Below, piece by piece: positions 1 to 64,000 of a DNA stretch of 64,000 nt. The notes under the pieces are model-generated. The model saw nothing but the letters and a program-made list of their open reading frames with translations. It did no database searches and was not told where the DNA came from. The translations under genes were made by a program, and so were the position numbers. Source of the DNA: Armatimonadota bacterium (GTDB taxonomy: Bacteria; Armatimonadota; Zipacnadia; Zipacnadales; UBA11051); the NCBI GenBank assembly GCA_013178155.1, contig JABLXH010000010.1:124001-188000 (forward strand). Direction: 5' to 3'. Positions within the stretch are counted from its first letter, which is position 1; every line of letters starts with the position of its first letter.

Positions 1-60
1 AATCTGCCCGCGGTAGCCGGGGTCCTGCTTCAGTTCTTCGAGGAAGGTAGCAAAGTCCAT
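1..60 (-). CDS. 5' end of a leftward gene, possibly a DEAD/DEAH-box helicase (partial)
   Basis: An open frame starts with ATG at 60 and runs off the left edge. It encodes MDFATFLEELKQDPGYRGQI, only 20 residues. The pattern of a short acidic helix followed by 'DPGYRGQI' resembles from memory the N-terminus of DEAD/DEAH helicases with a DUF1998 tail (YprA/MrfA type), but this is too short for a firm call. The gene diverges from the membrane protein at 201. A TATACT hexamer on the minus strand at 75-80 could be its -10 box; I see no good -35 box. Confidence 0.45.
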   Translation of the reverse strand, partial: MDFATFLEELKQDPGYRGQI

Positions 61-200
61 GGGCTCACTGCCCCAGTATACACCATTCAAACAGTTGTTC
101 CATAGGCTACCTTACCGGTCCGAAGAGGGAGCATCGCCGGCGGGCACGAAATACCGTCTGTTGGCTGCGCTATCCAAGTTTCTTGAGGGGGCGACATACC

Positions 201-455
201 ATGGCCTTCGCATCGTTTCTGTTAGGAACCATCTCGCTCGTGGGCGTCGCCATCACGGTGATTCCTCTGCTAGGGTGGCTGAACTGGCTCATCCTGCCCC
301 TGGCAGTGGCGGGGCTCCTCCTGGGGATCCTCTCCGCCTACGCCAGCGCCCACCGCGAGCACTCGTCGTGCCTGGCGACCCTAGGCATCATCCTCAACTG
401 CGTGGCCCTCGGCCTGGGCATCCTGCGGCTCATGATCGGTGGTGGCGTCATCTGA
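201..455 (+). CDS. Small multi-pass membrane protein of unknown function (84 aa)
   Basis: ATG at 201 is preceded by a purine-rich GAGGGGG ribosome-binding site at 185-191, so I prefer it to the TTG at 183. The protein is almost entirely hydrophobic: roughly three membrane segments (about residues 4-22, 26-45 and 58-80) separated by a short polar loop containing His-Arg-Glu-His. No catalytic or binding motif is visible. Its TGA stop (453-455) overlaps the CTG proposed as the start of the next gene, so the two are probably translationally coupled. The function is unknown; it could be a membrane partner of the exported TPR protein downstream. Confidence 0.7.
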   Translation: MAFASFLLGTISLVGVAITVIPLLGWLNWLILPLAVAGLLLGILSAYASAHREHSSCLATLGIILNCVALGLGILRLMIGGGVI

Positions 456-3067
456 CAGCTCTGGTACGAGCAGGGCTGGCCTTGGCCCTGCTGCTGAGCG
501 CGGTGTCGCTTGGGGCCCAGCAGACCGCTCGCGGGCTGATGGCGGAAGCGGCCCGCCTGCGGGCGCAAAGGCAGTTTCGCGAGGCCATCCGGCTCTACCT
601 GGAGGCGCTACCGCTTTGCGCCAACGCCGGCGAGACCGCCCAGGTCTGGTTCGGCCTCGCCTCGGTCTACCGCCAGCAGGGGGACAACCCGCGCGCCGTG
701 GAGGCCTACAGGGAAGTCACCCGGCTGGAAGGCGCGGGGACCTACGCAGAAGCCGCCTGGCGGCAGATGGCCGAACTCCACATCGAGGAGGGTGACTTCG
801 CCGCAGCGCGGCAGGCCTACGAGCAGCTACTGGCGGCCTCTCCCGACGACCCCAACCTGCGGGTCGAGGTGTCCCTGGCCTTGGCCCGACTGGAGGCCGA
901 GGACAGGCACCCCGAGGCAGCGGCACAGCGCCTGCGAAAGCTGCTGACCGATCTGCCACAGTCCGGTCAGGCCCCGGACATCTGGGCCGCTTTGGTGCAG
1001 GCCCAGATCCAGGCCGAGGACTTCACGGGCGCGACCGCCAGCGCACGCGAGGGCTGGCGGCTTTTCCCCGGCCACACGACCATAGTTCTGGCGCTACTCG
1101 ACGGTCTGCGTGCGCAGGGCCGGGCCCAGCAGGCCATCCCCCTCGCCTGGGAGTTCGTCGCCCAGTTGCCTGAGGACGACAATCTCTTTCAGGCCTTGGC
1201 CGACCTGCATCGCTCGACCCGGACCGAACCCCAGTTGACCGAATGGCTCCAACAGCAGTCTCAACAGCCCGAGCGGCAGGCGGTATGGCTGCGGCGGCTG
1301 GCGGAGGTGCAGGTGGAGGCGGGCAATGACACTGGCGCACTGGCCGCCTACGAGCGCCTGCTGGCCCTGGCTCCCGACGACATCGAGATCCTGCGCGAGG
1401 CCGGCGAGACGGCCCTGCGCGTCGGCGAGCTGGCCAAGGGCGAGCAGTGGCTGCGCCGCTGTCTGGCTCTGGCGCCCGATGACATGGGTGTGGTGATGTC
1501 GCTGGGCGAGGCGTACCTGCGCCAGGGACGGCCTGACGAGGCCATGCGGTTCTGGAAAGAGGCCGTGCAGTATCGCCCCGATGACCGGGACTCGGTGCGA
1601 CAGCTCGGCAACGCCCTGCAACGCCACCAGCTACACCAGCAGGCCTTGCAGGTCTATGCTGAGGCCCGGCAGGCCCTGGGTGACCCGCTGGCCTTCAGCG
1701 CTCAGGTTGGTCAAGCCCACGAAGCGCTGCTGGACTTCGCGGGCGCCACTCGCGAGTATGTGGCCGCCCTCGCCCAGCCCGGTCCTCAGGGGGCCGGGAC
1801 AGCTGCGCTGCGGCTGCAGGCACTCACCGAGGACGCCGCGGCACGCCCCGAGGTGCGGTCCACGCTGCAGGAACTGGCCCAGGCGGGCAAGTTGCCGCCG
1901 GAGGCGGCGGCTACCCTCATCTACGCCCGCATCCTGGATGGAGAGACCGCTGACCAGGCCCTGGCAGCCCTCCCGCCCAGCGACGACCAGGCGCACGCCG
2001 GCCTGTTGGCGCAGTTGGGCCACCGGCTGGAGACCGGGGGCCAGTGGCATTCAGCAGCCCTCGTCTATGGTCGCCTGCTGCCTGCTCTGCGGACCCCGAC
2101 CGACCGGGCGGTACTGGCACTGCACTCCGCCGAGCTATTGACCAAGGCCGGTGACTGGCGGGCAGCCCTGCAGGCGCTGGAGCGCCTGTCGGCCGACGAG
2201 CTCCCCGCCTCGCTGGCGCGGCGCGTGCGAGTCGAGCAGGCCGATCTGCTGCTGCGGGAGGGGCGGCAGCCGACGCAGGCCCGTGAACTGTACGCCGCCG
2301 CCGAGGCGGGCCGTGGCCCGCTGTCGCTGAAAGCCCGCTGGGGCCTCGCCGACTGCGCCTTCGCGCTCGGTGACTATGCGTCGGCCCGTGAGCAGTACGC
2401 GTTGCTGGCTGAAGCCTCGCCCCCGCCTCCCGAGGCCGTAGAGAGCCTGCCGCCACTGGTCATCGGCTCCTTCTACCTGCCCTTCGATGACGTCGAGACC
2501 GTGACGGAGCGTTGGCCGGGCGACGACTACGTCGCCTTCCGGCTGGCCGAGATGCTCCTGCGCGAAGCCAAGTTCAGCGAGGCCGCCCGGGCTTTTCGCG
2601 ACCTGAGCCGCCAGTACCCGGCCAGCCCGTATGCCAATGACGCCCTGGAGCGCCTGCTCTTGCTCCCTGCCCTCGAACGCCGCGCTCCCGGGGCGGAGGC
2701 CTATGTCGAGGCCATGAAGGCCTATGACCGGGGCGATGCGGACCTGGCAGTCACCCTCCTCACCGGCATCACGGTCTCGCCGCTGGCCGAGCCGGCGCGT
2801 CTGCTGCTGGCCGATGTGTACCTCGGGCGGGGCGACACCGAGCAGGCTCTGGCCACGCTCCAGGCCCTCACTGCTGACTTCCCGACCAGCTCCGAGGCGG
2901 CCACGGCCCTGCTGCGGCTGGCGGGGCTGCAGGCAACCAGTGACCCCGTCGCCGCCCGTGGCCAGTTGCAGGAAGTCCTTCGCCGCTTCCCGGACTCGCC
3001 CCAGGCGGTCGAGGCCCGGATACTTCTCGAGATGCTCCAGCAACCTCAGAAGGAGCCCCCACAATGA
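452..3067 (+). CDS. Exported tetratricopeptide-repeat protein (about 871 aa)
   Basis: Almost the whole protein is helical TPR repeats (motifs of the type 'AAxxAYExLLAxxPDD'), ending in YbgF/outer-membrane-assembly-like repeats with 'FPDSPQAVEA'. TPR arrays are protein-protein scaffolds. The frame is open from ATG 59, but that stretch overlaps the membrane gene at 201 and does not look like protein. A CTG at 452 gives a convincing signal peptide (TALVRAGLALALLLSA, cleavage near LGAQQ) and forms a CTGA overlap with the upstream stop. TTG 482 and ATG 539 are alternatives. The stop overlaps the next ATG (ATGA, 3064-3067), indicating a three-gene operon. It probably acts outside the cytoplasm as a scaffold. 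Confidence 0.8.
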   Translation: MTALVRAGLALALLLSAVSLGAQQTARGLMAEAARLRAQRQFREAIRLYLEALPLCANAGETAQVWFGLASVYRQQGDNPRAVEAYREVTRLEGAGTYAEAAWRQMAELHIEEGDFAAARQAYEQLLAASPDDPNLRVEVSLALARLEAEDRHPEAAAQRLRKLLTDLPQSGQAPDIWAALVQAQIQAEDFTGATASAREGWRLFPGHTTIVLALLDGLRAQGRAQQAIPLAWEFVAQLPEDDNLFQALADLHRSTRTEPQLTEWLQQQSQQPERQAVWLRRLAEVQVEAGNDTGALAAYERLLALAPDDIEILREAGETALRVGELAKGEQWLRRCLALAPDDMGVVMSLGEAYLRQGRPDEAMRFWKEAVQYRPDDRDSVRQLGNALQRHQLHQQALQVYAEARQALGDPLAFSAQVGQAHEALLDFAGATREYVAALAQPGPQGAGTAALRLQALTEDAAARPEVRSTLQELAQAGKLPPEAAATLIYARILDGETADQALAALPPSDDQAHAGLLAQLGHRLETGGQWHSAALVYGRLLPALRTPTDRAVLALHSAELLTKAGDWRAALQALERLSADELPASLARRVRVEQADLLLREGRQPTQARELYAAAEAGRGPLSLKARWGLADCAFALGDYASAREQYALLAEASPPPPEAVESLPPLVIGSFYLPFDDVETVTERWPGDDYVAFRLAEMLLREAKFSEAARAFRDLSRQYPASPYANDALERLLLLPALERRAPGAEAYVEAMKAYDRGDADLAVTLLTGITVSPLAEPARLLLADVYLGRGDTEQALATLQALTADFPTSSEAATALLRLAGLQATSDPVAARGQLQEVLRRFPDSPQAVEARILLEMLQQPQKEPPQ

Positions 3068-5073
3068 CCGCACTCTGTCCGGAACTGAGGCTGTCGTGGC
3101 GCGTTGGCTATCACAACTACAACACGCCCGAGGCCCTGAACACGCTGGTCAGCTTCCTGGGCCAGTACCGTTCGGTGGTGGACGAGGTCTGCTTCTTTGA
3201 CACGATCACGCACCATCTCTACCTGCCCTGGGACGAGCTTCAGGACACCGCCAGCCTCATTGGCCGGGCCATGGCGGCAATGCGTGACCTGGGTGTACCC
3301 AGCGTCGGCATCAACGTGCTGTGCACCGTCGGCCACATAGACGAGGCCTGGGACTATGTACACCCCCTGCCCTTTCAGCCCATGGTCGGTCACGACGGTT
3401 CCGTGGCCCGGGGGTCCGGCTGTCCCAACGACCCGGCGCTGCGGCAGTATGTGTGGGACAAGTACCAGCTCATGGCGCGTCAGGGCCCGCACTTCATCTG
3501 GGTAGATGACGACATCCGCGCCAACCACCACACTGTCGCCTGGCCCTGCTTCTGTCCGCTCTGTCTGGACCTCTTCGCTCGGGACACGGGCCAGAGCTTC
3601 ACGCGGGAGGCCCTCGTGGCCGCCCTGAGCCTCCCTGATCGGGGAGACTTGCGCGAGGCCTGGATCGAGCAGAACGTCCGCAGCTACGAGACGCTCTTGG
3701 CCCACGTACGCGCCGCCATTGACAGTGTGGACCCCCAGATTGAGACCGGGCTGATGACAGCCGGTCCGGCGGGGACCACTTACGGCGGCTTCCGTCACGA
3801 TCGCTGGCTCACGGCGCTCCGCGCCACCAAGTCGCGCCCCGGCGGCGGCTTCTACACCGACGCGACCATCACCGCACTCTATGGCAAGAGCCTCGACGTG
3901 GGCTGGCAGCGTTCGGTCCTGCCGGAAGGCGTGCGCGAGTCAGTCTACGAGCTGGAAAACTTCCCCTACCAGGTGTTGAAGAAGTCAGTCTCCTCGGTGA
4001 TGAATGAGGCAACGCTCGCCCTGGCCCAGGGGCTCACCGGTGTAGCCTTCAACGCCCTGGGCATGTGGAACGCGCCACTGGATGACAAGCGCCCCCTGAT
4101 GAAGGCCATCGCACACCATCGGCCCCTCTGGGAACAGGTGGCTGGCTGGGCCCCCAACGTGCCGACGCGCGGTCTCTGGATCGCATGGACCCCTGGCCTC
4201 ATGGCCCGGCGGCGGGTGCTGGCCGGCGAGGACTGGTTCGCGCCCAGTGACGCCCACAGCTTCAGCAAGGCCGCCGTGCTCGGTGAGATCGGCCTGCCGC
4301 TGGCTGTGGATCCACCGGGCGAGGTGACGGTGCTCGTGGGCCGGGTGGTGGAGGCGTTTGCCGACGACGAACTGCGGCAGATGCTGTCCGGCGGCGTGCT
4401 CATGGATGCGGCCGCCGCCCAGGCTCTGGCGGATCGCGGCCTGGGAGACCTGACCGGAGTGCGGTTGGCGCAGGGCTACAACAACGGGGTAGTCGAGCGG
4501 TTCTCTGCCGACCCGCTCAACGGGGACAGTGCCGACCAGATCCGCGACGCCCGGATCGAGTTCTTCTCCCAGGGCCGGGAGCACGCCTGGGTGCTGGAAC
4601 CCCTCACCCCCAGCGGGCGTGTCCTGGCGCAGGTGGAGAGCTACTGGGGCCAGGTGCTCGGACCGTGTCTGACCGCGGCGGAGAACGAACTCGGCGGACG
4701 CGTGGCGGTCATGGGCTACGCGCCCTGGATGTTCCTGCACTCCACCGACAAGCGGGCGCAGCTACAGAACCTCACCGACTGGCTGAGCCGCGGCACTCTT
4801 CCCGTGCGGGTGCAGCAGGCCGTGCCAGTCATCCCGGTGGCGCGCCTGGTGGCCGACCGGACACGCGGGGTGGTGACACTGTTCAACTCCGGTCTGGACT
4901 GGCTGCCCGAGGTGACGGTAGAGGTGCGCGCCCCCCGGGTGCCCGTGTGCGAGCTGCGGCCGGGCTGCCGGCAGGAGGCGGCTGTGGAGAGCGTTGCAGG
5001 CGGCTGGCAGGTTCGGCTCCGCGACCTCCCGCCCTGGAGCACGGTCGTGCTGCTCATCGGCAGCGACATCTAG
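3064..5073 (+). CDS. Large TIM-barrel-like protein of unknown function, glycoside-hydrolase-like (669 aa)
   Basis: The ATG overlaps the TPR gene stop. There is no signal peptide, so it is probably cytoplasmic. The N-terminal half has alternating strand/helix blocks typical of a TIM barrel, an acidic strand end 'IWVDDDIRANHH' (about residues 145-156) and a 'CFCPLC' cysteine cluster (162-167) that could bind metal. This arrangement recurs in uncharacterised GH-like proteins of environmental bacteria. The middle (about 370-560) resembles a beta-galactosidase-type trimerisation or amidotransferase-like fold, and the C-terminus is a beta-sandwich. I cannot name a family. The paired aspartates are candidate catalytic or metal ligands. 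It is convergent with addA; the two stops overlap by 4 bp (5070-5073). Confidence 0.7.
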   Translation: MTALCPELRLSWRVGYHNYNTPEALNTLVSFLGQYRSVVDEVCFFDTITHHLYLPWDELQDTASLIGRAMAAMRDLGVPSVGINVLCTVGHIDEAWDYVHPLPFQPMVGHDGSVARGSGCPNDPALRQYVWDKYQLMARQGPHFIWVDDDIRANHHTVAWPCFCPLCLDLFARDTGQSFTREALVAALSLPDRGDLREAWIEQNVRSYETLLAHVRAAIDSVDPQIETGLMTAGPAGTTYGGFRHDRWLTALRATKSRPGGGFYTDATITALYGKSLDVGWQRSVLPEGVRESVYELENFPYQVLKKSVSSVMNEATLALAQGLTGVAFNALGMWNAPLDDKRPLMKAIAHHRPLWEQVAGWAPNVPTRGLWIAWTPGLMARRRVLAGEDWFAPSDAHSFSKAAVLGEIGLPLAVDPPGEVTVLVGRVVEAFADDELRQMLSGGVLMDAAAAQALADRGLGDLTGVRLAQGYNNGVVERFSADPLNGDSADQIRDARIEFFSQGREHAWVLEPLTPSGRVLAQVESYWGQVLGPCLTAAENELGGRVAVMGYAPWMFLHSTDKRAQLQNLTDWLSRGTLPVRVQQAVPVIPVARLVADRTRGVVTLFNSGLDWLPEVTVEVRAPRVPVCELRPGCRQEAAVESVAGGWQVRLRDLPPWSTVVLLIGSDI

Positions 5074-8000
5074 AGCTTGCAGTCGGGACACCAACGCCGC
5101 AGCGGACAGGATGGGCACGGCGGCGATTCTGGGGGTCTAAAGGCGCCCTTCCAGATGTCAGCCACCATCGTCGCCGCCCGCTTCACGGCCCTGGCGGCGA
5201 TCTCCGGGACGTTCAGTTCCAGGGGACAGGTCTTGTCGGGCTGCAGGTACACGAGCCACGCCTTCACAGGGTACTTGCCGCGCCACTTCTCCACCGCAGC
5301 GCAGTACAGACCTACCTGGGACTCGTACATCCGGCGGTTGCCGTCATCGCCCAGGCTGCCCGTCTTGTAGTCGAGGATGACCGTCTGCCCCTGACCATCG
5401 TCCACGAAGGCATCCAGGACGCCCTCGATCGCCACGGTCTGCATCGCGCCATCACAGGCCGGGCACAGCGGAAAGACAACGCGCATCTCGGTGCGCAGCT
5501 CCGGCGCCCCCCGTACCGTCGCGCTGTACAGGTCCGATTCGAGGAACAGCGTCACTTGCTGACGCAATTGGTCCTTCTGCTGCTTCGCTCGCACCTCCAG
5601 GTGAGCCGGCAGGCCGAGGTCACTGTCCAGAACCTTGTTCAGTTCCTCCACGCCCTGTGTACCCACCAGCCGCAGCAGGTGGTGGATGACGTCACCCCGC
5701 TCAGTCTCCGTCAGTTGGTCGCCCTGCGAGAGAGTAGGTAGCTCCAGGGTCTCTGTCGGCCAGCCGGCGACGTAGGTCAGCTCATAGCGCCGGGGACAGA
5801 AATCATAGACCGCCAGCTCGGTGGCCGTAAAGCGTCGCCGCGCCTCGTAACACCGCGGCACGGGGCCAACCTGCGCGCCCAGTTTTGCCACCGAGTCCGG
5901 GTCGAGGCTCGCCGGTTGCCCGCCGCTCACAGCAGTCCCGCCCGAACCAGGCGCTGGTGGCACCTCAGATACCCGGTAGAGGCTGCCCTGCACCAGGTCG
6001 TGCCAGCCGCCATCCAGAAGAAGCTCCTTCTGCCCGTTGGTCACCAGTGTCGCCAGTTCCTCGGCCGTCACTCCGAAGGCCTCCAGCAGCCAGGACAGCG
6101 GGCGTCCCTTGGTAAGCTCCACTCGGGCAGGGGAATGGACTTCGCCGTCCTTCAGTTTCCCCTGCTTCGTCACGAAGCCACTGGACAGTATGAGGCGGTC
6201 GCGGGCACGCGTGCAGGCGACATAGAACAAACGCCGCTGCTCGGCCACCTCTTCCGCCTGGCGCCGCTCCCCCAGCAACTGGCCGAAGCTCGGCCAATCC
6301 GTGTCTCCGTCTTGCTTCCGAAACGCCATGCAGCCCAGGTCCGGATGCCAGCGGAAAACACCTCTCTCAGCCCGTGGCTTGCGGTTCAGGTCCGGCAGCA
6401 GCACCACCGGCCATTCCAGCCCCTTGGCCGAATGCTGGGTCATGAACTTGGCGCTGTTGCTCTTCTCGTCCTCGATGGCCGCCTCGCCCTCGCGTTCCTC
6501 GCGCAACTCCAACTCTTGCAGCCAGGCAAGGAAGCCCCGCAGGCTGTAGCTCCCCGTGAGCTCGTAAGCGACCGCGATGTCCACCAGCTTCTGCAGGTTG
6601 GCGGTAGTCTGAGGGGCGCCGGGCAAGGCGGCCAGGACGGCCACCAGTTGCGTCCGGCCCATGAGTTCCCGTATAAGCTCCGACAGCCGCAGCCGGTTCT
6701 TGCGGGCCCGCAGGTCACCGAGGATCGCGACGGCCTGGCGCAACCGCCCCAGCTCACCGGCCGTGATGACCTCGGCCAGCGGGGACGGCTCGGCAGCCAC
6801 CGACTTTAGGCGCTGCCACCAGCTCGCCCCGTGCCCCCGCTCGCGTACCCAGAAGAGAGTCTCATCCGAGAGGCCAAAGAGCGGTGAGCGCAGGGCGCCG
6901 ACGAGAGCCACCTCGTCCTGCGTGTTCTCGATGGCGCGGAGGGCACTGGTAACGTCCCGCACTTCCTGCACTCTGAAGTATCCCTTGCCCGCATAGACGT
7001 AGGTGGGGATGCCCGCCTGGCGGAAGGCCCATTCGTAGATGCCCACGTCGGTGAAGGAGCGCAGCAGCATGGCGCAATCACGGAACTCCGCCGGGCGGTG
7101 GTTGCCGGTCTCACGGTCGAGCACCTGCAGAGGCTTGCTGCCTGTCACCAGTGCGAGGACGCGGTCGGCCAGCAACTTGGCCTCGGCAAACCGCAAGTCA
7201 TCGGTGGAGGCGTCCTCCTCATCGCTGCCCTCGCCCTCGTCAGTGCTCTCCCCCGCGCCAGCCGGCGCGGCACTGACCAGCAGCAGCTCCGCCGCAGGCG
7301 CCACCTCGTCCTCGCGGTGCGATTCCAGTTCGGTCTCGTAGTACGCCTCGTAGGGCTGCGGGTCAGCGGGCGGGGTCCCCATGACCGCCGAGTGGGCGAA
7401 AAGCTGGTTGAAGAAGCGCAGCAACGTCGGTGTGCTGCGGAAACACTTCTTCAGGGGCACATAGCCCTGCGCTCCCGCAGTCCCTTCCATCGCTTCGCGA
7501 GTCTTGTACCAGACCTTGAGGTCGGCATCCCGCCAGCCGTAGATGGACTGCTTGGGATCGCCGACGACGAAGCGCCGTGCCCCACCCTCGCCCGCCAGGG
7601 CTCCCAGGACCTCCTCCTGCAGCCGCGAGGTGTCCTGGTACTCGTCAATGAGCAGGTGCCGGACACGCGCTCGCGTCCGCTGCAGAATGTCGGGTCGTTG
7701 CTGCCAGAGGTCGCGGACACGAAGCTGCAGGTCCTCGAAGTCCAGGACGTGCTGCTCGGCCTTGGCCTCCTCGTAGGCTTTGATGGCTGCTCGCGCCTCA
7801 GCCAGCAGGGCCTCGGTCAGCAGCGCCGCGGGGGAATCGGCGGGCTCCGGGGTCAGGGCGGCGAGGGCAACGACTCGCTTCCCGATGGCCCCTGACTTGT
7901 TCTTCAGACTGCTCGCTGCTGCGGCGGCCTCGAGGGCCGCATCGCCATGGCTTGCGTTGGTTCTGATCTGTTTGCTGTAACCGACCAGGCCCAGCAATGC

Positions 8001-8777
8001 CTCCCGGGACCGCTTCTGCTCCAATAGAAGCACCAGGTCCAGAACCTCACCACACTTCTTCGCCAGGTCATCAGCGGCGCCCGAACTCAGGAAGCTCTGT
8101 AAGGCCCCAACCGCAGCCTTCCACTCCGGACCGCCGATCAGGTCGCTGATGCCCTGAGCCAACGCTTCGTCCGTATGTTTGTTCCAGTGCTCCACCAGTT
8201 CCGCCGCCGTCCAGGGCTTGGTCAGCCACTGGCCAAGCTGCCCGCGCCATTGCACCAGGTTGGCCACCTGCTCTGACGCCGGCGCCAGACCCAGTTCACC
8301 CACGAGGCGCGCGGCGCTCACGCGGTCTGCGGTCAGTCCGTCCAGCAGCGACTTCCGCACCTCCTCGGCCAGGAGCAGCCGGGACTGGGTCTCATCCAGC
8401 ACCCTGAAGGTCGGGTCCACACCCGCCGCCAGGGCGTGCTCGTGCAACACCCGGGCGCAGAAGCCGTGGATGGTCGAGACCGGAGCGGTCTCGAGCTCCC
8501 GGCCCAGGGCTTTCCAGTCGCGGTCATCCGCGCCCGACTGCGCTCGCACCCGACATTCGCGGCGCAGACGGTCCTTGAGTTCCGCCGCTGCCGCCTCGGT
8601 GAAAGTAACCGCCACGATCTCATGGGGGGAGACGCCACTCGCCAGCAGGTGCACGTAATGGTTCACCAGCAGGCTGGTCTTGCCGCCTCCCGCGCCGCAA
8701 CTGACCAGCCGGGGTATGTCCGTGTCGGTGATAGCCTCCTGGCGGAGCTCGGCGTCGTCGTGAAGAGCCTCAGCCAT
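5070..8777 (-). CDS. addA: ATP-dependent helicase/nuclease subunit A (AddA)
   Basis: UvrD/Rep superfamily helicase with a C-terminal RecB-type nuclease (1,235 aa from the ATG at 8777). That start has a GGGGGGTGA site just upstream and overlaps addB by 8 bp. Helicase motifs in order: Walker A 'GAGGGKTS', 'TFTEAAAAELKDRL', Walker B 'LLIDEYQDTS', 'VVGDPKQSIYGWR', 'TQHSAKGLEWPVV' and 'LFYVACTRARDRL'. The nuclease domain carries 'GVLDAF' and 'ILDYKTG'. With AddB it resects double-strand breaks for RecA-dependent repair. Unusually, the C-terminus has an iron-sulfur-type cysteine set: 'YDFCPRRYEL' upstream and 'CPSCPLRRWC' at the end. Confidence 0.93.
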   Translation of the reverse strand: MAEALHDDAELRQEAITDTDIPRLVSCGAGGGKTSLLVNHYVHLLASGVSPHEIVAVTFTEAAAAELKDRLRRECRVRAQSGADDRDWKALGRELETAPVSTIHGFCARVLHEHALAAGVDPTFRVLDETQSRLLLAEEVRKSLLDGLTADRVSAARLVGELGLAPASEQVANLVQWRGQLGQWLTKPWTAAELVEHWNKHTDEALAQGISDLIGGPEWKAAVGALQSFLSSGAADDLAKKCGEVLDLVLLLEQKRSREALLGLVGYSKQIRTNASHGDAALEAAAAASSLKNKSGAIGKRVVALAALTPEPADSPAALLTEALLAEARAAIKAYEEAKAEQHVLDFEDLQLRVRDLWQQRPDILQRTRARVRHLLIDEYQDTSRLQEEVLGALAGEGGARRFVVGDPKQSIYGWRDADLKVWYKTREAMEGTAGAQGYVPLKKCFRSTPTLLRFFNQLFAHSAVMGTPPADPQPYEAYYETELESHREDEVAPAAELLLVSAAPAGAGESTDEGEGSDEEDASTDDLRFAEAKLLADRVLALVTGSKPLQVLDRETGNHRPAEFRDCAMLLRSFTDVGIYEWAFRQAGIPTYVYAGKGYFRVQEVRDVTSALRAIENTQDEVALVGALRSPLFGLSDETLFWVRERGHGASWWQRLKSVAAEPSPLAEVITAGELGRLRQAVAILGDLRARKNRLRLSELIRELMGRTQLVAVLAALPGAPQTTANLQKLVDIAVAYELTGSYSLRGFLAWLQELELREEREGEAAIEDEKSNSAKFMTQHSAKGLEWPVVLLPDLNRKPRAERGVFRWHPDLGCMAFRKQDGDTDWPSFGQLLGERRQAEEVAEQRRLFYVACTRARDRLILSSGFVTKQGKLKDGEVHSPARVELTKGRPLSWLLEAFGVTAEELATLVTNGQKELLLDGGWHDLVQGSLYRVSEVPPAPGSGGTAVSGGQPASLDPDSVAKLGAQVGPVPRCYEARRRFTATELAVYDFCPRRYELTYVAGWPTETLELPTLSQGDQLTETERGDVIHHLLRLVGTQGVEELNKVLDSDLGLPAHLEVRAKQQKDQLRQQVTLFLESDLYSATVRGAPELRTEMRVVFPLCPACDGAMQTVAIEGVLDAFVDDGQGQTVILDYKTGSLGDDGNRRMYESQVGLYCAAVEKWRGKYPVKAWLVYLQPDKTCPLELNVPEIAARAVKRAATMVADIWKGAFRPPESPPCPSCPLRRWCPDCKL

Positions 8778-11700
8778 TGCTTTCACCCCCCGTCGCGGAT
8801 AGGGCGTCATCAGGCGCAGCTACCGCCGCCTTTGCCTCCATGCGCGTGCGCGAGTAGCGGCAGATGGTGCGATAGGTGCAGTGAGTGAGGCATCTGTCAG
8901 CCGGGAGGGGCGGGAAGATACCAGCCCTGAGGCCCTTCACACTGGCCTTGATGGCGTCCAGGCAGCTTTCCACAACCGTCTGGAGGTCCGACTTGCTGGG
9001 AACCTTCTTGAGGTGCGCTTTGCCCCGGACCTGGTAGTAACCACAGCCCTCGACAACGGCCTCCTTGTACGCGTCGAGGGCCTTGAGGCCCTGCACATAG
9101 AGCGGAAGCTGAGTCGCCAGGCCCTGCCTCACCTTCGTCTCAGTGGGCCCCTCACCGCTCTTGTAGTCATAGACCTTGACGCCACCCCCGATGACCTGAT
9201 CCACGCGGTCTATCCGCCCCACCACTCTCAGATCATTGTCAGCGAGATACATCTCATAGGGCAGCTCACAGTCCCGGACATACTCCTGCGGCCCCTTGGG
9301 CCCTCCCTGCTGCACCTTGACCTCATTCCTGAGCACCGCCAGCAGGTCCCTGGATACCTGCTTGTAGAGCACGGCAGCCAGTGCCTTGTGCGGTAGCAGT
9401 CCCACCGTCTCGGTCTCTTTCCAGACCGTATCGAGGCATTGGGCCATCCGCTCCTGCTCCGTCTCCAGGTCGGACTCCGACAGCGGAACCTCCTTCCGGT
9501 CAGCGGGCATTTCCCTGAAGAAGTTGGCCAGCACGCGGTGCATGAGGTTGCCAAGGTCTGTGGCCTGGAGGTCCTCATCCGGATCCTCCAGCTCCTGCAG
9601 GCGCAGCACGCGCTGGAGGAAGAAGCGCATCGGGCATTGCGCGTAGGTGTCGAACTGACTGGCCGAAAAGACGTGGTCTGGGCCGAAGAGCGGTCCGGCC
9701 AGCAGTTTCCTGATCTCCGCGTCGCCCATTACCCCGTCGTAGGCATCGGGGGCCGCCGCCGATTGCCGCTTGGCCTCGAATGCAATCCGGTCCACAATGC
9801 TGTCCGCACTATCCTGGTCCAGCAGGTCGGCGAGAAGACCCTTGACCTGTCCCGGCTCGCTCTGCCCACAGACAGCCGTCAACAGTTCCTCCAGGCTGGC
9901 GGCCTGATGAGCGGGGCTAGCGATCACCTTGGACCGGCTGACGAGCTTCTGTTGCTGAGCCCAGCCAGGGTGCGTTTCCAGCAGGTCCTCCAGAAGTGAC
10001 GAGCGCAGTTGCTGGGCCCCCCTGGCGTCGCTGGTGGGCCAGGTGAGGGTGAGCGTCTCGCCGGCCGCTCCGACAGCGCGATGAAAGTGCATCGTCTCGC
10101 GAGCCCGCTGGCTTTCCCGGGTGCTCAGCACCAACCGCCCGTCGTATCGAAGGGATTGCCGCGCTCCCTCGTCAAAGAAGGCGTCGGGGCCGATCTGCTG
10201 CGGGAACTCGCCCTCGCGCAGTCCCAGGACGTAGACATGAGGGAAGCGATGTCCCGCTACCTGGTCCGCCGAAACGACGCGGACCGCGCCCCCCCAGTCG
10301 GTCTCGCGGGGCAAGCGTTCGGTGGCGACGGCGGCAGTGACGAAGGCCTGCAGGTCATGGAAAGCGCTTTCCCCGGCCGCAGAGGCCGCGGTCCCCAGCA
10401 CGTCGGTCGCCTCACCGTATTCGCGCAGCAGACCGAAGAGCCGCAGCAAGGCGGCCCGGTCACGGGCGATGAGATCGCGGTCAGTGTCCTGACCATCGGT
10501 CTTGGTCGGCAGGCTCTCAGCCCGCTCCACCACCCCCAGGGCCTGAAGCGCGTTGGTCAGGGCCTGCACGGCGGCCTTCGCGCTATTGGCCGTCTCCAGC
10601 GGCTGCAGAAGCTCCCGCAGCCTGGTGAACAGCGACTGGGCCCTCTCGCACTGCTCTTGCGCTTGCTCAATGAGGCTTACGTCGCGCACGCGGTTGCCTT
10701 CCGCGTCCTCGGTCTGGCCCTTAGACGCCGCCTGATGCTCCGCCTGCAGGCGCTCTTGCAGCAACAAGAGCTGCTTGGCCCAGTGGTCAGGTCCGCTGAT
10801 GACGTGGGCCTCCCGCGCCACGCGCTCGAAAGCCTCCGCCGACAGCGATGGCGTCCCGGTGCCCTGATGCAACTTGCCTTCATCCACGTAGGTGGAGTTC
10901 AGCAACTGCACCACATCGTCACGCTGGAAGTCCCCCTCCAGAACCCGCAGAACGTCCAGCACGGCCTGCACCGCCGGCGACTGGCCCAGGAGTGGCCCCC
11001 GCGGCAGTTCGACCGGCAGTCCATAGGACTGGAACACCTCCCGCAGCACCGTCTCGTAGGCGTCCAGTGAACGGACCACCACGGCATGGTCTTCCGGATC
11101 GCCGCCTGTGGCCTGGAGGCGTGACTTGATGGCGCGGGCCACTTCGCGGACCTCCGCCAGAGGCCCGGGGGCGCCGATGATGGTCACGCGCTCGTCCGGG
11201 ATGTCGTCTGGCCCCTGAAGCCACTCCACCTGGGCCTCGGGCCACAAGCCGAGCAGTTCGTCTTGTGTGGCCTTCGCTAGCGGGAACGACTCGCCGTCCT
11301 TCTCCAGGCAGAGGGTGATGACAACCCCCTCAGCCCCCTCCGCCAGCAGCCGCAGGATGTCAAGCTGCGCCCTGGTGAACTCGTCAAAGCCGTCCACCAG
11401 CAGGAGCTTCAGGCTCTCCAGCGGCTTTTGCTTCCCATCCTGCAGGAGATCGTGCAACTCCCACAGCAGGCCCGGCTCATCGTGCAAGCCGACCGTCTTC
11501 AAGCGTTGCTGGTAGGCAAGGTAGACCTCATGCAGCACCGGCGTGACCGGATGGTTCCCAAGACCCGCTTCGTTGGCCAGCTCCAGCCACTGGTCCGCAC
11601 TCACCCGGGACTGCTTGAGTTCCATTATCAGGCGTCCCAGCCCGGCGACAAAGCCTGGAAGATTGGCCACGGGTCCCAGTTTGCCAGCGACACCGTCGCG

Positions 11701-12024
11701 ATAGAGCTTCTGGACGACATCCGTCAGGAGCAACTCGCGTTGCGCCCCCGAAAGCCGCCGGGCGGGCTCGTGGTTGGCCTCCAGCACGGCTTCGGCCAGG
11801 GAGAGGAAGGTGAACAGCCGCGGGTCGTAGAGGCCTGGCAGACCAGCATCGAGGAGTGCCAGCGATGTCTCCTGGCGGTGCTCGGCGCTCGGCACCAGGA
11901 ACAGGGCCCGATCGGCTGCTCTGGGATCGTCCGTGTGGCCTTGGAGCCAGGTGACATATCGCTGTTGCGCCTGTGCCGACTTCCCACTGCCAGGCGGTCC
12001 GCAGAGCAGCAGAACCTGGGTCAT
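8770..12024 (-). CDS. addB: ATP-dependent helicase/nuclease subunit B (AddB)
   Basis: 1,084 aa, close to the usual AddB length. The N-terminus has a Walker A 'CGPPGSGKSAQ' and a degenerate helicase core typical of AddB. The C-terminal PD-(D/E)XK nuclease shows 'QFDTYAQCPMRFFL', 'GRIDRVD' and 'VYDYKSGEG'. A 4Fe-4S cysteine set (one Cys in QCPMRF plus C-x3-C-x5-C near residues 1050-1060) is the family's structural cluster. The partner is AddA. The ATG at 12024 overlaps the stop of the GHL10-like gene (ATGA), and its stop overlaps addA, so all three are tightly coupled. A DNA-repair gene translated directly behind a glycoside-hydrolase-like gene is odd. Confidence 0.92.
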   Translation of the reverse strand: MTQVLLLCGPPGSGKSAQAQQRYVTWLQGHTDDPRAADRALFLVPSAEHRQETSLALLDAGLPGLYDPRLFTFLSLAEAVLEANHEPARRLSGAQRELLLTDVVQKLYRDGVAGKLGPVANLPGFVAGLGRLIMELKQSRVSADQWLELANEAGLGNHPVTPVLHEVYLAYQQRLKTVGLHDEPGLLWELHDLLQDGKQKPLESLKLLLVDGFDEFTRAQLDILRLLAEGAEGVVITLCLEKDGESFPLAKATQDELLGLWPEAQVEWLQGPDDIPDERVTIIGAPGPLAEVREVARAIKSRLQATGGDPEDHAVVVRSLDAYETVLREVFQSYGLPVELPRGPLLGQSPAVQAVLDVLRVLEGDFQRDDVVQLLNSTYVDEGKLHQGTGTPSLSAEAFERVAREAHVISGPDHWAKQLLLLQERLQAEHQAASKGQTEDAEGNRVRDVSLIEQAQEQCERAQSLFTRLRELLQPLETANSAKAAVQALTNALQALGVVERAESLPTKTDGQDTDRDLIARDRAALLRLFGLLREYGEATDVLGTAASAAGESAFHDLQAFVTAAVATERLPRETDWGGAVRVVSADQVAGHRFPHVYVLGLREGEFPQQIGPDAFFDEGARQSLRYDGRLVLSTRESQRARETMHFHRAVGAAGETLTLTWPTSDARGAQQLRSSLLEDLLETHPGWAQQQKLVSRSKVIASPAHQAASLEELLTAVCGQSEPGQVKGLLADLLDQDSADSIVDRIAFEAKRQSAAAPDAYDGVMGDAEIRKLLAGPLFGPDHVFSASQFDTYAQCPMRFFLQRVLRLQELEDPDEDLQATDLGNLMHRVLANFFREMPADRKEVPLSESDLETEQERMAQCLDTVWKETETVGLLPHKALAAVLYKQVSRDLLAVLRNEVKVQQGGPKGPQEYVRDCELPYEMYLADNDLRVVGRIDRVDQVIGGGVKVYDYKSGEGPTETKVRQGLATQLPLYVQGLKALDAYKEAVVEGCGYYQVRGKAHLKKVPSKSDLQTVVESCLDAIKASVKGLRAGIFPPLPADRCLTHCTYRTICRYSRTRMEAKAAVAAPDDALSATGGESNG

Positions 12025-13637
12025 CGGTCGTGATCAGCCTCCGGAGTAGTCGCGTCGGGGCTTACCAGTCGCCCCGGTGCGAAGGTGTGGGAGTAGCAGA
12101 TCTCCAGTACGCATCGGCGCACTTCGATGGACCCGCTGAACCCGGCGTAATGGCGCTCGCGCCGCAGACACAGCTCGTTGCCGCCCTGCCGCAAGGCCCC
12201 GACAGGAACATCGAAGCCCAGGATGTCATTCCAGCAGCCGTGGTCGTAGTGGTTGTAGTGGTAGCCGTTCCATGCTACCGGCTGGCCACCGACCAGCACG
12301 GTGACGTCATCGTGGTGGTTGAGGCCCTTCAGATCGAGGCGAAGGACGGCCCGACAGTCGGCGAAGCGCGGGTGTCGGGTGTCGTCAGCCACGCGCAGGG
12401 TGTATCGGGCCTCGGTCTCGCCCGGTCGGAGGCGCCAGCGACTCTCCCACCACTCGTTGCCGTAGATCTGAGCATCCCAGGGCCACAGGGTGGCCACGTA
12501 CTGTTTGTCCCCTGCGGCCATCCGTCCGGGGTCCGCCAGTTCGGTCAGCATGGCGCGATCGAAGGGACCGTCGGCACAGGTGAAGTTGAAGAGGCTGATC
12601 CCGTCAGCGCCACTGGCGTAGTGATTCAGGGCGACCGCCCGCAGGTAGGGGAGGGAAGGAGGGCCGAAGCCGTCCTCGACCCCGTTGCCGGGGCGCAGGC
12701 CCTGGCCCCCGCCGCCGCTGCTGACGACCCAGTGGAGTTGCCCCTCCACACCCGGGAACACCCGGCAGCCCGAAAGACGGCTCTGCGCCACCCACCAGTC
12801 GCAGGGCGCGTCGGGCGTGTGGTCGCCTACACCACCCAGAGTGATCTGATCCAGGAGACCCTCACGCAGCCAATGGTCCACCGCCAGGCCGCTGGCGAGA
12901 CACACCTTTGGGTCATACTCAAACCGGGCGCTGAGGGTCTTGCCGCGCGGTGCCGTCAGGTCCCGCAGCCGGCGAACCAGGTCGGTCATTAGCGGTGCGC
13001 CGGCGCTCTCGGCCCCAGGTCGAAACCAGGGTCGGAACCGCGTGAAATCCAGGTCCAGGCCATCCACCTCGTAGCTGTCCAGCACCTCCGTGAGCTGCCG
13101 CAGGCGGTAGGCATGAACCTCCGGCCGGGCGTAGTCGAGCGCACCGTCCGGCAGCAGCAGCTCCGGATGGGCCGCCAGCCAGGGCGACTGCAGTTCCGGG
13201 AAGTACCAGCGGCCATCGGGGAGGCGGTAGGTGTGGTGGCGGTCGTTCATCCGCAGCGAGAACTGGCAGGCCAGGCCATGGTCGTGGCAGACCTCGCTGA
13301 CGATCCGCAATGGGTCGGTTCCGTGCTCTGCCAGCCAGCGCAGCGTCTCCCGCATGCGCAACACGTGCATGGTGTCGCAGGTATCCAGTGACTGGCCCAC
13401 CACCGGCAGGAAGCGCGACCGGTAGTTGACCGCATGGCCGCCGAGCGCGCAGAACTGATAGACACTCACGGCCGTGTCGGCGACGGCGCCGACCGTTGCC
13501 CGCACGACGTCGTCAGGCGACATCGGCGCCGGATAGCGCATGTAAGACGACCAGCCGTCGTCGTTGTAGATGAGCTGTCTTGCGGGGTTGTCCACGGCCT
13601 CGCGGCAGAACTCCCGGAGATGCTTTTCGGTGCACAC
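12021..13637 (-). CDS. Glycosyl-hydrolase-like TIM-barrel protein (GHL10/DUF187-like) with C-terminal beta domain
   Basis: 538 aa with no clear signal peptide. Residues about 20-330 look like a (beta/alpha)8 barrel of the GHL10 type: an early 'NDDGW' strand, a His-Asp-His after strand 3 and 'VDGLDLDFTRF' (191-201), where acidic residues end a strand as in retaining glycosidases. The last 150 residues are a beta-sandwich, probably carbohydrate-binding. The start is GTG at 13637, because an in-frame TAG lies immediately upstream and the ribosome-binding site is weak. The stop overlaps addB by ATGA. The substrate is unknown. The exact family is my recollection of motif style, not a database match. 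Confidence 0.6.
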   Translation of the reverse strand: MCTEKHLREFCREAVDNPARQLIYNDDGWSSYMRYPAPMSPDDVVRATVGAVADTAVSVYQFCALGGHAVNYRSRFLPVVGQSLDTCDTMHVLRMRETLRWLAEHGTDPLRIVSEVCHDHGLACQFSLRMNDRHHTYRLPDGRWYFPELQSPWLAAHPELLLPDGALDYARPEVHAYRLRQLTEVLDSYEVDGLDLDFTRFRPWFRPGAESAGAPLMTDLVRRLRDLTAPRGKTLSARFEYDPKVCLASGLAVDHWLREGLLDQITLGGVGDHTPDAPCDWWVAQSRLSGCRVFPGVEGQLHWVVSSGGGGQGLRPGNGVEDGFGPPSLPYLRAVALNHYASGADGISLFNFTCADGPFDRAMLTELADPGRMAAGDKQYVATLWPWDAQIYGNEWWESRWRLRPGETEARYTLRVADDTRHPRFADCRAVLRLDLKGLNHHDDVTVLVGGQPVAWNGYHYNHYDHGCWNDILGFDVPVGALRQGGNELCLRRERHYAGFSGSIEVRRCVLEICYSHTFAPGRLVSPDATTPEADHDR

Positions 13638-13750
13638 CTATTCGACGTGCGCTGCTACCTCTCCTCGGAGTTCGGGACAGACGGGGCGAGCACCGACCGC
13701 GCACAAGCCAGCAGCCGGTGGCGAAAACGAGAAGCCGCCGGCGTGGCCCT

Positions 13751-14158
13751 CTAGACCGACAGGGCCACGGCGCTGCTGAGGGCCTCGCGGAGGTCACCCA
13801 CGCGGCACGGTTTGGGCAGACACGGTTGGCCCGTGGCCTCCACCATGCGGTACGCGTCGTCCATGCCCATCGAGCCGGTGATGAAAATGAACCGCCGCGC
13901 CATCTCGGGGCGCCGGGCCCGGCAGGCCCAGTACAGGTCAGTGCCCACCATGCCCGGCATCATCAGGTCGCACAGCACTGCACTGTAGTCCCGGTAGACC
14001 AGCAGCGGCAGGGCCTCCTCGGCATCGGTGGCCACATCCACCTCATATCCCAGGCTGCATACCAGCATCTCCAGGATCCGTTGCACCATCGGCTCGTCGT
14101 CAACCACGAGCACCAGCGGCCGCTGAGGCGCGGCCTGGCTCTGCTCTACCTCGGGCAT
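13751..14158 (-). CDS. Stand-alone response regulator receiver protein (CheY-like, 135 aa)
   Basis: A single REC domain without output domain. Acidic pocket Asp20-Asp21 ('VVDDE'), phosphoacceptor Asp64 ('LCDLMMPGM'), Thr94 ('FITGS') and Lys116 ('LPKPC') are all present, so it should be phosphorylatable. I chose ATG 14158 over ATG 14173 because a GGGGGG stretch sits 6-7 bases before it. No histidine kinase lies in the window. It is 113 bp upstream of the GHL10-addB-addA operon on the same strand and could be cotranscribed with it. A 60-bp interrupted inverted repeat (14191-14250) lies in its upstream region. Confidence 0.9.
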   Translation of the reverse strand: MPEVEQSQAAPQRPLVLVVDDEPMVQRILEMLVCSLGYEVDVATDAEEALPLLVYRDYSAVLCDLMMPGMVGTDLYWACRARRPEMARRFIFITGSMGMDDAYRMVEATGQPCLPKPCRVGDLREALSSAVALSV

Positions 14159-14190
14159 ATCGGAACCCCCCATGCGTCCGGAAGTGGTCA

Positions 14191-14250
14191 GCGGGCTAAC
14201 GTCTCTGGATGCATTATGAACACATCCTCACAAGTCTCCGTTAAGCCCGC
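14191..14250. repeat. Interrupted inverted repeat upstream of the response regulator
   Basis: Arms GCGGGCTAAC (14191-14200) and GTTAAGCCCGC (14240-14250) pair with one bulge, and an inner GGATG/CATCC stem sits in the loop. It lies between the DUF4832 gene stop and the response regulator start. There is no T-run on either side, so a simple intrinsic terminator is unlikely. It could be an operator, an RNA hairpin or a REP-like element. Confidence 0.5.
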
Positions 14251-14280
14251 TTCAAGGTTCCGAAAAGGAGAACAGGAGCC

Positions 14281-15897
14281 CTATCGGCAGGCGACGTCCA
14301 ACCAGCCCACGATATTGACCCCATAGCTGCCAGAATCGGCGGTCCACCAGGGCACGTCGCCATTGGCCACCCGCACTGCATAGCGAGCGTCCCCGGCGAT
14401 GGTCGCTGCTGCATCGGGCAGCCACAGTCCCAGTCGGTAGCGTCCGGGCGGCAGGTTTGCCGGCAACCGCGGGCTGGCGGCAATCGTGTGCACCAGCGGC
14501 CGGAACTCGGGGTCAGCCGGGTCAAAGGGCTGCCACCGTCGCGGGTCGGCGCCCGTCGCCCCCAGGTCCCACAGCCGGTCATCCTCGCCGATGAGCACCA
14601 GCTTCACCGGCCGCGGATTGTGTAGTGTGCTGAACCCCCGGTTGATGAGGGTGACGGTTACCGGCAGCGGTTGCCCCGGCTTTCCCAGCCTTGGCATCTG
14701 CGTCGTCTGCAACTCCAGCCGGTACCCGAGGTGATCGCGGATGTACTCAAACTGCGTGCGCTCCACCCGCTCCCCCGCCGCGTTGGCGAAGTAGCCGTCG
14801 GAGATTGGCATCTTCTCGGCGGCCAACTGCTCCAGGGTGATGGGGGTCTGTAGCCAGTCGTCAATGGAGTAGGGCTTGCCCTCGCGTTCGGAGAAGCTGT
14901 GAGCCAGGCTGAAGCTGCTGTAGTGGTGCAGGCGCAGGCGCACTGCCGCCGCCAGGCCGTCTACCTTACCCCCCAGGTCGCTCCAGAACAGCTCGCCGTC
15001 CACGGCGACATACGGGCTTTGGCGGGTCATGGTGTCGAACTCGGGGTTGCCCGGCTGGCCGAACAGAGGCGCCTCAGGCCAGGTTCCGCCGTCCTGCGGT
15101 CCGGCCAGGAAGCCGTCGTTGTTGAAGCCGATGCGCGCCGTGGGCACGCCGGTATGGGCCGTGGCCGCGTCCACCTCCGCGAAACCATCGAAGGGCGCCT
15201 CGTCCAGCACCCACCGCTTGTACTTGGGCACTCGCACCTGAGTCATGCGGTCCGCTGGCAGGGCGTCCAGCACCGCGGCCACGATCTTTGCCAAGGCTGC
15301 GTGGTCGGACTCCAGGGCGTGCTCGGAGCTGTGCCACTCACCCCAGGCCCCCACGAACCCCGCCTGCATCACGAAGATGACGTCAGCATTACGCTGGATG
15401 ATGGGCTTCAGTTGGGCGATATGGGCCAGGATGCGCTCCAGCGTGGCGCCGTTGCGCCGGTCCATGTCACGCTCGTAGGCAAAGCGCAGGACCGCCTTGA
15501 GGCCATGGGCACGCAGGTTGTCAAAGGCGCCCTGCAGCCACTGCAGCTTATCGTCGGGGATGGGCCCATCGCGGTACTCGTTGAGATACACATACGTCTG
15601 CGCCAGGGTGAGACCATGGGGCTCGTACCGCGCACAGTCCTGCAGCCACCACTCGTCGGAGTAACCCGAGCTGACCTTGCCTGCCAGGTGAGCTGCCGGC
15701 CCCCAGGCGGGGCGGCCCGGCGGTTCGGCGATGAGCGTCTCGATACGCCAGCCCCGTTCCGGGTTCCGCAGGCCCAGGCGACCGTCCGGGTCGGTGGGGC
15801 GAATGCCCCGGTAGGTGACATGTTTCATATCGGCAGCACCTCCAGGGTGCGCGGCAATCAGGACGAGACAGACGACCAGGGCCAGGCGCTCTCTCAC
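14281..15897 (-). CDS. Exported DUF4874/DUF4832 protein, probable glycan-active TIM-barrel (538 aa)
   Basis: The N-terminus after the signal peptide (VRERLALVVCLVLIAA) has 'GLRNPERGWR', the hallmark opening of DUF4874. It continues through 'YVYLNEYRDGPI' and 'RFAYERD', then 'GFVGAWGEWHSSEH', typical of DUF4832, and ends in a beta-sandwich. These domains co-occur in secreted carbohydrate-related proteins, and the Glu/Asp residues at strand ends suggest a glycosidase fold. The activity is not established. I chose GTG 15897 because it overlaps the stop of the upstream polyferredoxin gene (GTGA) and starts a good signal peptide; the in-frame ATG at 15948 lies inside that gene. Confidence 0.8.
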   Translation of the reverse strand: MRERLALVVCLVLIAAHPGGAADMKHVTYRGIRPTDPDGRLGLRNPERGWRIETLIAEPPGRPAWGPAAHLAGKVSSGYSDEWWLQDCARYEPHGLTLAQTYVYLNEYRDGPIPDDKLQWLQGAFDNLRAHGLKAVLRFAYERDMDRRNGATLERILAHIAQLKPIIQRNADVIFVMQAGFVGAWGEWHSSEHALESDHAALAKIVAAVLDALPADRMTQVRVPKYKRWVLDEAPFDGFAEVDAATAHTGVPTARIGFNNDGFLAGPQDGGTWPEAPLFGQPGNPEFDTMTRQSPYVAVDGELFWSDLGGKVDGLAAAVRLRLHHYSSFSLAHSFSEREGKPYSIDDWLQTPITLEQLAAEKMPISDGYFANAAGERVERTQFEYIRDHLGYRLELQTTQMPRLGKPGQPLPVTVTLINRGFSTLHNPRPVKLVLIGEDDRLWDLGATGADPRRWQPFDPADPEFRPLVHTIAASPRLPANLPPGRYRLGLWLPDAAATIAGDARYAVRVANGDVPWWTADSGSYGVNIVGWLDVACR

Positions 15898-17027
15898 CGC
15901 CGTGGGCTCTCCTCTCCCGGCACCGGTGCCGGCGGCCTCAGGCCCCACCGTAAAGCGCCCACCGGGCAGGTTCGCAGGCAGGCCCCGCAGGCGAAGCAGT
16001 CCTGGGCGAAGGGCCGGCGGGCACGCAGTCCGGCCATGCTATGGGTGGGACAAGCTCGCTCGCAGGCTTTGCAGTGGATGCAGGTGTCGTGGTTGATGCG
16101 AACCCGCGCCAGCGCCAGTCGTTCGCTCAGCCAGGACACCAGCCCAAAAGGGCAGAAGAACGTGCACCACGGCCGGTAGACAAACAGCCCCGCGATCAGC
16201 ATGCCAACGGCCACGCCGACAGCCAGCGGTGCCCCCAAGCGAAAGACCCGAAACGGGTCAACCGGTTCCAGGATATCGAGGGGGATAAGCAGCGCACAGC
16301 CAGCGATGGCAGCGAAGGTGGTGGCGCGGACTGCGTTGCTCAGCCAGAAGGGAGGCTTCCACCGCGGAACTGGCACATGCGACACCAGGTCCTGTAACGT
16401 TCCGAACTGGCAGCCCCAGCCACAAAACACCTTGTTGCCGATAATAGTCATCAGCATGAAACCCACAAACGCCAGGAGGCGGGGTGGGAAGATCACGCCG
16501 CTTTCGCCGTAGAGCACCAGACCGTCCTTGATCGTGCCCGGCGCGTTGGGTTCGACGCCCAGCCACACGCCAAAGACCAGTGAAGCGAGAGCCAGCAGAC
16601 TGACGCGCAGAGCCAGAGTGATCCGCACCCGGGTCAGCAGGACCATGGCTGCCAGGAAGAACACCACCCATAGCCCGAACTTCAGCCGGATCCTGCGCCA
16701 GTCCTTGCTGGCGGCCTCAGCGGCCACCGGGTTGAGCCTCGCTACCGCAGCCTGAAGCGCCTGCGGCTGCAAGCCATGCTGGTCCATCACCTCGCCCAGA
16801 GGCCGAGACAGGTCTAAGGCGGGCGGCAGGCCCAACTCCCGCGCCAGGGCGCTGGCCTCCACACCGCGCTGTTGTGCGAAGGCCGAGAATGGCAGCTGCC
16901 TGGCTGCAGCGCCCTCTGCCTTCTGCTCCCCGTGCTGGGCATAGGATGGCGCGGTGGCGGCTGTCATCCAGAGCAATAGGCTGGCGGTCGGCAGCACCAG
17001 CGCCGCGCAAGCCTGCGCGCTGAGCAT
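15894..17027 (-). CDS. NapH/CcoG-type membrane polyferredoxin (4Fe-4S)
   Basis: 377 aa from ATG 17027, which is preceded by a GAGGGGGA site. An N-terminal membrane anchor or signal is followed by a soluble segment (about 40-105) and four or five further membrane helices. 'FCGWGCQFGTLQD' (201-213) and 'CTFFCPFGLVSW' are the paired Cys motifs of NapH/NosR/CcoG-type electron carriers. Two 4Fe-4S ferredoxin motifs follow: 'CIHCKACERACP' and 'CFACGACLRTCP'. Such proteins pass electrons between quinol or flavin donors and periplasmic reductases. No napA, nosZ or other reductase lies nearby. The stop overlaps the DUF4832 gene, so its partner may be unusual. Confidence 0.85.
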   Translation of the reverse strand: MLSAQACAALVLPTASLLLWMTAATAPSYAQHGEQKAEGAAARQLPFSAFAQQRGVEASALARELGLPPALDLSRPLGEVMDQHGLQPQALQAAVARLNPVAAEAASKDWRRIRLKFGLWVVFFLAAMVLLTRVRITLALRVSLLALASLVFGVWLGVEPNAPGTIKDGLVLYGESGVIFPPRLLAFVGFMLMTIIGNKVFCGWGCQFGTLQDLVSHVPVPRWKPPFWLSNAVRATTFAAIAGCALLIPLDILEPVDPFRVFRLGAPLAVGVAVGMLIAGLFVYRPWCTFFCPFGLVSWLSERLALARVRINHDTCIHCKACERACPTHSMAGLRARRPFAQDCFACGACLRTCPVGALRWGLRPPAPVPGEESPRR

Positions 17028-17059
17028 CGGCCTCCCCCTCGTCTTCGCCTTGTGCGAGT

Positions 17060-20000
17060 CTAGCGCGGGAACCACAGGTCCACCGTGATGTTCTGGCCGA
17101 ACGGCACTCCGGTGCCGCTGGCATACTGCCACTCGGGCGGTTGTGACCATGTGCCGGCGGCGATGTCGCTTGAGACCCGGCGGCCATCGGCCAACTCCAG
17201 CTCGATCCAGAAGCGCCGAACACTGAAATAGTCGCTGCCCTCGTTGGCCAACTCGAACTCATTCCGATATCGCAGGGACTGGATGGCTTCGGGAGTCAGT
17301 GGGACACTGGCCGGCGCGAAGATGCCCTCCACCTCGTTGCCGCCCGCGGGTGCCATACTGCCCAGTCGAATGCCGTTGAGCACCGCGTAACTCACGTACT
17401 GTCCGCTGCCCTGGAGGCCGCAGCCCTCGTAGTGCAGCACACCGCTTCGAGCGCCACGGAGCTCCTCGAGGGTCAAGCCCCTGACGACGAAGGGACCCGT
17501 CTCCCGGGCGAAAGCGCCACCGGCATCCAGCAGTGTGCGGCGCAGCACTGGCGCCAGGGTCTCGATCCGCAAGTCCGCCCAGCAGGCCCAGTCGCCGCTG
17601 GAGTTGTCTTCTTCCCCGACATCAGCGATCAGTTTCAGGCGGATGGTCTGCCCAGCCCAACGACTCAGATCAGCCTCGATCGTCTGCCACTCGTGTCTCA
17701 TGACCTGGGTGGTGGCCAGGACCTCCTCTCGGCCGTCAGGCTCCAACAGCACGACCTTGTAAAGTACACCGTCACCGAGGTCGCTGCCGTCCCGTTTGCC
17801 GACGGCTGCTCGGAAGGCCGCTGCTGGTGCGGCAGGCAGCGCGATCGGTGGCAGCACGACAAAGGTATAGCCCACGCCACCCATCCAGGGCGGATGGATG
17901 TTGATAGCAGCTTTGACCTTGTTGCCGCAGCTCGCCTCACCGCGGACCGCATGGGCGCCGGTCTCGCCCATATCCGTGGTCTCTGGCCGGCCGCGCAGGG
18001 CCATCCCTGCCTCGAAAGCCTCCGGCACCGATACGACCGGGGCCAGGCCTTCCGCCACCCGCATGCCTTTCTCAATGCGCTGTCGCAAGTCACCGGCGAC
18101 CAACTCGATTACCAGGGTCTCCGCGGTCTCCTCAGTGGGCGCCCCCAGGTCGAAGATCACCTCCGCACGCTCGCCGGGGGACAGGGCAACAGCCTTCTGC
18201 TGGCCCGCGCAGACAACTGCTATCTCCTGGCGTTTTGCCAGGTTGCTGGTGAGAGCGACCCTCACGCCGTTGCCGTCCAACGCCACTTCTACATCGGCAA
18301 GAGGCACGACCGTGAAGTCAATCCAGGCGCCCTCGTACTCCTGCCACAGCCGAGTTCCAGGAGACGCGTCGTTCGGGACCTGGAAGCGGTGCTCCTGGCG
18401 CCCGCGCACCACGACCTCCTCACCGGGCACAACCGTCTCCCGGTCGCAGGTCAGCGTGGCTGTAACCACCCGGCGGCCGCCCTGCAGGCGGTAGCTGAAC
18501 GCGCCCTCAACCGGGAGGACGTAGGTCAGGCCTCGCGACACGCGCAGCTCCGCCGGTCCGAGCTCTCGATTGTCCTCACTCAAGGCCACGGCGCTCACGG
18601 CGTCCACCGCAAAGCCGCAGTCCGCGCCCTGGTAGGCCAGAATCTCATACTGGTTGTCGGGCAAGATCCGACAGATGGCGGGGCCGTTGCTGGCAGCCAG
18701 CGGGAACCGCGTGAAGCGTCCGCGGCCATCAGCGTAGATATAGGCCGGCGAGACCGAGTAGTCACAACGGTGGCCGTCGCGGTCGCCACTGAAGACCTCG
18801 ATCTTGCCGTCTTTCGTCCAGCCCACGTAACCGTTGGGGGGGAGGTCCACCTGCCGACCCTGGAACGTCGTCACCAGGCGCTCCTTTGGGTGGCCGTTGA
18901 CCACCGTGCAGGTCCCGTCGGCATAGCGTGTGGCGACCTGTGAGCGCTGATAGCATCCGCTCGCCACCGCCGACGAGGTGTCATGCAGCTTGCCTTCCGC
19001 ATCGGCATAGCGGATCTCGGCCACTGTGGAGAGGCAGTAGCGGCTGTGGAGCTGCTGCAGCATGTAGTAGCTGCGCAGCATATTCTGGCGGCCGCCTTCC
19101 ATCATCAGGAAGCCCGGGTGGCCGAAGGCCACGGTGGCCGCCAGGAAGCGGTCGGCATAGGCGTCACGTTCCTCGGGCGAGGCCCCGGGGCTCTTGCCCT
19201 CCCCATAGAACATGCTGGGCGCACCCATGCCGAAATTGCAGTTCACCGGGTGCATCTTTCGCAGGTCCAGGTCCACCAGCCAGGGCTGGTTGGGCAGGTC
19301 ATAGCCCCGGTCCTGGGCGTAGTTGCCGTCGGTGAGGCCGGAGTAGTAGAAGTGGAAGTTGCCCTCCGAGTACACCGGGCCACCCCACGCCGCCTTCTGG
19401 TGCAGCATGATCTCGCCGTAGCTGTAGTAAGTGGCGGCGAAGGTGCCGGCCCCGGGCACCCGCGCGTCGTAGTCGGTGCGCTCCCACGGGGCGACGGCGG
19501 TGTGCACGTCACAGTAGGCGGTACTGAAGTGGAACTTCTCCTCGATGATGGGGGCGAGCATGGCGCAGAACTCCACCGCCCGGGCCGGCTTGGGGGCATA
19601 GCAGCGCATCCAGGCGCCCTGGAGCTGGTTGTCAGGCGTGCGGGCGATGAGGTCCGGTGTCCAGTACTCGTTGACCGGTGCGAAGTCGGTGTAGTTGTTG
19701 TATGGCCCGTACGTGAAGCCCAGTTTATCCTGCATGAAGCGGGCATAGTCATACTGGCCCTCGTCGCCGCCCTTGCCGGGCGCGGCCCGGGTGCGGAAGG
19801 TGAAGCTCTCGCCGCCGTCGCGCCAGCCGGTCTCGTGGTCGGTGATAATGACCTGGGTGCAACCCCAGCGGTGCACCAGCGCCCAGAACTTCTTGTCGGC
19901 CTCACGGTCACCGGCGCCGTGCGCTCGCCACAGCTTAGTCCCGGCCACCTGCATGTGCGGCGACTTGGGGTTGGCGACGTTGGGCAGCACTTCCTCGTAA

Positions 20001-21412
20001 AGTGGCGAAAGCGTCAGGAAGAGGCGCTCGTAGCAGTCATTGCGCTGGCCGTCGGTCTTCGGGATGTACCGTGTGCCGCCCTGGTAGGCGACACCCTCAT
20101 CGGTCACCTCGTGCCCGCCGAAGGGGATGGAGGAGTTGGACAGGTACCAGTCGGTGTTGCCGGTGAGGAAGAGGGGGGCATCGGCAGGGCCGCTGACGGC
20201 CACTGAGGGCCGGCTGCCACCGTAGTGGTAGTAGGGGTTCACCACGAGACGCGGGTTCTCCAGACCCAGTGCACGACCGTAACGCACCTCGGCCACGACC
20301 CCACCCGGCGCCACCACGTCCACTACCAGCGACTTGTTCCACAGGCGGTAAGTGTACGTCGCCTCGGTCTGGCGGTCACCGGCCGCGAGCCGCCAGCGGG
20401 ACACCACCGTGTCGCCCACGCGCTCCGTCCCCAGGTGCTCCGCCGTCTCGGGCGGGACGGCCCGGCCATCGGCACCCACCAGGTACACGCCGCCGCCGAC
20501 GCACGGCCGGATGACGCCCCCCCTCCCCTCCCACCGCACCGCGATGTCATCCAGCATGCCGCTGCGGGGAGTTACACGCCATGTCAACTGGCCGTCCGCG
20601 CCCCTGTACACGAACGCGAAGGCCTGCCCCACAGCGTTGAGGCTGGTCGTGAAATCCCTGGTCACATTGCCCGGCAGGATGGTCTCGAGACGGTTGGGAA
20701 AGGGCAGCTTGCCAGGCCCCGTATTGGTGCCCACGGTCTGGCCGGGGAACATGGGGATGCCACGCTCTGGCCGGGGCTCGAAGGTCAGCCGCTTGAACTC
20801 CTCGGTGAACACCGCCAGGTTGTCGAAGTACAGCACCCGGTCCTGCGTGTTGCGCCCGCCAACCACCTCGAAGCGCACGAACTTCGCCCCTCCGGCCTTC
20901 ACACGCTCGATCTGCTCCGGGTCCAGGCGGCGGTAGGCCAGGTGCCACTCGACCCAGTTCACGTAGATCAGAAGGACGCTGAACTCCTCGCCGTTCCGAT
21001 CCTCAAAGACAGCAAAGACGGTCACCGGCGGGGTCGACGGGTCACGGCTGTAGCCCCAGTTGTTGCCGTAGATCCAGCAGCTCACGCAGTCGAAGGATCC
21101 GGGGATGGGGATGGGTTGCGGCGGGCCGAAGCTCACGACCGGGCCTCCGTTGCCGGTGTAGCGATAGGTGAGTTTGCCCACATAGCGGTCCCATATCTGC
21201 TGCTCGCGGGTCCGCACCAGGGTCGCCTCGCTGAACCGGCCGGTCACTTGCCAGCCCGTCAGGTCCTCGAAGTCCACCAGGGGGGGATGATCGTCCTGCA
21301 TCCGTCCCGCCCAGTCCAACTCATAGGGCCGCTTGCCGACAACTTCCTCTTGCGCCATGACGACCGTCACCCCCAGCAGAGTCGACAACAGAGCACAGGT
21401 TAGCTTGCACAT
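17060..21412 (-). CDS. Very large exported glycoside-hydrolase-like protein (1,450 aa)
   Basis: Signal peptide MCKLTCALLSTLLGVTVVMA. ATG 21412 has a GGAG site 8 bases upstream. An N-terminal jelly-roll (about 30-230) precedes a mutarotase-like beta domain. The central TIM barrel (about 480-830) includes 'DHETGWRDGGE', 'FSTAYCDVHTA' and 'GGPVYSEGNFHFYY', where the Asp of YCDV and the Glu of YSEG are candidate nucleophile and acid/base. C-terminal beta-sandwich and lectin-like modules follow. The organisation recalls endo-alpha-N-acetylgalactosaminidase (GH101-like) or DUF5696 proteins, but I cannot assign the family. It probably acts on exported or cell-surface glycans. It sits downstream of another large exported enzyme on the same strand, in what looks like a glycan-degradation operon. 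Confidence 0.75.
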   Translation of the reverse strand: MCKLTCALLSTLLGVTVVMAQEEVVGKRPYELDWAGRMQDDHPPLVDFEDLTGWQVTGRFSEATLVRTREQQIWDRYVGKLTYRYTGNGGPVVSFGPPQPIPIPGSFDCVSCWIYGNNWGYSRDPSTPPVTVFAVFEDRNGEEFSVLLIYVNWVEWHLAYRRLDPEQIERVKAGGAKFVRFEVVGGRNTQDRVLYFDNLAVFTEEFKRLTFEPRPERGIPMFPGQTVGTNTGPGKLPFPNRLETILPGNVTRDFTTSLNAVGQAFAFVYRGADGQLTWRVTPRSGMLDDIAVRWEGRGGVIRPCVGGGVYLVGADGRAVPPETAEHLGTERVGDTVVSRWRLAAGDRQTEATYTYRLWNKSLVVDVVAPGGVVAEVRYGRALGLENPRLVVNPYYHYGGSRPSVAVSGPADAPLFLTGNTDWYLSNSSIPFGGHEVTDEGVAYQGGTRYIPKTDGQRNDCYERLFLTLSPLYEEVLPNVANPKSPHMQVAGTKLWRAHGAGDREADKKFWALVHRWGCTQVIITDHETGWRDGGESFTFRTRAAPGKGGDEGQYDYARFMQDKLGFTYGPYNNYTDFAPVNEYWTPDLIARTPDNQLQGAWMRCYAPKPARAVEFCAMLAPIIEEKFHFSTAYCDVHTAVAPWERTDYDARVPGAGTFAATYYSYGEIMLHQKAAWGGPVYSEGNFHFYYSGLTDGNYAQDRGYDLPNQPWLVDLDLRKMHPVNCNFGMGAPSMFYGEGKSPGASPEERDAYADRFLAATVAFGHPGFLMMEGGRQNMLRSYYMLQQLHSRYCLSTVAEIRYADAEGKLHDTSSAVASGCYQRSQVATRYADGTCTVVNGHPKERLVTTFQGRQVDLPPNGYVGWTKDGKIEVFSGDRDGHRCDYSVSPAYIYADGRGRFTRFPLAASNGPAICRILPDNQYEILAYQGADCGFAVDAVSAVALSEDNRELGPAELRVSRGLTYVLPVEGAFSYRLQGGRRVVTATLTCDRETVVPGEEVVVRGRQEHRFQVPNDASPGTRLWQEYEGAWIDFTVVPLADVEVALDGNGVRVALTSNLAKRQEIAVVCAGQQKAVALSPGERAEVIFDLGAPTEETAETLVIELVAGDLRQRIEKGMRVAEGLAPVVSVPEAFEAGMALRGRPETTDMGETGAHAVRGEASCGNKVKAAINIHPPWMGGVGYTFVVLPPIALPAAPAAAFRAAVGKRDGSDLGDGVLYKVVLLEPDGREEVLATTQVMRHEWQTIEADLSRWAGQTIRLKLIADVGEEDNSSGDWACWADLRIETLAPVLRRTLLDAGGAFARETGPFVVRGLTLEELRGARSGVLHYEGCGLQGSGQYVSYAVLNGIRLGSMAPAGGNEVEGIFAPASVPLTPEAIQSLRYRNEFELANEGSDYFSVRRFWIELELADGRRVSSDIAAGTWSQPPEWQYASGTGVPFGQNITVDLWFPR

Positions 21413-21469
21413 GGGAAGACTCCGGTAGGTACGAGTTGCGGGCCAAACATCACGAGCTGCCATCTCGGC

Positions 21470-24400
21470 TTACGACGTCCCAGCTCCGAGCCACTTCAGG
21501 GCGTTCAGCAGCAACGCCATTTCATCGGCGGTGGGCGACGCCTCGGTGTCGCCCTCGGCGGCCAGGCCCAGGGCCAGACCGCAAGCCACGTAGCGGCCCC
21601 TCCCTGCCTCACCGGCCACAACGACGGGGGCGCCTTCGGGACTGGCGGCCAGGACCGCACCTGCCGGTCCCGGGCGCAGGCTGATATAGTCATAGTAGGT
21701 CTTCGCCAACGCTTCACCGCGCGGCAGGCCGGCGGTTACCGGGTGGTCGGCCACGACCTGCCAGGACTCGAGGCGCACCTTGTCCACCCCACCCTCGCAA
21801 ACCGCTGGCACCGGAGAGGTGAGCCCCCGGAAGCCGACGGCGTCGTGGGTGGTCAGGAGGCCACCGCCCCGGCGCACGAACTCCCCCAGGAGCGCCGCCA
21901 TCTCCGGCGAGACACTCCCGGGGACTCGCGGCTGTGGATAGACCACGACCTGACAGGCTGCCAGGTTGGCCGCGGTCACACCCCAGACGGCCCGGGCCTC
22001 GATACCCTCCTGACCTTGCAGGGCCCGCAGCACCCCCTCGGACCCGTAGCCGCCCTGGACCACGCCAACGTGCAGTCCGGCCGTGCTGAAGCCGGGCGGT
22101 CCATACCGGGCCTGCTCCTCGGGGGCCAGTGGTTGGAGGGGGAGGGGAGCCAGTCGCTCTCCGGGCCCAAGCGAACGCCAGAGAAAGACATCGCCCTGAC
22201 AGCCCCGGCGGTTCTCCGGCTTATCGCTGGACCGCACGCCCACAATGTCAGCCACCAGGTAGTATCGCTGGGCCGGGTCCACGGCGTCCAGTCGCAGCGT
22301 GTAGACATTGTCCCGGCTCTCGTAGGCCGCCGTGCCGTCATGGACATCAGCGACCAACTCCGTGCGCTGATCGGGGGCGTCGGCGGGAGCCGCTGCCAGG
22401 GCCACGCGCTTGATGGTAAGCCCCCACCAACCCCGGGTGTAGGCGAACTCGGCATGATAGGTGCCAGGCACAGGCAGCCGGTCAGTGACCTCCCAGACCT
22501 TCTGGACGGCCTCCTGGGCCTCAAAGTCCTGGTCCTCCCAGGCGCCCACCTTCTGCCGGAATAGCGACAAGGCAGGATTCCGGATCCCCAGGGGCGCCAG
22601 CGCCTTGCTGACATCAGCCACCGTCTGCTCGGTTACCTGGATCGTGTCGGTCAGACGGGTGCCGCCGGCGCCGCCACAGAGCTCCGACCACGCCCTGAGC
22701 TGGCTGCTGACCTCGACTCCCGCCTCACTCAGGGCGAACAGGTCCTGGTTCATCTGCTCCCGCTCGGCTTCGGTGGGTGGGGTGGGGCGCGACAGCAGGC
22801 TGGCGATGGCATAGAGCCGCTGCAGCATGACGACATAGCCGCGAATGACGCGCGTCTCGGCGATGAGCAGCGGCGCCTTCATCTCCTCCGCCAGGGCCAG
22901 CGCGTGGTCGCATGCCTCCAGGTCCTGCTGCAGATGCGCCACAGTCGGGAAATACCGGAACATGCCCTGGCCCAGGACCGGCTGCTGGCGGGCCTTGATC
23001 ATGTTGGCCGCCTCGCCGAAGAAGGCGCCATAGGGCACGCGCGAGCCATACACGTCCCATCCCACCGGCCCCAGCGTCACAGCCCACTCGGCGACCTTAT
23101 CCACGTCGGCATACCCGCGCCGGGTGGCCCAGGCGGCCGCAAACTCGCGCTCGTCGCGGCCCCGCGCGTTCCATGACCATTCAGCCGCGGCAGTCACATT
23201 GAAGTCATACAGGCGGTTGTCGGGGGTGGCGTAGCCACACAGGCACTGCAGGCCCTTGTCAACGAACTCCGTCATCCGGTACTTGATGAACTGGGGTCCC
23301 GGCCAGGGGCAGACGATGCGCCAGGAGGCGGTGAGTTGCGGGTAACAGCCCAGCCACCGGCCCTGCCGGGCGTACTCCTCCAGCAACGGGTAGATCATCG
23401 GGTCGCGCGAGGAGTCATAGGTCCGGCCGCCATCATAGTAGGTCACGTAGACCTCAGGGGGTATCTCCGCCAGCACCTTGTCGTTGGTGGCGTAGCTGCC
23501 CTGGGTCAGAAGCACACGCAGGCGGACCTTCGGGTTGCGCTCATGGGCGATGCGCCAGGCCTTGACCAGCGCCCGCGCCTCCAGGGCGTACTGCCCCACC
23601 TTCTGGCAGTCCGGACAGCCGCAAGTCAGGTGCATCTCACTCAGCCAGGCGCAAATGTCGCTGACCCCCGGCTGCTCCGCCAGACAGACCATCCAGTCAG
23701 CCAGGATGTCCCAGAACTTGGGTTGGGACAGGCAAGGCGCGACCTCCGACGTGCTCCGCGCCGTGGCCCCCTGGCCCATCAGCTCCGGGTATCTCTCATA
23801 GATGCCGGTGCCCTGGAGCTGGTCGAGATGGGTGATGATCGGGACCACCTTGAGCGCATTCAGCCGCCCGCGCTCGGCCGTCGCCTCGTCCAGATGCGCC
23901 ACACCGCGGCCTTGCGCGTCCACAGTCAGGCTGATATGGGTCTCCACCAGGTTCATCTTCTGGGCGGCCATCCACTCGATGTCGCGGTTGGCACTGCCGC
24001 CCCATTCGCCCCGCTCGGCCAGGTCAGGCCAGTCCACGACGGTGACGATCGGGATGGTGACCTGGTCGCCCTGCTTGCCCTTTTCCAGAAGTTGCACCAG
24101 GGTCGCCGCCGCGTAGTACACACCCCGCTCGGTCAGGCCGGTCAGGGCGAGGCGGTTGCCAGCCAGTGGCGCGATGGCATAGGCCTGGTCGCTGTTCCTG
24201 AGATCGCGCAACCGCTCCGCCCCGGGCGCGTGGTCCGTCCCCAGGCGCCCCAGAAGGCTGCACTGTCCGAGCAGGATCTCAAAGGCCGGGTCAGCCGGCA
24301 CCCATCCGGCTTCCTGTCCAAGAACCGCGTGCAAGCGGGCCGCAGCATTGGCCTCGACATCATTGCTCGCACCCACCCGCCGCACCGCCACGCGGTCCGC

Positions 24401-24553
24401 CGGGACCGTGACCGTACGCTCAATAGTGATCTCCTTGGGCAGGGGGATGAGCTGGCGCAGCCACGCCCGGGCGTCAGGGGCGGGGAGTGCGGCCAGGGAG
24501 GCTGTCGCGACGAGAACAAGCAGGACCGCGATCAGCACGATGGACTGGGGCAT
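21470..24553 (-). CDS. Exported GH20/GH67-like glycosidase with C-terminal ThuA/GATase-like domain (1,027 aa)
   Basis: ATG 24553 follows a perfect AGGAGG site that overlaps the dhaL stop. Signal peptide PQSIVLIAVLLVLVATASLA. Residues about 45-160 match the small alpha/beta domain preceding hexosaminidase or alpha-glucuronidase barrels. The barrel contains 'WLSEMHLTCGCPDCQKVG', whose CxCxxC is typical of DUF4838-like enzymes, and 'NDKVL...YVTYYDGG'. The C-terminal 200 residues have a Rossmann-like ThuA/class I glutamine-amidotransferase look ('VVVYPQPR', 'FVRRGGGLLTTHDAVGF') without the Cys-His-Glu triad I would expect of a glutaminase. The likely role is exported amino-sugar or uronic-acid glycan cleavage. 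The exact family is uncertain. Confidence 0.72.
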   Translation of the reverse strand: MPQSIVLIAVLLVLVATASLAALPAPDARAWLRQLIPLPKEITIERTVTVPADRVAVRRVGASNDVEANAAARLHAVLGQEAGWVPADPAFEILLGQCSLLGRLGTDHAPGAERLRDLRNSDQAYAIAPLAGNRLALTGLTERGVYYAAATLVQLLEKGKQGDQVTIPIVTVVDWPDLAERGEWGGSANRDIEWMAAQKMNLVETHISLTVDAQGRGVAHLDEATAERGRLNALKVVPIITHLDQLQGTGIYERYPELMGQGATARSTSEVAPCLSQPKFWDILADWMVCLAEQPGVSDICAWLSEMHLTCGCPDCQKVGQYALEARALVKAWRIAHERNPKVRLRVLLTQGSYATNDKVLAEIPPEVYVTYYDGGRTYDSSRDPMIYPLLEEYARQGRWLGCYPQLTASWRIVCPWPGPQFIKYRMTEFVDKGLQCLCGYATPDNRLYDFNVTAAAEWSWNARGRDEREFAAAWATRRGYADVDKVAEWAVTLGPVGWDVYGSRVPYGAFFGEAANMIKARQQPVLGQGMFRYFPTVAHLQQDLEACDHALALAEEMKAPLLIAETRVIRGYVVMLQRLYAIASLLSRPTPPTEAEREQMNQDLFALSEAGVEVSSQLRAWSELCGGAGGTRLTDTIQVTEQTVADVSKALAPLGIRNPALSLFRQKVGAWEDQDFEAQEAVQKVWEVTDRLPVPGTYHAEFAYTRGWWGLTIKRVALAAAPADAPDQRTELVADVHDGTAAYESRDNVYTLRLDAVDPAQRYYLVADIVGVRSSDKPENRRGCQGDVFLWRSLGPGERLAPLPLQPLAPEEQARYGPPGFSTAGLHVGVVQGGYGSEGVLRALQGQEGIEARAVWGVTAANLAACQVVVYPQPRVPGSVSPEMAALLGEFVRRGGGLLTTHDAVGFRGLTSPVPAVCEGGVDKVRLESWQVVADHPVTAGLPRGEALAKTYYDYISLRPGPAGAVLAASPEGAPVVVAGEAGRGRYVACGLALGLAAEGDTEASPTADEMALLLNALKWLGAGTS

Positions 24554-24563
24554 GGTCTGCCTC

Positions 24564-25214
24564 CTAGGTGTTCTGCTCGACGTACTCCGCCACCGACCGC
24601 AGGGCAATGGCCACGACGGTGGCTCCGCCGTCAGGAGTGCCGATGGTACGCTCCTGCAGCCAGGCAGCGCGGCCGAACTTCGATTGCCACGGCGCGGTGG
24701 CGGCGGCACCAGCGGCAGCGGCCTCGGCGGCGGCCCGTAACCCCTCGGCCAGTGTCTGGCCCTGAGCAGCCGCGCTCTTCAGGGCTTCTGTCGCCGGCAG
24801 CAGCGCATCCAGCAGCGTCTTGTCTCCGGGCTGGGCCTTGCCCCGTTGCATGATGCCCTCGGCGGCCGCCTCGGCGGCGGCAGCAATCGCCGGCAGGTCC
24901 CAGGTGACGAGGCCGTTGTCTTTGGCATACTTGGCCGCGCGCATGGCGCCCGTCGCGACCAGCGCCCCATACGTTGAAGCCCCGGCCTGGTTGAAGGCCA
25001 TGCCGGCCTTCAGCAGCGCATCCCCCAGGCCCTCTGCCGGCGGGTCGGGCAGGTCCACGATGGCCTGCAGACCCAGGCGGCACGTAACACCCAGGTCGCC
25101 ATCACCCAGGGCCTGGTCCAGGGCGGTAATCTCGTCATTGGCGCCCTGGAAGTCCGCCAGGAGCTTGGCCGCCAGGGGCGCGAAGTCGGCGAGAGTGAGT
25201 TCCGTCTTTGCCAC
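24564..25214 (-). CDS. dhaL: Dihydroxyacetone kinase subunit L (DhaL)
   Basis: 216 aa, the normal DhaL length. The nucleotide-binding signature 'GDGDLGVT' lies near residues 36-43 and 'GASTYGAL' near 78-85. GTG 25214 has GGAGGG seven bases upstream and is preferred over the ORF-start at 25364, whose extra 50 residues look non-coding. DhaL carries ADP/ATP and phosphorylates dihydroxyacetone bound covalently to DhaK. It follows dhaK on the same strand with a 171-bp gap. No dhaM or PTS phosphotransfer protein is seen, so the phosphate donor (PTS or ATP) is undecided. Confidence 0.92.
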   Translation of the reverse strand: MAKTELTLADFAPLAAKLLADFQGANDEITALDQALGDGDLGVTCRLGLQAIVDLPDPPAEGLGDALLKAGMAFNQAGASTYGALVATGAMRAAKYAKDNGLVTWDLPAIAAAAEAAAEGIMQRGKAQPGDKTLLDALLPATEALKSAAAQGQTLAEGLRAAAEAAAAGAAATAPWQSKFGRAAWLQERTIGTPDGGATVVAIALRSVAEYVEQNT

Positions 25215-25385
25215 GGTTCCCTCCAGATGGGGGACATCGCAATGCGCCCCCAAAGCTACCTCAACCCCGGCCCCTCTCCATCGAATGTAAAGGGGCGCAG
25301 GGCAACGGCCTCTGTATTCCTCTTCTGCTCTGCATCCGCTGCAGAGGAGCGGAGCTGGGAGCAAGCCCAGGGGCGGGTTGACAAC

Positions 25386-26387
25386 CTATCCCTGCAACAG
25401 GAACGGCGACCGCGCCGGGGCCAGCAGGCAGCGCTTGAGCTCGTCGTCCAGCTTGAGGAGGCTCACTGACGCCCCGGCCATCTCCATCGAGGTGGCGTAC
25501 TCGCCCACGAAGGCCTTGACCACAGCGATGTTGCGCTCCTGCAGTATCTGGTGTACCCGGCGATACAGAATGTAGAGCTCCTCTGGTGGCGTCGCGCCAA
25601 GACCGTTGATCAGCACCGACACCTCGTCGCCTGAGCCAAAGGGCAGGTCGGCCAGCACCCGCTCGGTCATGATGGTGGCGACCTCGTCAGCGGTCATGAG
25701 CTTCGAGCGCTCCAGGCCCTGCTCGCCGTGGATGCCCATGCCCAGTTCCATCTCGTCCTCACCCAGCGTGAAGGTGGGCTTGCCGACGGCCGGTATAGTG
25801 CAGGGCGACAGCGCCACGCCCATGCTGCGGGTGTTCTCGACCGCCTTCTCGGCGGTGGCGACCACTTCCTCGAGCGAGGCCATCTCCTCCGCCCGGGCCC
25901 CGGCGATCTTGTAGGCGAAGAAAAGCCCGGCAACCGCCCGGCGGCGGAGCTTGTCGGCTACCGGCGCGGAGATGACGTCATCGCGAGCGCGGACCGTGGC
26001 CACGCGGGTGCCCTCCATCTCGCAGATCTCGGCGGCCATGTCGAAGTTCATGATGTCGCCCGAGTAGTTACCATACAGGTACAGCACACCCGCACCACCG
26101 TGGATGGCCTTCGTCACCTCCACCATGGCCTCGACCGAGGGCGAGGAGAAGACATTGCCGATGGACACACCGTCGCAAAGGCCGGGGCCGACATAGCCCA
26201 GGAACACCGGGATATGGCCGGAGCCGCCGCCGGTGGCAATAGCGACCTTGCCGGGGACCGGCCCGTCCGCGCGCATCAGGCCCCGGGGCGTGCCGGGCAC
26301 GCGCTTGAGGTGGCCCGGGTGCGCTGCCAGAATCCCCTCGAGAGTCTCCTCAACAAAGGCCTCGGGGTCATTGATGAGCTTCTTCAT
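25386..26387 (-). CDS. dhaK: Dihydroxyacetone kinase subunit K (DhaK)
   Basis: 333 aa. 'ATGGGSGHIP' (51-60) and 'GMGIHGEQG' containing His220, the residue that forms the hemiaminal with dihydroxyacetone, are intact. ATG 26387 has GGGAGGA just upstream. The product converts dihydroxyacetone to DHAP with DhaL, feeding glycolysis from glycerol or other C3 precursors. The gene diverges from the E1-beta gene (26521) across a 133-bp region holding a GC-rich imperfect palindrome. No glycerol dehydrogenase or DhaR regulator is visible here. Confidence 0.94.
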   Translation of the reverse strand: MKKLINDPEAFVEETLEGILAAHPGHLKRVPGTPRGLMRADGPVPGKVAIATGGGSGHIPVFLGYVGPGLCDGVSIGNVFSSPSVEAMVEVTKAIHGGAGVLYLYGNYSGDIMNFDMAAEICEMEGTRVATVRARDDVISAPVADKLRRRAVAGLFFAYKIAGARAEEMASLEEVVATAEKAVENTRSMGVALSPCTIPAVGKPTFTLGEDEMELGMGIHGEQGLERSKLMTADEVATIMTERVLADLPFGSGDEVSVLINGLGATPPEELYILYRRVHQILQERNIAVVKAFVGEYATSMEMAGASVSLLKLDDELKRCLLAPARSPFLLQG

Positions 26388-26520
26388 GACTGTCCTCCCA
26401 CATCGCGAGATGACGCCAGGGCCCCCTTCCCCGGTGGGAGATGCTTTCCCTCTTGCAGGAGGGGGTAAGAGCCATGGCGAAGCAGCACCTGCCGCTTTCC
26501 TTGAGTGGAGCGTACGTCCT

Positions 26521-27492
26521 ATGCCCAACATCACTTACCTCCGCGCCATGAACCTCGCTCTTCACGAGGAGATGGCCCGGGACGATCGGGTCTTTGTTAT
26601 CGGCGAGGACGTGGCCGATGCCGGTGGTGTGTGGGGCGTGCAGAAGGGGCTGCTGCAGAAGTTCGGCCGCAACCGGGTCCGTCAGACCCCCATTTCCGAG
26701 AGCGGCTTCACCGGCCTGGCGGTCGGGGCGGCCATGACCGGGCTGCGGCCGGTGGTTGAGATCATGTACAACGATTTCATCACCACCTGCATGGACATGG
26801 TGGTCAATCAGGCTGCCAAGCTGCGTACCATGTCCGGCGGTCAGCTCAAGGTGCCGTTAGTCATCCACACTCCCGGCGGTGGTGGCACATGCGAGGCCGC
26901 GCAGCACTCGCAGTGCCTGGAAGCCTGGTTTGCCCACGTGCCGGGTCTCAAGGTGGTCGTCCCCTCGACGCCCTACGACGCCCGGGGGCTGCTCAAATCG
27001 GCCATCCGCGACGACAACCCCGTGTACTTCATGGAACACCGGCTGCTTTACAACATGAAGGGCGAGGTACCACGGGAGGAGTACACGATCCCCCTGGGCG
27101 TGGCCGATGTGAAGCGCGAGGGAACCGACCTGACCGTAGTGGCAACACTGCTGATGGTCCATAAGGCCCTGGCGGCCGCGGACGCCCTGGCCGACGAAGT
27201 CAGCGTCGAGGTCGTTGACCCTCGCACTCTGGTGCCGCTGGACACCGAGACCATCGTGCAGTCGGTCCGCAAGACCGGGCGGCTGCTGGTGGTGCAGGAG
27301 GCCCCGACCTTCGGCGGCTTCGGTAGCGAGATCGTGCGCCAGGTAACCGAGCAGGCCTTCGACGCCCTCAAGGCTGCGCCGCGCGTTCTGGGCGCCAAGA
27401 GCCTGCCCATGCCCTTCAGCCCGCAGTTGGAAAAGGCCATCATCCCGCAGGACGAAGACATCCTGGCGGCGATGGGGGCCATGATGCCATAG
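26521..27492 (+). CDS. 2-oxoacid/acetoin dehydrogenase E1 component, beta subunit
   Basis: 323 aa, standard length. Motifs: 'YLRAMNLALHEEM', 'GEDVADAGGVWGV', 'QTPISESGFTGLAVGAAM', 'GGTCEAAQHSQ', 'VVVPSTPYDARGLLKSAI', and the C-terminal transketolase domain with 'DPRTLVPLD' and 'EAPTFGGFG'. Pairs with an alpha subunit to bind thiamine diphosphate and decarboxylate pyruvate, acetoin or branched 2-oxoacids. ATG 26521 is chosen because the upstream extension is non-coding. The alpha subunit gene is not adjacent but 12.4 kb away (39923). No E2 or E3 gene is present. The next gene follows 16 bp downstream. Confidence 0.92.
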   Translation: MPNITYLRAMNLALHEEMARDDRVFVIGEDVADAGGVWGVQKGLLQKFGRNRVRQTPISESGFTGLAVGAAMTGLRPVVEIMYNDFITTCMDMVVNQAAKLRTMSGGQLKVPLVIHTPGGGGTCEAAQHSQCLEAWFAHVPGLKVVVPSTPYDARGLLKSAIRDDNPVYFMEHRLLYNMKGEVPREEYTIPLGVADVKREGTDLTVVATLLMVHKALAAADALADEVSVEVVDPRTLVPLDTETIVQSVRKTGRLLVVQEAPTFGGFGSEIVRQVTEQAFDALKAAPRVLGAKSLPMPFSPQLEKAIIPQDEDILAAMGAMMP

Positions 27493-27508
27493 ATGAGGGG
27501 AGACAGAG

Positions 27509-28387
27509 ATGAAGACCGGTTTCGTCGTTGCCATGCTGCTACTGTCGTGCGCTCTGTGTCTGGGGCAGCCAGACCGGGCGGGCCTGGATAGCCTCAAAGC
27601 CACACCCGAGGAAATCGCGCCATTGAAGGCGGTCCTGGACGAACTGTGGGCCAAGGCCCAGGCCCAGGACACGGCGGGCGTCACCAGCCTGCTGCACGAG
27701 AAGTCCGCCTTCTGGCAGATGCAGGGCCCGGCCTCGGCCAAGCTCATCCATCGCGACGCGCTGGCCGAGTTGCTGACCGCCAACCCCATGCCCGCGGGCG
27801 TGACCCTCGGCGAGGCCAAAGCCTGGATCAGTGAGGATGTGGCATTGATCGGAGCGCCCCTGGTTGGCCTTCCGGCCGAGGCGACCGGGGGCCGGACCAC
27901 AGCTCTGGGGGCGCTCATGGTCCAGACGGCCGGCCAGTGGCAAGTGGTCACCGCTGACCTGCTCGACCCGGCACTGGAGCAGCCCACCTTTGAGGGTGAC
28001 AACCCGGAGGACAGCACCGCCATGCAGGCCGCCTTCCGCGAGTTCCAGCAGGAGATGATGGCCCGCGGCGCCAGCTTCCTGCTGGAGTCGCTGGAGGACG
28101 AGGGCGTGGTCGTGGCGTGGAGCGATGACGAGTACCGCCTGATCGTCACCTCGCCCAAGGAGCTACGCTGGATGCTGGACCAGGTCGCCGGTCTCACCCT
28201 GGCACCCGCGGCTGACCCTCAGTATTTCGCCGTCTACGGCAACGGTGTCGCGGTGATGGCGGCTACCGTGGACATCAACGCCATGGGCGCAAGCCTGCAG
28301 CGGCGCCTGATCCTGTGCACGGGCTACCAGCCGGAGACTGGCAAGTGGCGGTTGCACGCGGTGGCGGCTGTTCCCAATCCCGAGTAA
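27509..28387 (+). CDS. Exported protein with two NTF2/SnoaL-like domains (292 aa)
   Basis: Signal peptide KTGFVVAMLLLSCALCLG after ATG 27509, which has a GAGGGGAG site. The rest shows a DUF4440/SnoaL-like cone fold: a helix with 'LKAVLDELWAKAQAQDTAGVTSL', then 'LITREDA'-type spacing and strands ending 'WQVVTADL'. A second half from about residue 165 is weakly similar in layout ('AAFREFQQEMM ... WRLHAVAAV'). NTF2-like folds bind small ligands or act as inhibitors, so the function cannot be assigned. It lies 16 bp after the E1-beta gene and is probably cotranscribed. Confidence 0.7.
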   Translation: MKTGFVVAMLLLSCALCLGQPDRAGLDSLKATPEEIAPLKAVLDELWAKAQAQDTAGVTSLLHEKSAFWQMQGPASAKLIHRDALAELLTANPMPAGVTLGEAKAWISEDVALIGAPLVGLPAEATGGRTTALGALMVQTAGQWQVVTADLLDPALEQPTFEGDNPEDSTAMQAAFREFQQEMMARGASFLLESLEDEGVVVAWSDDEYRLIVTSPKELRWMLDQVAGLTLAPAADPQYFAVYGNGVAVMAATVDINAMGASLQRRLILCTGYQPETGKWRLHAVAAVPNPE

Positions 28388-28438
28388 CGACAGACCCGGC
28401 GGATAGCGCCAGGGCGCTCCGCCCGACGCCGTATCCGC

Positions 28439-28491
28439 GAGGGGCTTCCTTCCTGAGCCAGGTCAGCCGCGCTTGGGGACGGAAGCCCCTC
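28439..28491. repeat. REP-like intergenic palindrome
   Basis: Perfect 11-bp arms GAGGGGCTTCC (28439-28449) and GGAAGCCCCTC (28481-28491) flank a 31-nt loop. A second short GGCG/CGCC hairpin lies just upstream (28399-28424). The region separates the NTF2-like gene from the acetyltransferase gene and resembles other GC-rich palindromes found between genes in this window. Confidence 0.6.
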
Positions 28492-28531
28492 GTACCGTCT
28501 CTGAGCAGCAGAGGAGACCCAGGAGGCGACG

Positions 28532-29767
28532 ATGATGACATACCGGCCCTATGAGTCCGAGCGCGATAAGCACCACGCCATGCGTATCTGGCAGGAAGTG
28601 AACTGGTTGCACGGCGACCGCGCCGATGAGCTGGACCGTTTCATCGTCGCCTGTGGCGGAGGCTGGGTCGCTGAGGTCAAGGGTGAGGCGGAGTGCCTGG
28701 TGCTCAAGTCTGCCGGGGACTTGCGCTACCTCGAGGAGACCCTCCCCTTCAGTTGTATCACTGGTGTCACCACCAGTCGCGTGGCGCGGAAACTGGGTCT
28801 GGCAGGGCGGCTGACGGCGGTAGCCGTGGCCCACGAGGCGATGGCGGGAGCGGCAGTGGCAGGCCTGTGCATGTTTGAGCAGGGCTACTATGACCGGCTC
28901 GGCTTCGGCACCGGCACCTATGAGCACACTGTTACCTTCAATCCCGGCGCGCTGGTGGTTGATGTGCCCTTCCGGGTCCCCGAACGGATCAGCAAGGCGC
29001 AGTATGCAGAGATTCACGACTGTCGCCTCCGCCGGCGACGGGGCCACGGCTCCGTCAGTCTCGCTCCGCCGGAGTTCACCCTGGGCCGGATGGAGATGGA
29101 TGGCGGGGGATACGGTCTGGGGTACCGCGACGAGGCCAGCGGCGCCATCAGTCACATGGTCTGGTGGGGCAATGAGAAGGCCTACCATGGCCCTCTGCAC
29201 GTACGCTACCTGCTCTACCAGACCGGCGAGCAGCTCCTGGAGCTGCTGGCACTCCTGAAAGCACAGAGCGACCAGATCCTGAGCGTGCGCGTATTCGAGC
29301 CCGCCGACATCCAGCTTCAGGACCTGATCCGCCAGCCCTTCAGCCAGCGCGACCTCACAGCCGGTGGCAGCCATGCCGTCCAGACCACCAGTTGTGCCTG
29401 GTGGCAGATGCGAATCTGTGACCTGGCCGCCTGCCTCGCCGCGACGCACCTCGAGGGGCCGACGGTCCGCCTGAACCTCGCCCTCCGTGACCCGATAGAC
29501 ACGCACCTGCCTGACGACGTGCCCTGGCGTGGACTCACGGGTGAATACGTAGTGACGATGGGACCCGAGTCCACCTGTGAGCGTGGCATGGACCCGTCGC
29601 TGCCCGTCCTGGAGGCGAGCGTCAACGCTTTCACACGCCTGTGGCTGGGGGTGCGGCCGGCCTCGGGGCTGGCAGTGACCGACGAGCTGAACGGCCCCGC
29701 GGAGCTGCTGGCGAAGCTGGACCGGCTCCTGCGCCTCCCGCGTCCAAGTCCGGACTGGGATATGTGA
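28532..29767 (+). CDS. Eis-like GNAT N-acetyltransferase with C-terminal SCP2-like domain (411 aa)
   Basis: Architecture matches Eis-family enzymes: N-terminal GNAT (about 1-130) with 'SCITGVTTSRVARKLGLAG' and 'GLCMFEQGYYDRLGFG', a second GNAT-like fold (about 150-290) and a C-terminal sterol-carrier-like domain ('VRLNLALRDPI', 'LWLGVRPASGLAVT'). Length about 400 aa as usual. The enzyme would transfer acetyl from acetyl-CoA to an amine; substrates of Eis relatives include aminoglycosides and protein lysines. ATG 28532 follows AGGAGG. It converges with a second GNAT gene at 29780. Confidence 0.87.
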   Translation: MMTYRPYESERDKHHAMRIWQEVNWLHGDRADELDRFIVACGGGWVAEVKGEAECLVLKSAGDLRYLEETLPFSCITGVTTSRVARKLGLAGRLTAVAVAHEAMAGAAVAGLCMFEQGYYDRLGFGTGTYEHTVTFNPGALVVDVPFRVPERISKAQYAEIHDCRLRRRRGHGSVSLAPPEFTLGRMEMDGGGYGLGYRDEASGAISHMVWWGNEKAYHGPLHVRYLLYQTGEQLLELLALLKAQSDQILSVRVFEPADIQLQDLIRQPFSQRDLTAGGSHAVQTTSCAWWQMRICDLAACLAATHLEGPTVRLNLALRDPIDTHLPDDVPWRGLTGEYVVTMGPESTCERGMDPSLPVLEASVNAFTRLWLGVRPASGLAVTDELNGPAELLAKLDRLLRLPRPSPDWDM

Positions 29768-29779
29768 AGGGCGCCGTGG

Positions 29780-30745
29780 CTAGACTCCGACCACGGATTC
29801 CACCATTACATACCACGGCCCAGCATCCCGGCGAAGCAAGACCTCTGTTCGGCTGGTGAACGGCAGGACCATCGAGACCTCGCCCAACTGGCTCTCGAAG
29901 CCCAGCGCCTGCAGGTCGGCGCTCTGTGCGGCACGGGTGTCGTAAAGGGCCGCCAGGTCGGACGCCGGGGCAAGGGCAAGCAGGTCCTGCAGGCAGCCAA
30001 GATCAGGGTAGACCAGGTCGGAGGCAAAGCACAGGCGACGGCGCTGGCCGCCCAGCAGCACCTCGCAGACCGCCAAGGCCGCCGTTCCCACGATCTCGCC
30101 GCCACGTTCAGCCACGGCAACCGTAACCGGCAGGCCGGACGGACGGTGGAGCCGATGCCAGTCCCAGAGGGCCTCGTCGAGTAGCGCAAACCCTTCGTAG
30201 TTCCCGTAGCGGCCGTTGACCAGTTCGCGCACCACATCTTGCTCGGCAGGGCCCATGGTCCGGACAGTGTACTGCTGCGCCTTCCCGGGACGCACGCCGG
30301 TGAGGAGCGCCGCGCGGGCGCGGGTCACATAGCCGAGCCGCCCATAGAACAGATAGGGGTGGTTCTCAGGGTTGGTGTACAGGACCGCGGCCTCACCGGC
30401 GTTCTCCCCGATGCGGCCATGAGCCAGCTCCATGAGCCGCCGGGCCAGGCCCCGTCGGCGATGGGCCGGGTGGGTGGCCACAGTGTCAATGATCCCGCAG
30501 CGCACGAACTCGCCTCCCAGATTGAGTGCCTGAAGCGCCACCAGAACGCACGCGACCAACTCGTCGCCCCATAGTGCTCCCACACAGACTGCCGGTCCGC
30601 TTCCCGGCCGGCGGAGGTACCAGGAGACGAACTCCGCGTCCACCTCCGGCGCGCCCTCGTACTCGGCAAAGGCGGCGTTGGAGAGCGTGGCGAGCTGTTC
30701 GGGCAAGCGACGAACCTCATCAAGGCTGACGTAACGGTATTCCAT
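29780..30745 (-). CDS. GNAT family N-acetyltransferase (321 aa)
   Basis: The N-terminal domain has the acetyl-CoA loop 'VATHPAHRRRGLARRLME' (motif A R/Q-x-x-G-x-G/A variant) and 'NHPYLFYGRLGYV' (motif B). A second half (about 170-310) looks like a degenerate GNAT fold, giving a tandem enzyme. ATG 30745 has GGGAG upstream and is preferred to the 11-residue-longer start. The substrate is unknown. It lies tail to tail with the Eis-like gene, with only 12 bp between stops, and diverges from the cysteine-repeat protein gene. Confidence 0.85.
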   Translation of the reverse strand: MEYRYVSLDEVRRLPEQLATLSNAAFAEYEGAPEVDAEFVSWYLRRPGSGPAVCVGALWGDELVACVLVALQALNLGGEFVRCGIIDTVATHPAHRRRGLARRLMELAHGRIGENAGEAAVLYTNPENHPYLFYGRLGYVTRARAALLTGVRPGKAQQYTVRTMGPAEQDVVRELVNGRYGNYEGFALLDEALWDWHRLHRPSGLPVTVAVAERGGEIVGTAALAVCEVLLGGQRRRLCFASDLVYPDLGCLQDLLALAPASDLAALYDTRAAQSADLQALGFESQLGEVSMVLPFTSRTEVLLRRDAGPWYVMVESVVGV

Positions 30746-30921
30746 CGGCGGCTCCCGTGGGTGTGCGGTACTCAGCATCTGGCCGGCAGGCGCAGACCTA
30801 TTCGCTGGTTGTAGCCTGGGACCTGCTAAAACTATTTTGCTGATATGCTACATAGATATTGAACAACCGCCATCGCCCCCCGTCTCTTGAAGTGCGGAGC
30901 TTAGAAGGGAGGCCGATCCCC

Positions 30922-31734
30922 ATGAAGACACGCAGGATGCTATGGATTTTCGTCGTCGCGCTCGCCCTGGCGGTGGCCGCAGTAACCGTCGGTGCCGCCG
31001 GACAGGGAACGTGTGGAAGTGGCTGTAGCGGGATGAAAGCTCAGGAGAGCTGTGGCGCCGCAGGTGGCCCCATGGCCCAGGCGGTTGCCCATCAGGCTGA
31101 AAGGCCTTTGGACCGGGGCAGCGTCGCGCTCATCAGTCGCACCTGCCCACAGTCAGGCAAGACCATGCTGGTCCTGGCCGTCAGGTCCACCGGCGGACAG
31201 CCAGACCCGGCAGCGCGGCTGACGGCGCTCGTGGACCGCAGACCAGTCGCCCTGGTCCAGGCCAAGCCCGGCATCTACCGGGGCCAGGTGGCGTTGAGCC
31301 GCGGGACACACCAGCTCGTAGTGCATGTGGCCCAAGGCGTTTCTGAGTCCTCCGTGGGTTTCCCGCTGGCCGTCAGCACCGCCCCAGCGGTTGGCCCCTG
31401 CGCCAATGCGGACTGCCGGTGTGGAGCGAACTGCCAGTGCGGTGCGGACTGCAAGTGTGGTACGGGGGCCTGCCGGTGCGGCGAGAGCTGCCAGTGTGGC
31501 GCGGACTGCAAGTGCTCGGCGGGCCAGTGCGCCAACACGGCCTGCGCATGTGGTGAGAATTGCGCGTGTGGCCCCAACTGCAACTGCGCAGAGGGACAGT
31601 GCACCTGCCCTGCCGGTGGCCAGTGCCAGTGCGGTGAGACCTGCCGGTGCGGTGCAAGCGGCGGGCCTGCCAGCCCACAGGCCTATAGTGGTGGCTGCAC
31701 ACCCGACGGCCGTCCAGAGGATTGCCCGCGGTAA
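30922..31734 (+). CDS. Exported protein with metallothionein-like cysteine-repeat tail (270 aa)
   Basis: ATG 30922 follows AAGGGAGG. The signal peptide (about 1-26, 'MLWIFVVALALAVAAVTVGA') is followed by a short Cys patch (GTCGSGCSG) and an Ig/FixH-like domain of about 90 residues (61-152). The tail, residues 160-243, has 26 cysteines in repeats of the form C-x-C-G-x-x-C, for example 'CQCGADCKCG' and 'CRCGESC'. Such density suggests clusters of soft metal ions (Zn, Cu, Cd) or heavy disulfide cross-linking. Classical bacterial metallothioneins are cytosolic and about 55 aa, so this would be an exported variant. No metal transporter or regulator gene is adjacent. The function is inferred from composition only. 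Confidence 0.8.
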   Translation: MKTRRMLWIFVVALALAVAAVTVGAAGQGTCGSGCSGMKAQESCGAAGGPMAQAVAHQAERPLDRGSVALISRTCPQSGKTMLVLAVRSTGGQPDPAARLTALVDRRPVALVQAKPGIYRGQVALSRGTHQLVVHVAQGVSESSVGFPLAVSTAPAVGPCANADCRCGANCQCGADCKCGTGACRCGESCQCGADCKCSAGQCANTACACGENCACGPNCNCAEGQCTCPAGGQCQCGETCRCGASGGPASPQAYSGGCTPDGRPEDCPR

Positions 31735-31792
31735 TCGCGCAGACGAGTCTGAGACTTGTTCGGGGAGGTCCCCCCGCTTCCCTGGACGCAAA

Positions 31793-31819
31793 GGGGCCAC
31801 GGCAGTGATGCCGTGGCCC
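31793..31819. terminator. Hairpin between convergent genes, probable bidirectional terminator
   Basis: GGGCCACGGCA and TGCCGTGGCCC form an 11-bp perfect stem around a GTGA loop. It lies between the cysteine-repeat gene (+, stop 31734) and the SIS gene (-, stop 31844). The minus side is followed by CTTTG, a weak T-run, and the plus side by TGATTC. Confidence 0.55.
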
Positions 31820-31843
31820 TGATTCTCCACCCGGCAGCAACCG

Positions 31844-32902
31844 TCAGTAGGTGAGCGTCACCTTGGTCAGTCCCCGCGGCCGATCGGGGTCCAGGCCCTT
31901 GTGGATCGCCAGGTAGTAGGTGAAAAGCTGGCCCGCGACGGCGGTCACCATGGGCGACCAGTAGGACTTGCCAAGGTAGGGCAGTTTCATCGGCACGGTC
32001 GCCAGTGACAGAGCATCGTCATCGTCGGAGAACACGATCATCTCGGCCTTCCGCTCCTTGAGTGCCTCACCCACCTCCAGCATCGAGCCGATGGAGGGGC
32101 CTCCGGGAGCGATCAGCAACACGGGCCAGCCGGGCTCCAGTGCCGCGATGGGGCCGTGCATGTAGTCAGCCGCACTGAAGGGCTGGGGAGTGACATAGCA
32201 ACACTCGGCCAGCTTCAGCCCGATCTCCAGGGCCGTAGCGAAATTCACACCCCGGGCCAGCACCGTGCAGGCCTCCATGTAGCGGTAGCGCTCGGTGCGG
32301 CTGGCCATCCAGGGCTCGATGTCGAAGGCCTGCTCCATGGCCTCGGGGACCTGGTGAATGGCATCCACCAGGTCCTGGCGCTCGGCCCAGTAAGCTGAGA
32401 GCAGATAGAGGGCGGCCAAGGCCGTCGTGAAGGTCTTGGTGGCGGCGACGGACTTCTCCTCATCGGCGTGCGTCAGCAGCACATGTTCCGCTGCCTGACA
32501 GATGGGAGAATGATCCTGGTTCGTGAGCGCGACAGTCATCGCTCCCAGTCCCCGGGATACCTCTAGCACCTCGATGACGTCCGTCGCCTTGCCTGACTGC
32601 GAGATGCCCAGGACCAGCGCGTCCTCGATCTGCATCTTGCTGCCGTAGACGGTCAGCAGCGAGGGGGCGGCCGGGGCCACGACCATGCCGTTGACCGCAC
32701 CGAAGAGATAGCGGGCATAGGTGGCGGCATTGTCGGAGGTGCCGCGGGCGGCGACAATAATGAAGCGGACCCGCCGCCGACGGATCTCCGCGGCGAGGTC
32801 ACTGATCCGGTTGCTCTCCTGGGCCAGCGTCTCACGCATGGCCTGGGGCTGTTCGTGGATCTCCTTGAGCATCAGATGCGTGTATTCACGGTTTGCGGCC
32901 AT
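31844..32902 (-). CDS. SIS-domain phosphosugar isomerase/deaminase (GlmS-isomerase-like, 352 aa)
   Basis: Two SIS domains as in the C-terminal half of GlmS, AgaS and FrlB-like proteins: 'ARGTSDNAATYARYL' and 'VLGISQSGKATDVIE' (first domain), then 'ARGVNFATALEIGLKLAECC' and 'YMHGPIAALEPGWPVL' (second). 'EEKSVAATKTFTT' matches the GlmS sugar-phosphate loop. Without a glutaminase domain it should isomerise or deaminate an amino-sugar phosphate. ATG 32902 has AGGAGGG upstream. It diverges from the MttB-like gene and fits catabolism of N-acetylated sugars released by the exported glycosidases. Confidence 0.9.
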   Translation of the reverse strand: MAANREYTHLMLKEIHEQPQAMRETLAQESNRISDLAAEIRRRRVRFIIVAARGTSDNAATYARYLFGAVNGMVVAPAAPSLLTVYGSKMQIEDALVLGISQSGKATDVIEVLEVSRGLGAMTVALTNQDHSPICQAAEHVLLTHADEEKSVAATKTFTTALAALYLLSAYWAERQDLVDAIHQVPEAMEQAFDIEPWMASRTERYRYMEACTVLARGVNFATALEIGLKLAECCYVTPQPFSAADYMHGPIAALEPGWPVLLIAPGGPSIGSMLEVGEALKERKAEMIVFSDDDDALSLATVPMKLPYLGKSYWSPMVTAVAGQLFTYYLAIHKGLDPDRPRGLTKVTLTY

Positions 32903-32903
32903 C

Positions 32904-33089
32904 TCAACCCTCCTGGGGGGAGACCCCCTGTGACGCAACGGCGGGCCTATGCAGCCCCGCCGCTGCAGCGTGTCCCTTCGCCCTGCCGACAGCGTTCTCC
33001 TGCCACTCGCCGTAGAGTAGAGGGAAGCCCTCTGCCGCTGACGAATAGATGACTTGGACGTTGACTCCCTGCACGTCACCCGCACCCAT
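32904..33089 (-). CDS. Possible small upstream ORF before the SIS gene (61 aa)
   Basis: An ATG frame from 33089 encodes 61 residues including 'SSAAEGFPLLYGEWQEN' and ends in TGA one base before the SIS start, with the SIS ribosome-binding site inside it. The frame looks more protein-like than the overlapping extension of the SIS frame. It has no recognisable ribosome-binding site of its own and no known family. It may be a leader peptide or chance. Confidence 0.28.
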   Translation of the reverse strand: MGAGDVQGVNVQVIYSSAAEGFPLLYGEWQENAVGRAKGHAAAAGLHRPAVASQGVSPQEG

Positions 33090-33121
33090 CCCCTGACTGG
33101 CTCCAGGTCTGGAGGTGCCCC

Positions 33122-34606
33122 ATGCTAACCCCCACCCAGATCGAGATGCTGCGCGACCGTACCCTGCAACTGCTGCGCGAGGTCGGTCTGCGCGTCGAGA
33201 ACGACGAGCTGGTGCAGATCATGTTGGCTCGCGGCTGCACCCAGAACCCCACTACCCACCGGGTTCTGATTCCGGAAGGTCTGGTTCAGGAGATGGTGGC
33301 CCACCTGGCCCCCAATCAGTGGCTGGACGCCGATGACCAGGCCATGCATCCCTACTGTGGCATAGACTGGACCCACTGGCTGATGTGGACAGGCCAGAAG
33401 CACAGCATGCGCGAGCGCATGCGGTCTGAGTTTCTGATGTCGGCCTTCGACTGCGGGCCCACCCGCTACTACGACTACCAGACCGCCAGCCCCCGGCCCG
33501 TGGACACGGACATCTTCATCACCATGAAGAAGTTCGCTCAGGCCACGCCAGAGATTGGCTACATCAGCACCTGGTACCGGCAGGATGTCCCCAAGCAGAC
33601 CGAGCGCCTGGAGTCCCTGGTTCTAGCCCTGCAATACACCGACAAAGTGGACGGCATCGAGGCCATTGACCCGCCGGTCATCAAGTACCTGGTGGAAGCC
33701 GGGGAGATCATGACCGGCCAGGAGAAGGATGCCCGCTATCTGGCAGGGTCAGAGTGCCTCACCGCCCCGCTGATCATTGACCACCGCTCCGCCGACGACA
33801 TGCTGGCCCGCAAGGCCGCCGGGGTGCGCAAGTACCACATGGCGTCCATGCCCACCATCGGCGTCTCGACACCGGTCACTCTCGCGGCCGCCATTGTCAT
33901 GGGTGCGGCGGAGGTGCTGGGAGGGATGGTCGCCGCCTTCTGCCTGGACCCCGAGGGCGACATCACCGGCCGCATGATCTCTACCGTCCTCGACATGAAA
34001 TACGCCACCGCCGCCTCCGCCGGCCCCACCCCGCTGCAATGCAACCTGGGGGTGCGGGAGCTGTTTGAGGCCTGCTGGAGCGGTCACTGCTGGGTCGAAG
34101 TGTTCTTCTCGCCCACCGTCAAGCAGCCCGGTCTGCAGGCAGTGTACGAGAACTTCTACGGCGGCTGGGCCACGGCCAAGTTGCTGGGTGACCCGAGCAT
34201 CCCCTACCCGGGCATGGGGACGCTGGACAATGGAGGACTGGGCTCGCCCACCCAGTTCATGCTCGATCTGGAGATCCGCAAGAGCCAGTTCGCGATCAAG
34301 GACGAGATCGACGTCAGCGAGGAGACGCTGCTCTTTGAACAGGTCTGTGAACACGTGAACCTGGAGCGGGAGTTTCTGACCAGCGACCACACCCTGCTGA
34401 ACTACCGCCAGCTCTGGCGCTCGGACCTTTTCCCCACCGACACCGCCGGGGCCGCCGGGACGCTCAGCGAAAAGCGCATCCTGGACCAGTGCGAGGAGGC
34501 CTGGCGGGCTAACGTGAAGTCCTGGGAGCCCCCGGTGCTGCCCGACGACAAGCGTCGGGCCCTGGCGGCCATGCTGGAACGGGCGCGGGCGGAGCTGCTG
34601 GGCTAA
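33122..34606 (+). CDS. MttB-family (trimethylamine-type) corrinoid methyltransferase, non-pyrrolysine
   Basis: 494 aa, family length. N-terminus 'MLRDRTLQLLREVGLRVENDEL' with 'VLIPEGLVQEMV' is typical of MttB-like proteins. The barrel includes 'MPTIGVSTPVTLAAAI', 'PTPLQCNLGVRELFEA' and 'FYGGWATAKLLGDPS'. There is no in-frame stop, so it is not a pyrrolysine enzyme. Relatives demethylate quaternary amines such as glycine betaine, passing the methyl group to a corrinoid protein. No corrinoid-binding protein or its activator lies nearby. ATG 33122 follows GGAGGTG. The next two genes follow at 27 and 18 bp, suggesting an operon. Confidence 0.85.
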   Translation: MLTPTQIEMLRDRTLQLLREVGLRVENDELVQIMLARGCTQNPTTHRVLIPEGLVQEMVAHLAPNQWLDADDQAMHPYCGIDWTHWLMWTGQKHSMRERMRSEFLMSAFDCGPTRYYDYQTASPRPVDTDIFITMKKFAQATPEIGYISTWYRQDVPKQTERLESLVLALQYTDKVDGIEAIDPPVIKYLVEAGEIMTGQEKDARYLAGSECLTAPLIIDHRSADDMLARKAAGVRKYHMASMPTIGVSTPVTLAAAIVMGAAEVLGGMVAAFCLDPEGDITGRMISTVLDMKYATAASAGPTPLQCNLGVRELFEACWSGHCWVEVFFSPTVKQPGLQAVYENFYGGWATAKLLGDPSIPYPGMGTLDNGGLGSPTQFMLDLEIRKSQFAIKDEIDVSEETLLFEQVCEHVNLEREFLTSDHTLLNYRQLWRSDLFPTDTAGAAGTLSEKRILDQCEEAWRANVKSWEPPVLPDDKRRALAAMLERARAELLG

Positions 34607-34633
34607 CCTGAGCTGAGTACCGGGAGCGCGGCC

Positions 34634-35974
34634 ATGACCACCCCCGTCGTTGGCCTTGAGACCATCCCTCGCCACCTCCCCAGGCGCCTGACTATCGCCT
34701 TCTGGTTCGGTTACTGGGCCACGGACACGGCGCCGGGCGAGGGTTTCGCCGACCTGGAGAAAGCGTTCCGGGACCTGGTGGCACGGGGTTTCAACACGGT
34801 TCGCATTGATGGGCTGTGGAGTTGGTGCTTCCGGCCGGACGGCTCGCGACGGCCGCCGCTGGAGATTGGTCGCGTCGCTGAACCGGGATACTGCGACTAC
34901 GGCGCCGGCACCTCCGCCCGTGGGGGGCAGCGCGTGGATGCCCTGCAGCGGCTGCTGGAGTTGTTCGCCCTGGCCCGCAAGTACGGCGTCTACGTCGCCC
35001 TGACCACCTGGGAGTACCACCCCGGCCACACGCTGGGCTTCATCGCCGACCCCGCCGTGCGGCAGGAGATCCTCGATATTCCGGTGCCGGAGCGCTTCGC
35101 GTACACCGCGACGCAGATTGACCGCCTGCTGCAGGTACTCAGGCAGGAGGGATTCGCCGACCGCATCGCCTACGTGGAGCTGCACAACGAGATCGAGATC
35201 TCGCTGGCGCTGGGACTGCCCGGCGGCCCCGGAGCAATCCGGCGGGCTACGGAGGAGCAGCTCGACTGGCTCCGCGCGCGGCACCCCGACCTGCTCTTCA
35301 CCGGCGACCATACGCTCCCTTGCCCGGAGCATGGCTTCGACTACGCCGTGACCGCAGGCTTCTTGGACGCCCTGCCCGGCAATGCCCAGCTCCTCGACCA
35401 CCACCTCTACGCCTGGGCCTGTGGGGTGCAGGTGGCGCTGTTCCGACAGGCGGGCACTGGCATCGGCCAGCAGGACCTGGACGAGGCCATTCCGCGCCTG
35501 AGCCGGGAGAATGAGCTCTACCGCTGGCTGCTGCGGCCCGACGCCATCCCCTGGGAGGAGTACAAGCGGCACCTGGGGTGTGACTGGTTCCAGCAGTGGT
35601 GGGCGCCGCTGTACCTCTACCAGAACATGGACATTGACCGCTGGGATTACTGGCTGTTCCGCCACTACCCGGAGTATGAGGAGCGCATGCAGGGGTTCTG
35701 GCGCAACGCCATCGCGCTGGTCAGCCAGCGCGCCCGCGAGCGCGGTGTGCCGCTGGTCTGTGATGAGGGCTACATCTGCTGGCCGCCGACTCACTCGCAG
35801 TTCGAGCCCTCGGCCGTGGGCCGCGCCAACTTCGACTTCATCATAGACCACATGCTACAGGCCGGCTACTGGGGCTACATGGTCTCCACCTATGCCTTCC
35901 CCGGCCAGCCCCTGTGGGAGCAGCAGGCCGACTGGCTGGCCCGAACGCACGCACGGATCCTGTCCGCAACCTGA
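34634..35974 (+). CDS. Cellulase-like (GH5-type clan) glycoside hydrolase, cytoplasmic (446 aa)
   Basis: A (beta/alpha)8 enzyme: 'FNTVRIDGLWSW' strand 2, 'YVELHNEIE' with the Asn-Glu acid/base pair at the end of strand 4, 'LLDHHLYAW' and 'PLVCDEGYICWP' with the probable nucleophile Glu at strand 7, the usual clan-A arrangement. There is no signal peptide, so it acts on imported oligosaccharides or another substrate. The gene is 27 bp after the MttB-like gene and 18 bp before the cysteine-rich gene. The substrate is unknown. Confidence 0.78.
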   Translation: MTTPVVGLETIPRHLPRRLTIAFWFGYWATDTAPGEGFADLEKAFRDLVARGFNTVRIDGLWSWCFRPDGSRRPPLEIGRVAEPGYCDYGAGTSARGGQRVDALQRLLELFALARKYGVYVALTTWEYHPGHTLGFIADPAVRQEILDIPVPERFAYTATQIDRLLQVLRQEGFADRIAYVELHNEIEISLALGLPGGPGAIRRATEEQLDWLRARHPDLLFTGDHTLPCPEHGFDYAVTAGFLDALPGNAQLLDHHLYAWACGVQVALFRQAGTGIGQQDLDEAIPRLSRENELYRWLLRPDAIPWEEYKRHLGCDWFQQWWAPLYLYQNMDIDRWDYWLFRHYPEYEERMQGFWRNAIALVSQRARERGVPLVCDEGYICWPPTHSQFEPSAVGRANFDFIIDHMLQAGYWGYMVSTYAFPGQPLWEQQADWLARTHARILSAT

Positions 35975-35992
35975 ACGGAGAGCAGGTGTGAG

Positions 35993-36574
35993 ATGCCCAC
36001 TTACGAATACGGGCGCATCAAGGTGCTGGCCGACAACCTAGCGGCGGCGGGAGTGTCGGTGGAGATCGCGGCGCGCATCCTGGAGGGTGGCGAGGACGTC
36101 CGCAAGGACGCCCGCCCCGAGCGCAAGGCGCGGTGGATGGCCCAGGCCATGCGGCGCATGGACGAGCTGTTGGACGCCGACACCCGCCACGCCGTCCGCG
36201 AGGGCTGCGCCTGCTGCCTGGGCGGCGAGCGCCTGAAGCTCTCCAAGGCCATCGCCCGCGACCATGACAACCTCGCCGACCGCCTCCGCGCCGCCAACGC
36301 AACGCCCTCTGTCTTCGGCCACAGCGTCACCGAGACCGGCGACGGGCGGATCCTGGTCTCCTTCTTTCCGGAGGGCCTCGAGCACTACCGCTGCGTCTGC
36401 CTGCCCAAGGCCGAGGGCCCGGTTTCGATCACGTACTGCTACTGTTGCGGCGGGCACGTCAAGCACCACCTGCAGACCGCCCTGGGCCGTAAGCTGGAGA
36501 TGACCGTCCGCTCCTCCGCCCTCGCCAGCGCCGGCAAGGAGCCGTGCACGTTCCTGTTGAAGGTGGTGGAGTAG
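35993..36574 (+). CDS. Cysteine-rich putative metal-binding protein (193 aa, possibly DUF6144-like)
   Basis: Soluble protein with four Cys clusters: 'EGCACCLGG' (about 70), 'YRCVCLPKAEG' (about 131), 'TYCYCCGGHVKHHL' (about 148) and 'KEPCTF' near the C-terminus. The last two resemble the C-terminal Cys/His arrangement of small 4-vinyl-reductase-like or DUF6144 proteins. I am not certain of either. The N-terminus is helical ('IKVLADNLAAAGVSVEIAAR'). A metal or Fe-S site is likely. It is cotranscribed with the MttB-like and cellulase-like genes. Its role is unknown. Confidence 0.6.
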   Translation: MPTYEYGRIKVLADNLAAAGVSVEIAARILEGGEDVRKDARPERKARWMAQAMRRMDELLDADTRHAVREGCACCLGGERLKLSKAIARDHDNLADRLRAANATPSVFGHSVTETGDGRILVSFFPEGLEHYRCVCLPKAEGPVSITYCYCCGGHVKHHLQTALGRKLEMTVRSSALASAGKEPCTFLLKVVE

Positions 36575-36647
36575 AAGGCGCACCGACAGACGCTACATAA
36601 TGGTACCGAGTCGGCCTTGGGCCAAGACCTTGGGGCGGTGGTTTGGC

Positions 36648-38624
36648 ATGTTGAGGCTTAGTGTCTCCGCGATGGTGGTGCTGGTGCTGGCCGACGCACT
36701 GTTGGCCGACACTTATACAGTGACGAACGACGATGACAGCGGCACGGGCAGCCTGCGTTGGGCCATCGGGCGCGCCAACAGCCATGCGGGAGCGGATGTG
36801 ATCACCTTCGCCGCGTATGTGAGCGGTTCGATCATCCAGCCGCTCACCCCGCTCCCAGCCATCACCGACGATGCCACCGTGGTGGATGGCGACCTCAACA
36901 ACGACGGCGCGCCGGATGTTAGCGTTGACGGGAACTTGGTGGACGACCCGGCGGCATACCCCGCCATCGGGTTGGCCGTCGTGGGGGCTGACGACTGCGT
37001 CATCCGAGGCATGGTGCTGACGCGCTGGAACGGAGCCGGGGTGTCCCTCACGCGTTCACTACGCTCCCGCGTCACGTCGTGCCACGTGGGTGTCAACCGG
37101 GGCGGCACGCGGGCCTTCCCCAACCGGGGCATCGCGGACATTGATCTGAGCGATTCCTCAGACTGCGTCATCGGCAGCAGCTCGCTGACTGGCCGGAACG
37201 TGCTCGCGGGCGGGTGGGCTGATCCCCTCCACGCAGCCTGCGCTGAAGGCGTCAACATCGACTCTGGTGACCGCAACCTAATTCGCGGCAACTACATTGG
37301 CTTGCGCCGGGATGGCGGCGTGCTCGGTGAGGGGCATGTGGGTAGTACTGGTGTCCGTGTCCTCGGGGGAACCGGCAACGAGGTGGGGGGGACCGTGGCG
37401 GGGAGGGGCAACGCAATCGGCGGTGTAGACTACGGAGTGATGGTCACGGGTGGCGCCAGTGACACAGTGATTGCCGGGAACCTACTTGGACTCGCGGCCG
37501 ATGGGAGCACTCTCGCCTCGGTGGCGCGGGACTGTGTTTGTCTTGACAGTGTATATGACCGTGTGACGATCGGAGGCGCGACAGCCGCTGCCCGCAATGT
37601 CTTCGCAGGGGGCGCTTCGTATGGCATCTACATCACCTACAATGCTTGGGCCCGCGTCCTGATCCAGGGCAACTACTTTGGCATGAACGCGGCGGGAACG
37701 GCAGAGCGAGGCCTGAGCACAGGCATCTTCGAAGGTTCGGCTGGTAACGACGTCCTGATCGGCGGGCCGGAAGCCGGGCACCGCAACTACTTCACGCCCT
37801 ATGCCTTGGCCGGAGGCGTGGGCATCCACGTGCGTCGCGGCAGCGAGCCGGTGATCCGGGGCAACACCTTCGGCCTACTGCCCAGCGGGGCCGCCGCCAC
37901 GGCGATGCTCGATGCCATCTACATCACGCAGGGGGCTGAACCGACCATCCGCGACAACACCATCGCTAACGCCCTGTTGGCCGGGGTGCAGATCAATAGC
38001 GACGAGCCGGGTTTGCCCGTCCTTTGGGGCAACCAGTTCAAGAAGTGTATCCGTGCGGTGTACCTGATGAACGGGGGAGCGTGCATACTCGGCGACCTCG
38101 GCAATGCCCTGCAGAATGACAACGGACACAACGTCTTTGCCCCGAGCAACAAGTGGCACATCTACAACGCCACCACCAACCACATCAAGGCCGAGGGCAA
38201 TGACTTCGGCACGATCGTTGACGCCAAGATAAGCGCCAAGATATATGATCAGGTGGACAACGGGAACATGGGCCTGGTTGACTTCGACCCGCTGCTGGGG
38301 GGGTTCGCGCCGACTGCCGCAACGAGTGCCCTGACGGTCTCCTCCACCTCCGCCGCGCCGACGGGGCAGGGCGGGGCGCAGGTGAGCTTCACGCTGTCGG
38401 CCGACGCGCGGGTCGAGGTGACTATCGCCAACATCGCGGGGCGGATGGTGCGGCGCGTGGTGACCGACCACTCGGGCGTCACGGGGCTGAACACGCTGGT
38501 GTGGGACGGTAAGGCCGACAGCGGGCTGCGCGTGCCGGCGGGGCGATACCTGGTGCAGGTCCGGGCGCGGACCGAGGACGGGCGGCAGTGCCAGGCGATG
38601 ACGGCGGTGAGGCTGGCGAGGTAG
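36648..38624 (+). CDS. Exported right-handed beta-helix protein with C-terminal FlgD/T9SS-like Ig domain (658 aa)
   Basis: Signal peptide from ATG 36648 (LRLSVSAMVVLVLADALLA); ATG 36600 in frame is possible but lacks a ribosome-binding site. 'TNDDDSGTGSLRWAIGRAN' is a CSLREA/parallel-beta-helix start. Repeated 'GNYIGLRRDGG', 'GNLLGLAADGS', 'GNYFGMNAAG' and 'GNTFGLLPSG' turns mark the helix rungs. The C-terminal 75 residues ('VEVTIANIAGRMVRRVV', 'VWDGKADSGLRVPAGRYLV') match a FlgD-type Ig sorting or adhesion domain. It probably binds or cleaves polysaccharide at the cell surface; no catalytic triad was identified. Confidence 0.82.
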   Translation: MLRLSVSAMVVLVLADALLADTYTVTNDDDSGTGSLRWAIGRANSHAGADVITFAAYVSGSIIQPLTPLPAITDDATVVDGDLNNDGAPDVSVDGNLVDDPAAYPAIGLAVVGADDCVIRGMVLTRWNGAGVSLTRSLRSRVTSCHVGVNRGGTRAFPNRGIADIDLSDSSDCVIGSSSLTGRNVLAGGWADPLHAACAEGVNIDSGDRNLIRGNYIGLRRDGGVLGEGHVGSTGVRVLGGTGNEVGGTVAGRGNAIGGVDYGVMVTGGASDTVIAGNLLGLAADGSTLASVARDCVCLDSVYDRVTIGGATAAARNVFAGGASYGIYITYNAWARVLIQGNYFGMNAAGTAERGLSTGIFEGSAGNDVLIGGPEAGHRNYFTPYALAGGVGIHVRRGSEPVIRGNTFGLLPSGAAATAMLDAIYITQGAEPTIRDNTIANALLAGVQINSDEPGLPVLWGNQFKKCIRAVYLMNGGACILGDLGNALQNDNGHNVFAPSNKWHIYNATTNHIKAEGNDFGTIVDAKISAKIYDQVDNGNMGLVDFDPLLGGFAPTAATSALTVSSTSAAPTGQGGAQVSFTLSADARVEVTIANIAGRMVRRVVTDHSGVTGLNTLVWDGKADSGLRVPAGRYLVQVRARTEDGRQCQAMTAVRLAR

Positions 38625-38732
38625 GAGAAGGCATCGCGCTTCGGGGCAGCGCTCCTGCCGACGGCAAAGGTGATGGCGGGTGCATGGAAAGGTACCCTAC
38701 TCGATAGTCGCAAAGGTGAAAGGACGACAGAG

Positions 38733-39791
38733 ATGGCAAAGACACTGAAGGTTGGCGTGATCGGCGTGGGAGGGATTGCGGGCGCCCATTTCCCGGGGTG
38801 GAATGAGAGCCCCATCGCCGAGATGGTCGCGTTTTCGGACCTCGACCCCGCTGTCCTGGCGCGGCGAGCCAAGGAGCAGGGCGTCAAGAAGACCTACGAG
38901 AAGCCCGAGGACCTGATCGCGGACAAGAGCATTGACATCGTGGACATCTGCACGCCCAACATGTACCACGCGCCGCTGGCGATCGCGGCCCTGGGAGCGG
39001 GCAAGCATGTCATCTGCGAGAAGCCCCTGGCGCCGACGCCCGCCGACATCAGGAAGATGATCAAGGCCCGCGACAAGGCCAAGAAGCTGCTGATGACGGC
39101 CCAGCACTTCCGCTTCCAGGGCTCCTCTCAGGCCCTGAAGGCGGAGATTGACCGCGGGGCCCTCGGTGACATCTACCACGCCCGGGGTTGGATGCTGCGG
39201 CGCTCCGGCGCGCCCACCCGGCCGGGATTCATCCAGAAGAAGCATTCCGGCGGCGGGCCGTGCATTGACATCGGCGTCCACATCCTGGACCTGACGCTGT
39301 GGATGATGGGCTTCCCCAAGCCGGTAACGGTGTCGGGCGTGACCAAGGACGTCCTGGCTCACAAGGAGGGCGCCTTCAGCAACTGGGGCGGCCCCATCCC
39401 CAAGGAGTTCGATGTCGAGGAGTTCGCCGCCGCCTTCGTGCGCTTTGAGACCGGGGCCACGCTGATCCTTGAGGTAAGCTGGCTGCTGAACCACAAGTCA
39501 GGGCCGGGCGAAGACATGCAGATGTGGCTCTATGGCGATAAGGGTGGGTCGCACTGGCCCTCCAATGAGTTGCTGTGGACCTGCAATGAGACCCGCCAGC
39601 ATTACAATGTGCAGTTGCAGAACGCCGCCCAGGGCGCGCCTCATGCCAAGGAGTGCATGGCCTTTGCCGAGGCGGTCATGAACGGTGGACCGTCGCCGGT
39701 TCCAGCCGAGCAGTCGCTGATCGTGCTGGGAATCCTTGACGGGCTCTACCGGAGCGCCAAGGCCGGGGCGGAGGTCGCGCCGGACCTGTGA
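38733..39791 (+). CDS. Gfo/Idh/MocA-family NAD(P)-dependent oxidoreductase (352 aa)
   Basis: Rossmann start 'LKVGVIGVGGIAGAHFPGW', 'CTPNMYHAPLAIAALGAGKHVICEKPLA' with the catalytic-region EKP lysine, then 'GGGPCIDIGVHILDLTLWMMG', where Asp and His complete the active site. This family oxidises or reduces sugars and polyols such as myo-inositol or GlcNAc derivatives. ATG 38733 is preceded by AAAGGA. It is upstream of the E1-alpha/GRE pair on the same strand, separated by 131 bp with a strong hairpin. The substrate is unknown. Confidence 0.92.
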   Translation: MAKTLKVGVIGVGGIAGAHFPGWNESPIAEMVAFSDLDPAVLARRAKEQGVKKTYEKPEDLIADKSIDIVDICTPNMYHAPLAIAALGAGKHVICEKPLAPTPADIRKMIKARDKAKKLLMTAQHFRFQGSSQALKAEIDRGALGDIYHARGWMLRRSGAPTRPGFIQKKHSGGGPCIDIGVHILDLTLWMMGFPKPVTVSGVTKDVLAHKEGAFSNWGGPIPKEFDVEEFAAAFVRFETGATLILEVSWLLNHKSGPGEDMQMWLYGDKGGSHWPSNELLWTCNETRQHYNVQLQNAAQGAPHAKECMAFAEAVMNGGPSPVPAEQSLIVLGILDGLYRSAKAGAEVAPDL

Positions 39792-39850
39792 GCGGCCGCG
39801 AACAGGGCCGGTGGGAGGACTGGGCAGGGTCGTTCACGGAGCGCGGTAAC

Positions 39851-39892
39851 GGGTGCCGGGGCCAGTCGCGGACACCGCGATCCCCGGCACCC
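39851..39892. repeat. Strong nested hairpin between the Gfo/Idh and E1-alpha genes
   Basis: GGGTGCCGGGG (39851-39861) pairs perfectly with CCCCGGCACCC (39882-39892), with an inner TCGCG/CGCGA stem. No U-run follows on either strand, so it is more likely a REP-like element or a structured leader of the E1-alpha/GRE transcript than a terminator. Confidence 0.6.
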
Positions 39893-39922
39893 AAGAAGGT
39901 CGGTCACTGGAGGCCCAACGAC

Positions 39923-40894
39923 ATGCCGAACCCGAGACCTGACGACCTCCGACATCTCTACCGTCTCATGGTCACCATCCGCCGGTTCGAGGAGGTGGCG
40001 ACCGAACGGTACCTCGCCGCCGGCCGGGCCGGGCAGTTCATGGGCGCCCTGCACACCTACGTCGGCGAGGAAGCCATCGCGGTCGGGGTCTGTAGCCTCC
40101 TGCGCGAGGATGACTTTGTTATCAGCACCCACCGCGGCCACGGCCACTGTCTGGCCAAGGGCGCCGATCCGGGCCCGATGCTCGCGGAGCTGGCCGGGCG
40201 CGAGACCGGCTACAGTCGCGGCTACGGCGGCTCCATGCACATTTTCGCCCCGGAGCTGGGCCTGCTGGGCGGCAACGGCATCGTCGGTGGGGGCATGCCA
40301 TTGGCTGCCGGAGCAGCCTTCACGGCCCAGTACACCGGCACCGACCGCGTGGCCGTCTGCTTTTTCGGCGACGGTGCCTCCAAGCAGGGCACCTTCCACG
40401 AGAGCTTCAACCTCTGCGCCCTCTGGGACCTGCCGGCTCTCTTCGTGTGCGAGAACAACTGCTACGCCGCGACCACGCCGGTGAAGGACTCCTGCCCCAT
40501 CGTGGACATCGCGGAAATGGCCCACGGCTATGGCTGTCCTGGCGTGGTGGTGGATGGCAACAACGTCCTGGCTGTCCGGGCAGTGGCCGAGGAGGCCATC
40601 GCGCGGGCACGGGCCGGGCGCGGACCGACGCTCATCGAGGCCAAGACCTACCGCATGAAGCCGCACTGCATGGTCATCCGCGAGACCCGGGACCAGTGCG
40701 AACTGGACGAATGGGCGGAGAAGGATCCGATCCAGCGGTTCGAGGCCTACCTGCTGGAGGAAGGCGGTCTGGCGGCGGAGGAGTTGCGAGGCATCCGTGA
40801 CGAAGTTGACACCGTCCTGGCTGCGGCCGCCGCCTTCGCGGACGCCAGCCCCTGGCCTGACCCGGCACGGGTGATGGAGGTCCTCTGGGCATGA
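39923..40894 (+). CDS. 2-oxoacid/acetoin dehydrogenase E1 component, alpha subunit
   Basis: 323 aa. Thiamine diphosphate motif 'FFGDGASKQGTFHESFNLC' ending 'VCENNCYA' is intact, and 'STHRGHGHCLAKGAD' and 'YGGSMHIF' are typical of AcoA/PdhA. It forms a 2-alpha/2-beta heterotetramer with a beta subunit. The nearest is at 26521. ATG 39923 follows GGAGG, and the stop overlaps the glycyl radical enzyme gene (ATGA). An E1 alpha subunit without its beta next door, coupled to a GRE, is unusual; no E2 gene is in the window. Confidence 0.93.
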   Translation: MPNPRPDDLRHLYRLMVTIRRFEEVATERYLAAGRAGQFMGALHTYVGEEAIAVGVCSLLREDDFVISTHRGHGHCLAKGADPGPMLAELAGRETGYSRGYGGSMHIFAPELGLLGGNGIVGGGMPLAAGAAFTAQYTGTDRVAVCFFGDGASKQGTFHESFNLCALWDLPALFVCENNCYAATTPVKDSCPIVDIAEMAHGYGCPGVVVDGNNVLAVRAVAEEAIARARAGRGPTLIEAKTYRMKPHCMVIRETRDQCELDEWAEKDPIQRFEAYLLEEGGLAAEELRGIRDEVDTVLAAAAAFADASPWPDPARVMEVLWA

Positions 40895-43050
40895 CCTCAC
40901 GCCTGCAAGCTTATCACGCCACTGCCCAGCGGCGTGCCTGGGAGCCCCATGAAAGCCCCAAGGAGGCCAATCTCACCGAGGCCTTCTTCGAGGTCTATGC
41001 CGACCTGCCCCTGGCGGAGCGGCAGGCGCGGAGCGTGGTCTACGCCCTGCTGCGTGAGCCGATCCACTACGACCCTGACGAGACCATCGCCGGGATGATC
41101 TTCCAGGCCTGCCCGGGTTCGGGCGACCCGCTGCTCTTCGGCGGCGCTGACCCCCGCTGGGCCGAGTTCTGCGCCAACGGCATGGGCGCGCGGTGGGTCG
41201 CCGAGCGCCTGCCGGAACATGAGCGGTACGGCAAGCACTTCAGCGACGGCGCCGCGCCGGGGCACATCGGCTGGGACTGGCGGCTGGTGCTGGAGCTGGG
41301 CCTGACCGGCCTGCGGCAGCGGTATGCCGAGGCCGAGGCGGCAGCCACGGACGAAGCCGCCCGCGAGTTCCATCGTTGCGTCGGCATCGCCCTGGAGGGA
41401 GCGATGGACTTCGCCCGCCGCCTGGCCGAGGGGGCGTCGGAAGAGCTGCGGCCCCTCTGCGAGAAGGTGCCGCTTCATCCCGCCGAGAGCTTCCGCGAGG
41501 CCGTACAGGCCTTCTGGACCCAGTACCTGGCGGTCATGTTCGAGAACCCCTATGGCGGCAACGGACCAGGGCTTCTGGACCGCTTCCTGTGGCCGTACCT
41601 GGAGCGTGATCTGCAGGCGGGGCGCCTTACCCTCGATGAGGCGCGGGACATCGTCACCGAACTGCTCATCAAGCTTGATGAGCGCATCTGTCCGGCGGAC
41701 GGCTGGGTGGAGGCGATCTGCGTCGGCGGACGCACCGCTGACGGCGGCGGGGCAGAGAACCCACTCTCCCGCCTGATCCTGGAGCAGATCATTGCCCTCA
41801 ACCAGACCCATCCGTCGGTCTATGTGCGCCTGCGCGATGACGCCCCCGAGGACTTCCGCGAGCTGACGAGCCGCTATCTGCTGCAGGGGGGCAACCGCGC
41901 CCAGGTCTACTCCGATGACCGTGTGATCGAGGCGCTGGTGGAGGCCGGGCACAGCTACGAGGACGCGTGCGAATGGATGGCCGGCGGCTGCATGGAGGTC
42001 TCCAGCCAGGGCCGCAACTGCGACTTCAACTTCACCTTCGTACACAACATCGCCTGGACCCTGGAAGCCGTCTTGCACGGGGGCATCCTGCCCATGACCG
42101 GCCAGGGTGTGGCCCCGCTGACGGCGACGCTGGCTGACTACCCGACCTTCGAGGCGCTCTGGGAGGCCTTCGAGGCCGAGTTGCGGCGCGAGCTGGACCT
42201 GGTCTTCCGCCGCCTGGACATCTATCTTGCGGCCTACGCCAGGTACCGGCCGCAGTTCCTGATCTCGTCCATGGTCCACGACTGCCTGGAGCGCGGTCGG
42301 ACCATGAACGACGGCGGCGCGCGCTACGCCGATTTCAGCGGCAGCGGCCTGGCCGTCCCAAACGTGGGTGATAGCCTCCTGGCCGTCCGCGAGGCGGTCT
42401 ACGAGCGGGGGTTGTGCTCGGCGGAGGAGCTACTGGCGGCGCTGCAAGCCAACTTCGAGGGCTACGAGGGCCTGCGGCGACAACTGCTCAACCTGCCCAA
42501 GTTCGGCCAGGATGACCCGGATGCCGATGCCATGGTCAACCGTGTGCTCGGGGTCTACACCTCCGCCGCCAACAGCCATGTCACGCCCCACGGCGGGCGG
42601 GTGCGGCCCCTGGTTCTGGGTTTCGTCTGGGTGGCGCAGTTGGGACTGCAGACCGGCGCCACGCCCGATGGACGCAAGGCAGGAGAGCCGCTGGCGCACG
42701 GCCTGGCGCCCCAGTGCAGCAGTGCGACTCTCGGGCTGTCCGCAGCTATCAACTCGGCCACCCGCCTGGACCTGCGCCCCGTCGGCGGGGGGGCCAGTAT
42801 GATGTTCGACCTCGACCCGGCCTGGGCCACGCCCGGAATCGTGGATGCCACGCTGCGGACCTTCGCCCAGCGCGGGGGGCACATCTTCCAGGGGAACACC
42901 GAGGACCTCAGTGACCTCCAGGCAGCCCTGGAGCACCCCGAACGCTACCGTCACCTGATGGTGCGTGTCGGCGGCTACTCTGCCCGCTTCGTGAACCTGT
43001 CGCCGGAACTACAGGCCGAGATCATGCAGCGCCGGCGCTACAACAGTTGA
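40891..43050 (+). CDS. Glycyl radical enzyme of the dehydratase/lyase type (719 aa)
   Basis: Pyruvate formate-lyase superfamily. The thiyl site reads 'GGCMEVSSQGRN' (Cys367, Glu369). The single Cys followed by x-Glu is the pattern of glycerol/diol dehydratases, choline lyase and related eliminases, not of pyruvate formate-lyase, which has Cys-Cys. The C-terminal radical loop 'RVGGYSARF' supplies Gly695. Length is within the 700-850 aa range. The ATG overlaps the E1-alpha stop, so both are made together. It needs a radical-SAM activase, and none is in the window. The enzyme is oxygen-sensitive, implying anaerobic growth phases. The substrate is unknown. Confidence 0.9.
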   Translation: MTSRLQAYHATAQRRAWEPHESPKEANLTEAFFEVYADLPLAERQARSVVYALLREPIHYDPDETIAGMIFQACPGSGDPLLFGGADPRWAEFCANGMGARWVAERLPEHERYGKHFSDGAAPGHIGWDWRLVLELGLTGLRQRYAEAEAAATDEAAREFHRCVGIALEGAMDFARRLAEGASEELRPLCEKVPLHPAESFREAVQAFWTQYLAVMFENPYGGNGPGLLDRFLWPYLERDLQAGRLTLDEARDIVTELLIKLDERICPADGWVEAICVGGRTADGGGAENPLSRLILEQIIALNQTHPSVYVRLRDDAPEDFRELTSRYLLQGGNRAQVYSDDRVIEALVEAGHSYEDACEWMAGGCMEVSSQGRNCDFNFTFVHNIAWTLEAVLHGGILPMTGQGVAPLTATLADYPTFEALWEAFEAELRRELDLVFRRLDIYLAAYARYRPQFLISSMVHDCLERGRTMNDGGARYADFSGSGLAVPNVGDSLLAVREAVYERGLCSAEELLAALQANFEGYEGLRRQLLNLPKFGQDDPDADAMVNRVLGVYTSAANSHVTPHGGRVRPLVLGFVWVAQLGLQTGATPDGRKAGEPLAHGLAPQCSSATLGLSAAINSATRLDLRPVGGGASMMFDLDPAWATPGIVDATLRTFAQRGGHIFQGNTEDLSDLQAALEHPERYRHLMVRVGGYSARFVNLSPELQAEIMQRRRYNS

Positions 43051-43079
43051 AACCGGCTCAAGTCGAAGAGGTTTCCCCC

Positions 43080-44717
43080 ATGCCACTCTCAGCATCTGCC
43101 CTTCTACTGCTAACCGGCGCTCTCATCCCCGCCGCGCCCCGAGACCTGGCCTGGACGCAAACCTACGAGATGGATCAGCATCCGGCCATTGGCGGCTGGT
43201 TCGGTGACGGGACCAGTAGTGTCGTCGAGAAGGGGGTCCTGCGCGTGGTGGATGGCAGCACCCTGGGCGGCTCGGGCCATTGCTTCCAGCTTGACTGGGA
43301 GGCCGACCCGGCCCAGGAGGCCGTAGCCGAGGCGCGGGTCAAGGTGATTAGCTGCACGGGCGAAGCCGGGGTCTGCCTGTGGGTCTCCAATGGTGTCAAC
43401 GAAGAGGGACTGACCCTGTACCCCGACCGCCTCGAGCTGAGCTTTGCCAAGCTGACCTACGCCCTGGACACAACCGCTGACTTCCACGTCTACCGGCTGA
43501 CCATCCGTGGCCATGACCTGACACTCCACGTGGACGGACAGCCGGCCATTGATGCCACCGGGCGGTTCACCCACCCGGCCTATGGCGGGCGCAACGAGTT
43601 CAGCTTCGGCAGCGCCTCCAGCACCGCCACCGGCGAGGCGCTCTGGGACTACGTGCGCTTCCGTTCGCCCGCGGTGTGGCACACGACCGCTCAGCCGCCG
43701 GAAATGGAACACGTCACCGTGTTCCGCGAGCCCGAGACCTATGCCGTTTTCCCCTCGCTTGACCTGGACCCGCAGACCGGACGGCTCTACACGAGTTTCC
43801 GGGCGGGGGGACCCCGGTCCCACATCAACGCCGAGGGGTCGGGGACAGTCCGGATGACCAGCGACGACGGTGGACGCACGTGGCAGCCCGGCGAGGCTGC
43901 CCCCGGCAGACCCTTTACCGGGCCCAACGGCCGGCAGGTCTATGTGCGCTGCAAGTGGTGGCAGGAGCACCCGGCGGAGCAGCGCGCGGAGTTGGAGAAG
44001 CAGGGCTACGAGGTGCACGACGTGCGCGAAGGCGTCGTGGCGATCTGCGCGGGAGCCGTCTGCAGCATCTCCGACGACGGCGGCAAGACGTGGCGCGAGC
44101 GCGACATCGAGATGCCCTTCATGGCCGTGCTGGCCTCGGGCATGAACTCCTTGCAACTCGACGACGGTACCATCCTCTTCCCGGTCTACGGCAAAGCCAA
44201 GGCCGGTGAGAACGACTCCTCATGGGTCTTGCGGTCCACCGACTACGGCGATACCTGGCAGCTAGTGCCCGTGGGCAGCCGGGCGGAGTCACATCTCAAC
44301 GAGCCGGAGATCGTGCAAACCCCCACCGGGCGGCTCCTGATCGTGATGCGAACCGGCGTCGGCAATGACCACCTTTGGCAGGCAGTGTCCGATGACCAGG
44401 GGGCAACGTGGCACGGGCTCAAGGATACCGGCGTGAAGGGGCATCCGCCGGACCTGCTGGTGCTGCAGGATGGACGCCTCCTGCTGACTTACGGCTTCCG
44501 ACACATGCCGCTGGGCATTCGCGCCGTGGTCAGCTCCGACAACGGCGAAAGCTGGGACCGGGAGCACATCTGGACGCTGCGGGCTGACGGCGGCAGCACT
44601 GACCTCGGCTATCCTCATTCGGTGCAGCTCAAGGACGGCACCGTCGTCACCATCTACTACTTCGTCGAGCCGGGGGGCATGCAGCACATCGCCTGTACTC
44701 GCTGGCGAGTGCCCTGA
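43080..44717 (+). CDS. Exported sialidase-like (BNR/Asp-box) protein with N-terminal LamG-like domain (545 aa)
   Basis: Signal peptide PLSASALLLLTGALIP follows ATG 43080; TTG 43047 overlaps the GRE gene and is less likely. Residues about 20-200 look like a concanavalin/LamG jelly roll. The six-bladed propeller has at least five Asp boxes: 'SDDGGRTW', 'SDDGGKTW', 'STDYGDTW', 'SDDQGATW' and 'SSDNGESW'. Relatives hydrolyse sialic acids or other exocyclic sugars. The arginine triad of true sialidases was not checked here. It lies directly after the GRE gene, followed by a strong terminator. Confidence 0.85.
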   Translation: MPLSASALLLLTGALIPAAPRDLAWTQTYEMDQHPAIGGWFGDGTSSVVEKGVLRVVDGSTLGGSGHCFQLDWEADPAQEAVAEARVKVISCTGEAGVCLWVSNGVNEEGLTLYPDRLELSFAKLTYALDTTADFHVYRLTIRGHDLTLHVDGQPAIDATGRFTHPAYGGRNEFSFGSASSTATGEALWDYVRFRSPAVWHTTAQPPEMEHVTVFREPETYAVFPSLDLDPQTGRLYTSFRAGGPRSHINAEGSGTVRMTSDDGGRTWQPGEAAPGRPFTGPNGRQVYVRCKWWQEHPAEQRAELEKQGYEVHDVREGVVAICAGAVCSISDDGGKTWRERDIEMPFMAVLASGMNSLQLDDGTILFPVYGKAKAGENDSSWVLRSTDYGDTWQLVPVGSRAESHLNEPEIVQTPTGRLLIVMRTGVGNDHLWQAVSDDQGATWHGLKDTGVKGHPPDLLVLQDGRLLLTYGFRHMPLGIRAVVSSDNGESWDREHIWTLRADGGSTDLGYPHSVQLKDGTVVTIYYFVEPGGMQHIACTRWRVP

Positions 44718-44739
44718 GCCGGGGCACGCCCGAACGACA

Positions 44740-44778
44740 CGAGCCGAGAGCCCGCGCGGGTCTCTCGGCTCGTTTGCT
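44740..44778. terminator. Bidirectional rho-independent terminator
   Basis: CGAGCCGAGAG (44740-44750) and CTCTCGGCTCG (44762-44772) form an 11-bp stem, followed by TTTGCT on the plus strand and by TGTCGTTC on the minus strand. It separates the sialidase-like gene from the convergent lipoprotein gene. Confidence 0.85.
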
Positions 44779-44803
44779 TCTACGGTCGGTGCGCCTGGCC
44801 GAC

Positions 44804-45464
44804 CTAACCGCCCAGGCGCTTGACGGCGGCGCGGGCTTCCCTCGTCTTCGCGCGGTCCTTGGACACGGCGAGGAACTGGTTGAAGGTCTTCACGGCCTCC
44901 GCCTTCATCGCAGTGTCGCCGTTGGTGCTGCCCCGCTCCGCCTGGATCCAGGCCTTGCCCCAAAGGGCCAAAGCATCCTTGGGGTTGCTCTGCAGGTTGG
45001 CCTCAAAGATCGCGAGAGCCTGATCGTAGTTGCCCGAATGTTTGACGTTGATCCCATCCTTGGCCGTTGCACCGGGCGGCGCTGTCGTTGCGCCTGCCGC
45101 CGGAGCAGCCCCGGGAGCCTCTCCGGCCGGAGCAGCACCCGTGCCGCCCCCGGCAGCCGCTCCTGGTGCTCCACCACCGGGACCACCCATGCCGCCGCCG
45201 GGAGGTCCACCCATCCCACCACCGGGACCACCCATGCCGCCGCCGGGAGGTCCACCCATCCCACCACCGGGACCACCCATGCCGCCGCCGGGAGGTCCGC
45301 CCATCCCACCACCAGGTCCACCCATCCCAACCACCGGGACCACCCATGCCGGGGCCGCCAGCCGCGGTCTTGTCGGCGTCTTTCTTCCCGCACCCGCACA
45401 CGGCAATGGCCGCCACCATGGTCGCTACGACGATGCAGATAAGGAGCAGTCTCGAGGGCCTCAA
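44804..45464 (-). pseudogene. Lipoprotein with Gly/Met/Pro repeat and TPR tail, interrupted by a 1-base insertion
   Basis: A TTG start at 45464 follows GAAGGAGAG and encodes RPSRLLLICIVVATMVAAIAVCGCGKK, a lipobox-type leader (...IAVC/GC). The reading frame then enters a tandem Gly/Met/Pro repeat and breaks at about 45,330, where 'CCAACCACC' replaces 'CCACCACC' (plus strand). Deleting one base restores a frame through MGGPGG repeats into a helical TPR-like C-terminus ('NYDQALAIFEANLQSNPKDALALWGKAW') that stops at 44804, giving about 219 aa. Homopolymer-like repeat context makes a sequencing or assembly error likely; phase variation is the alternative. It lies 138 bp downstream of the polyprenyl synthase gene. 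Confidence 0.65.
45171..45352. repeat. 45-bp tandem repeat encoding Gly/Met/Pro units
   Basis: About four copies at exactly 45-bp spacing ('accgggaccacccatg' recurs at 45176, 45221 and 45266), each encoding 15 residues of the type GMGGPPGGGMGGPGG on the minus strand. The fourth copy has the extra base that breaks the lipoprotein frame. Confidence 0.9.
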
Positions 45465-45601
45465 GGTCAACTCTCCTTCCGTCACGCGCTCAGAGCGCTA
45501 TGCGTACCGGCTCCCTGCTTCCCGTTGGTGCTATTCGTGACGAAGTGCGTGATTCCTGCAGTCCCCCACTTCTATGGCCTTGTGCTCCCTCGCGTGTCTC
45601 G

Positions 45602-46606
45602 CTAGCGCTGGCGGCTGATCACATAGTCAGCCAGCTCCCCCAGACGCTCGCGGGCCAGCGACGGGGGCAGGCTCATGAGGGTCTGCTGGGCCTGAGCCAC
45701 CAGCTCGGCGGCGAGTTGTGTGGCATAGGCTCGCCCCCCCAGCGCTTCGGCCAGGTTGGCCGCCTGGCGCGCCGCCTCCTCATCAGCCTGCGCCTGCTCC
45801 AGAAGCTGTCGCAACTGCTGGACCTGTTCGGGGGTTCCCTCGCGCAGAGCGTAGATGATCGGTAGTGTCCAGTGGCCCTTTCGCAGGTCCTGCCTTACCG
45901 GCTTACCGACCACGCTGGCCTCTCCATAGAGATCCAGCAGGTCGTCGGCGATCTGGAAAGCCTCGCCCAGCTTGCGGCCATAGTCACGCAGGACCGTCGC
46001 GGCCGCCTCGTTCTCGGCGGCCAGGGCTCCCGCTTCGCAGACGGTGCCGATCAGCGCCGCCGTCTTGCCTTGAATGTTGTGGCGATAGGTCGCCTCGTCC
46101 ACCTCGGCCGGACTGTCGCTGTGGACCAGTTCCGCCCGGCACATGTCGGCGACGGTCTGGGCCAACAGCGCCAGACTCTTGCGCTCCAGTTCCTCCGCCA
46201 GGCTATGAAAGACCTCGGCCACCAGAAAGTCACCGACCAGCACCGCTGCCCGGTTGCCCCATTGCTGGCGAGCCGAGGGCTTCCCCCGCCGCTGCTCGGC
46301 CTCGTCGATCACGTCGTCGTGGATCAGTGATGCGAGGTGCAGGACCTCCACGGCTACCGCGAGACCGATGGCGCGGTCGGTATCGCCACCCGCCGCCACA
46401 CAGGACAGCAACGTCATCAGCGGACGCAGGCGCTTGCCCCCCGCCTTCAGCATCTGCTGATAGACGACAGGCGCCAGTCCTCCCACCGAGTCCGGCACCA
46501 GTGTGGTCAGCCGCTCCTCAACCAGCGCGAGGGCCGCCGCGACGGGCTCGCGGAGGCGCGCCAGCGTCGCCTCCTCGGCGTTGTCGGCGGCCCCGGCATC
46601 GGTCAT
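45602..46606 (-). CDS. trans-Polyprenyl diphosphate synthase (octaprenyl/heptaprenyl type)
   Basis: 334 aa. The first aspartate-rich motif 'HDDVID' (DDVID 97-101) and the second 'DDLLD' (about 223-227) are both intact, as is 'AGGKRLRP' (55-62). It condenses isopentenyl diphosphate onto an allylic primer to make the side chain of menaquinone or ubiquinone. ATG 46606 overlaps the rex stop (ATGA). Placement behind complex I and rex fits quinone supply for respiration. The chain length cannot be read reliably from the sequence. Confidence 0.92.
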   Translation of the reverse strand: MTDAGAADNAEEATLARLREPVAAALALVEERLTTLVPDSVGGLAPVVYQQMLKAGGKRLRPLMTLLSCVAAGGDTDRAIGLAVAVEVLHLASLIHDDVIDEAEQRRGKPSARQQWGNRAAVLVGDFLVAEVFHSLAEELERKSLALLAQTVADMCRAELVHSDSPAEVDEATYRHNIQGKTAALIGTVCEAGALAAENEAAATVLRDYGRKLGEAFQIADDLLDLYGEASVVGKPVRQDLRKGHWTLPIIYALREGTPEQVQQLRQLLEQAQADEEAARQAANLAEALGGRAYATQLAAELVAQAQQTLMSLPPSLARERLGELADYVISRQR

Positions 46607-47244
46607 TCCTTGGGTGGCAGGTAGAAGCACAGCGTCTCCAGTTCGCGGGCCAAGTCCACGTTACGCAGGTTGACCTCGGGCGGCAATGACAGCAGTACAG
46701 GGGCGAAGTTGACAATGGCGCGGATACCCGCCGCTACTACCTTCTCCGCCACCTCCTGGGCCGCCTGCTCGGGCACCGTCAGCAGGGCGATCTCCGCCCG
46801 GTGCTCACGGACCACCGGCACCAGGTCCAACATCGAGTGGATCTTCATGCCGCTGACCTTGTAGCCGATACGGCGCGGGTCATTGTCAAACAGGGCGACG
46901 ATCTGAAAACCATGCGACTCAAAGCCAGGGTAGCAGGCCAGTGCCGAACCGAGGTTCCCGACGCCGACCACGATGGTCGGTCGCTGCCGCTGGACCCCCA
47001 GGATGTCCCGGATGTGGGCCCGCAGTTGCTCCACATCATAGCCCAGACCTCGCCGCCCGAACTCCCCGAAGTACGACAGATCCTTGCGCACCTGCGAGGC
47101 CTTCACACCGGCCCAGCTACCGATCTCCTCCGAGGACGCAGTCTGCTGCCCCTTGCGGTCCAGCATCGTCAGCACCCGCAGGTAATCGCAGAGCCGTTCC
47201 ACGGCTCCCTCGGGGACCTTACGGCTGCGCACTGTCGAATCCAC
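46603..47244 (-). CDS. rex: Redox-sensing transcriptional repressor Rex
   Basis: 213 aa from GTG 47244 (AGGGGCG site upstream); a TTG at 47274 would add ten residues. The N-terminal winged helix has 'TASSEEIGSWAGVKASQVRKDL' and 'YFGEFGRRGLGY'. The Rossmann domain shows 'VVGVGNLGSALACY' for NAD(H) binding and ends with 'FAPVLLSLPPEVNLRNVDLA'. Rex represses fermentation and respiratory genes when NADH is low and lets go when it is high. It follows nuoN by 38 bp on the same strand and overlaps the polyprenyl synthase. I found no clear Rex operator at the nuo promoter. Confidence 0.95.
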   Translation of the reverse strand: MDSTVRSRKVPEGAVERLCDYLRVLTMLDRKGQQTASSEEIGSWAGVKASQVRKDLSYFGEFGRRGLGYDVEQLRAHIRDILGVQRQRPTIVVGVGNLGSALACYPGFESHGFQIVALFDNDPRRIGYKVSGMKIHSMLDLVPVVREHRAEIALLTVPEQAAQEVAEKVVAAGIRAIVNFAPVLLSLPPEVNLRNVDLARELETLCFYLPPKE

Positions 47245-47282
47245 TGTAGCGCCCCTGCGGGTCAAGACCTCCAACGTCTGGC

Positions 47283-48734
47283 CTAGCGCCCCACAAACAA
47301 CATCCCGGCTTGGCGGGCCAGCGCCATGAGCGGCTCCGGCACAAGCCCCAGGCCGAGGGTACCGATCAGGGCCACCCAGACCACAACGCTCAGGCCGGCG
47401 GGCCGCTTCACCAACTCAGGCGCCGGCTGCCCGAAGTACATCAGCCGGGCGATATTCATATAGTAATACAGCGAGATGGCGCTGTTGATGATGCCCACCA
47501 GCGCCAGCCACCACCAGGTGCCAGACTCGATGGCTGCCGCAAACAGGTAGAACTTGCCGACAAAGCCACCAGTGGGCGGGATGCCGGTGAGCGAGAGCAG
47601 CAGGATGAGCATGGTGGCAGCCGCAAAGGGCGCTCCCTGGGCGAGACCCGAGAAGCCGCTGATCTCCTCCGTCCCGCGGGTGCGGGCCACCAGTAACAGC
47701 AACGCGAAGGCCCCCAGGTTCATCAGAAGGTAGGCCACCAGGTAGAACAGCACCGCTGGCAGGCCCCACCCGGCCTGGCTGCCCGCCGCGACCACACCAA
47801 TCAGCAGGTACCCGGCGTGCGCGATGGAGGAGTAGGCCAGCAAGCGCTTCAGGTTCTGCTGACGAATCGCCAGGAGGTTGCCCACAAACATGGTCAGGGT
47901 GGCCAGGATGGCTACCACGACCTGCCACTGTGGCAGCAGCGAAGGGAATACCGACAGGGCAAAGCGGATCAGCACCGCGAACCCGGCGGCCTTCGGACCC
48001 ACTGACAGGAACGCCGTCACCGGCGTCGGCGCGCCCTCGTAGACGTCCGGGCACCACGCCTGGAAGGGCGCCATGGCGACCTTGTACCCCAGGCCGGTCA
48101 GCACCAGCATCAGGGCCAGCGCCCCCAGGGGCGTCACCTCGCCGCTGGCCAGGCGCTCCCCCAGCACCTGCAGGTTCGTGGAGCCGCCCAGCCCGTACAG
48201 CAGGCTCATGCCGTAGATCATCACGCCGGAGGCCGAGGCGCCATACAGGAAGTACTTCAGCGCCGCCTCGTTGGACTTCGGGTCCTCGCGCCGGTAGCCC
48301 GCCAGCACGTACGATACCAGGCTGACCAGCTCGAAGGCCAGGTAGATGGTGATAAGGTCATTGGCCCCCGCCAGAAGCACCATCCCCAGCAGCACGAAGA
48401 GCAACAACGACCAGTACTCCCCATAGGCGCGGACATCGCGGAGGAAGTCCGTGGACAGCAGCACCACCAGACCGCCGACAGCGGCGAAGAACACCTTCAG
48501 AAAAATGGCAAAGTTGTCGGTGACGTAGCTGTTCCAGAAGTCGTAAACCGGGCCGCGCTGGGGGTCCCAGAGACTCGCGGCGGCCAGGCCCACCAGGAGC
48601 AGGCCGATAACGCTGAGCACCGGCAGCACCGAGCGCCGGGCCCGCGGCAGCCACAAGTCCAGCAGCAGCACCGCCAGCGCCAGCCCGGTGAGGAGCAGTT
48701 CAGGGAGAAAGAGTTGTAGGTTGGTTACCGGCAT
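47283..48734 (-). CDS. nuoN: NADH-quinone oxidoreductase subunit N
   Basis: 483 aa, about 14 membrane helices. Typical antiporter-like core 'YLAFELVSLVSYVLAGYRR', 'SSIAHAGYLLIGV' and 'LTGIPPTGGFVGKF'. It is the proton-pumping subunit at the distal arm of complex I. ATG 48734 is chosen; GTG 48755 is possible. It is the last nuo gene, separated from nuoM by 153 bp containing a long inverted repeat, and followed by rex. Confidence 0.96.
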   Translation of the reverse strand: MPVTNLQLFLPELLLTGLALAVLLLDLWLPRARRSVLPVLSVIGLLLVGLAAASLWDPQRGPVYDFWNSYVTDNFAIFLKVFFAAVGGLVVLLSTDFLRDVRAYGEYWSLLLFVLLGMVLLAGANDLITIYLAFELVSLVSYVLAGYRREDPKSNEAALKYFLYGASASGVMIYGMSLLYGLGGSTNLQVLGERLASGEVTPLGALALMLVLTGLGYKVAMAPFQAWCPDVYEGAPTPVTAFLSVGPKAAGFAVLIRFALSVFPSLLPQWQVVVAILATLTMFVGNLLAIRQQNLKRLLAYSSIAHAGYLLIGVVAAGSQAGWGLPAVLFYLVAYLLMNLGAFALLLLVARTRGTEEISGFSGLAQGAPFAAATMLILLLSLTGIPPTGGFVGKFYLFAAAIESGTWWWLALVGIINSAISLYYYMNIARLMYFGQPAPELVKRPAGLSVVVWVALIGTLGLGLVPEPLMALARQAGMLFVGR

Positions 48735-48790
48735 AATGTCAGCGGTGCTTTCCACCGAAAGTTGCGCGCCGTGTCATGGCCGTGACCTGG

Positions 48791-48877
48791 GTAGGAGCGC
48801 TCACCAGAGCGCGATGCCGTTCGTTCTGTGTGGGCCAAAAAGCGACTGGTCGCGCTCTGGTGAGCGCTCCTGCCTAC
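48791..48877. repeat. Long palindromic intergenic element between nuoN and nuoM
   Basis: Arms GGAGCGCTCACCAGAGCGCGA (48794-48814) and its exact complement (48850-48870) are 21 bp and perfect, flanked by GTAG and CCTAC, with a 35-nt loop. It is in the middle of the nuo operon, so it should fold in the mRNA. It resembles a REP/MITE-type mobile palindrome. Confidence 0.8.
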
Positions 48878-48887
48878 GACAAGAGCC

Positions 48888-50474
48888 CTACCCCCACATC
48901 CCCCACCCTTGCACCAGGTGTATCACCTGGCTCATCTCGTACACCAGGCCGCTCATCGCCGTGTTGATCAGGTCCAGCAGAGGCCTCGGGTAGATACCGA
49001 TGAACAGCATCAGGAAGCACAGCGGCACTGTGGCCACCAGCTCCCCGCCGTCCATGTCCGTCAGCTCGGTCCACTGGCGGTTCAGCGGCCCCAGGAAGAT
49101 GCGCTGGATCATCCACAGGAAGTAGACCGCCGTGAAGATGACACCCAGCACCGCCAGCGCCGTGAAGACCCTGTAGACGCCGAAGGAGCCCACAAAGACC
49201 AGGAACTCGCTGACGAAGCCCGACAGCGTAGGCAGACCCAGCGAGGCGAAGCTCGCCATCATCATGATCCCGGCATAGACCGGCATCTGCTTGGCCAGGC
49301 CGCCAAAGGAGTTCAGGTCGCGCGTGTGGGCCCGGTCATAGATGACACCCACCAAGAAGAACAGAGCCCCGGTGATGATGCCGTGGTTGAACATCTGCAG
49401 CACCGCGCCGTTGAGCGCCGTGATCCGCGCCACCTCCAGCGTCGGTCCGTACCGGTCGGGAACCGTGGCTCCCACCGCCGCCGCTACGCCCAGCATCACA
49501 TAGCCCATGTGGTTGACCGACGAGTAGGCGATCAGCTTCTTCAGATCGGTCTGCGCCATCGCCACCAGGGCGCCGTAGATGATCGAGGCCAGGGCCAGCA
49601 GCACGATGACCACCGCGAAATACTGCGCCGGCCCCGGCAGCATGGGCAGACTGACCCGCACGAAACCATACGTTCCCATCTTCAGCAGCACACCCGCCAG
49701 GATGACCGACCCGGCGGTGGGCGCTTCGACATGAGCGTCCGGCAACCACGTGTGGAAGGGGAACAGCGGGACCTTGATGGCAAATCCGAGGAAGAAGCCC
49801 CAGAAGGCCAGGGTGGCCACCCAGAAGTGCTTGACCCCAAAGCCAAAGGGGCCGGCGAACAGCTTCTGGTTGGTCAGCTCGATGATATCAAAGGTATGGG
49901 GCTGGCTGGTGAAATACATGGCCAAGATCGCCAGCAGCATGGCCAGGCTGCCCACCAGCGTGTAGATGAAGAACTTGATCGCGGCGTACTCCCGGCGCGG
50001 CCCGCCCCAGATGCCGATGAGAAAGTACATCGGCACCAGGCTGACCTCCCAAAAGACATAGAAGAGGAAGAAGTCCAGGGCGCAGAACACGCCCAGCATC
50101 CCCACCTCAAGCAGCATGAAGAATGCCATGTACTCCTTGACCCGCTCGGTGATGCGCCAGGAGTAGATGACCGACAGCAACGTCAGGAGGGTGGTCAGGA
50201 AGATGAGCGGCAGCGACAGCCCATCAATGCCCATGTGGTAGTTGACGACGAAGCCCGCGGCGTCAAACCACAGCGCCTTCTCCTCCAACTGGATCGCCGA
50301 GTCAGCACTGTTGAAGGGCAGAAACAGATACGCCGAGACCAGGAAGGAAAGCGCCGCAAAGACGGTCGCCACACCGCGGATGGCGTTGACGTGTCGCTCG
50401 CGGTTCAGGCACAGGATGATGACCATGCCCACCAAGGGCAGGAACGTCATCAGGCTGAGGAGAGGTATCGTCAT
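48888..50474 (-). CDS. nuoM: NADH-quinone oxidoreductase subunit M
   Basis: 528 aa, about 14 membrane helices. 'FFLFYVFWEVSLVPMYFLIGIWGG' carries the key Glu of helix 5, and 'HTWLPDAHVEAPTAGSVILAG' and 'LIAYSSVNHMGYVMLG' are diagnostic of antiporter-like subunits. ATG 50474 has AGAGGA upstream. Proton translocation in the membrane arm. The 5' region toward nuoL holds two REP-like units. Confidence 0.97.
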   Translation of the reverse strand: MTIPLLSLMTFLPLVGMVIILCLNRERHVNAIRGVATVFAALSFLVSAYLFLPFNSADSAIQLEEKALWFDAAGFVVNYHMGIDGLSLPLIFLTTLLTLLSVIYSWRITERVKEYMAFFMLLEVGMLGVFCALDFFLFYVFWEVSLVPMYFLIGIWGGPRREYAAIKFFIYTLVGSLAMLLAILAMYFTSQPHTFDIIELTNQKLFAGPFGFGVKHFWVATLAFWGFFLGFAIKVPLFPFHTWLPDAHVEAPTAGSVILAGVLLKMGTYGFVRVSLPMLPGPAQYFAVVIVLLALASIIYGALVAMAQTDLKKLIAYSSVNHMGYVMLGVAAAVGATVPDRYGPTLEVARITALNGAVLQMFNHGIITGALFFLVGVIYDRAHTRDLNSFGGLAKQMPVYAGIMMMASFASLGLPTLSGFVSEFLVFVGSFGVYRVFTALAVLGVIFTAVYFLWMIQRIFLGPLNRQWTELTDMDGGELVATVPLCFLMLFIGIYPRPLLDLINTAMSGLVYEMSQVIHLVQGWGMWG

Positions 50475-50508
50475 GTTGTGTCCTCTGCAAGGCTGCGAGG
50501 CAGCCTCA

Positions 50509-50617
50509 GGTAGCCGCAATCGCTCCGCTCGGGCGGGGCAGGATGCCCCGCCTACCAAATTCTTCCCGGTAGCCGCCGCTTCCAGCCGCGGCGGTGGGGC
50601 AGGATGCCCCGCCTACC
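50509..50617. repeat. Two tandem REP-like palindromes between nuoM and nuoL
   Basis: Unit 1 (50509-50556) and unit 2 (50568-50617) both begin GGTAGCCG and end GGGGCAGGATGCCCCGCC plus TACC, each able to fold on itself. They lie just upstream of nuoM on the transcribed strand. Two near-identical copies 10 bp apart suggest an actively duplicating intergenic element. Confidence 0.8.
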
Positions 50618-50630
50618 CTGTGGGCCCGCT

Positions 50631-52757
50631 CTACCGCCCGAACCAGACCCCGATGAAACCCAGATGGGGCTCCAGATAGGGTAGGGCCAGGATTGCCAGA
50701 TACAGCGCCGCCGCCGCCGCGCAGCCCAGGAAGACCAGAGCCGAAATGTACTCCTGCACCCGCCCGGTCTGCAGCCGGCTACCATACTCGCCCACACGGC
50801 CCGTGAGCCAGCCAATCAGGTTGACCGCGCCATCCACGATCCACTTGTCAATGAAGCCGCAGACCGTCGCCACACCGACGCGCACGCCCCACCCGATCAG
50901 GTTCACCACACCGTCCACGATGTTGGTGTCAACCCAGCGCAGGATATTCGCCAGCAGCACCACACCGCGGACGATGACGCCCTCGTAGATGTCGTCGAAC
51001 CAGAACTTGTGCCGGGCGGCGTAATACAGCGGGTAAAGCGGCGTCTTGATCCAGCTCACCGGGATCAGGTTGAGGCGGTAGATGGCCGCCGACAGGCCCA
51101 GGCCGGCCAGGGCCATCAGGGTCGAGATGCTCGCCACCAGCCAACTGAAGCCCGCCGCCTCACCACCGCCGTGCGCCGCTGCGGCTGCGCCATGCGCTGC
51201 CCCGTGGGTGGCCTCGGCCACCGGTGGGGCATAGTGCACGAAGTGGTGGAACAGGTTGCCACCGACCCACGGCGACCCGACCCAGCCCAGGAAGACCGCA
51301 AAGACCGCCAGGATAACTAGCGGCACCGTCATCACGGCAGGGCTCTCATGAGCATGAGCGGCCTTGTCGCTGCGCGCCTCGCCCGAGAAGGTCAGGAAGC
51401 AGCAGCGGCCCATGTAGAAGGCCGTCAGGAACGCCGCCAACTCCAGGCCGATGAAGAAGACCCAGTAGACCCAGTGGGCCGCGGCGTTGTGGAAGGTGGC
51501 GGCCAGGATCTCGTCCTTGGAGAAGAACCCGGCGAAGGGGAAGATGCCGGCCAGGGCCAGCGTTCCGGCCCAGAAGGTCACGAAGGTAATCGGCGCTTTC
51601 CTGGCCAGCCCGCCCATCTTCCAGATATCCTGCTCCTCGTGGCAGGCGTGGATGACGCTGCCGGAACCCAGGAACAGCAGGGCCTTGAAGAAGGCATGGG
51701 TGATGAGGTGAAACACCCCCGCCACGAAGCCGATGGGCCCCATCGCCAGACCGACCATCATGTAGCCAAGCTGCGAGATAGTGGAGTAGGCCAGCACGCG
51801 TTTGATGTCGCTTTGCACCACGCCGATGATCGCCGCCATCAGTGCGGTGATCAGGCCGATAATCCCCACCCACAGCAGTGGCGAGATACCAAATAGCTCG
51901 CCAAACGGCAGTCCCTGCTCGGCTGTGGGCAAGTAGAAGATGGTAAACAGCCGCGCGACCATGTACACACCGGCGGCAACCATGGTGGCGGCATGGATGA
52001 GAGCGCTGACCGGCGTCGGGCCCTCCATGGCATCCGGCAGCCAGGTATGGAGTGGGAACTGAGCGCTCTTGCCGATCGCACCGCAGAACAGCAGGAAGGC
52101 GGCTATACCCAGCCACAAGAGCGGAATCTCGTGGTTTGCGGCAGCGGCAAAGACCTTGCCGAAGTGTAGCTCCGGCACATAGAAGAACAGGACCAGGATG
52201 CCGAGGGCGAAGCCGAAGTCGCCAACCCGGTTGGTGATGAAGGCCTTCTTGGCGGCCAGGTACGCCGAGCGCTTCTCGAACCAGAAGCCGATGAGCAGAT
52301 AGGAGCAGAGGCCCACCAGTTCCCAGCCGCCATAGATCATCACGAAGTTGTTGGCCAGCACCAGCATGAGCATGCAGGCGCAGAACAGCGACAGGTAGGC
52401 AAAGAACCGCTGGAAACGGGCGTCGCCGTGCATGTAGCCGATGGAGTAGACCTGGATACAGGTGGCGACGATGCTGACCATGGTCAGCATGACCGCCGCC
52501 AGCGGGTCCACGGCGTACCCGACCTCCATCGCCCGGCCACCGATGTGGCCCCAGACCGCAGTGACGTCCACGGGCGCCGCGCCCAGCAGCAGTTCCACGA
52601 GACAACCGACCGAAAACGGGATGGTCGCCGCAATGCCCGCGACTCCGATCCAGCCGACGCGTTCGCCGATACGCTTCCTCAGCGCGCTGCCAAAGAAGAT
52701 CAGCACCGCGCAGGCGGCCAGGGGGAGCAGCGGTGTTATCCAGGCAAGCTGTAACAT
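50631..52757 (-). CDS. nuoL: NADH-quinone oxidoreductase subunit L
   Basis: 708 aa, the largest antiporter-like subunit. 'NNFVMIYGGWELVGLCSYLLIGFW' (key Glu), 'HTWLPDAMEGPTPVSALIHAATMV' and 'LAYSTISQLGYMMVGL' are intact. The long C-terminal extension for the lateral helix is present, after a His/Ala-rich linker ('EATHGAAHGAAAAAHGGG'). ATG 52757 has a weak ribosome-binding site. Separated from nuoK by 84 bp containing GGGGAAC micro-repeats. Confidence 0.97.
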   Translation of the reverse strand: MLQLAWITPLLPLAACAVLIFFGSALRKRIGERVGWIGVAGIAATIPFSVGCLVELLLGAAPVDVTAVWGHIGGRAMEVGYAVDPLAAVMLTMVSIVATCIQVYSIGYMHGDARFQRFFAYLSLFCACMLMLVLANNFVMIYGGWELVGLCSYLLIGFWFEKRSAYLAAKKAFITNRVGDFGFALGILVLFFYVPELHFGKVFAAAANHEIPLLWLGIAAFLLFCGAIGKSAQFPLHTWLPDAMEGPTPVSALIHAATMVAAGVYMVARLFTIFYLPTAEQGLPFGELFGISPLLWVGIIGLITALMAAIIGVVQSDIKRVLAYSTISQLGYMMVGLAMGPIGFVAGVFHLITHAFFKALLFLGSGSVIHACHEEQDIWKMGGLARKAPITFVTFWAGTLALAGIFPFAGFFSKDEILAATFHNAAAHWVYWVFFIGLELAAFLTAFYMGRCCFLTFSGEARSDKAAHAHESPAVMTVPLVILAVFAVFLGWVGSPWVGGNLFHHFVHYAPPVAEATHGAAHGAAAAAHGGGEAAGFSWLVASISTLMALAGLGLSAAIYRLNLIPVSWIKTPLYPLYYAARHKFWFDDIYEGVIVRGVVLLANILRWVDTNIVDGVVNLIGWGVRVGVATVCGFIDKWIVDGAVNLIGWLTGRVGEYGSRLQTGRVQEYISALVFLGCAAAAALYLAILALPYLEPHLGFIGVWFGR

Positions 52758-52807
52758 TGAGACGGCGCGTCCTGTGTCCAGAGTCCTGAGCCTTACGTAG
52801 CGGCGCT

Positions 52808-52832
52808 GTTTCCGGTTCCCCGTTCCCCGTTT
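52808..52832. repeat. Short tandem micro-repeat between nuoL and nuoK
   Basis: Minus strand reads GGGGAACGGGGAACCGG, two copies of GGGGAAC plus a third diverged copy. A degenerate GGACTCTGGACACAGGAC run lies beside it (52770-52790). No protein frame is needed here; probably slippage-derived spacer. Confidence 0.55.
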
Positions 52833-52841
52833 GCGGCTGGC

Positions 52842-53171
52842 TTACCACTTCATGCTGCTGGCTTCGTCCGGGTTCAGCACGCCCATCGTGCGGTAGAGGC
52901 GCAAGATGATGGCCAGGCCCACCGCGACCTCGCACGCCGCCAGGGCGATGACCATCAGGACGAACACCTGTCCGTCCAGGACCGTGTTGATGGCCCTGTT
53001 GGGCGACAGATAGTGACTGAAAGCGACCAGGTTAATGTTGGCGGCGTTGAGCATGAGCTCGATGCCCAGCAGTGCGGCCACGGCATGGCGCCGAGTCATG
53101 ACGCCGAAGAGACCCATAGCAAAGAGCAGTCCGGCGACGACCAGATAGGCCTGCAGTGGCACCGGGCTCAT
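52842..53171 (-). CDS. nuoK: NADH-quinone oxidoreductase subunit K
   Basis: 109 aa, three helices, family length. 'LLGIELMLNAANINLVAFS' carries the conserved Glu in helix 2, and 'EVAVGLAIILRLYR' holds the second Glu. ATG 53171 overlaps the nuoJ stop (ATGA) and has GGAGAG upstream. The longer in-frame extension to 53627 is a shadow of nuoJ. Confidence 0.96.
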   Translation of the reverse strand: MSPVPLQAYLVVAGLLFAMGLFGVMTRRHAVAALLGIELMLNAANINLVAFSHYLSPNRAINTVLDGQVFVLMVIALAACEVAVGLAIILRLYRTMGVLNPDEASSMKW

Positions 53172-53749
53172 GGCTGGCTCTCCGCCTCCGGGGCCTCCGC
53201 CGCCCCGGGGTTCTCGCCCGGCTCCTGACGCGCCAGCACCAGCGCCCCGATCATGGACGCCAGCAGCACCACCGAGACAACCTCGAAGGGCAACAGGTAC
53301 TTGGTCAGCAGCAGGTGCCCGATGAGCTTGACATTGTCGCCGGCGAAGGTCGCCGGGGTGTCGCCGAAGGCCAGGGGCTGGTAGCGCGTGGTAAAGATGC
53401 CCACCAGGATGAGCGTGGCCATGAAGCCGGCGGCCAGCACCCCGCCGATGAGATGCTGGTTTTCGGCCATGATGATGCGGCCGGTATGGCGCTGCAGCAG
53501 CATCACCGCGAAGATGATGAGCACCGTGATGGCCCCGGCGTAGACCAGGATCTGCACCGCCATCAGCAGGTGTCCGGCCAGGAGGGCATACAGGCCCGCA
53601 ACTCCGCCCAGACATACCAGTAGCCACAGGCAGGCCGGGAAGACCCGCCGGGCCACGATAGTCCCCAGCCCGCCCAGCAGCGTGAGCCCGGCCACCGAGA
53701 GGAAGGCCAGGTACTCAACGTAGTTGGTATAGGGCAGTCCGAACAGCAT
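53168..53749 (-). CDS. nuoJ: NADH-quinone oxidoreductase subunit J
   Basis: 193 aa, five helices. 'MAVQILVYAGAITVLIIFAVML' is the conserved pi-bulge helix 3. The C-terminus is acidic and Pro-rich ('PGENPGAAEAPEAESQP'). ATG 53749 is the first Met giving a normal N-terminus; the ribosome-binding site is weak. It overlaps nuoK by 4 bp and follows nuoI after 85 bp containing a perfect hairpin. Confidence 0.94.
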   Translation of the reverse strand: MLFGLPYTNYVEYLAFLSVAGLTLLGGLGTIVARRVFPACLWLLVCLGGVAGLYALLAGHLLMAVQILVYAGAITVLIIFAVMLLQRHTGRIIMAENQHLIGGVLAAGFMATLILVGIFTTRYQPLAFGDTPATFAGDNVKLIGHLLLTKYLLPFEVVSVVLLASMIGALVLARQEPGENPGAAEAPEAESQP

Positions 53750-53767
53750 GTCGTTTGCCGTTGGCAG

Positions 53768-53787
53768 AGGCCGGGCTTGCCCGGCCT
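53768..53787. repeat. Perfect 20-bp palindrome between nuoJ and nuoI
   Basis: AGGCCGGGCTTGCCCGGCCT is a perfect inverted repeat with a 2-nt centre. It has no T-run and lies inside the operon, like the other nuo intergenic hairpins. Confidence 0.65.
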
Positions 53788-53834
53788 GTTGTTGTTGCCG
53801 CCTGGACCGTGTCCGGCGACGAGATGGCCCCGTC

Positions 53835-54401
53835 CTAAGCCTCCGACACGTCTTTCTTCTTCGCCGTCGGTGGCTGCAGCACCGAGCGCTCGATGGGAAC
53901 CGGCAGCAGCGGCTCGGCGATGCCCTCGCCACGGGCCTTCAGGTCGTTGATGTCGCGGATCAGCTCCTGCGGTGTGAAAGCCACATTGTGGTACTCGGGC
54001 GTCAGAGTAATCGCTCTGACCGGGCAGACCTCAACGCACAGCCAGCAGTACATGCACAAGCCGATGTCAATGTCGAAGGCCGCGGGGTGACGCTCCTTGC
54101 CCTTGCCCTGACCGATGATGTGGATGCACTTGTCCGGGCAGACATTGGCGCACGCCATGCAGGCAATGCAGCGCAGCCCACCCGGGCGCTCGGGATCATG
54201 GATGAGCGCGAAGTCGCCACGGTAGCCCGGTTTGGGCACCCACTCCTTGGCCGGATCGCGGTACGGGTACTGCCCCGTCACCTTGGGGCGCAGCCAGTTG
54301 CGCAGGGTCACCACGTGTCCCTTGATGACACTGGCGGCCCCGCCCACGATGTCGGCGAGCAGCGCCCAGGCCGACTGTGGTTGTCGCGTATTGGTGGTCA
54401 T
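53835..54401 (-). CDS. nuoI: NADH-quinone oxidoreductase subunit I
   Basis: 188 aa with two 4Fe-4S motifs, 'CIACMACANVCP' and 'CMYCWLCVEVCP', which bind clusters N6a and N6b. N-terminal amphipathic helix ('LLADIVGGAASVIKG') as in the family. The C-terminus is extended by about 40 residues. It conducts electrons between the peripheral arm and NuoB. Four bases separate it from nuoH. Confidence 0.97.
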   Translation of the reverse strand: MTTNTRQPQSAWALLADIVGGAASVIKGHVVTLRNWLRPKVTGQYPYRDPAKEWVPKPGYRGDFALIHDPERPGGLRCIACMACANVCPDKCIHIIGQGKGKERHPAAFDIDIGLCMYCWLCVEVCPVRAITLTPEYHNVAFTPQELIRDINDLKARGEGIAEPLLPVPIERSVLQPPTAKKKDVSEA

Positions 54402-54405
54402 TGCT

Positions 54406-55497
54406 CTACGCCCACCCCAGCATGATCACCGCGCACATGACCCCCAGCGCCACGAAGCCAGCCGGGATCATCAGCTTCCAGGCCAGACCCATGAGTTGGT
54501 CCACCCGCAGGCGCGGCAGCGTCCAGCGGACCCACATGACGATGAGGACAATCAGCAGCGACTTGGCCAGCAGCCAGATGATGCCCGGCAGCCGCAACGG
54601 GTCCGGATAGCCGAAGGGCGAAAGCCAGCCACCCAGGAAAAGCACCGAGAAGATCAGCGCCACCAGGAGCAGGTTACCGTATTCCGCGAGAAAGAACAGG
54701 GCAAACTTCATACCGGTGTACTCGGTGTGGAAGCCCGATACCAGCTCGCTCTCCGCCTCCGGTATGTCGAAGGGTGTGCGGTTGATCTCGGCCACGCCGG
54801 AGATGAGGAACAGGACGACTGGCAGCCACATCCACGGACGGAGGAAGTTCCAGGCGATGATACTGCCCTTCTGGTCTTCCACGATGCCCGCCAAAGACAG
54901 CGTCTCGGCCTGCAGCACCACGCACATGAGCGCCAGCAGCATGGGGATCTCGTAGCTCACCATCTGTGCCGCGCCACGGATGGCGCCCAGCAGCGACCAC
55001 TTGTTATTGGAGCCCCAGCCGCCCACGACGATGCCGATGAGGCCCATGGAGCCTACCGCAGCCATGAACAGCACACCAACCCCGGCGTCCACCTTCCCGG
55101 CCACCGTCCCGCCTTCATCCCACGGCACTACCACATAAGCCAGGGCGCTCACCGCCAGGAACAGGATGGGACCGATGGTGTGAAGGACCCGGTCCGCCTC
55201 CGCCGGGACGATGTCTTCCTTGAGCAGCAGCTTGATGACATCCACGAAAGACTGCAGGATGCCCACCGGCCCGCAGCGCGTCGGCCCGAGGCGGCTTTGG
55301 ATGTAGCCCGACACCTTGCGCTCAAGGTAGATGAACACCAGCGCGGCCAGCATGATGGCGATGATGCACAGTGCGGCGCCCACTGCCCAGGTGAGCACCT
55401 CGATGAGCAGGCGCGACAGCTCCACGGGCACTCCCCAGCCGGCCAGGAGCCCGATGAGCCAGTCCTTGATGATGACGCCGATGGTGTGGATGGACAT
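54406..55497 (-). CDS. nuoH: NADH-quinone oxidoreductase subunit H
   Basis: 363 aa, eight membrane helices. 'YLERKVSGYIQSRLGPTRCGPVG', 'KLLLKEDIVP', and 'EINRTPFDIPEAESELVSGFHTEYTGMKF' are the signature loops forming the quinone tunnel. ATG 55497 opens the frame. It follows nuoD directly; in complexes with a full peripheral arm nuoE, F and G normally lie between nuoD and nuoH, and none is here. Confidence 0.97.
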   Translation of the reverse strand: MSIHTIGVIIKDWLIGLLAGWGVPVELSRLLIEVLTWAVGAALCIIAIMLAALVFIYLERKVSGYIQSRLGPTRCGPVGILQSFVDVIKLLLKEDIVPAEADRVLHTIGPILFLAVSALAYVVVPWDEGGTVAGKVDAGVGVLFMAAVGSMGLIGIVVGGWGSNNKWSLLGAIRGAAQMVSYEIPMLLALMCVVLQAETLSLAGIVEDQKGSIIAWNFLRPWMWLPVVLFLISGVAEINRTPFDIPEAESELVSGFHTEYTGMKFALFFLAEYGNLLLVALIFSVLFLGGWLSPFGYPDPLRLPGIIWLLAKSLLIVLIVMWVRWTLPRLRVDQLMGLAWKLMIPAGFVALGVMCAVIMLGWA

Positions 55498-55570
55498 GTG
55501 CGTCGTTCTTGAGCCATGTGCGGCAGATGGGGCCGGCCAGTACCGCCCTGCGGTGCCCGGTTATGTTGCT

Positions 55571-56683
55571 CTACCGATCCACATCTCCCAGCACGATGTC
55601 TGTACTGGCGATGACGGCCACCATGTCGGCCATCCAGTGGCCCCGGCACAGCCGGTCCAGGGGGGCCAGGTTGTAGAAGGATGGCGCGCGCCAGTGCATC
55701 CGCCAGGGCTTGTCGCTGCCGTCACTGACCAGGTAGCAGCCCAGTTCGCCCCGGGGCGACTCGATGCGTTCGTAGACCTCGCCCGGCTCGACCTTCAGCC
55801 GGCGCGGCACAGGCACGTTGACCTCGCCCTCGGGCAGCCGCGCCAGGACCTGTCGCACGATCTTGATGCTCTCCCGCAGCTCGCGCGACCGCACCATGTG
55901 CCGTGACAGGCAGTCGCCGCCCTCCTCCACACAGACCTCGAAGTCCAGCTCCGGGTACAGGCTGTAACCATCCACGCGGCGCAGGTCGTAGGGCACGCCA
56001 CAGCCGCGCAGGCACGGGCCGCTGAAACCGTAGGCCAGGGCCTCCTCGGCGGTGATGGCGCCAATGCCGCGCGTGCGGGCGATGAAGATCCGGTTCTCGC
56101 TCAGCAGCGTGTCATACTCGTCCACGCGCGAGGCGAGCGCATCCATGGCCGCATGGCACTGCTCTACCCAACCGTCTGGCAGATCATTGCGCAGGCCACC
56201 GACGCGCAGGAAGTTGTACAGCAGGCGCTGGCCGGAGACCCACTCAAAGAGATCCAGAATCAGCTCACGTTCCCGGAAGCAGTACAGGAAAACGGTGGTC
56301 GCGCCGGTATCTATGCCCATGGCCCCGAAGTACAGCAGATGGCTGGCCAGGCGGTTCAGCTCCGCCATGAGCAGGCGAATGTGCTCGCACCGCGGCGTGA
56401 CCTCAATCCCCGCCAACCGCTCCACCGCCCGCACAAAGACCCACTCGTTGCACATGGCGCCGAGGTAATCAAAGCGGTCGGTGTAGCTGATGTATTGCCG
56501 GTAGTCCAGACGCTCGGCAATCTTCTCCATGGAAGAGTGCAGATAGCCGATGTCCGGATCAGCGGACACGACCCTCTCGCCGTCCAGGGTCAGAGCAACG
56601 CGCAGCACCCCGTGGGTGCTGGGGTGCTGGGGGCCCATGTTGACGATGAGCTGATCAGTTGTACCGACGTTGGCTTCGTTCAT
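55571..56683 (-). CDS. nuoD: NADH-quinone oxidoreductase subunit D
   Basis: 370 aa, 49-kDa subunit family. 'NMGPQHPSTHGVLR' with the quinone-binding His, 'DPDIGYLHSSMEKIAE', 'NEWVFVRAVERLAGIE' and the C-terminal 'DIVLGDVDR' are intact. Together with NuoB it forms the quinone site. The [NiFe]-hydrogenase-type cysteines are absent, so it is a true complex I subunit. A 70-bp gap separates it from nuoC. Confidence 0.97.
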   Translation of the reverse strand: MNEANVGTTDQLIVNMGPQHPSTHGVLRVALTLDGERVVSADPDIGYLHSSMEKIAERLDYRQYISYTDRFDYLGAMCNEWVFVRAVERLAGIEVTPRCEHIRLLMAELNRLASHLLYFGAMGIDTGATTVFLYCFRERELILDLFEWVSGQRLLYNFLRVGGLRNDLPDGWVEQCHAAMDALASRVDEYDTLLSENRIFIARTRGIGAITAEEALAYGFSGPCLRGCGVPYDLRRVDGYSLYPELDFEVCVEEGGDCLSRHMVRSRELRESIKIVRQVLARLPEGEVNVPVPRRLKVEPGEVYERIESPRGELGCYLVSDGSDKPWRMHWRAPSFYNLAPLDRLCRGHWMADMVAVIASTDIVLGDVDR

Positions 56684-56700
56684 GGATCTGGCAGACGTGA

Positions 56701-56728
56701 TCGGGAACCGAGGACTGAGAACTGATTA
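56701..56728. repeat. Degenerate micro-repeat between nuoD and nuoC
   Basis: Minus strand reads CAGTTCTCAGTCCTCGGTTCCC, a degenerate series of TCAGTYCT units, similar in style to the micro-repeats between nuoL and nuoK. Spacer without coding potential. Confidence 0.4.
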
Positions 56729-56753
56729 GGCTCCGTCACCCGGGCTTTCCGGC

Positions 56754-57338
56754 TCAGGACTCCTCCCCCTCCCCCTCCGGCGCGTGGCCCAACACCCGGA
56801 CCGGGTCCTCCCGGAGCGGGTCGGGCGCCAGGTACGGATGGTCCAGCGGATACACGTAGTCCTTGCGCAGAGGGTGGCCCACCCAGCCTTCTGGCAACAG
56901 CAGGTGTCGCATGTCCGGGTGGCCCGTAACCGTGATACCGAACATCTCCGCGTACTCGCGCTCCGGCCAGCGAGCGCCCGGATACATCACGGCCAGCGAG
57001 GCGACAGCGGGCTTGTCCTTGGGCATGTGGGCCCGCACCGTCACAATCTCGCGCCGGCTGACCAGGGAGAACCGGTAGACCACCTCCAGCGCCGTCTCGC
57101 GCTCGACTCCGCAGGCATCCACGAACAGGTGGGGCTCAGCCAGCACGCTCTCACGTAAGGCCGCGACGAAGTCCGCCAGCCGCGCGGGGGCCACTGTGAA
57201 ATCGGGCCCGTCAGCGGTCTTCCGCGCAGCGACGAGCTCGTCACCAAACCGTTCCGCCAGGGCAGCGAAGGCGGGCTCGATGCCTGGTACCCGTTCAGCT
57301 TCGGGTGCGGCCGGTTGTGGGGCCTCTTGCTCAGGCAT
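56754..57338 (-). CDS. nuoC: NADH-quinone oxidoreductase subunit C
   Basis: 194 aa, 30-kDa subunit. '[21 protein letters not shown]', '[34 protein letters not shown]' spacing and '[16 protein letters not shown]' are conserved. ATG 57338 is used; the longer frame to 57554 is a nuoB shadow. It overlaps the end of nuoB by 8 bp. NuoC and NuoD are separate genes here, unlike the fused NuoCD of enterobacteria. Confidence 0.96.
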
Positions 57339-58049
57339 GGGTCTCCGGCTGTCCAGGCACCACGATGCGGCGGTGCCCGGCGTTGTCTGACTTGTGGCCC
57401 TCGACGACCGGGCCGTCCGCGAGCGAATCCTGGCGCATCTTCCGATGCAGAGCCAGCAGCCCATCAATAAGCTGTTCGGGGCGCGGTGGGCACCCCGGCA
57501 CGTACACGTCCACGGGCACGACCCGGTCCACGCCCTTGACCACGCTGTAGGCATGCTGGTAGAAGCGGCCGCCGCTGACGGCGCAGTTGCCCAGGGCCAG
57601 GACGTAACGCGGCTCGGGCATCTGGTGGTAGAGCTTCTCCAGCACCGGCGCCATCTTCACCGTCAGGGTGCCGGCCACGATCATCAGGCAGCCTGGCGCG
57701 GAGTGGCTCGGAAGATGATACCGAACCGGTCCAGGTCCCAGCGCGCCGCCCCGGTGGCCATCATCTCGATGGCACAGCAAGCCAGCCCAAACTGCAGGGG
57801 CCACGTGGAACACGCCCGGCTGACGTTGAGCACGCTGTCCACCAACTTCACAAACCGCACCACCGGGGGCTTGTCCTCGAAGCGGCGAGCCAGTTGCCGC
57901 ACAGGCTCCGACGGAATCCGCTGGCGGAGTCGCTCCAGGCGGAGGAGTGCCGCGAGATCCACGTCACGGACTTGCTCGAGGCGTTCCTCGATCTTGCGTT
58001 CCAGCTCACGCGGATCAAGCCGCCTGGGGTCAAAGTCTAGCGGGTCCAC
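57331..58049 (-). pseudogene. nuoB: NADH-quinone oxidoreductase subunit B, interrupted by a single-base frameshift
   Basis: The N-terminal part (GTG 58049) runs through '[11 protein letters not shown]' with two N2-cluster cysteines and '[17 protein letters not shown]', then hits TGA at 57684. The other half continues in a different frame from '[21 protein letters not shown]' through 'LGNCAVSGG' and '[16 protein letters not shown]', which hold the other cluster cysteines, to the stop at 57331. Adding one base near 57,690 gives a normal protein of about 239 aa with an unusual 70-residue N-terminal extension. All four cluster cysteines survive, so an assembly error is more likely than decay. No slippery site for programmed frameshifting is visible. 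Confidence 0.9.
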
Positions 58050-58414
58050 TCCAGGTCCCCTTTGCGCCAGGCGTAGGCCAGCCCGATCAGCAGGATGACG
58101 ATGAAGACCGCCACCTCAACCAGGGGCACAGCGCCCATGGCAGTGGCCGCCGAAAGCTGTTTGAAGACCGCGGCCCACGGGAAGAGAAAGATGGCCTCCA
58201 CGTCGAAGACCACAAAGACTAGGGCGATGAGGTAGTAGCGAGCGTAGAACTGGCTCCACGCCGGCCCAATGGGCTCCATGCCACACTCATAGACCGCCTG
58301 CTTGGCAGCATAGGGATCACTGGGCCGAAGAAGCCAGGCGGTGACCATCGCGGCCACGCCCAACGCCACGCCGAAAGTGAGGAGAACGGCCACCGGGCCG
58401 TATTCCAGCGCCAT
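58037..58414 (-). CDS. nuoA: NADH-quinone oxidoreductase subunit A
   Basis: 125 aa, three helices. '[39 protein letters not shown]' spans the conserved Cys loop and the Asp/Glu helix. ATG 58414 has AGGAG upstream; the longer frame to 58525 is leader. Its TAG overlaps the start of nuoB by 13 bp. First gene of the operon, about 175 nt after the predicted transcription start. Confidence 0.97.
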
Positions 58415-58594
58415 GGACGACTCCTGCGGATACTGCCTCTTGGAGGATGGTATCGGCCGACTGCCGGAGCGGGCCGGCCTCCGCCGGCGGCTGGGCAATG
58501 CCTTCAGGGCGCGGATGCCCCTCACGACCAGGCCATAACCAGACCGGGGACAGTCCTCATTGCACCTGGAAAACCCTCAGGCCATAACCCGCTC

Positions 58595-58624
58595 AGTATA
58601 GCCGGGGCACAGACCCGATGTCAA
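58595..58624 (-). promoter_or_regulatory. Sigma-70-type promoter of the nuo operon
   Basis: Minus strand -35 TTGACA (58619-58624) and -10 TATACT (58595-58600) with an 18-bp spacer, both near consensus. The leader to nuoA is about 175 nt and contains GGTTATGGCCTG twice (near 58,580 and 58,530), a possible operator or processing site. Confidence 0.8.
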
Positions 58625-58639
58625 CCGCAAGACTTACGC

Positions 58640-58683
58640 TCTAATCTCTATAATATTATATTTTCGGCTAACTAAAGAGGACA
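58640..58683 (+). promoter_or_regulatory. AT-rich promoter and start region of the URO-D-like gene
   Basis: TATAAT at 58649-58654 sits in a strikingly AT-rich run (TATAATATTATATTTTC) in an otherwise GC-rich region, followed by AAAGAGGA and the ATG at 58684. No good -35 box is seen at 16-18 bp, so it may need an activator. It lies back to back with the nuo promoter. Confidence 0.5.
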
Positions 58684-59739
58684 ATGGCTTACCCAAGACG
58701 AAGCTGGGGTCCGCAGACCGCTCTCTTCAGGAGGTTCTCCGACGTGAATAGAGGGATTCCCTGGACGGTGGCTGTGCCCCCGGAGGTCTATGCCGAGTAC
58801 TGCGGTGTCACCATGCGCCAGTACCACACCGATCCCGCCGCCCAGATGGAAGTGCAGTTGCGCGGGCCCGAGATCTTCCACGAGCGCTACGGACTGCCGC
58901 TGCCCCGTGTGCGTGCCATCGCTCCGGATTTCACGACATACCTTACCGCCTCGGTTTTCGGGCTGGAGTTTGAGGTGTTTGAGGACCAGGTGCCTGCGCC
59001 GCGTGGCCACCCCATCGCCAGCATCGAGGCGGCCGTGGCCCTGGCGGTACCAGACGACCTGAGTACCGTGGGGTATTACCCTCAAGCTCTGGCGTTCTAC
59101 GAATACATGCGTACCCACGCCCCTCAGGGAGTTCAGGTCGGCTTCCCCGGCGGTAGTCAGGCCCCGCTAACCACAGCGGTGCTCCTGCGCGGCGAAGGCT
59201 TTCTCATCGACATTCTGGACCAGCCGGAACTGTCCCACCGCTTTCTGTCGGTCCTGGCGCAAAGCGCCATCCGTCAGCGCGAGTTCGCCGCCAAGGTGAC
59301 CGATAGCCCGGTGCCGGGGGCAGGCCTCGGCTTCACCGACGACTACGGCGGCCTGCTGGGTCCCAGTCTATACTTCGAGTTTGACGTGCAGTACATGCTG
59401 CGCATCGCCAGGCACTTCGGGGCGGCAAACCTGAGCCTGCACAGTGAGCTCCTGCGCCGCCCGCATCTGGCCATCCTGCAGGAGCATGGCTTTGGGTACA
59501 TAGACGTGGGTACCGACCCGTACCTGACCATCACCGACTGTCGCGAGGTGTTACATACTGAGTTCCTGGTGCAGATGAAGACATCGGAGGAGATGCTGCT
59601 CTCTACGCCTGACGCAATCCGACGGCGCTACCGCGAGATGGTTGCGGAGGGGGCACCAAGCATGCTGGTGGAGTTGTGTCGAGGCGTGCCAGAGGAGAAC
59701 GTTCGGGCCTTCATCGAAGTGGCCCGGGAGTACGAATGA
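58684..59739 (+). CDS. Uroporphyrinogen decarboxylase-family (URO-D) methyltransferase-like protein (351 aa)
   Basis: URO-D barrel with 'FEVFEDQVPAPRGHPIAS', 'VGFPGGSQAPLTTAVLLRG', 'FTDDYGGLLGPSLYFEFD' and 'NLSLHSELLRRPHLAILQEHGFGYIDVGTD'. The relatives in this subfamily (MtaA, CmuA-type) transfer methyl groups between corrinoid and thiol cofactors. True HemE arginines of the N-terminus are not recognised, so heme synthesis is unlikely. ATG 58684 follows AAGAGGA. It is alone between the nuo operon (divergent) and the MlrC-like gene (convergent). It could serve with the MttB-like gene 25 kb away. Confidence 0.78.
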   Translation: MAYPRRSWGPQTALFRRFSDVNRGIPWTVAVPPEVYAEYCGVTMRQYHTDPAAQMEVQLRGPEIFHERYGLPLPRVRAIAPDFTTYLTASVFGLEFEVFEDQVPAPRGHPIASIEAAVALAVPDDLSTVGYYPQALAFYEYMRTHAPQGVQVGFPGGSQAPLTTAVLLRGEGFLIDILDQPELSHRFLSVLAQSAIRQREFAAKVTDSPVPGAGLGFTDDYGGLLGPSLYFEFDVQYMLRIARHFGAANLSLHSELLRRPHLAILQEHGFGYIDVGTDPYLTITDCREVLHTEFLVQMKTSEEMLLSTPDAIRRRYREMVAEGAPSMLVELCRGVPEENVRAFIEVAREYE

Positions 59740-59750
59740 AGTCCGGGGCC

Positions 59751-60749
59751 TCAGCCCTGGTCGGTGGAGCGTCCGCAGCACCTGCCACAGCCTGCGCAGT
59801 CGTCGCCATCAGCTTCGGCGCCCATTAGCGCGGCGCAGTGGCACGGGTGCACCATATCACCCGCCCAGGCAGCCAGGGGCAGCTCCTCCAGATCATCGAG
59901 CGGGTAGAGCGGGCGACTGACCTGGCGGTATAACAGGCCTCGCAGCGGTGACGGATCGGTGCGCCTGCGGCTGTCCCAGCACGCTCGCACCACCGCCCGC
60001 TCGTCCAGGGCGGGAGTATCGCAGTAGCAAGCCTGGTAGAAAACCCAGCCCAGAGCGGGGGCGTCCAGCCACGGACTGGCCCGAAAGAGAGCGACAGAGA
60101 CCATGCCCGGGAGGCTCTCGGCCGTCGGGAAATGCTCCCACAGGTGCGCCAGCACCCCGTCCGCTGTGTCCTGACCCTCATCGGTTGTGATGAGCGGCAG
60201 CTTCCAGGCGCTGACCTGGGGGCGGGCGCCCACCTTCAGCGCGTCGGCCATGGCCTGTGCCGCGCGCCGGCCAATGCTCTGCTGGTCAGTGGTCGGATAG
60301 GCGTGGGGGCCCAGGAGCACATCGGCGGCCTGAAGCATGGTCGCCGTGACGTTGGCATGCACATCAAGGGCCGCCACGATGGGTACCTGGGGCCCCACCA
60401 GGTGGCGAACGCGGCTCAGAACCGCTCCCGTGACGTCGGGCTCGGAGAAGGCGGCCGTGGCGCCGTGCAGCGACAGCAGGACACCGTCCGGTGATACCCC
60501 CGCCAGGCCATCGAGGAGCTCACCCAGCAAGCTTTGCCAGGCCTCATCAGCAATCAGTCCGCCAGGAGGCGCCGCGACACGCAGCACGTCCTGCCAGACA
60601 ACCTCTTCGCCCAGCAGTTGGGGCAGGGCGCGCATCCCGGCCAGCACAGGAGAGTCCACTGCCGAGTGGCTGAAGTGGCCCAGCTCGGTGGGGGAATCAG
60701 CGAAACTGTTGGTCTCGTGCCAGAACTCGGCTACGGCTATCGTTCGCAT
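59751..60749 (-). CDS. Short MlrC-like (M81) metallopeptidase-fold protein with Cys-rich tail (332 aa)
   Basis: N-terminal M81/DUF1485 domain: 'AEFWHETNSF' (metal ligands His-Glu), 'LSLHGATAA' and 'DVHANVTATML', as in microcystinase MlrC. MlrC proteins are about 490-520 aa; this one stops near 290 of the first domain and ends in a Cys/His cluster ('HPCHCAALMG', 'DDCAGCGRCCG') instead of the second domain. Metal-dependent amidase activity on a cyclic or modified peptide is plausible. ATG 60749 is 7 bp after the murB stop, so it belongs to the galU-murB operon. Confidence 0.75.
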   Translation of the reverse strand: MRTIAVAEFWHETNSFADSPTELGHFSHSAVDSPVLAGMRALPQLLGEEVVWQDVLRVAAPPGGLIADEAWQSLLGELLDGLAGVSPDGVLLSLHGATAAFSEPDVTGAVLSRVRHLVGPQVPIVAALDVHANVTATMLQAADVLLGPHAYPTTDQQSIGRRAAQAMADALKVGARPQVSAWKLPLITTDEGQDTADGVLAHLWEHFPTAESLPGMVSVALFRASPWLDAPALGWVFYQACYCDTPALDERAVVRACWDSRRRTDPSPLRGLLYRQVSRPLYPLDDLEELPLAAWAGDMVHPCHCAALMGAEADGDDCAGCGRCCGRSTDQG

Positions 60750-60756
60750 CAGGCCG

Positions 60757-61665
60757 CTAGTCCTCGCCCAACACGCGCACTTCAGGATCCAGCCAGATCC
60801 CCTCCTGCTCGTGCACCCGGGTACGGACCTGCTCCAGCAGTTCGAGGACGTCGCGGGCGGTGGCCGTGCCATCGCTGATGATGAAGTTGGCGTGCTTCTC
60901 GGAGATCATGGCGCCGCCCACCCGCATCCCCTTGCCGCCGACGATCTCCACCAGACGGCCCGCGAAGTCACAAGGGGGCCGCTTGAAAATGCACCCGGCT
61001 GACGCCTGGGCCACGGGCTGCTTCCAGCAGCGCTTCTCAATCGTCTCACACAGCTCCGCATGCAGGCGACGCGGGTTACCCTCCTGCAGGCTGAAGGTCA
61101 CGGCGACGATAACCAGGTCACTGTCCTGAAGACTGCTGTAGCGATAGGAGAACTTGAGGGCACCGTGGTCAAGGACCACGGGTTGCCCCTCGAGGTCGAA
61201 GGCCTCAACCTGTCGCACGAGAGAGCCGATATCCTGGTTCCAGGCTCCGGCGTTCATCCACACCGCGCCGCCAACCGACCCCGGAATCCCCGCCGCAAAC
61301 CCCAGCCCCGCCAGACCCCAGTCGGCGGCCATGACGCACAGACGCGCCAGGCTGGCGCCGCTTTGGGCCTCGATGTTCAGGCCGCAGCGCCGGATCTCGC
61401 TGAGATTCTCGGCGAGCTTGATGACCACGCCGCGAATCCCGCCATCCCGCACCAGCACATTGGTTCCATTGCCAATGATGATAGGACGAATGCCGTGGGC
61501 ATGGCAGACCCGCAGGAGCTCCTGGAGCGCCTGCGGGCTGTGGGGTAGAGCCAGAATGTCAGCCGGACCGCCGATGCCAAACGAAGTGTGCTTCGACATC
61601 GGCTCATCGCGGAGTATCTCGACCCCGGGAACGGTATCGAGGTCGGTCGCGAGAAGTATGGCCAT
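60757..61665 (-). CDS. murB: UDP-N-acetylenolpyruvoylglucosamine reductase (MurB)
   Basis: 302 aa, type II length. FAD-binding 'PIIIGNGTNVLV', 'GIPGSVGGAVWMNAGAW' and the C-terminal 'SEKHANFIIS' are conserved. The catalytic segment reads 'ASAGCIFKRPP': Cys occupies the position of the classical proton-donating Ser. It reduces UDP-GlcNAc-enolpyruvate to UDP-MurNAc in peptidoglycan synthesis. Its start abuts the stop of the PRC-barrel gene with no gap. It is not in a division/cell-wall cluster. Confidence 0.95.
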   Translation of the reverse strand: MAILLATDLDTVPGVEILRDEPMSKHTSFGIGGPADILALPHSPQALQELLRVCHAHGIRPIIIGNGTNVLVRDGGIRGVVIKLAENLSEIRRCGLNIEAQSGASLARLCVMAADWGLAGLGFAAGIPGSVGGAVWMNAGAWNQDIGSLVRQVEAFDLEGQPVVLDHGALKFSYRYSSLQDSDLVIVAVTFSLQEGNPRRLHAELCETIEKRCWKQPVAQASAGCIFKRPPCDFAGRLVEIVGGKGMRVGGAMISEKHANFIISDGTATARDVLELLEQVRTRVHEQEGIWLDPEVRVLGED

Positions 61666-62733
61666 CTAGGCGTTGTTACTCTCTTTCCTGGTGCGCCGCT
61701 TCGGAGCGGCAGGCTTCTCGGCGGGGACCTCACTATCGGGCGTGGCTTCTTCGGCCTCGGCACAAGGTTCGGCGGGAACCTCGCCCGGAGCCTCGGTTTC
61801 GGCCGCCCCCTCCTCTGCCGGAACGGACCCCGCCGGCTCCGCTACGGCCTGCTCGGCTGCGGCGCCCTGGCCGGCCTCGCTGGTGACCTGTTTGGCCTTT
61901 GCGCCGAGCTCCTGAGCTTCTTCCTTGATTGTCTCAGCGACCTTCTGCGCCCGCTCCTTGGCCTTCTCGCTGAGCTCCTCGGCCCGCTCCTTGACCTCTG
62001 CCGCTTCCTTCTTCAGGACCTCGGCCCCCTTGCCGACCTTCTCCTCCACCTTCTCAGCCGCCTGCTGGTACTGCTCCTTGGCCTTCTCCGTGAGGTCGCC
62101 GGCGCGCTCCTTGACCACCGCTGCCTCTTTCCGCAGGGCCTCCGCCCCCTTGTCCACGGCCTCCTCAACCTTCTCGGCGGTCTGCTGGTACTGCTCCTTG
62201 ACCTTCTGTCCGAGGCTGTTGAGCTTGGCCAGCAGACCCCCTGTCTCGCGTCCCTGCTGGGCCACCAGCTCATCCGGTATGATGACAGCATCCTGACCAT
62301 GAACAGACCCGGCGATGACTGGCAGGACCAGGATGCCCTCGGCCATGTCACGCAGTGGGCCGGCTGAGACCTCGTACCGGTTCACGACCTTCTCCAGGGG
62401 GTCTATGTAGACCGCGGCGACAGCACCCAGGCGGCGGCCGGAGGTGGTGAAGACCTGCAGCGGGGCGGCATTGGCAGGACGCCGGAACTTGTCCAGCTCG
62501 GGCAAGTCAGCTCGCGGCTTGAGGACCTGGCGATTGGACACCATCACCACATCGGCCCCAATGGTCTGGATGTCATCAGCGGCAACGGCTTGCTCCCCCG
62601 CCGCGGTGTTCACCATTATGCCCAGCACCCGACCCTGGGAAAGGTCCACGACTACCTGGCTGACCGTCCCCAGGTTCACGGCTTCCTCGATCGTCAGTAC
62701 CCGCAAGCCAACAATGGTGTCAATGTCTCGCAT
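61666..62733 (-). CDS. PRC-barrel protein with apolipoprotein-like coiled-coil repeats (355 aa)
   Basis: Two PRC-barrel domains: about 1-75 ('IDTIVGLRVLTIEEAVNLG', 'GRVLGIMV') and about 85-150 ('PLQVFTTSGRRLGAVAAV'). Then two exact-length 40-residue amphipathic repeats ('EQYQQTAEKVEEAVDKGAEA' and relatives) plus a partial third, from residue 180, and a low-complexity Ala/Glu/Pro tail ending 'PKRRTRKESNNA'. PRC barrels bind membranes or act in photosynthetic and ribosome-maturation proteins; the repeats look lipid-binding. No signal peptide. ATG 62733 follows AGAGGGG and is 1 bp after galU. The role is unknown. Confidence 0.75.
   Translation of the reverse strand: MRDIDTIVGLRVLTIEEAVNLGTVSQVVVDLSQGRVLGIMVNTAAGEQAVAADDIQTIGADVVMVSNRQVLKPRADLPELDKFRRPANAAPLQVFTTSGRRLGAVAAVYIDPLEKVVNRYEVSAGPLRDMAEGILVLPVIAGSVHGQDAVIIPDELVAQQGRETGGLLAKLNSLGQKVKEQYQQTAEKVEEAVDKGAEALRKEAAVVKERAGDLTEKAKEQYQQAAEKVEEKVGKGAEVLKKEAAEVKERAEELSEKAKERAQKVAETIKEEAQELGAKAKQVTSEAGQGAAAEQAVAEPAGSVPAEEGAAETEAPGEVPAEPCAEAEEATPDSEVPAEKPAAPKRRTRKESNNA
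61891..62196. repeat. 120-bp tandem repeat coding for 40-residue amphipathic helices
   Basis: Two full 120-bp units and about half of a third within the PRC-barrel gene, for example 'CTGCTCCTTG' recurs near 62,190 and 62,070. On the minus strand they encode EQYQQ-AEKVEE-V-KGAE-L repeats. Confidence 0.85.
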
Positions 62734-62734
62734 G

Positions 62735-63577
62735 TCAGACCCCTCTTTGTGTTTGGCGCGCCATCGCCCGCAACTCCGCACCATATTCAGGGTGCGCCAG
62801 CCATGCACTCAAGCAGGCATGGCCATAACCCAGAGCGCTGCCCACGTCCCAACGCTCCTCGTCAGGGCTGAGAGGCACACCATAGGCCAATTCCTGCCGG
62901 ACCAGCAGGTGCAGAGCGTCAGTGAGCTGTATCTCCCCACCCACTCCGACAGGCAACTCCCGCAACAGCCCAAAGACGGTGGGCGGCAACACATACCGGG
63001 CACAGATGGCCAGGTTGCTGGGCGCGTGCTCCGGACCGGGCTTCTCCACCAGGTCCAGGATGCGGACGCTGTTGTCCGGCCCCGCCTCTCCTGGCTTCAG
63101 GATGCCGTAGCGGGAGGTGTCCGCTGGCATGACCGTCTGCACGGCAACGGTCGCTGAAGCGCCCGTCTGCGCCTTCACCCGCAGCATCCGCCGTACCAGG
63201 TCGCCAAAGGCGGGACCACCGATGACCGCATCGCCCAACGCCACAAGGAAATCGCCCTCTACAAGCCCCTCGGCACAGAGCACCGCATCGCCCAGGCCCC
63301 GTGGCTGCGGCTGGTAGGCAAAGCGCACGTTCATGTCGTCATCGCCGAACAGCGGCTCCGTGGCCCGCAAGGCCATGAAGTGCTCGGCAATCGCCTCTTT
63401 CTTCTTCCCGATGACGATGACGAAATCCTTCACCCCGCCGCCGATCAGCTCCTCAACGACTAGCTGGATGGCCGGCTTAGGCCCCAACGGCAGCATCTCC
63501 TTGGGGATGGCGTAGGTCAGTGGCCAAAGACGGGTACCCATTCCCGCGGCCGGGATGACAGCAGTCAGACGAGCCAT
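62735..63577 (-). CDS. galU: UTP-glucose-1-phosphate uridylyltransferase (GalU)
   Basis: 280 aa. 'VIPAAGMGTRLWPLTYAIPKEMLPLGPKPAIQ' is the nucleotide-binding loop with the Mg-binding acidic region later, and 'RFAYQPQPRGLGDAVL' and 'LGDAVIGG' are typical. Makes UDP-glucose for glycan and cell-envelope synthesis. ATG 63577 has AGGGG upstream. The PRC-barrel gene follows 1 bp later and murB and the MlrC-like gene complete a four-gene operon. Upstream lies a terminator and tRNA-Thr. Confidence 0.95.
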   Translation of the reverse strand: MARLTAVIPAAGMGTRLWPLTYAIPKEMLPLGPKPAIQLVVEELIGGGVKDFVIVIGKKKEAIAEHFMALRATEPLFGDDDMNVRFAYQPQPRGLGDAVLCAEGLVEGDFLVALGDAVIGGPAFGDLVRRMLRVKAQTGASATVAVQTVMPADTSRYGILKPGEAGPDNSVRILDLVEKPGPEHAPSNLAICARYVLPPTVFGLLRELPVGVGGEIQLTDALHLLVRQELAYGVPLSPDEERWDVGSALGYGHACLSAWLAHPEYGAELRAMARQTQRGV

Positions 63578-63610
63578 TGTGCTGGGCCCCTAGCGTTGAG
63601 GTAGCATGAC

Positions 63611-63648
63611 AAAAGCCTGGTGCACCCCCGGATGGGACGTCACCAGGC
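63611..63648 (-). terminator. Rho-independent terminator after tRNA-Thr
   Basis: On the minus strand GCCTGGTG (63648-63641) pairs with CACCAGGC (63622-63615) around an 18-nt loop, followed by TTTTG (63614-63610). It ends the tRNA transcript before the galU operon. Confidence 0.85.
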
Positions 63649-63661
63649 TCGGTGTTGTCGG

Positions 63662-63736
63662 TGGAGCCAGCGAGCAGATTCGAACTGCTAACCTGCGCTT
63701 TACGAAAGCGCTGCTCTGCCGTTGAGCTACGCTGGC
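63662..63736 (-). tRNA. tRNA-Thr (anticodon CGT)
   Basis: 75 nt with encoded CCA. Acceptor GCCAGCG/CGCTGGC pairs fully. D arm GCTC...GAGC, anticodon stem GCGCT/AGCGC with loop TTCGTAA (anticodon CGT, reading ACG), variable loop AGGTT, and T arm AGCAG-TTCGAAT-CTGCT. Discriminator is T before CCA. Confidence 0.97.
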
Positions 63737-63856
63737 ACTGAAGGCCAGTCACGTCACCGTCAGCGGCCATCCGGCATGGCAAGCCTGTCCACACTCCAGG
63801 CTTGCGCACCACTCCCCGGCGCGTCACCACCGGGGCGGCTGCCGCTTGGAGACGCA

Positions 63857-63886
63857 ATTCTAACCAAACCGGCACCGACAAGTCAA
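63857..63886 (-). promoter_or_regulatory. Promoter of tRNA-Thr
   Basis: Minus strand -35 TTGACT (63881-63886) and -10 TAGAAT (63857-63862), 18-bp spacer. The first transcribed base would be near 63,850, giving a leader of about 115 nt with two stems: a 9-bp GCAAGCCTG/CAGGCTTGC hairpin (63780-63807) and a CCCCGG/CCGGGG stem near 63,818-63,836. Leader processing by RNases would be needed. Confidence 0.7.
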
Positions 63887-63912
63887 GCGCCCGCCGGCCC
63901 ATCCCGGGTGAC

Positions 63913-63957
63913 AAACGCAAAGAAAGCCCTGTCGGCACCGATGCAGCGCCAACAGGG
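63913..63957 (-). terminator. Rho-independent terminator of a transcript entering from the right
   Basis: On the minus strand CCCTGTTGGC (63957-63948) pairs with GCCGACAGGG (63936-63927) with one G-U pair, followed by CTTTCTTTGCGTTT. Its gene lies beyond position 64000; the 43 bases to the edge show no identifiable gene. Confidence 0.65.
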
Positions 63958-64000
63958 AGGTTGGGGTAGAGCACCTGCGGAGGGTCCGGTCGCTGCCCCT

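Follow-up and report, generated by a model that had tools for sequence, protein, structure and literature searches.

Can a metallothionein-like region work outside the cytosol, as the tail of an exported protein? This question is raised by one gene in the window, that is, the whole stretch of 64,000 nucleotides of Armatimonadota DNA analysed here. Metallothioneins are described as cytosolic, for example in PMC8790569. The first-pass annotation had seen in this gene a signal peptide, a beta domain and a tail of 26 regularly spaced cysteines, and had offered three readings of the product: a metal sponge, a redox buffer or a cross-linked surface protein.

Gene and Protein Layout

The features of the locus are as follows:

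30905..30912 (+): Shine-Dalgarno-like AAGGGAGG, 9 nt before the start codon, read from the sequence
30922..31734 (+): complete coding sequence of the putatively exported Cys-array protein, 270 aa, ATG at 30922, stop codon ending at 31734
30922..30996 (+): predicted Sec signal peptide, residues 1-25, MKTRRMLWIFVVALALAVAAVTVGA followed by A (cleavage VGA/A), read by eye
30997..31101 (+): linker, residues 26-60, with three Cys (CGSGC...C)
31102..31389 (+): beta-rich domain, residues ~61-156, with the single Cys75, from low-confidence models
31399..31653 (+): Cys array, residues 160-244, with 26 Cys, 12 CxC and 9 CxCG
31654..31731 (+): C-terminal residues 245-270, with two more Cys
31793..31820 (no strand): 12-bp hairpin between convergent genes, a possible shared terminator, with no T run

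The frame of the coding sequence is the only one open throughout, the other frames holding 2-6 stops each; it also gives the best synonymous-codon score, yet this score is 0.03, compared to 0.06-0.19 in 24 out of 24 neighbours. The gene is apparently monocistronic, as its flanking genes, encoding a GNAT and a SIS-domain protein, both lie on the opposite (−) strand, and the hairpin between the convergent stops was graded strong. No regulator-like repeats were found in the 147-bp region upstream, and promoter and inverted-repeat scans gave no result. As the first-pass annotation had noted, no metal-handling or metal-resistance gene lies nearby: none was found in a Pfam scan of the 29 other main ORFs of the window. 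The window covers C2:124001-188000 of a 5.53-Mb assembly. The whole genome contains no member of the CsoR family, and its two HMA domains are both located outside the window, at C190 and at C2:41800 (about 82 kb before it). Elsewhere in the window, a pyruvate formate lyase-like glycyl radical enzyme (40891-43050, +) is encoded between genes for an E1 dehydrogenase and a BNR-repeat protein, and a tandem array with a 45-bp period, the copies of which match at 97% (TRF), is found at 45171-45347.

The protein contains 32 Cys in total, at positions 31, 35, 44 and 75, then 26 within residues 160-243, then 259 and 268. With 11.9% Cys, against a mean of 1.6% for the other ORFs of the window, it comes top among the tabulated ORFs; the second richest (4.7%) is a DUF6144 protein at 35993-36574 (+). 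Signal peptides, here and in other lineages, were judged by eye. In a single-sequence AlphaFold model, a helix covers residues 3-22 (pLDDT 71-76), and this hydrophobic stretch could also be an uncleaved membrane anchor instead of a cleaved signal peptide. The beta domain proposed earlier is visible in both AlphaFold models as five to six strands (residues 68-136), although these single-sequence models are poor (pLDDT 45); it has no Pfam or PDB match, and Foldseek on the same models gave nothing usable. No part of the whole protein scores meaningfully in Pfam or NCBIfam.

Composition of the Cysteine Tail

The tail (26 Cys out of 85 residues) is devoid of CC, CxxC, aromatic residues and His, and the gaps between its cysteines are nearly all 2, 4 or 5, in a 2-4-2-4 or 2-5 pattern. 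The probability of finding at least 26 Cys in 85 residues is about 7e-26 with the other ORFs of the window as background (1.6% Cys). Among 10,000 shuffles of the tail, at least 12 CxC occurred in 0.25%, no CC in 0.01% and at least 9 CxCG in none; in DNA, the CxCGxxCxCG motif is found five times in the window for 0.01 expected. The ORF, with its predicted signal peptide and regular 26-Cys tail, is confirmed as first annotated, its CxC and CxCG statistics being far from chance.

At 31408-31514 the DNA repeats in tandem with a period of 18, which brings in another explanation, in which an 18-nt unit recently expanded in an orphan exported gene without any selected function; the codon score below that of the neighbours and the lack of relatives (see below) go in the same direction. 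The copies are, however, just 68% alike in DNA while Cys and Gly are kept, and divergence among the nine CxCG units is highest at the third codon position (0.38 vs. 0.25 and 0.31), which lends weak support to selection acting on the protein. Neither 85 residues without any CC, CxxC or aromatic nor the recurrence of arrays of the same kind in other lineages fits such an expansion, which we consider improbable.

Search for Relatives of the Gene

The gene is an orphan. The 158 residues preceding the tail gave noise-level matches only in the 291 genomes of the phylum, the full-length protein has no relative in 40 related genomes (noise only), and none was found in viral contigs and plasmids. Having no orthologue in the 291 genomes, the gene has neither a conservation pattern nor a conserved context to offer.

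Tail and Metallothionein Families

A search with the tail alone, as the first-pass annotation had suggested, returned metallothionein families exclusively (Metallothio_6, Metallothio_5 and Metallothio_2) up to E 10, but all of them below threshold: the match to Metallothio_6 has an E value of 0.006-0.013, depending on where the tail is cut, and the best Pfam score is 17.4 bits for a curated cut-off of 23. As a control, five full shuffles of the tail and four shuffles keeping the Cys positions gave no Pfam match. Against the PDB, the best match of the tail is the sea-urchin metallothionein 1qjl (E 0.45), and a profile built from seven bacterial arrays (A1) finds the Cd-metallothionein 6qk5 first (E 0.13), both below significance. 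These sequence matches, weak as they are, all point one way, toward metallothioneins.

The tail has the general features of a metallothionein (about 30% Cys, CxC motifs, no aromatics), but the protein is not small (under about 10 kDa) and stand-alone, being 270 aa long with a signal peptide and a second domain; nor does the SmtA/BmtA family appear among its Pfam or NCBIfam hits. Its size, its location and its curated scores do not allow it to be filed under any metallothionein family; by analogy, it most likely works like one.

Comparable Arrays in Other Lineages

Searching for such arrays at the DNA level was not straightforward, as the collection-wide pattern scan gave mostly CGCGCG-type microsatellites read as Cys, and most translated hits were discarded. 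Apparent arrays in three genomes (G001, G022 and G287) were rejected as microsatellites or as ORFs that are not coding-like. In 392 Planctomycetota genomes, a stricter pattern requiring A or C first in the x codon retrieved a single, microsatellite-like genome.

Exported CxCG arrays are rare but recurrent across lineages. In the phylum of the window organism, one genome (G183) encodes an exported array protein of 72 aa, and two others (G173 and G174) encode proteins made of a signal peptide, a CxCG array, a Pfam-confirmed SLH domain and a long porin-like remainder:

L179:4484-6694 (+): SLH-domain porin-like CxCG protein
L180:4322-6586 (counted on the − strand): SLH-domain porin-like CxCG protein

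Outside the phylum, a Phycisphaerales protein (L117) has a signal peptide and an array followed by LVIVD repeats, and an exported array is found in Parachlamydiales (L026). The fused, exported form had at first been called unusual. Exported CxCG arrays are rare, but they recur, and there is precedent, in Csp1 and bufferins, for Cys-based binding of copper outside the cytoplasm.

Arrays in small proteins that lack a signal peptide are found at L027 and L078 and, in the same phylum, in G169 and G170. The proteins of the latter two are 51-54 aa long (L178, near 4500-4680, +, in G170; L182, near 4600-4888, −, in G169), both encoded next to a zinc-type alcohol dehydrogenase gene. No metal-resistance genes are among the neighbours of the array genes of G183, G169 and G170. 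We also came across a clostridial ORF with an Asp-rich C-terminal CxCGDDCDCGDDC array (L122:1-399, +) and a transketolase-like ORF ending in a Cys/Asp/Glu tail, CCCEDDCCCEDDCDCGCGE (L189, 1945-4065 counted on the − strand).

These arrays bear on the main rival explanation, a disulfide-linked envelope or surface protein whose tail would cross-link to itself or to other proteins and stiffen the envelope. The protein is presumably exported to an oxidising compartment, and its Cys number is even, whether one counts the tail (26) or the whole protein (32). The spacing, with CxC throughout and neither CC nor CxxC, is on the contrary metallothionein-like, and small proteins that lack a signal peptide carry the same array; these would sit in reducing surroundings, in which one does not expect disulfides.

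Chlamydiota Family and Its Metal-Gene Context

CxCG arrays were found in 6 out of 151 Chlamydiota genomes. The loci yield nine exported copies, which make up an unnamed family of environmental Chlamydiota:

L233:4010-4240: exported CxCG gene; P1B-type ATPase (HMBD) in the locus
L235:4056-4286: exported CxCG gene; adjoining CsoR-family repressor and partial P1B-type ATPase, near the edge
L249:5646-5876: exported CxCG gene; neither repressor nor ATPase within the stretch examined
L250:5776-6021: exported CxCG gene; adjoining repressor and P1B-type ATPase (HMBD)
L251:5812-6039: exported CxCG gene; adjoining repressor and P1B-type ATPase (HMBD)
L252:5947-6180: exported CxCG gene; adjoining repressor
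L253:3574-3789: exported CxCG gene; neither within the stretch examined
L254:5662-6048: exported CxCG gene; neither within the stretch examined
L255:10134-10364: exported CxCG gene; adjoining repressor

The encoded proteins are mostly about 75 aa long and share a CxCxxCxC...CGC block; most of their Cys are conserved while much of the remaining sequence is variable. The exported array gene is often paired with a gene for a single-TM protein, at the end of which there is again a CxCG array. In five of the nine loci, the array gene adjoins that of a CsoR-family repressor (PF02583, E 1e-24 to 1e-26); a P1B-type ATPase is present in four, and six have one or both; DUF2933 proteins are found in two. 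The repressor of L235 carries Cys...His-x3-Cys, a motif shared with the copper sensor CsoR. A role of exported CxCG arrays in metal handling finds its strongest evidence in this CsoR/P1B-ATPase context. In the open-access literature, no article joins Chlamydiae with metallothionein and “cysteine-rich”, most subscription journals being outside the scope of this search.

When the profile of the nine Chlamydiota proteins was compared to the window protein using hhalign, the probability was 97.3% (E 2e-11), falling to 0.5% with a shuffled tail. One has to keep in mind that the array is repetitive, so that this 97% match reflects a shared motif and not shared descent; the similarity between the two may be due to convergence. 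Both start with a signal peptide (by eye for the window protein) followed by a CxCG array, but it is the array that carries the match, the beta domain being without counterpart, and neither a CsoR repressor nor an HMBD P1B ATPase adjoins the window gene.

The same family cuts both ways for the disulfide explanation. The Chlamydiota envelope is known for disulfide cross-linking, and the Cys-rich outer-membrane proteins of Chlamydia stiffen it in this way, so that several exported relatives of the array in this very phylum speak for cross-linking; their genes nevertheless adjoin metal regulators and metal ATPases. All in all, we hold a disulfide-linked surface protein to be unlikely, though it is the main rival.

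Proposed Role

Our preferred reading, to which we give a probability of roughly 0.6, is an exported, metallothionein-like metal trap with metal binding as its main role. The protein would be exported by the Sec pathway, carrying its metallothionein-like metal-thiolate region as a C-terminal tail, and the beta-rich domain may place or hold it in the envelope. The 26 regularly spaced tail Cys would bind several soft metal ions in clusters via their CxC pairs; judging from metallothioneins, the capacity could be about 8-9 divalent ions or, for Cu(I), upward of a dozen. In this way, metal would be buffered or trapped by the protein outside the cytosol, Cu(I) being the best candidate; that copper in particular is the trapped metal is perhaps the case, and we put it forward tentatively. 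Among the three readings initially offered, the metal sponge is the best supported, through the sub-threshold matches led by metallothioneins and through the Chlamydiota CsoR/ATPase loci, even if the window gene itself has neither metal genes nearby nor an orthologue. Since metal genes are lacking in the vicinity, CsoR is absent from the genome and the HMA domains lie elsewhere, the proposed function is carried over on the strength of the kind of tail and of analogy; neither orthology nor context supplies it. As a rule, the envelope is oxidising and favours disulfides, which counts against a metal trap.

The redox reading, a thiol buffer or oxidant sink in the envelope for which metal binding is incidental, draws on the high thiol density and on the precedent of the bacterial metallothionein PmtA, reported on the cell surface and protecting from oxidative stress (PMC11237414). 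The tail nonetheless lacks the CxxC motif, no reductase-like partner was noted beside the gene, and array relatives associate with metal genes, all of which makes this reading quite improbable. A bufferin-like precursor, whose Cys would be turned into thiooxazoles by an MNIO enzyme, comes to mind as bufferins are MNIO-modified Cys peptides belonging to known copper-chelating peptide families, a subset of them with lipoprotein signals (PMC12636315). MNIO (PF05114), however, has no match in the assembly (completeness 95.6%), while 2 out of 14 control genomes match, and the protein has no family match; judging by the assembly, we are not dealing with a bufferin, and we give this possibility very little credit.

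More broadly, extracytoplasmic metallothioneins may form a real, unnamed bacterial class, in which CxCG arrays would repeatedly have been attached to signal peptides and unrelated envelope proteins (the beta domain here, SLH in G173 and G174, LVIVD in L117) and would serve to trap copper, with CsoR-type control in the case of Chlamydiota; we would give this proposal somewhat less than even odds. The idea becomes testable through the Chlamydiota loci, where a CsoR-family repressor and a P1B ATPase are linked to an exported Cys array.

Comparison with Known Systems

Like the CxCG metallothioneins (1qjl, 6qk5, Metallothio_6, _2 and _5), the tail is about 30% Cys, with Gly after its CxC pairs and no aromatics or His; those proteins are small and stand-alone, whereas the window protein (270 aa, putatively exported, fused to a beta domain) scores below curated cut-offs. 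Metallothioneins of the SmtA/BmtA/PmtA type resemble the tail in their Cys-rich make-up, which is metal-binding in their case, and PmtA has been detected on the cell surface (PMC11237414), but this type gives no Pfam match to the tail; Pseudomonas metallothioneins contain His and have the same Cys pattern as those of cyanobacteria (PMC7387436). The exported Chlamydiota proteins have the same succession of signal peptide and CxCG array, but are mostly about 75 aa long and mostly encoded in CsoR/P1B-ATPase loci, while the window gene encodes a beta domain and lacks this context.

PcoB, an envelope protein with a low-complexity metal-binding arm (PMC12509749), is the closest analogue of the SLH-domain proteins of G173 and G174, although its arm is disordered, N-terminal and His/Met-rich instead of a Cys array; PcoB is an outer-membrane channel, whereas the window protein has no barrel. 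Csp1 and Csp2 are exported, contain many Cys and store Cu(I) (PMC5171941), and the window protein is like them in its many Cys and predicted export. The Csp cysteines lie inside a four-helix bundle behind Tat-type signals, in contrast to the window protein, where the CxC tail follows a Sec-like signal and a beta domain; with no family match and a tail modelled without helix (low-confidence model), it is not recognisably a Csp. A recurring exported, domain-fused form of metallothionein would give the bacterial envelope a further means of buffering metal, beside Csp1 and bufferins.
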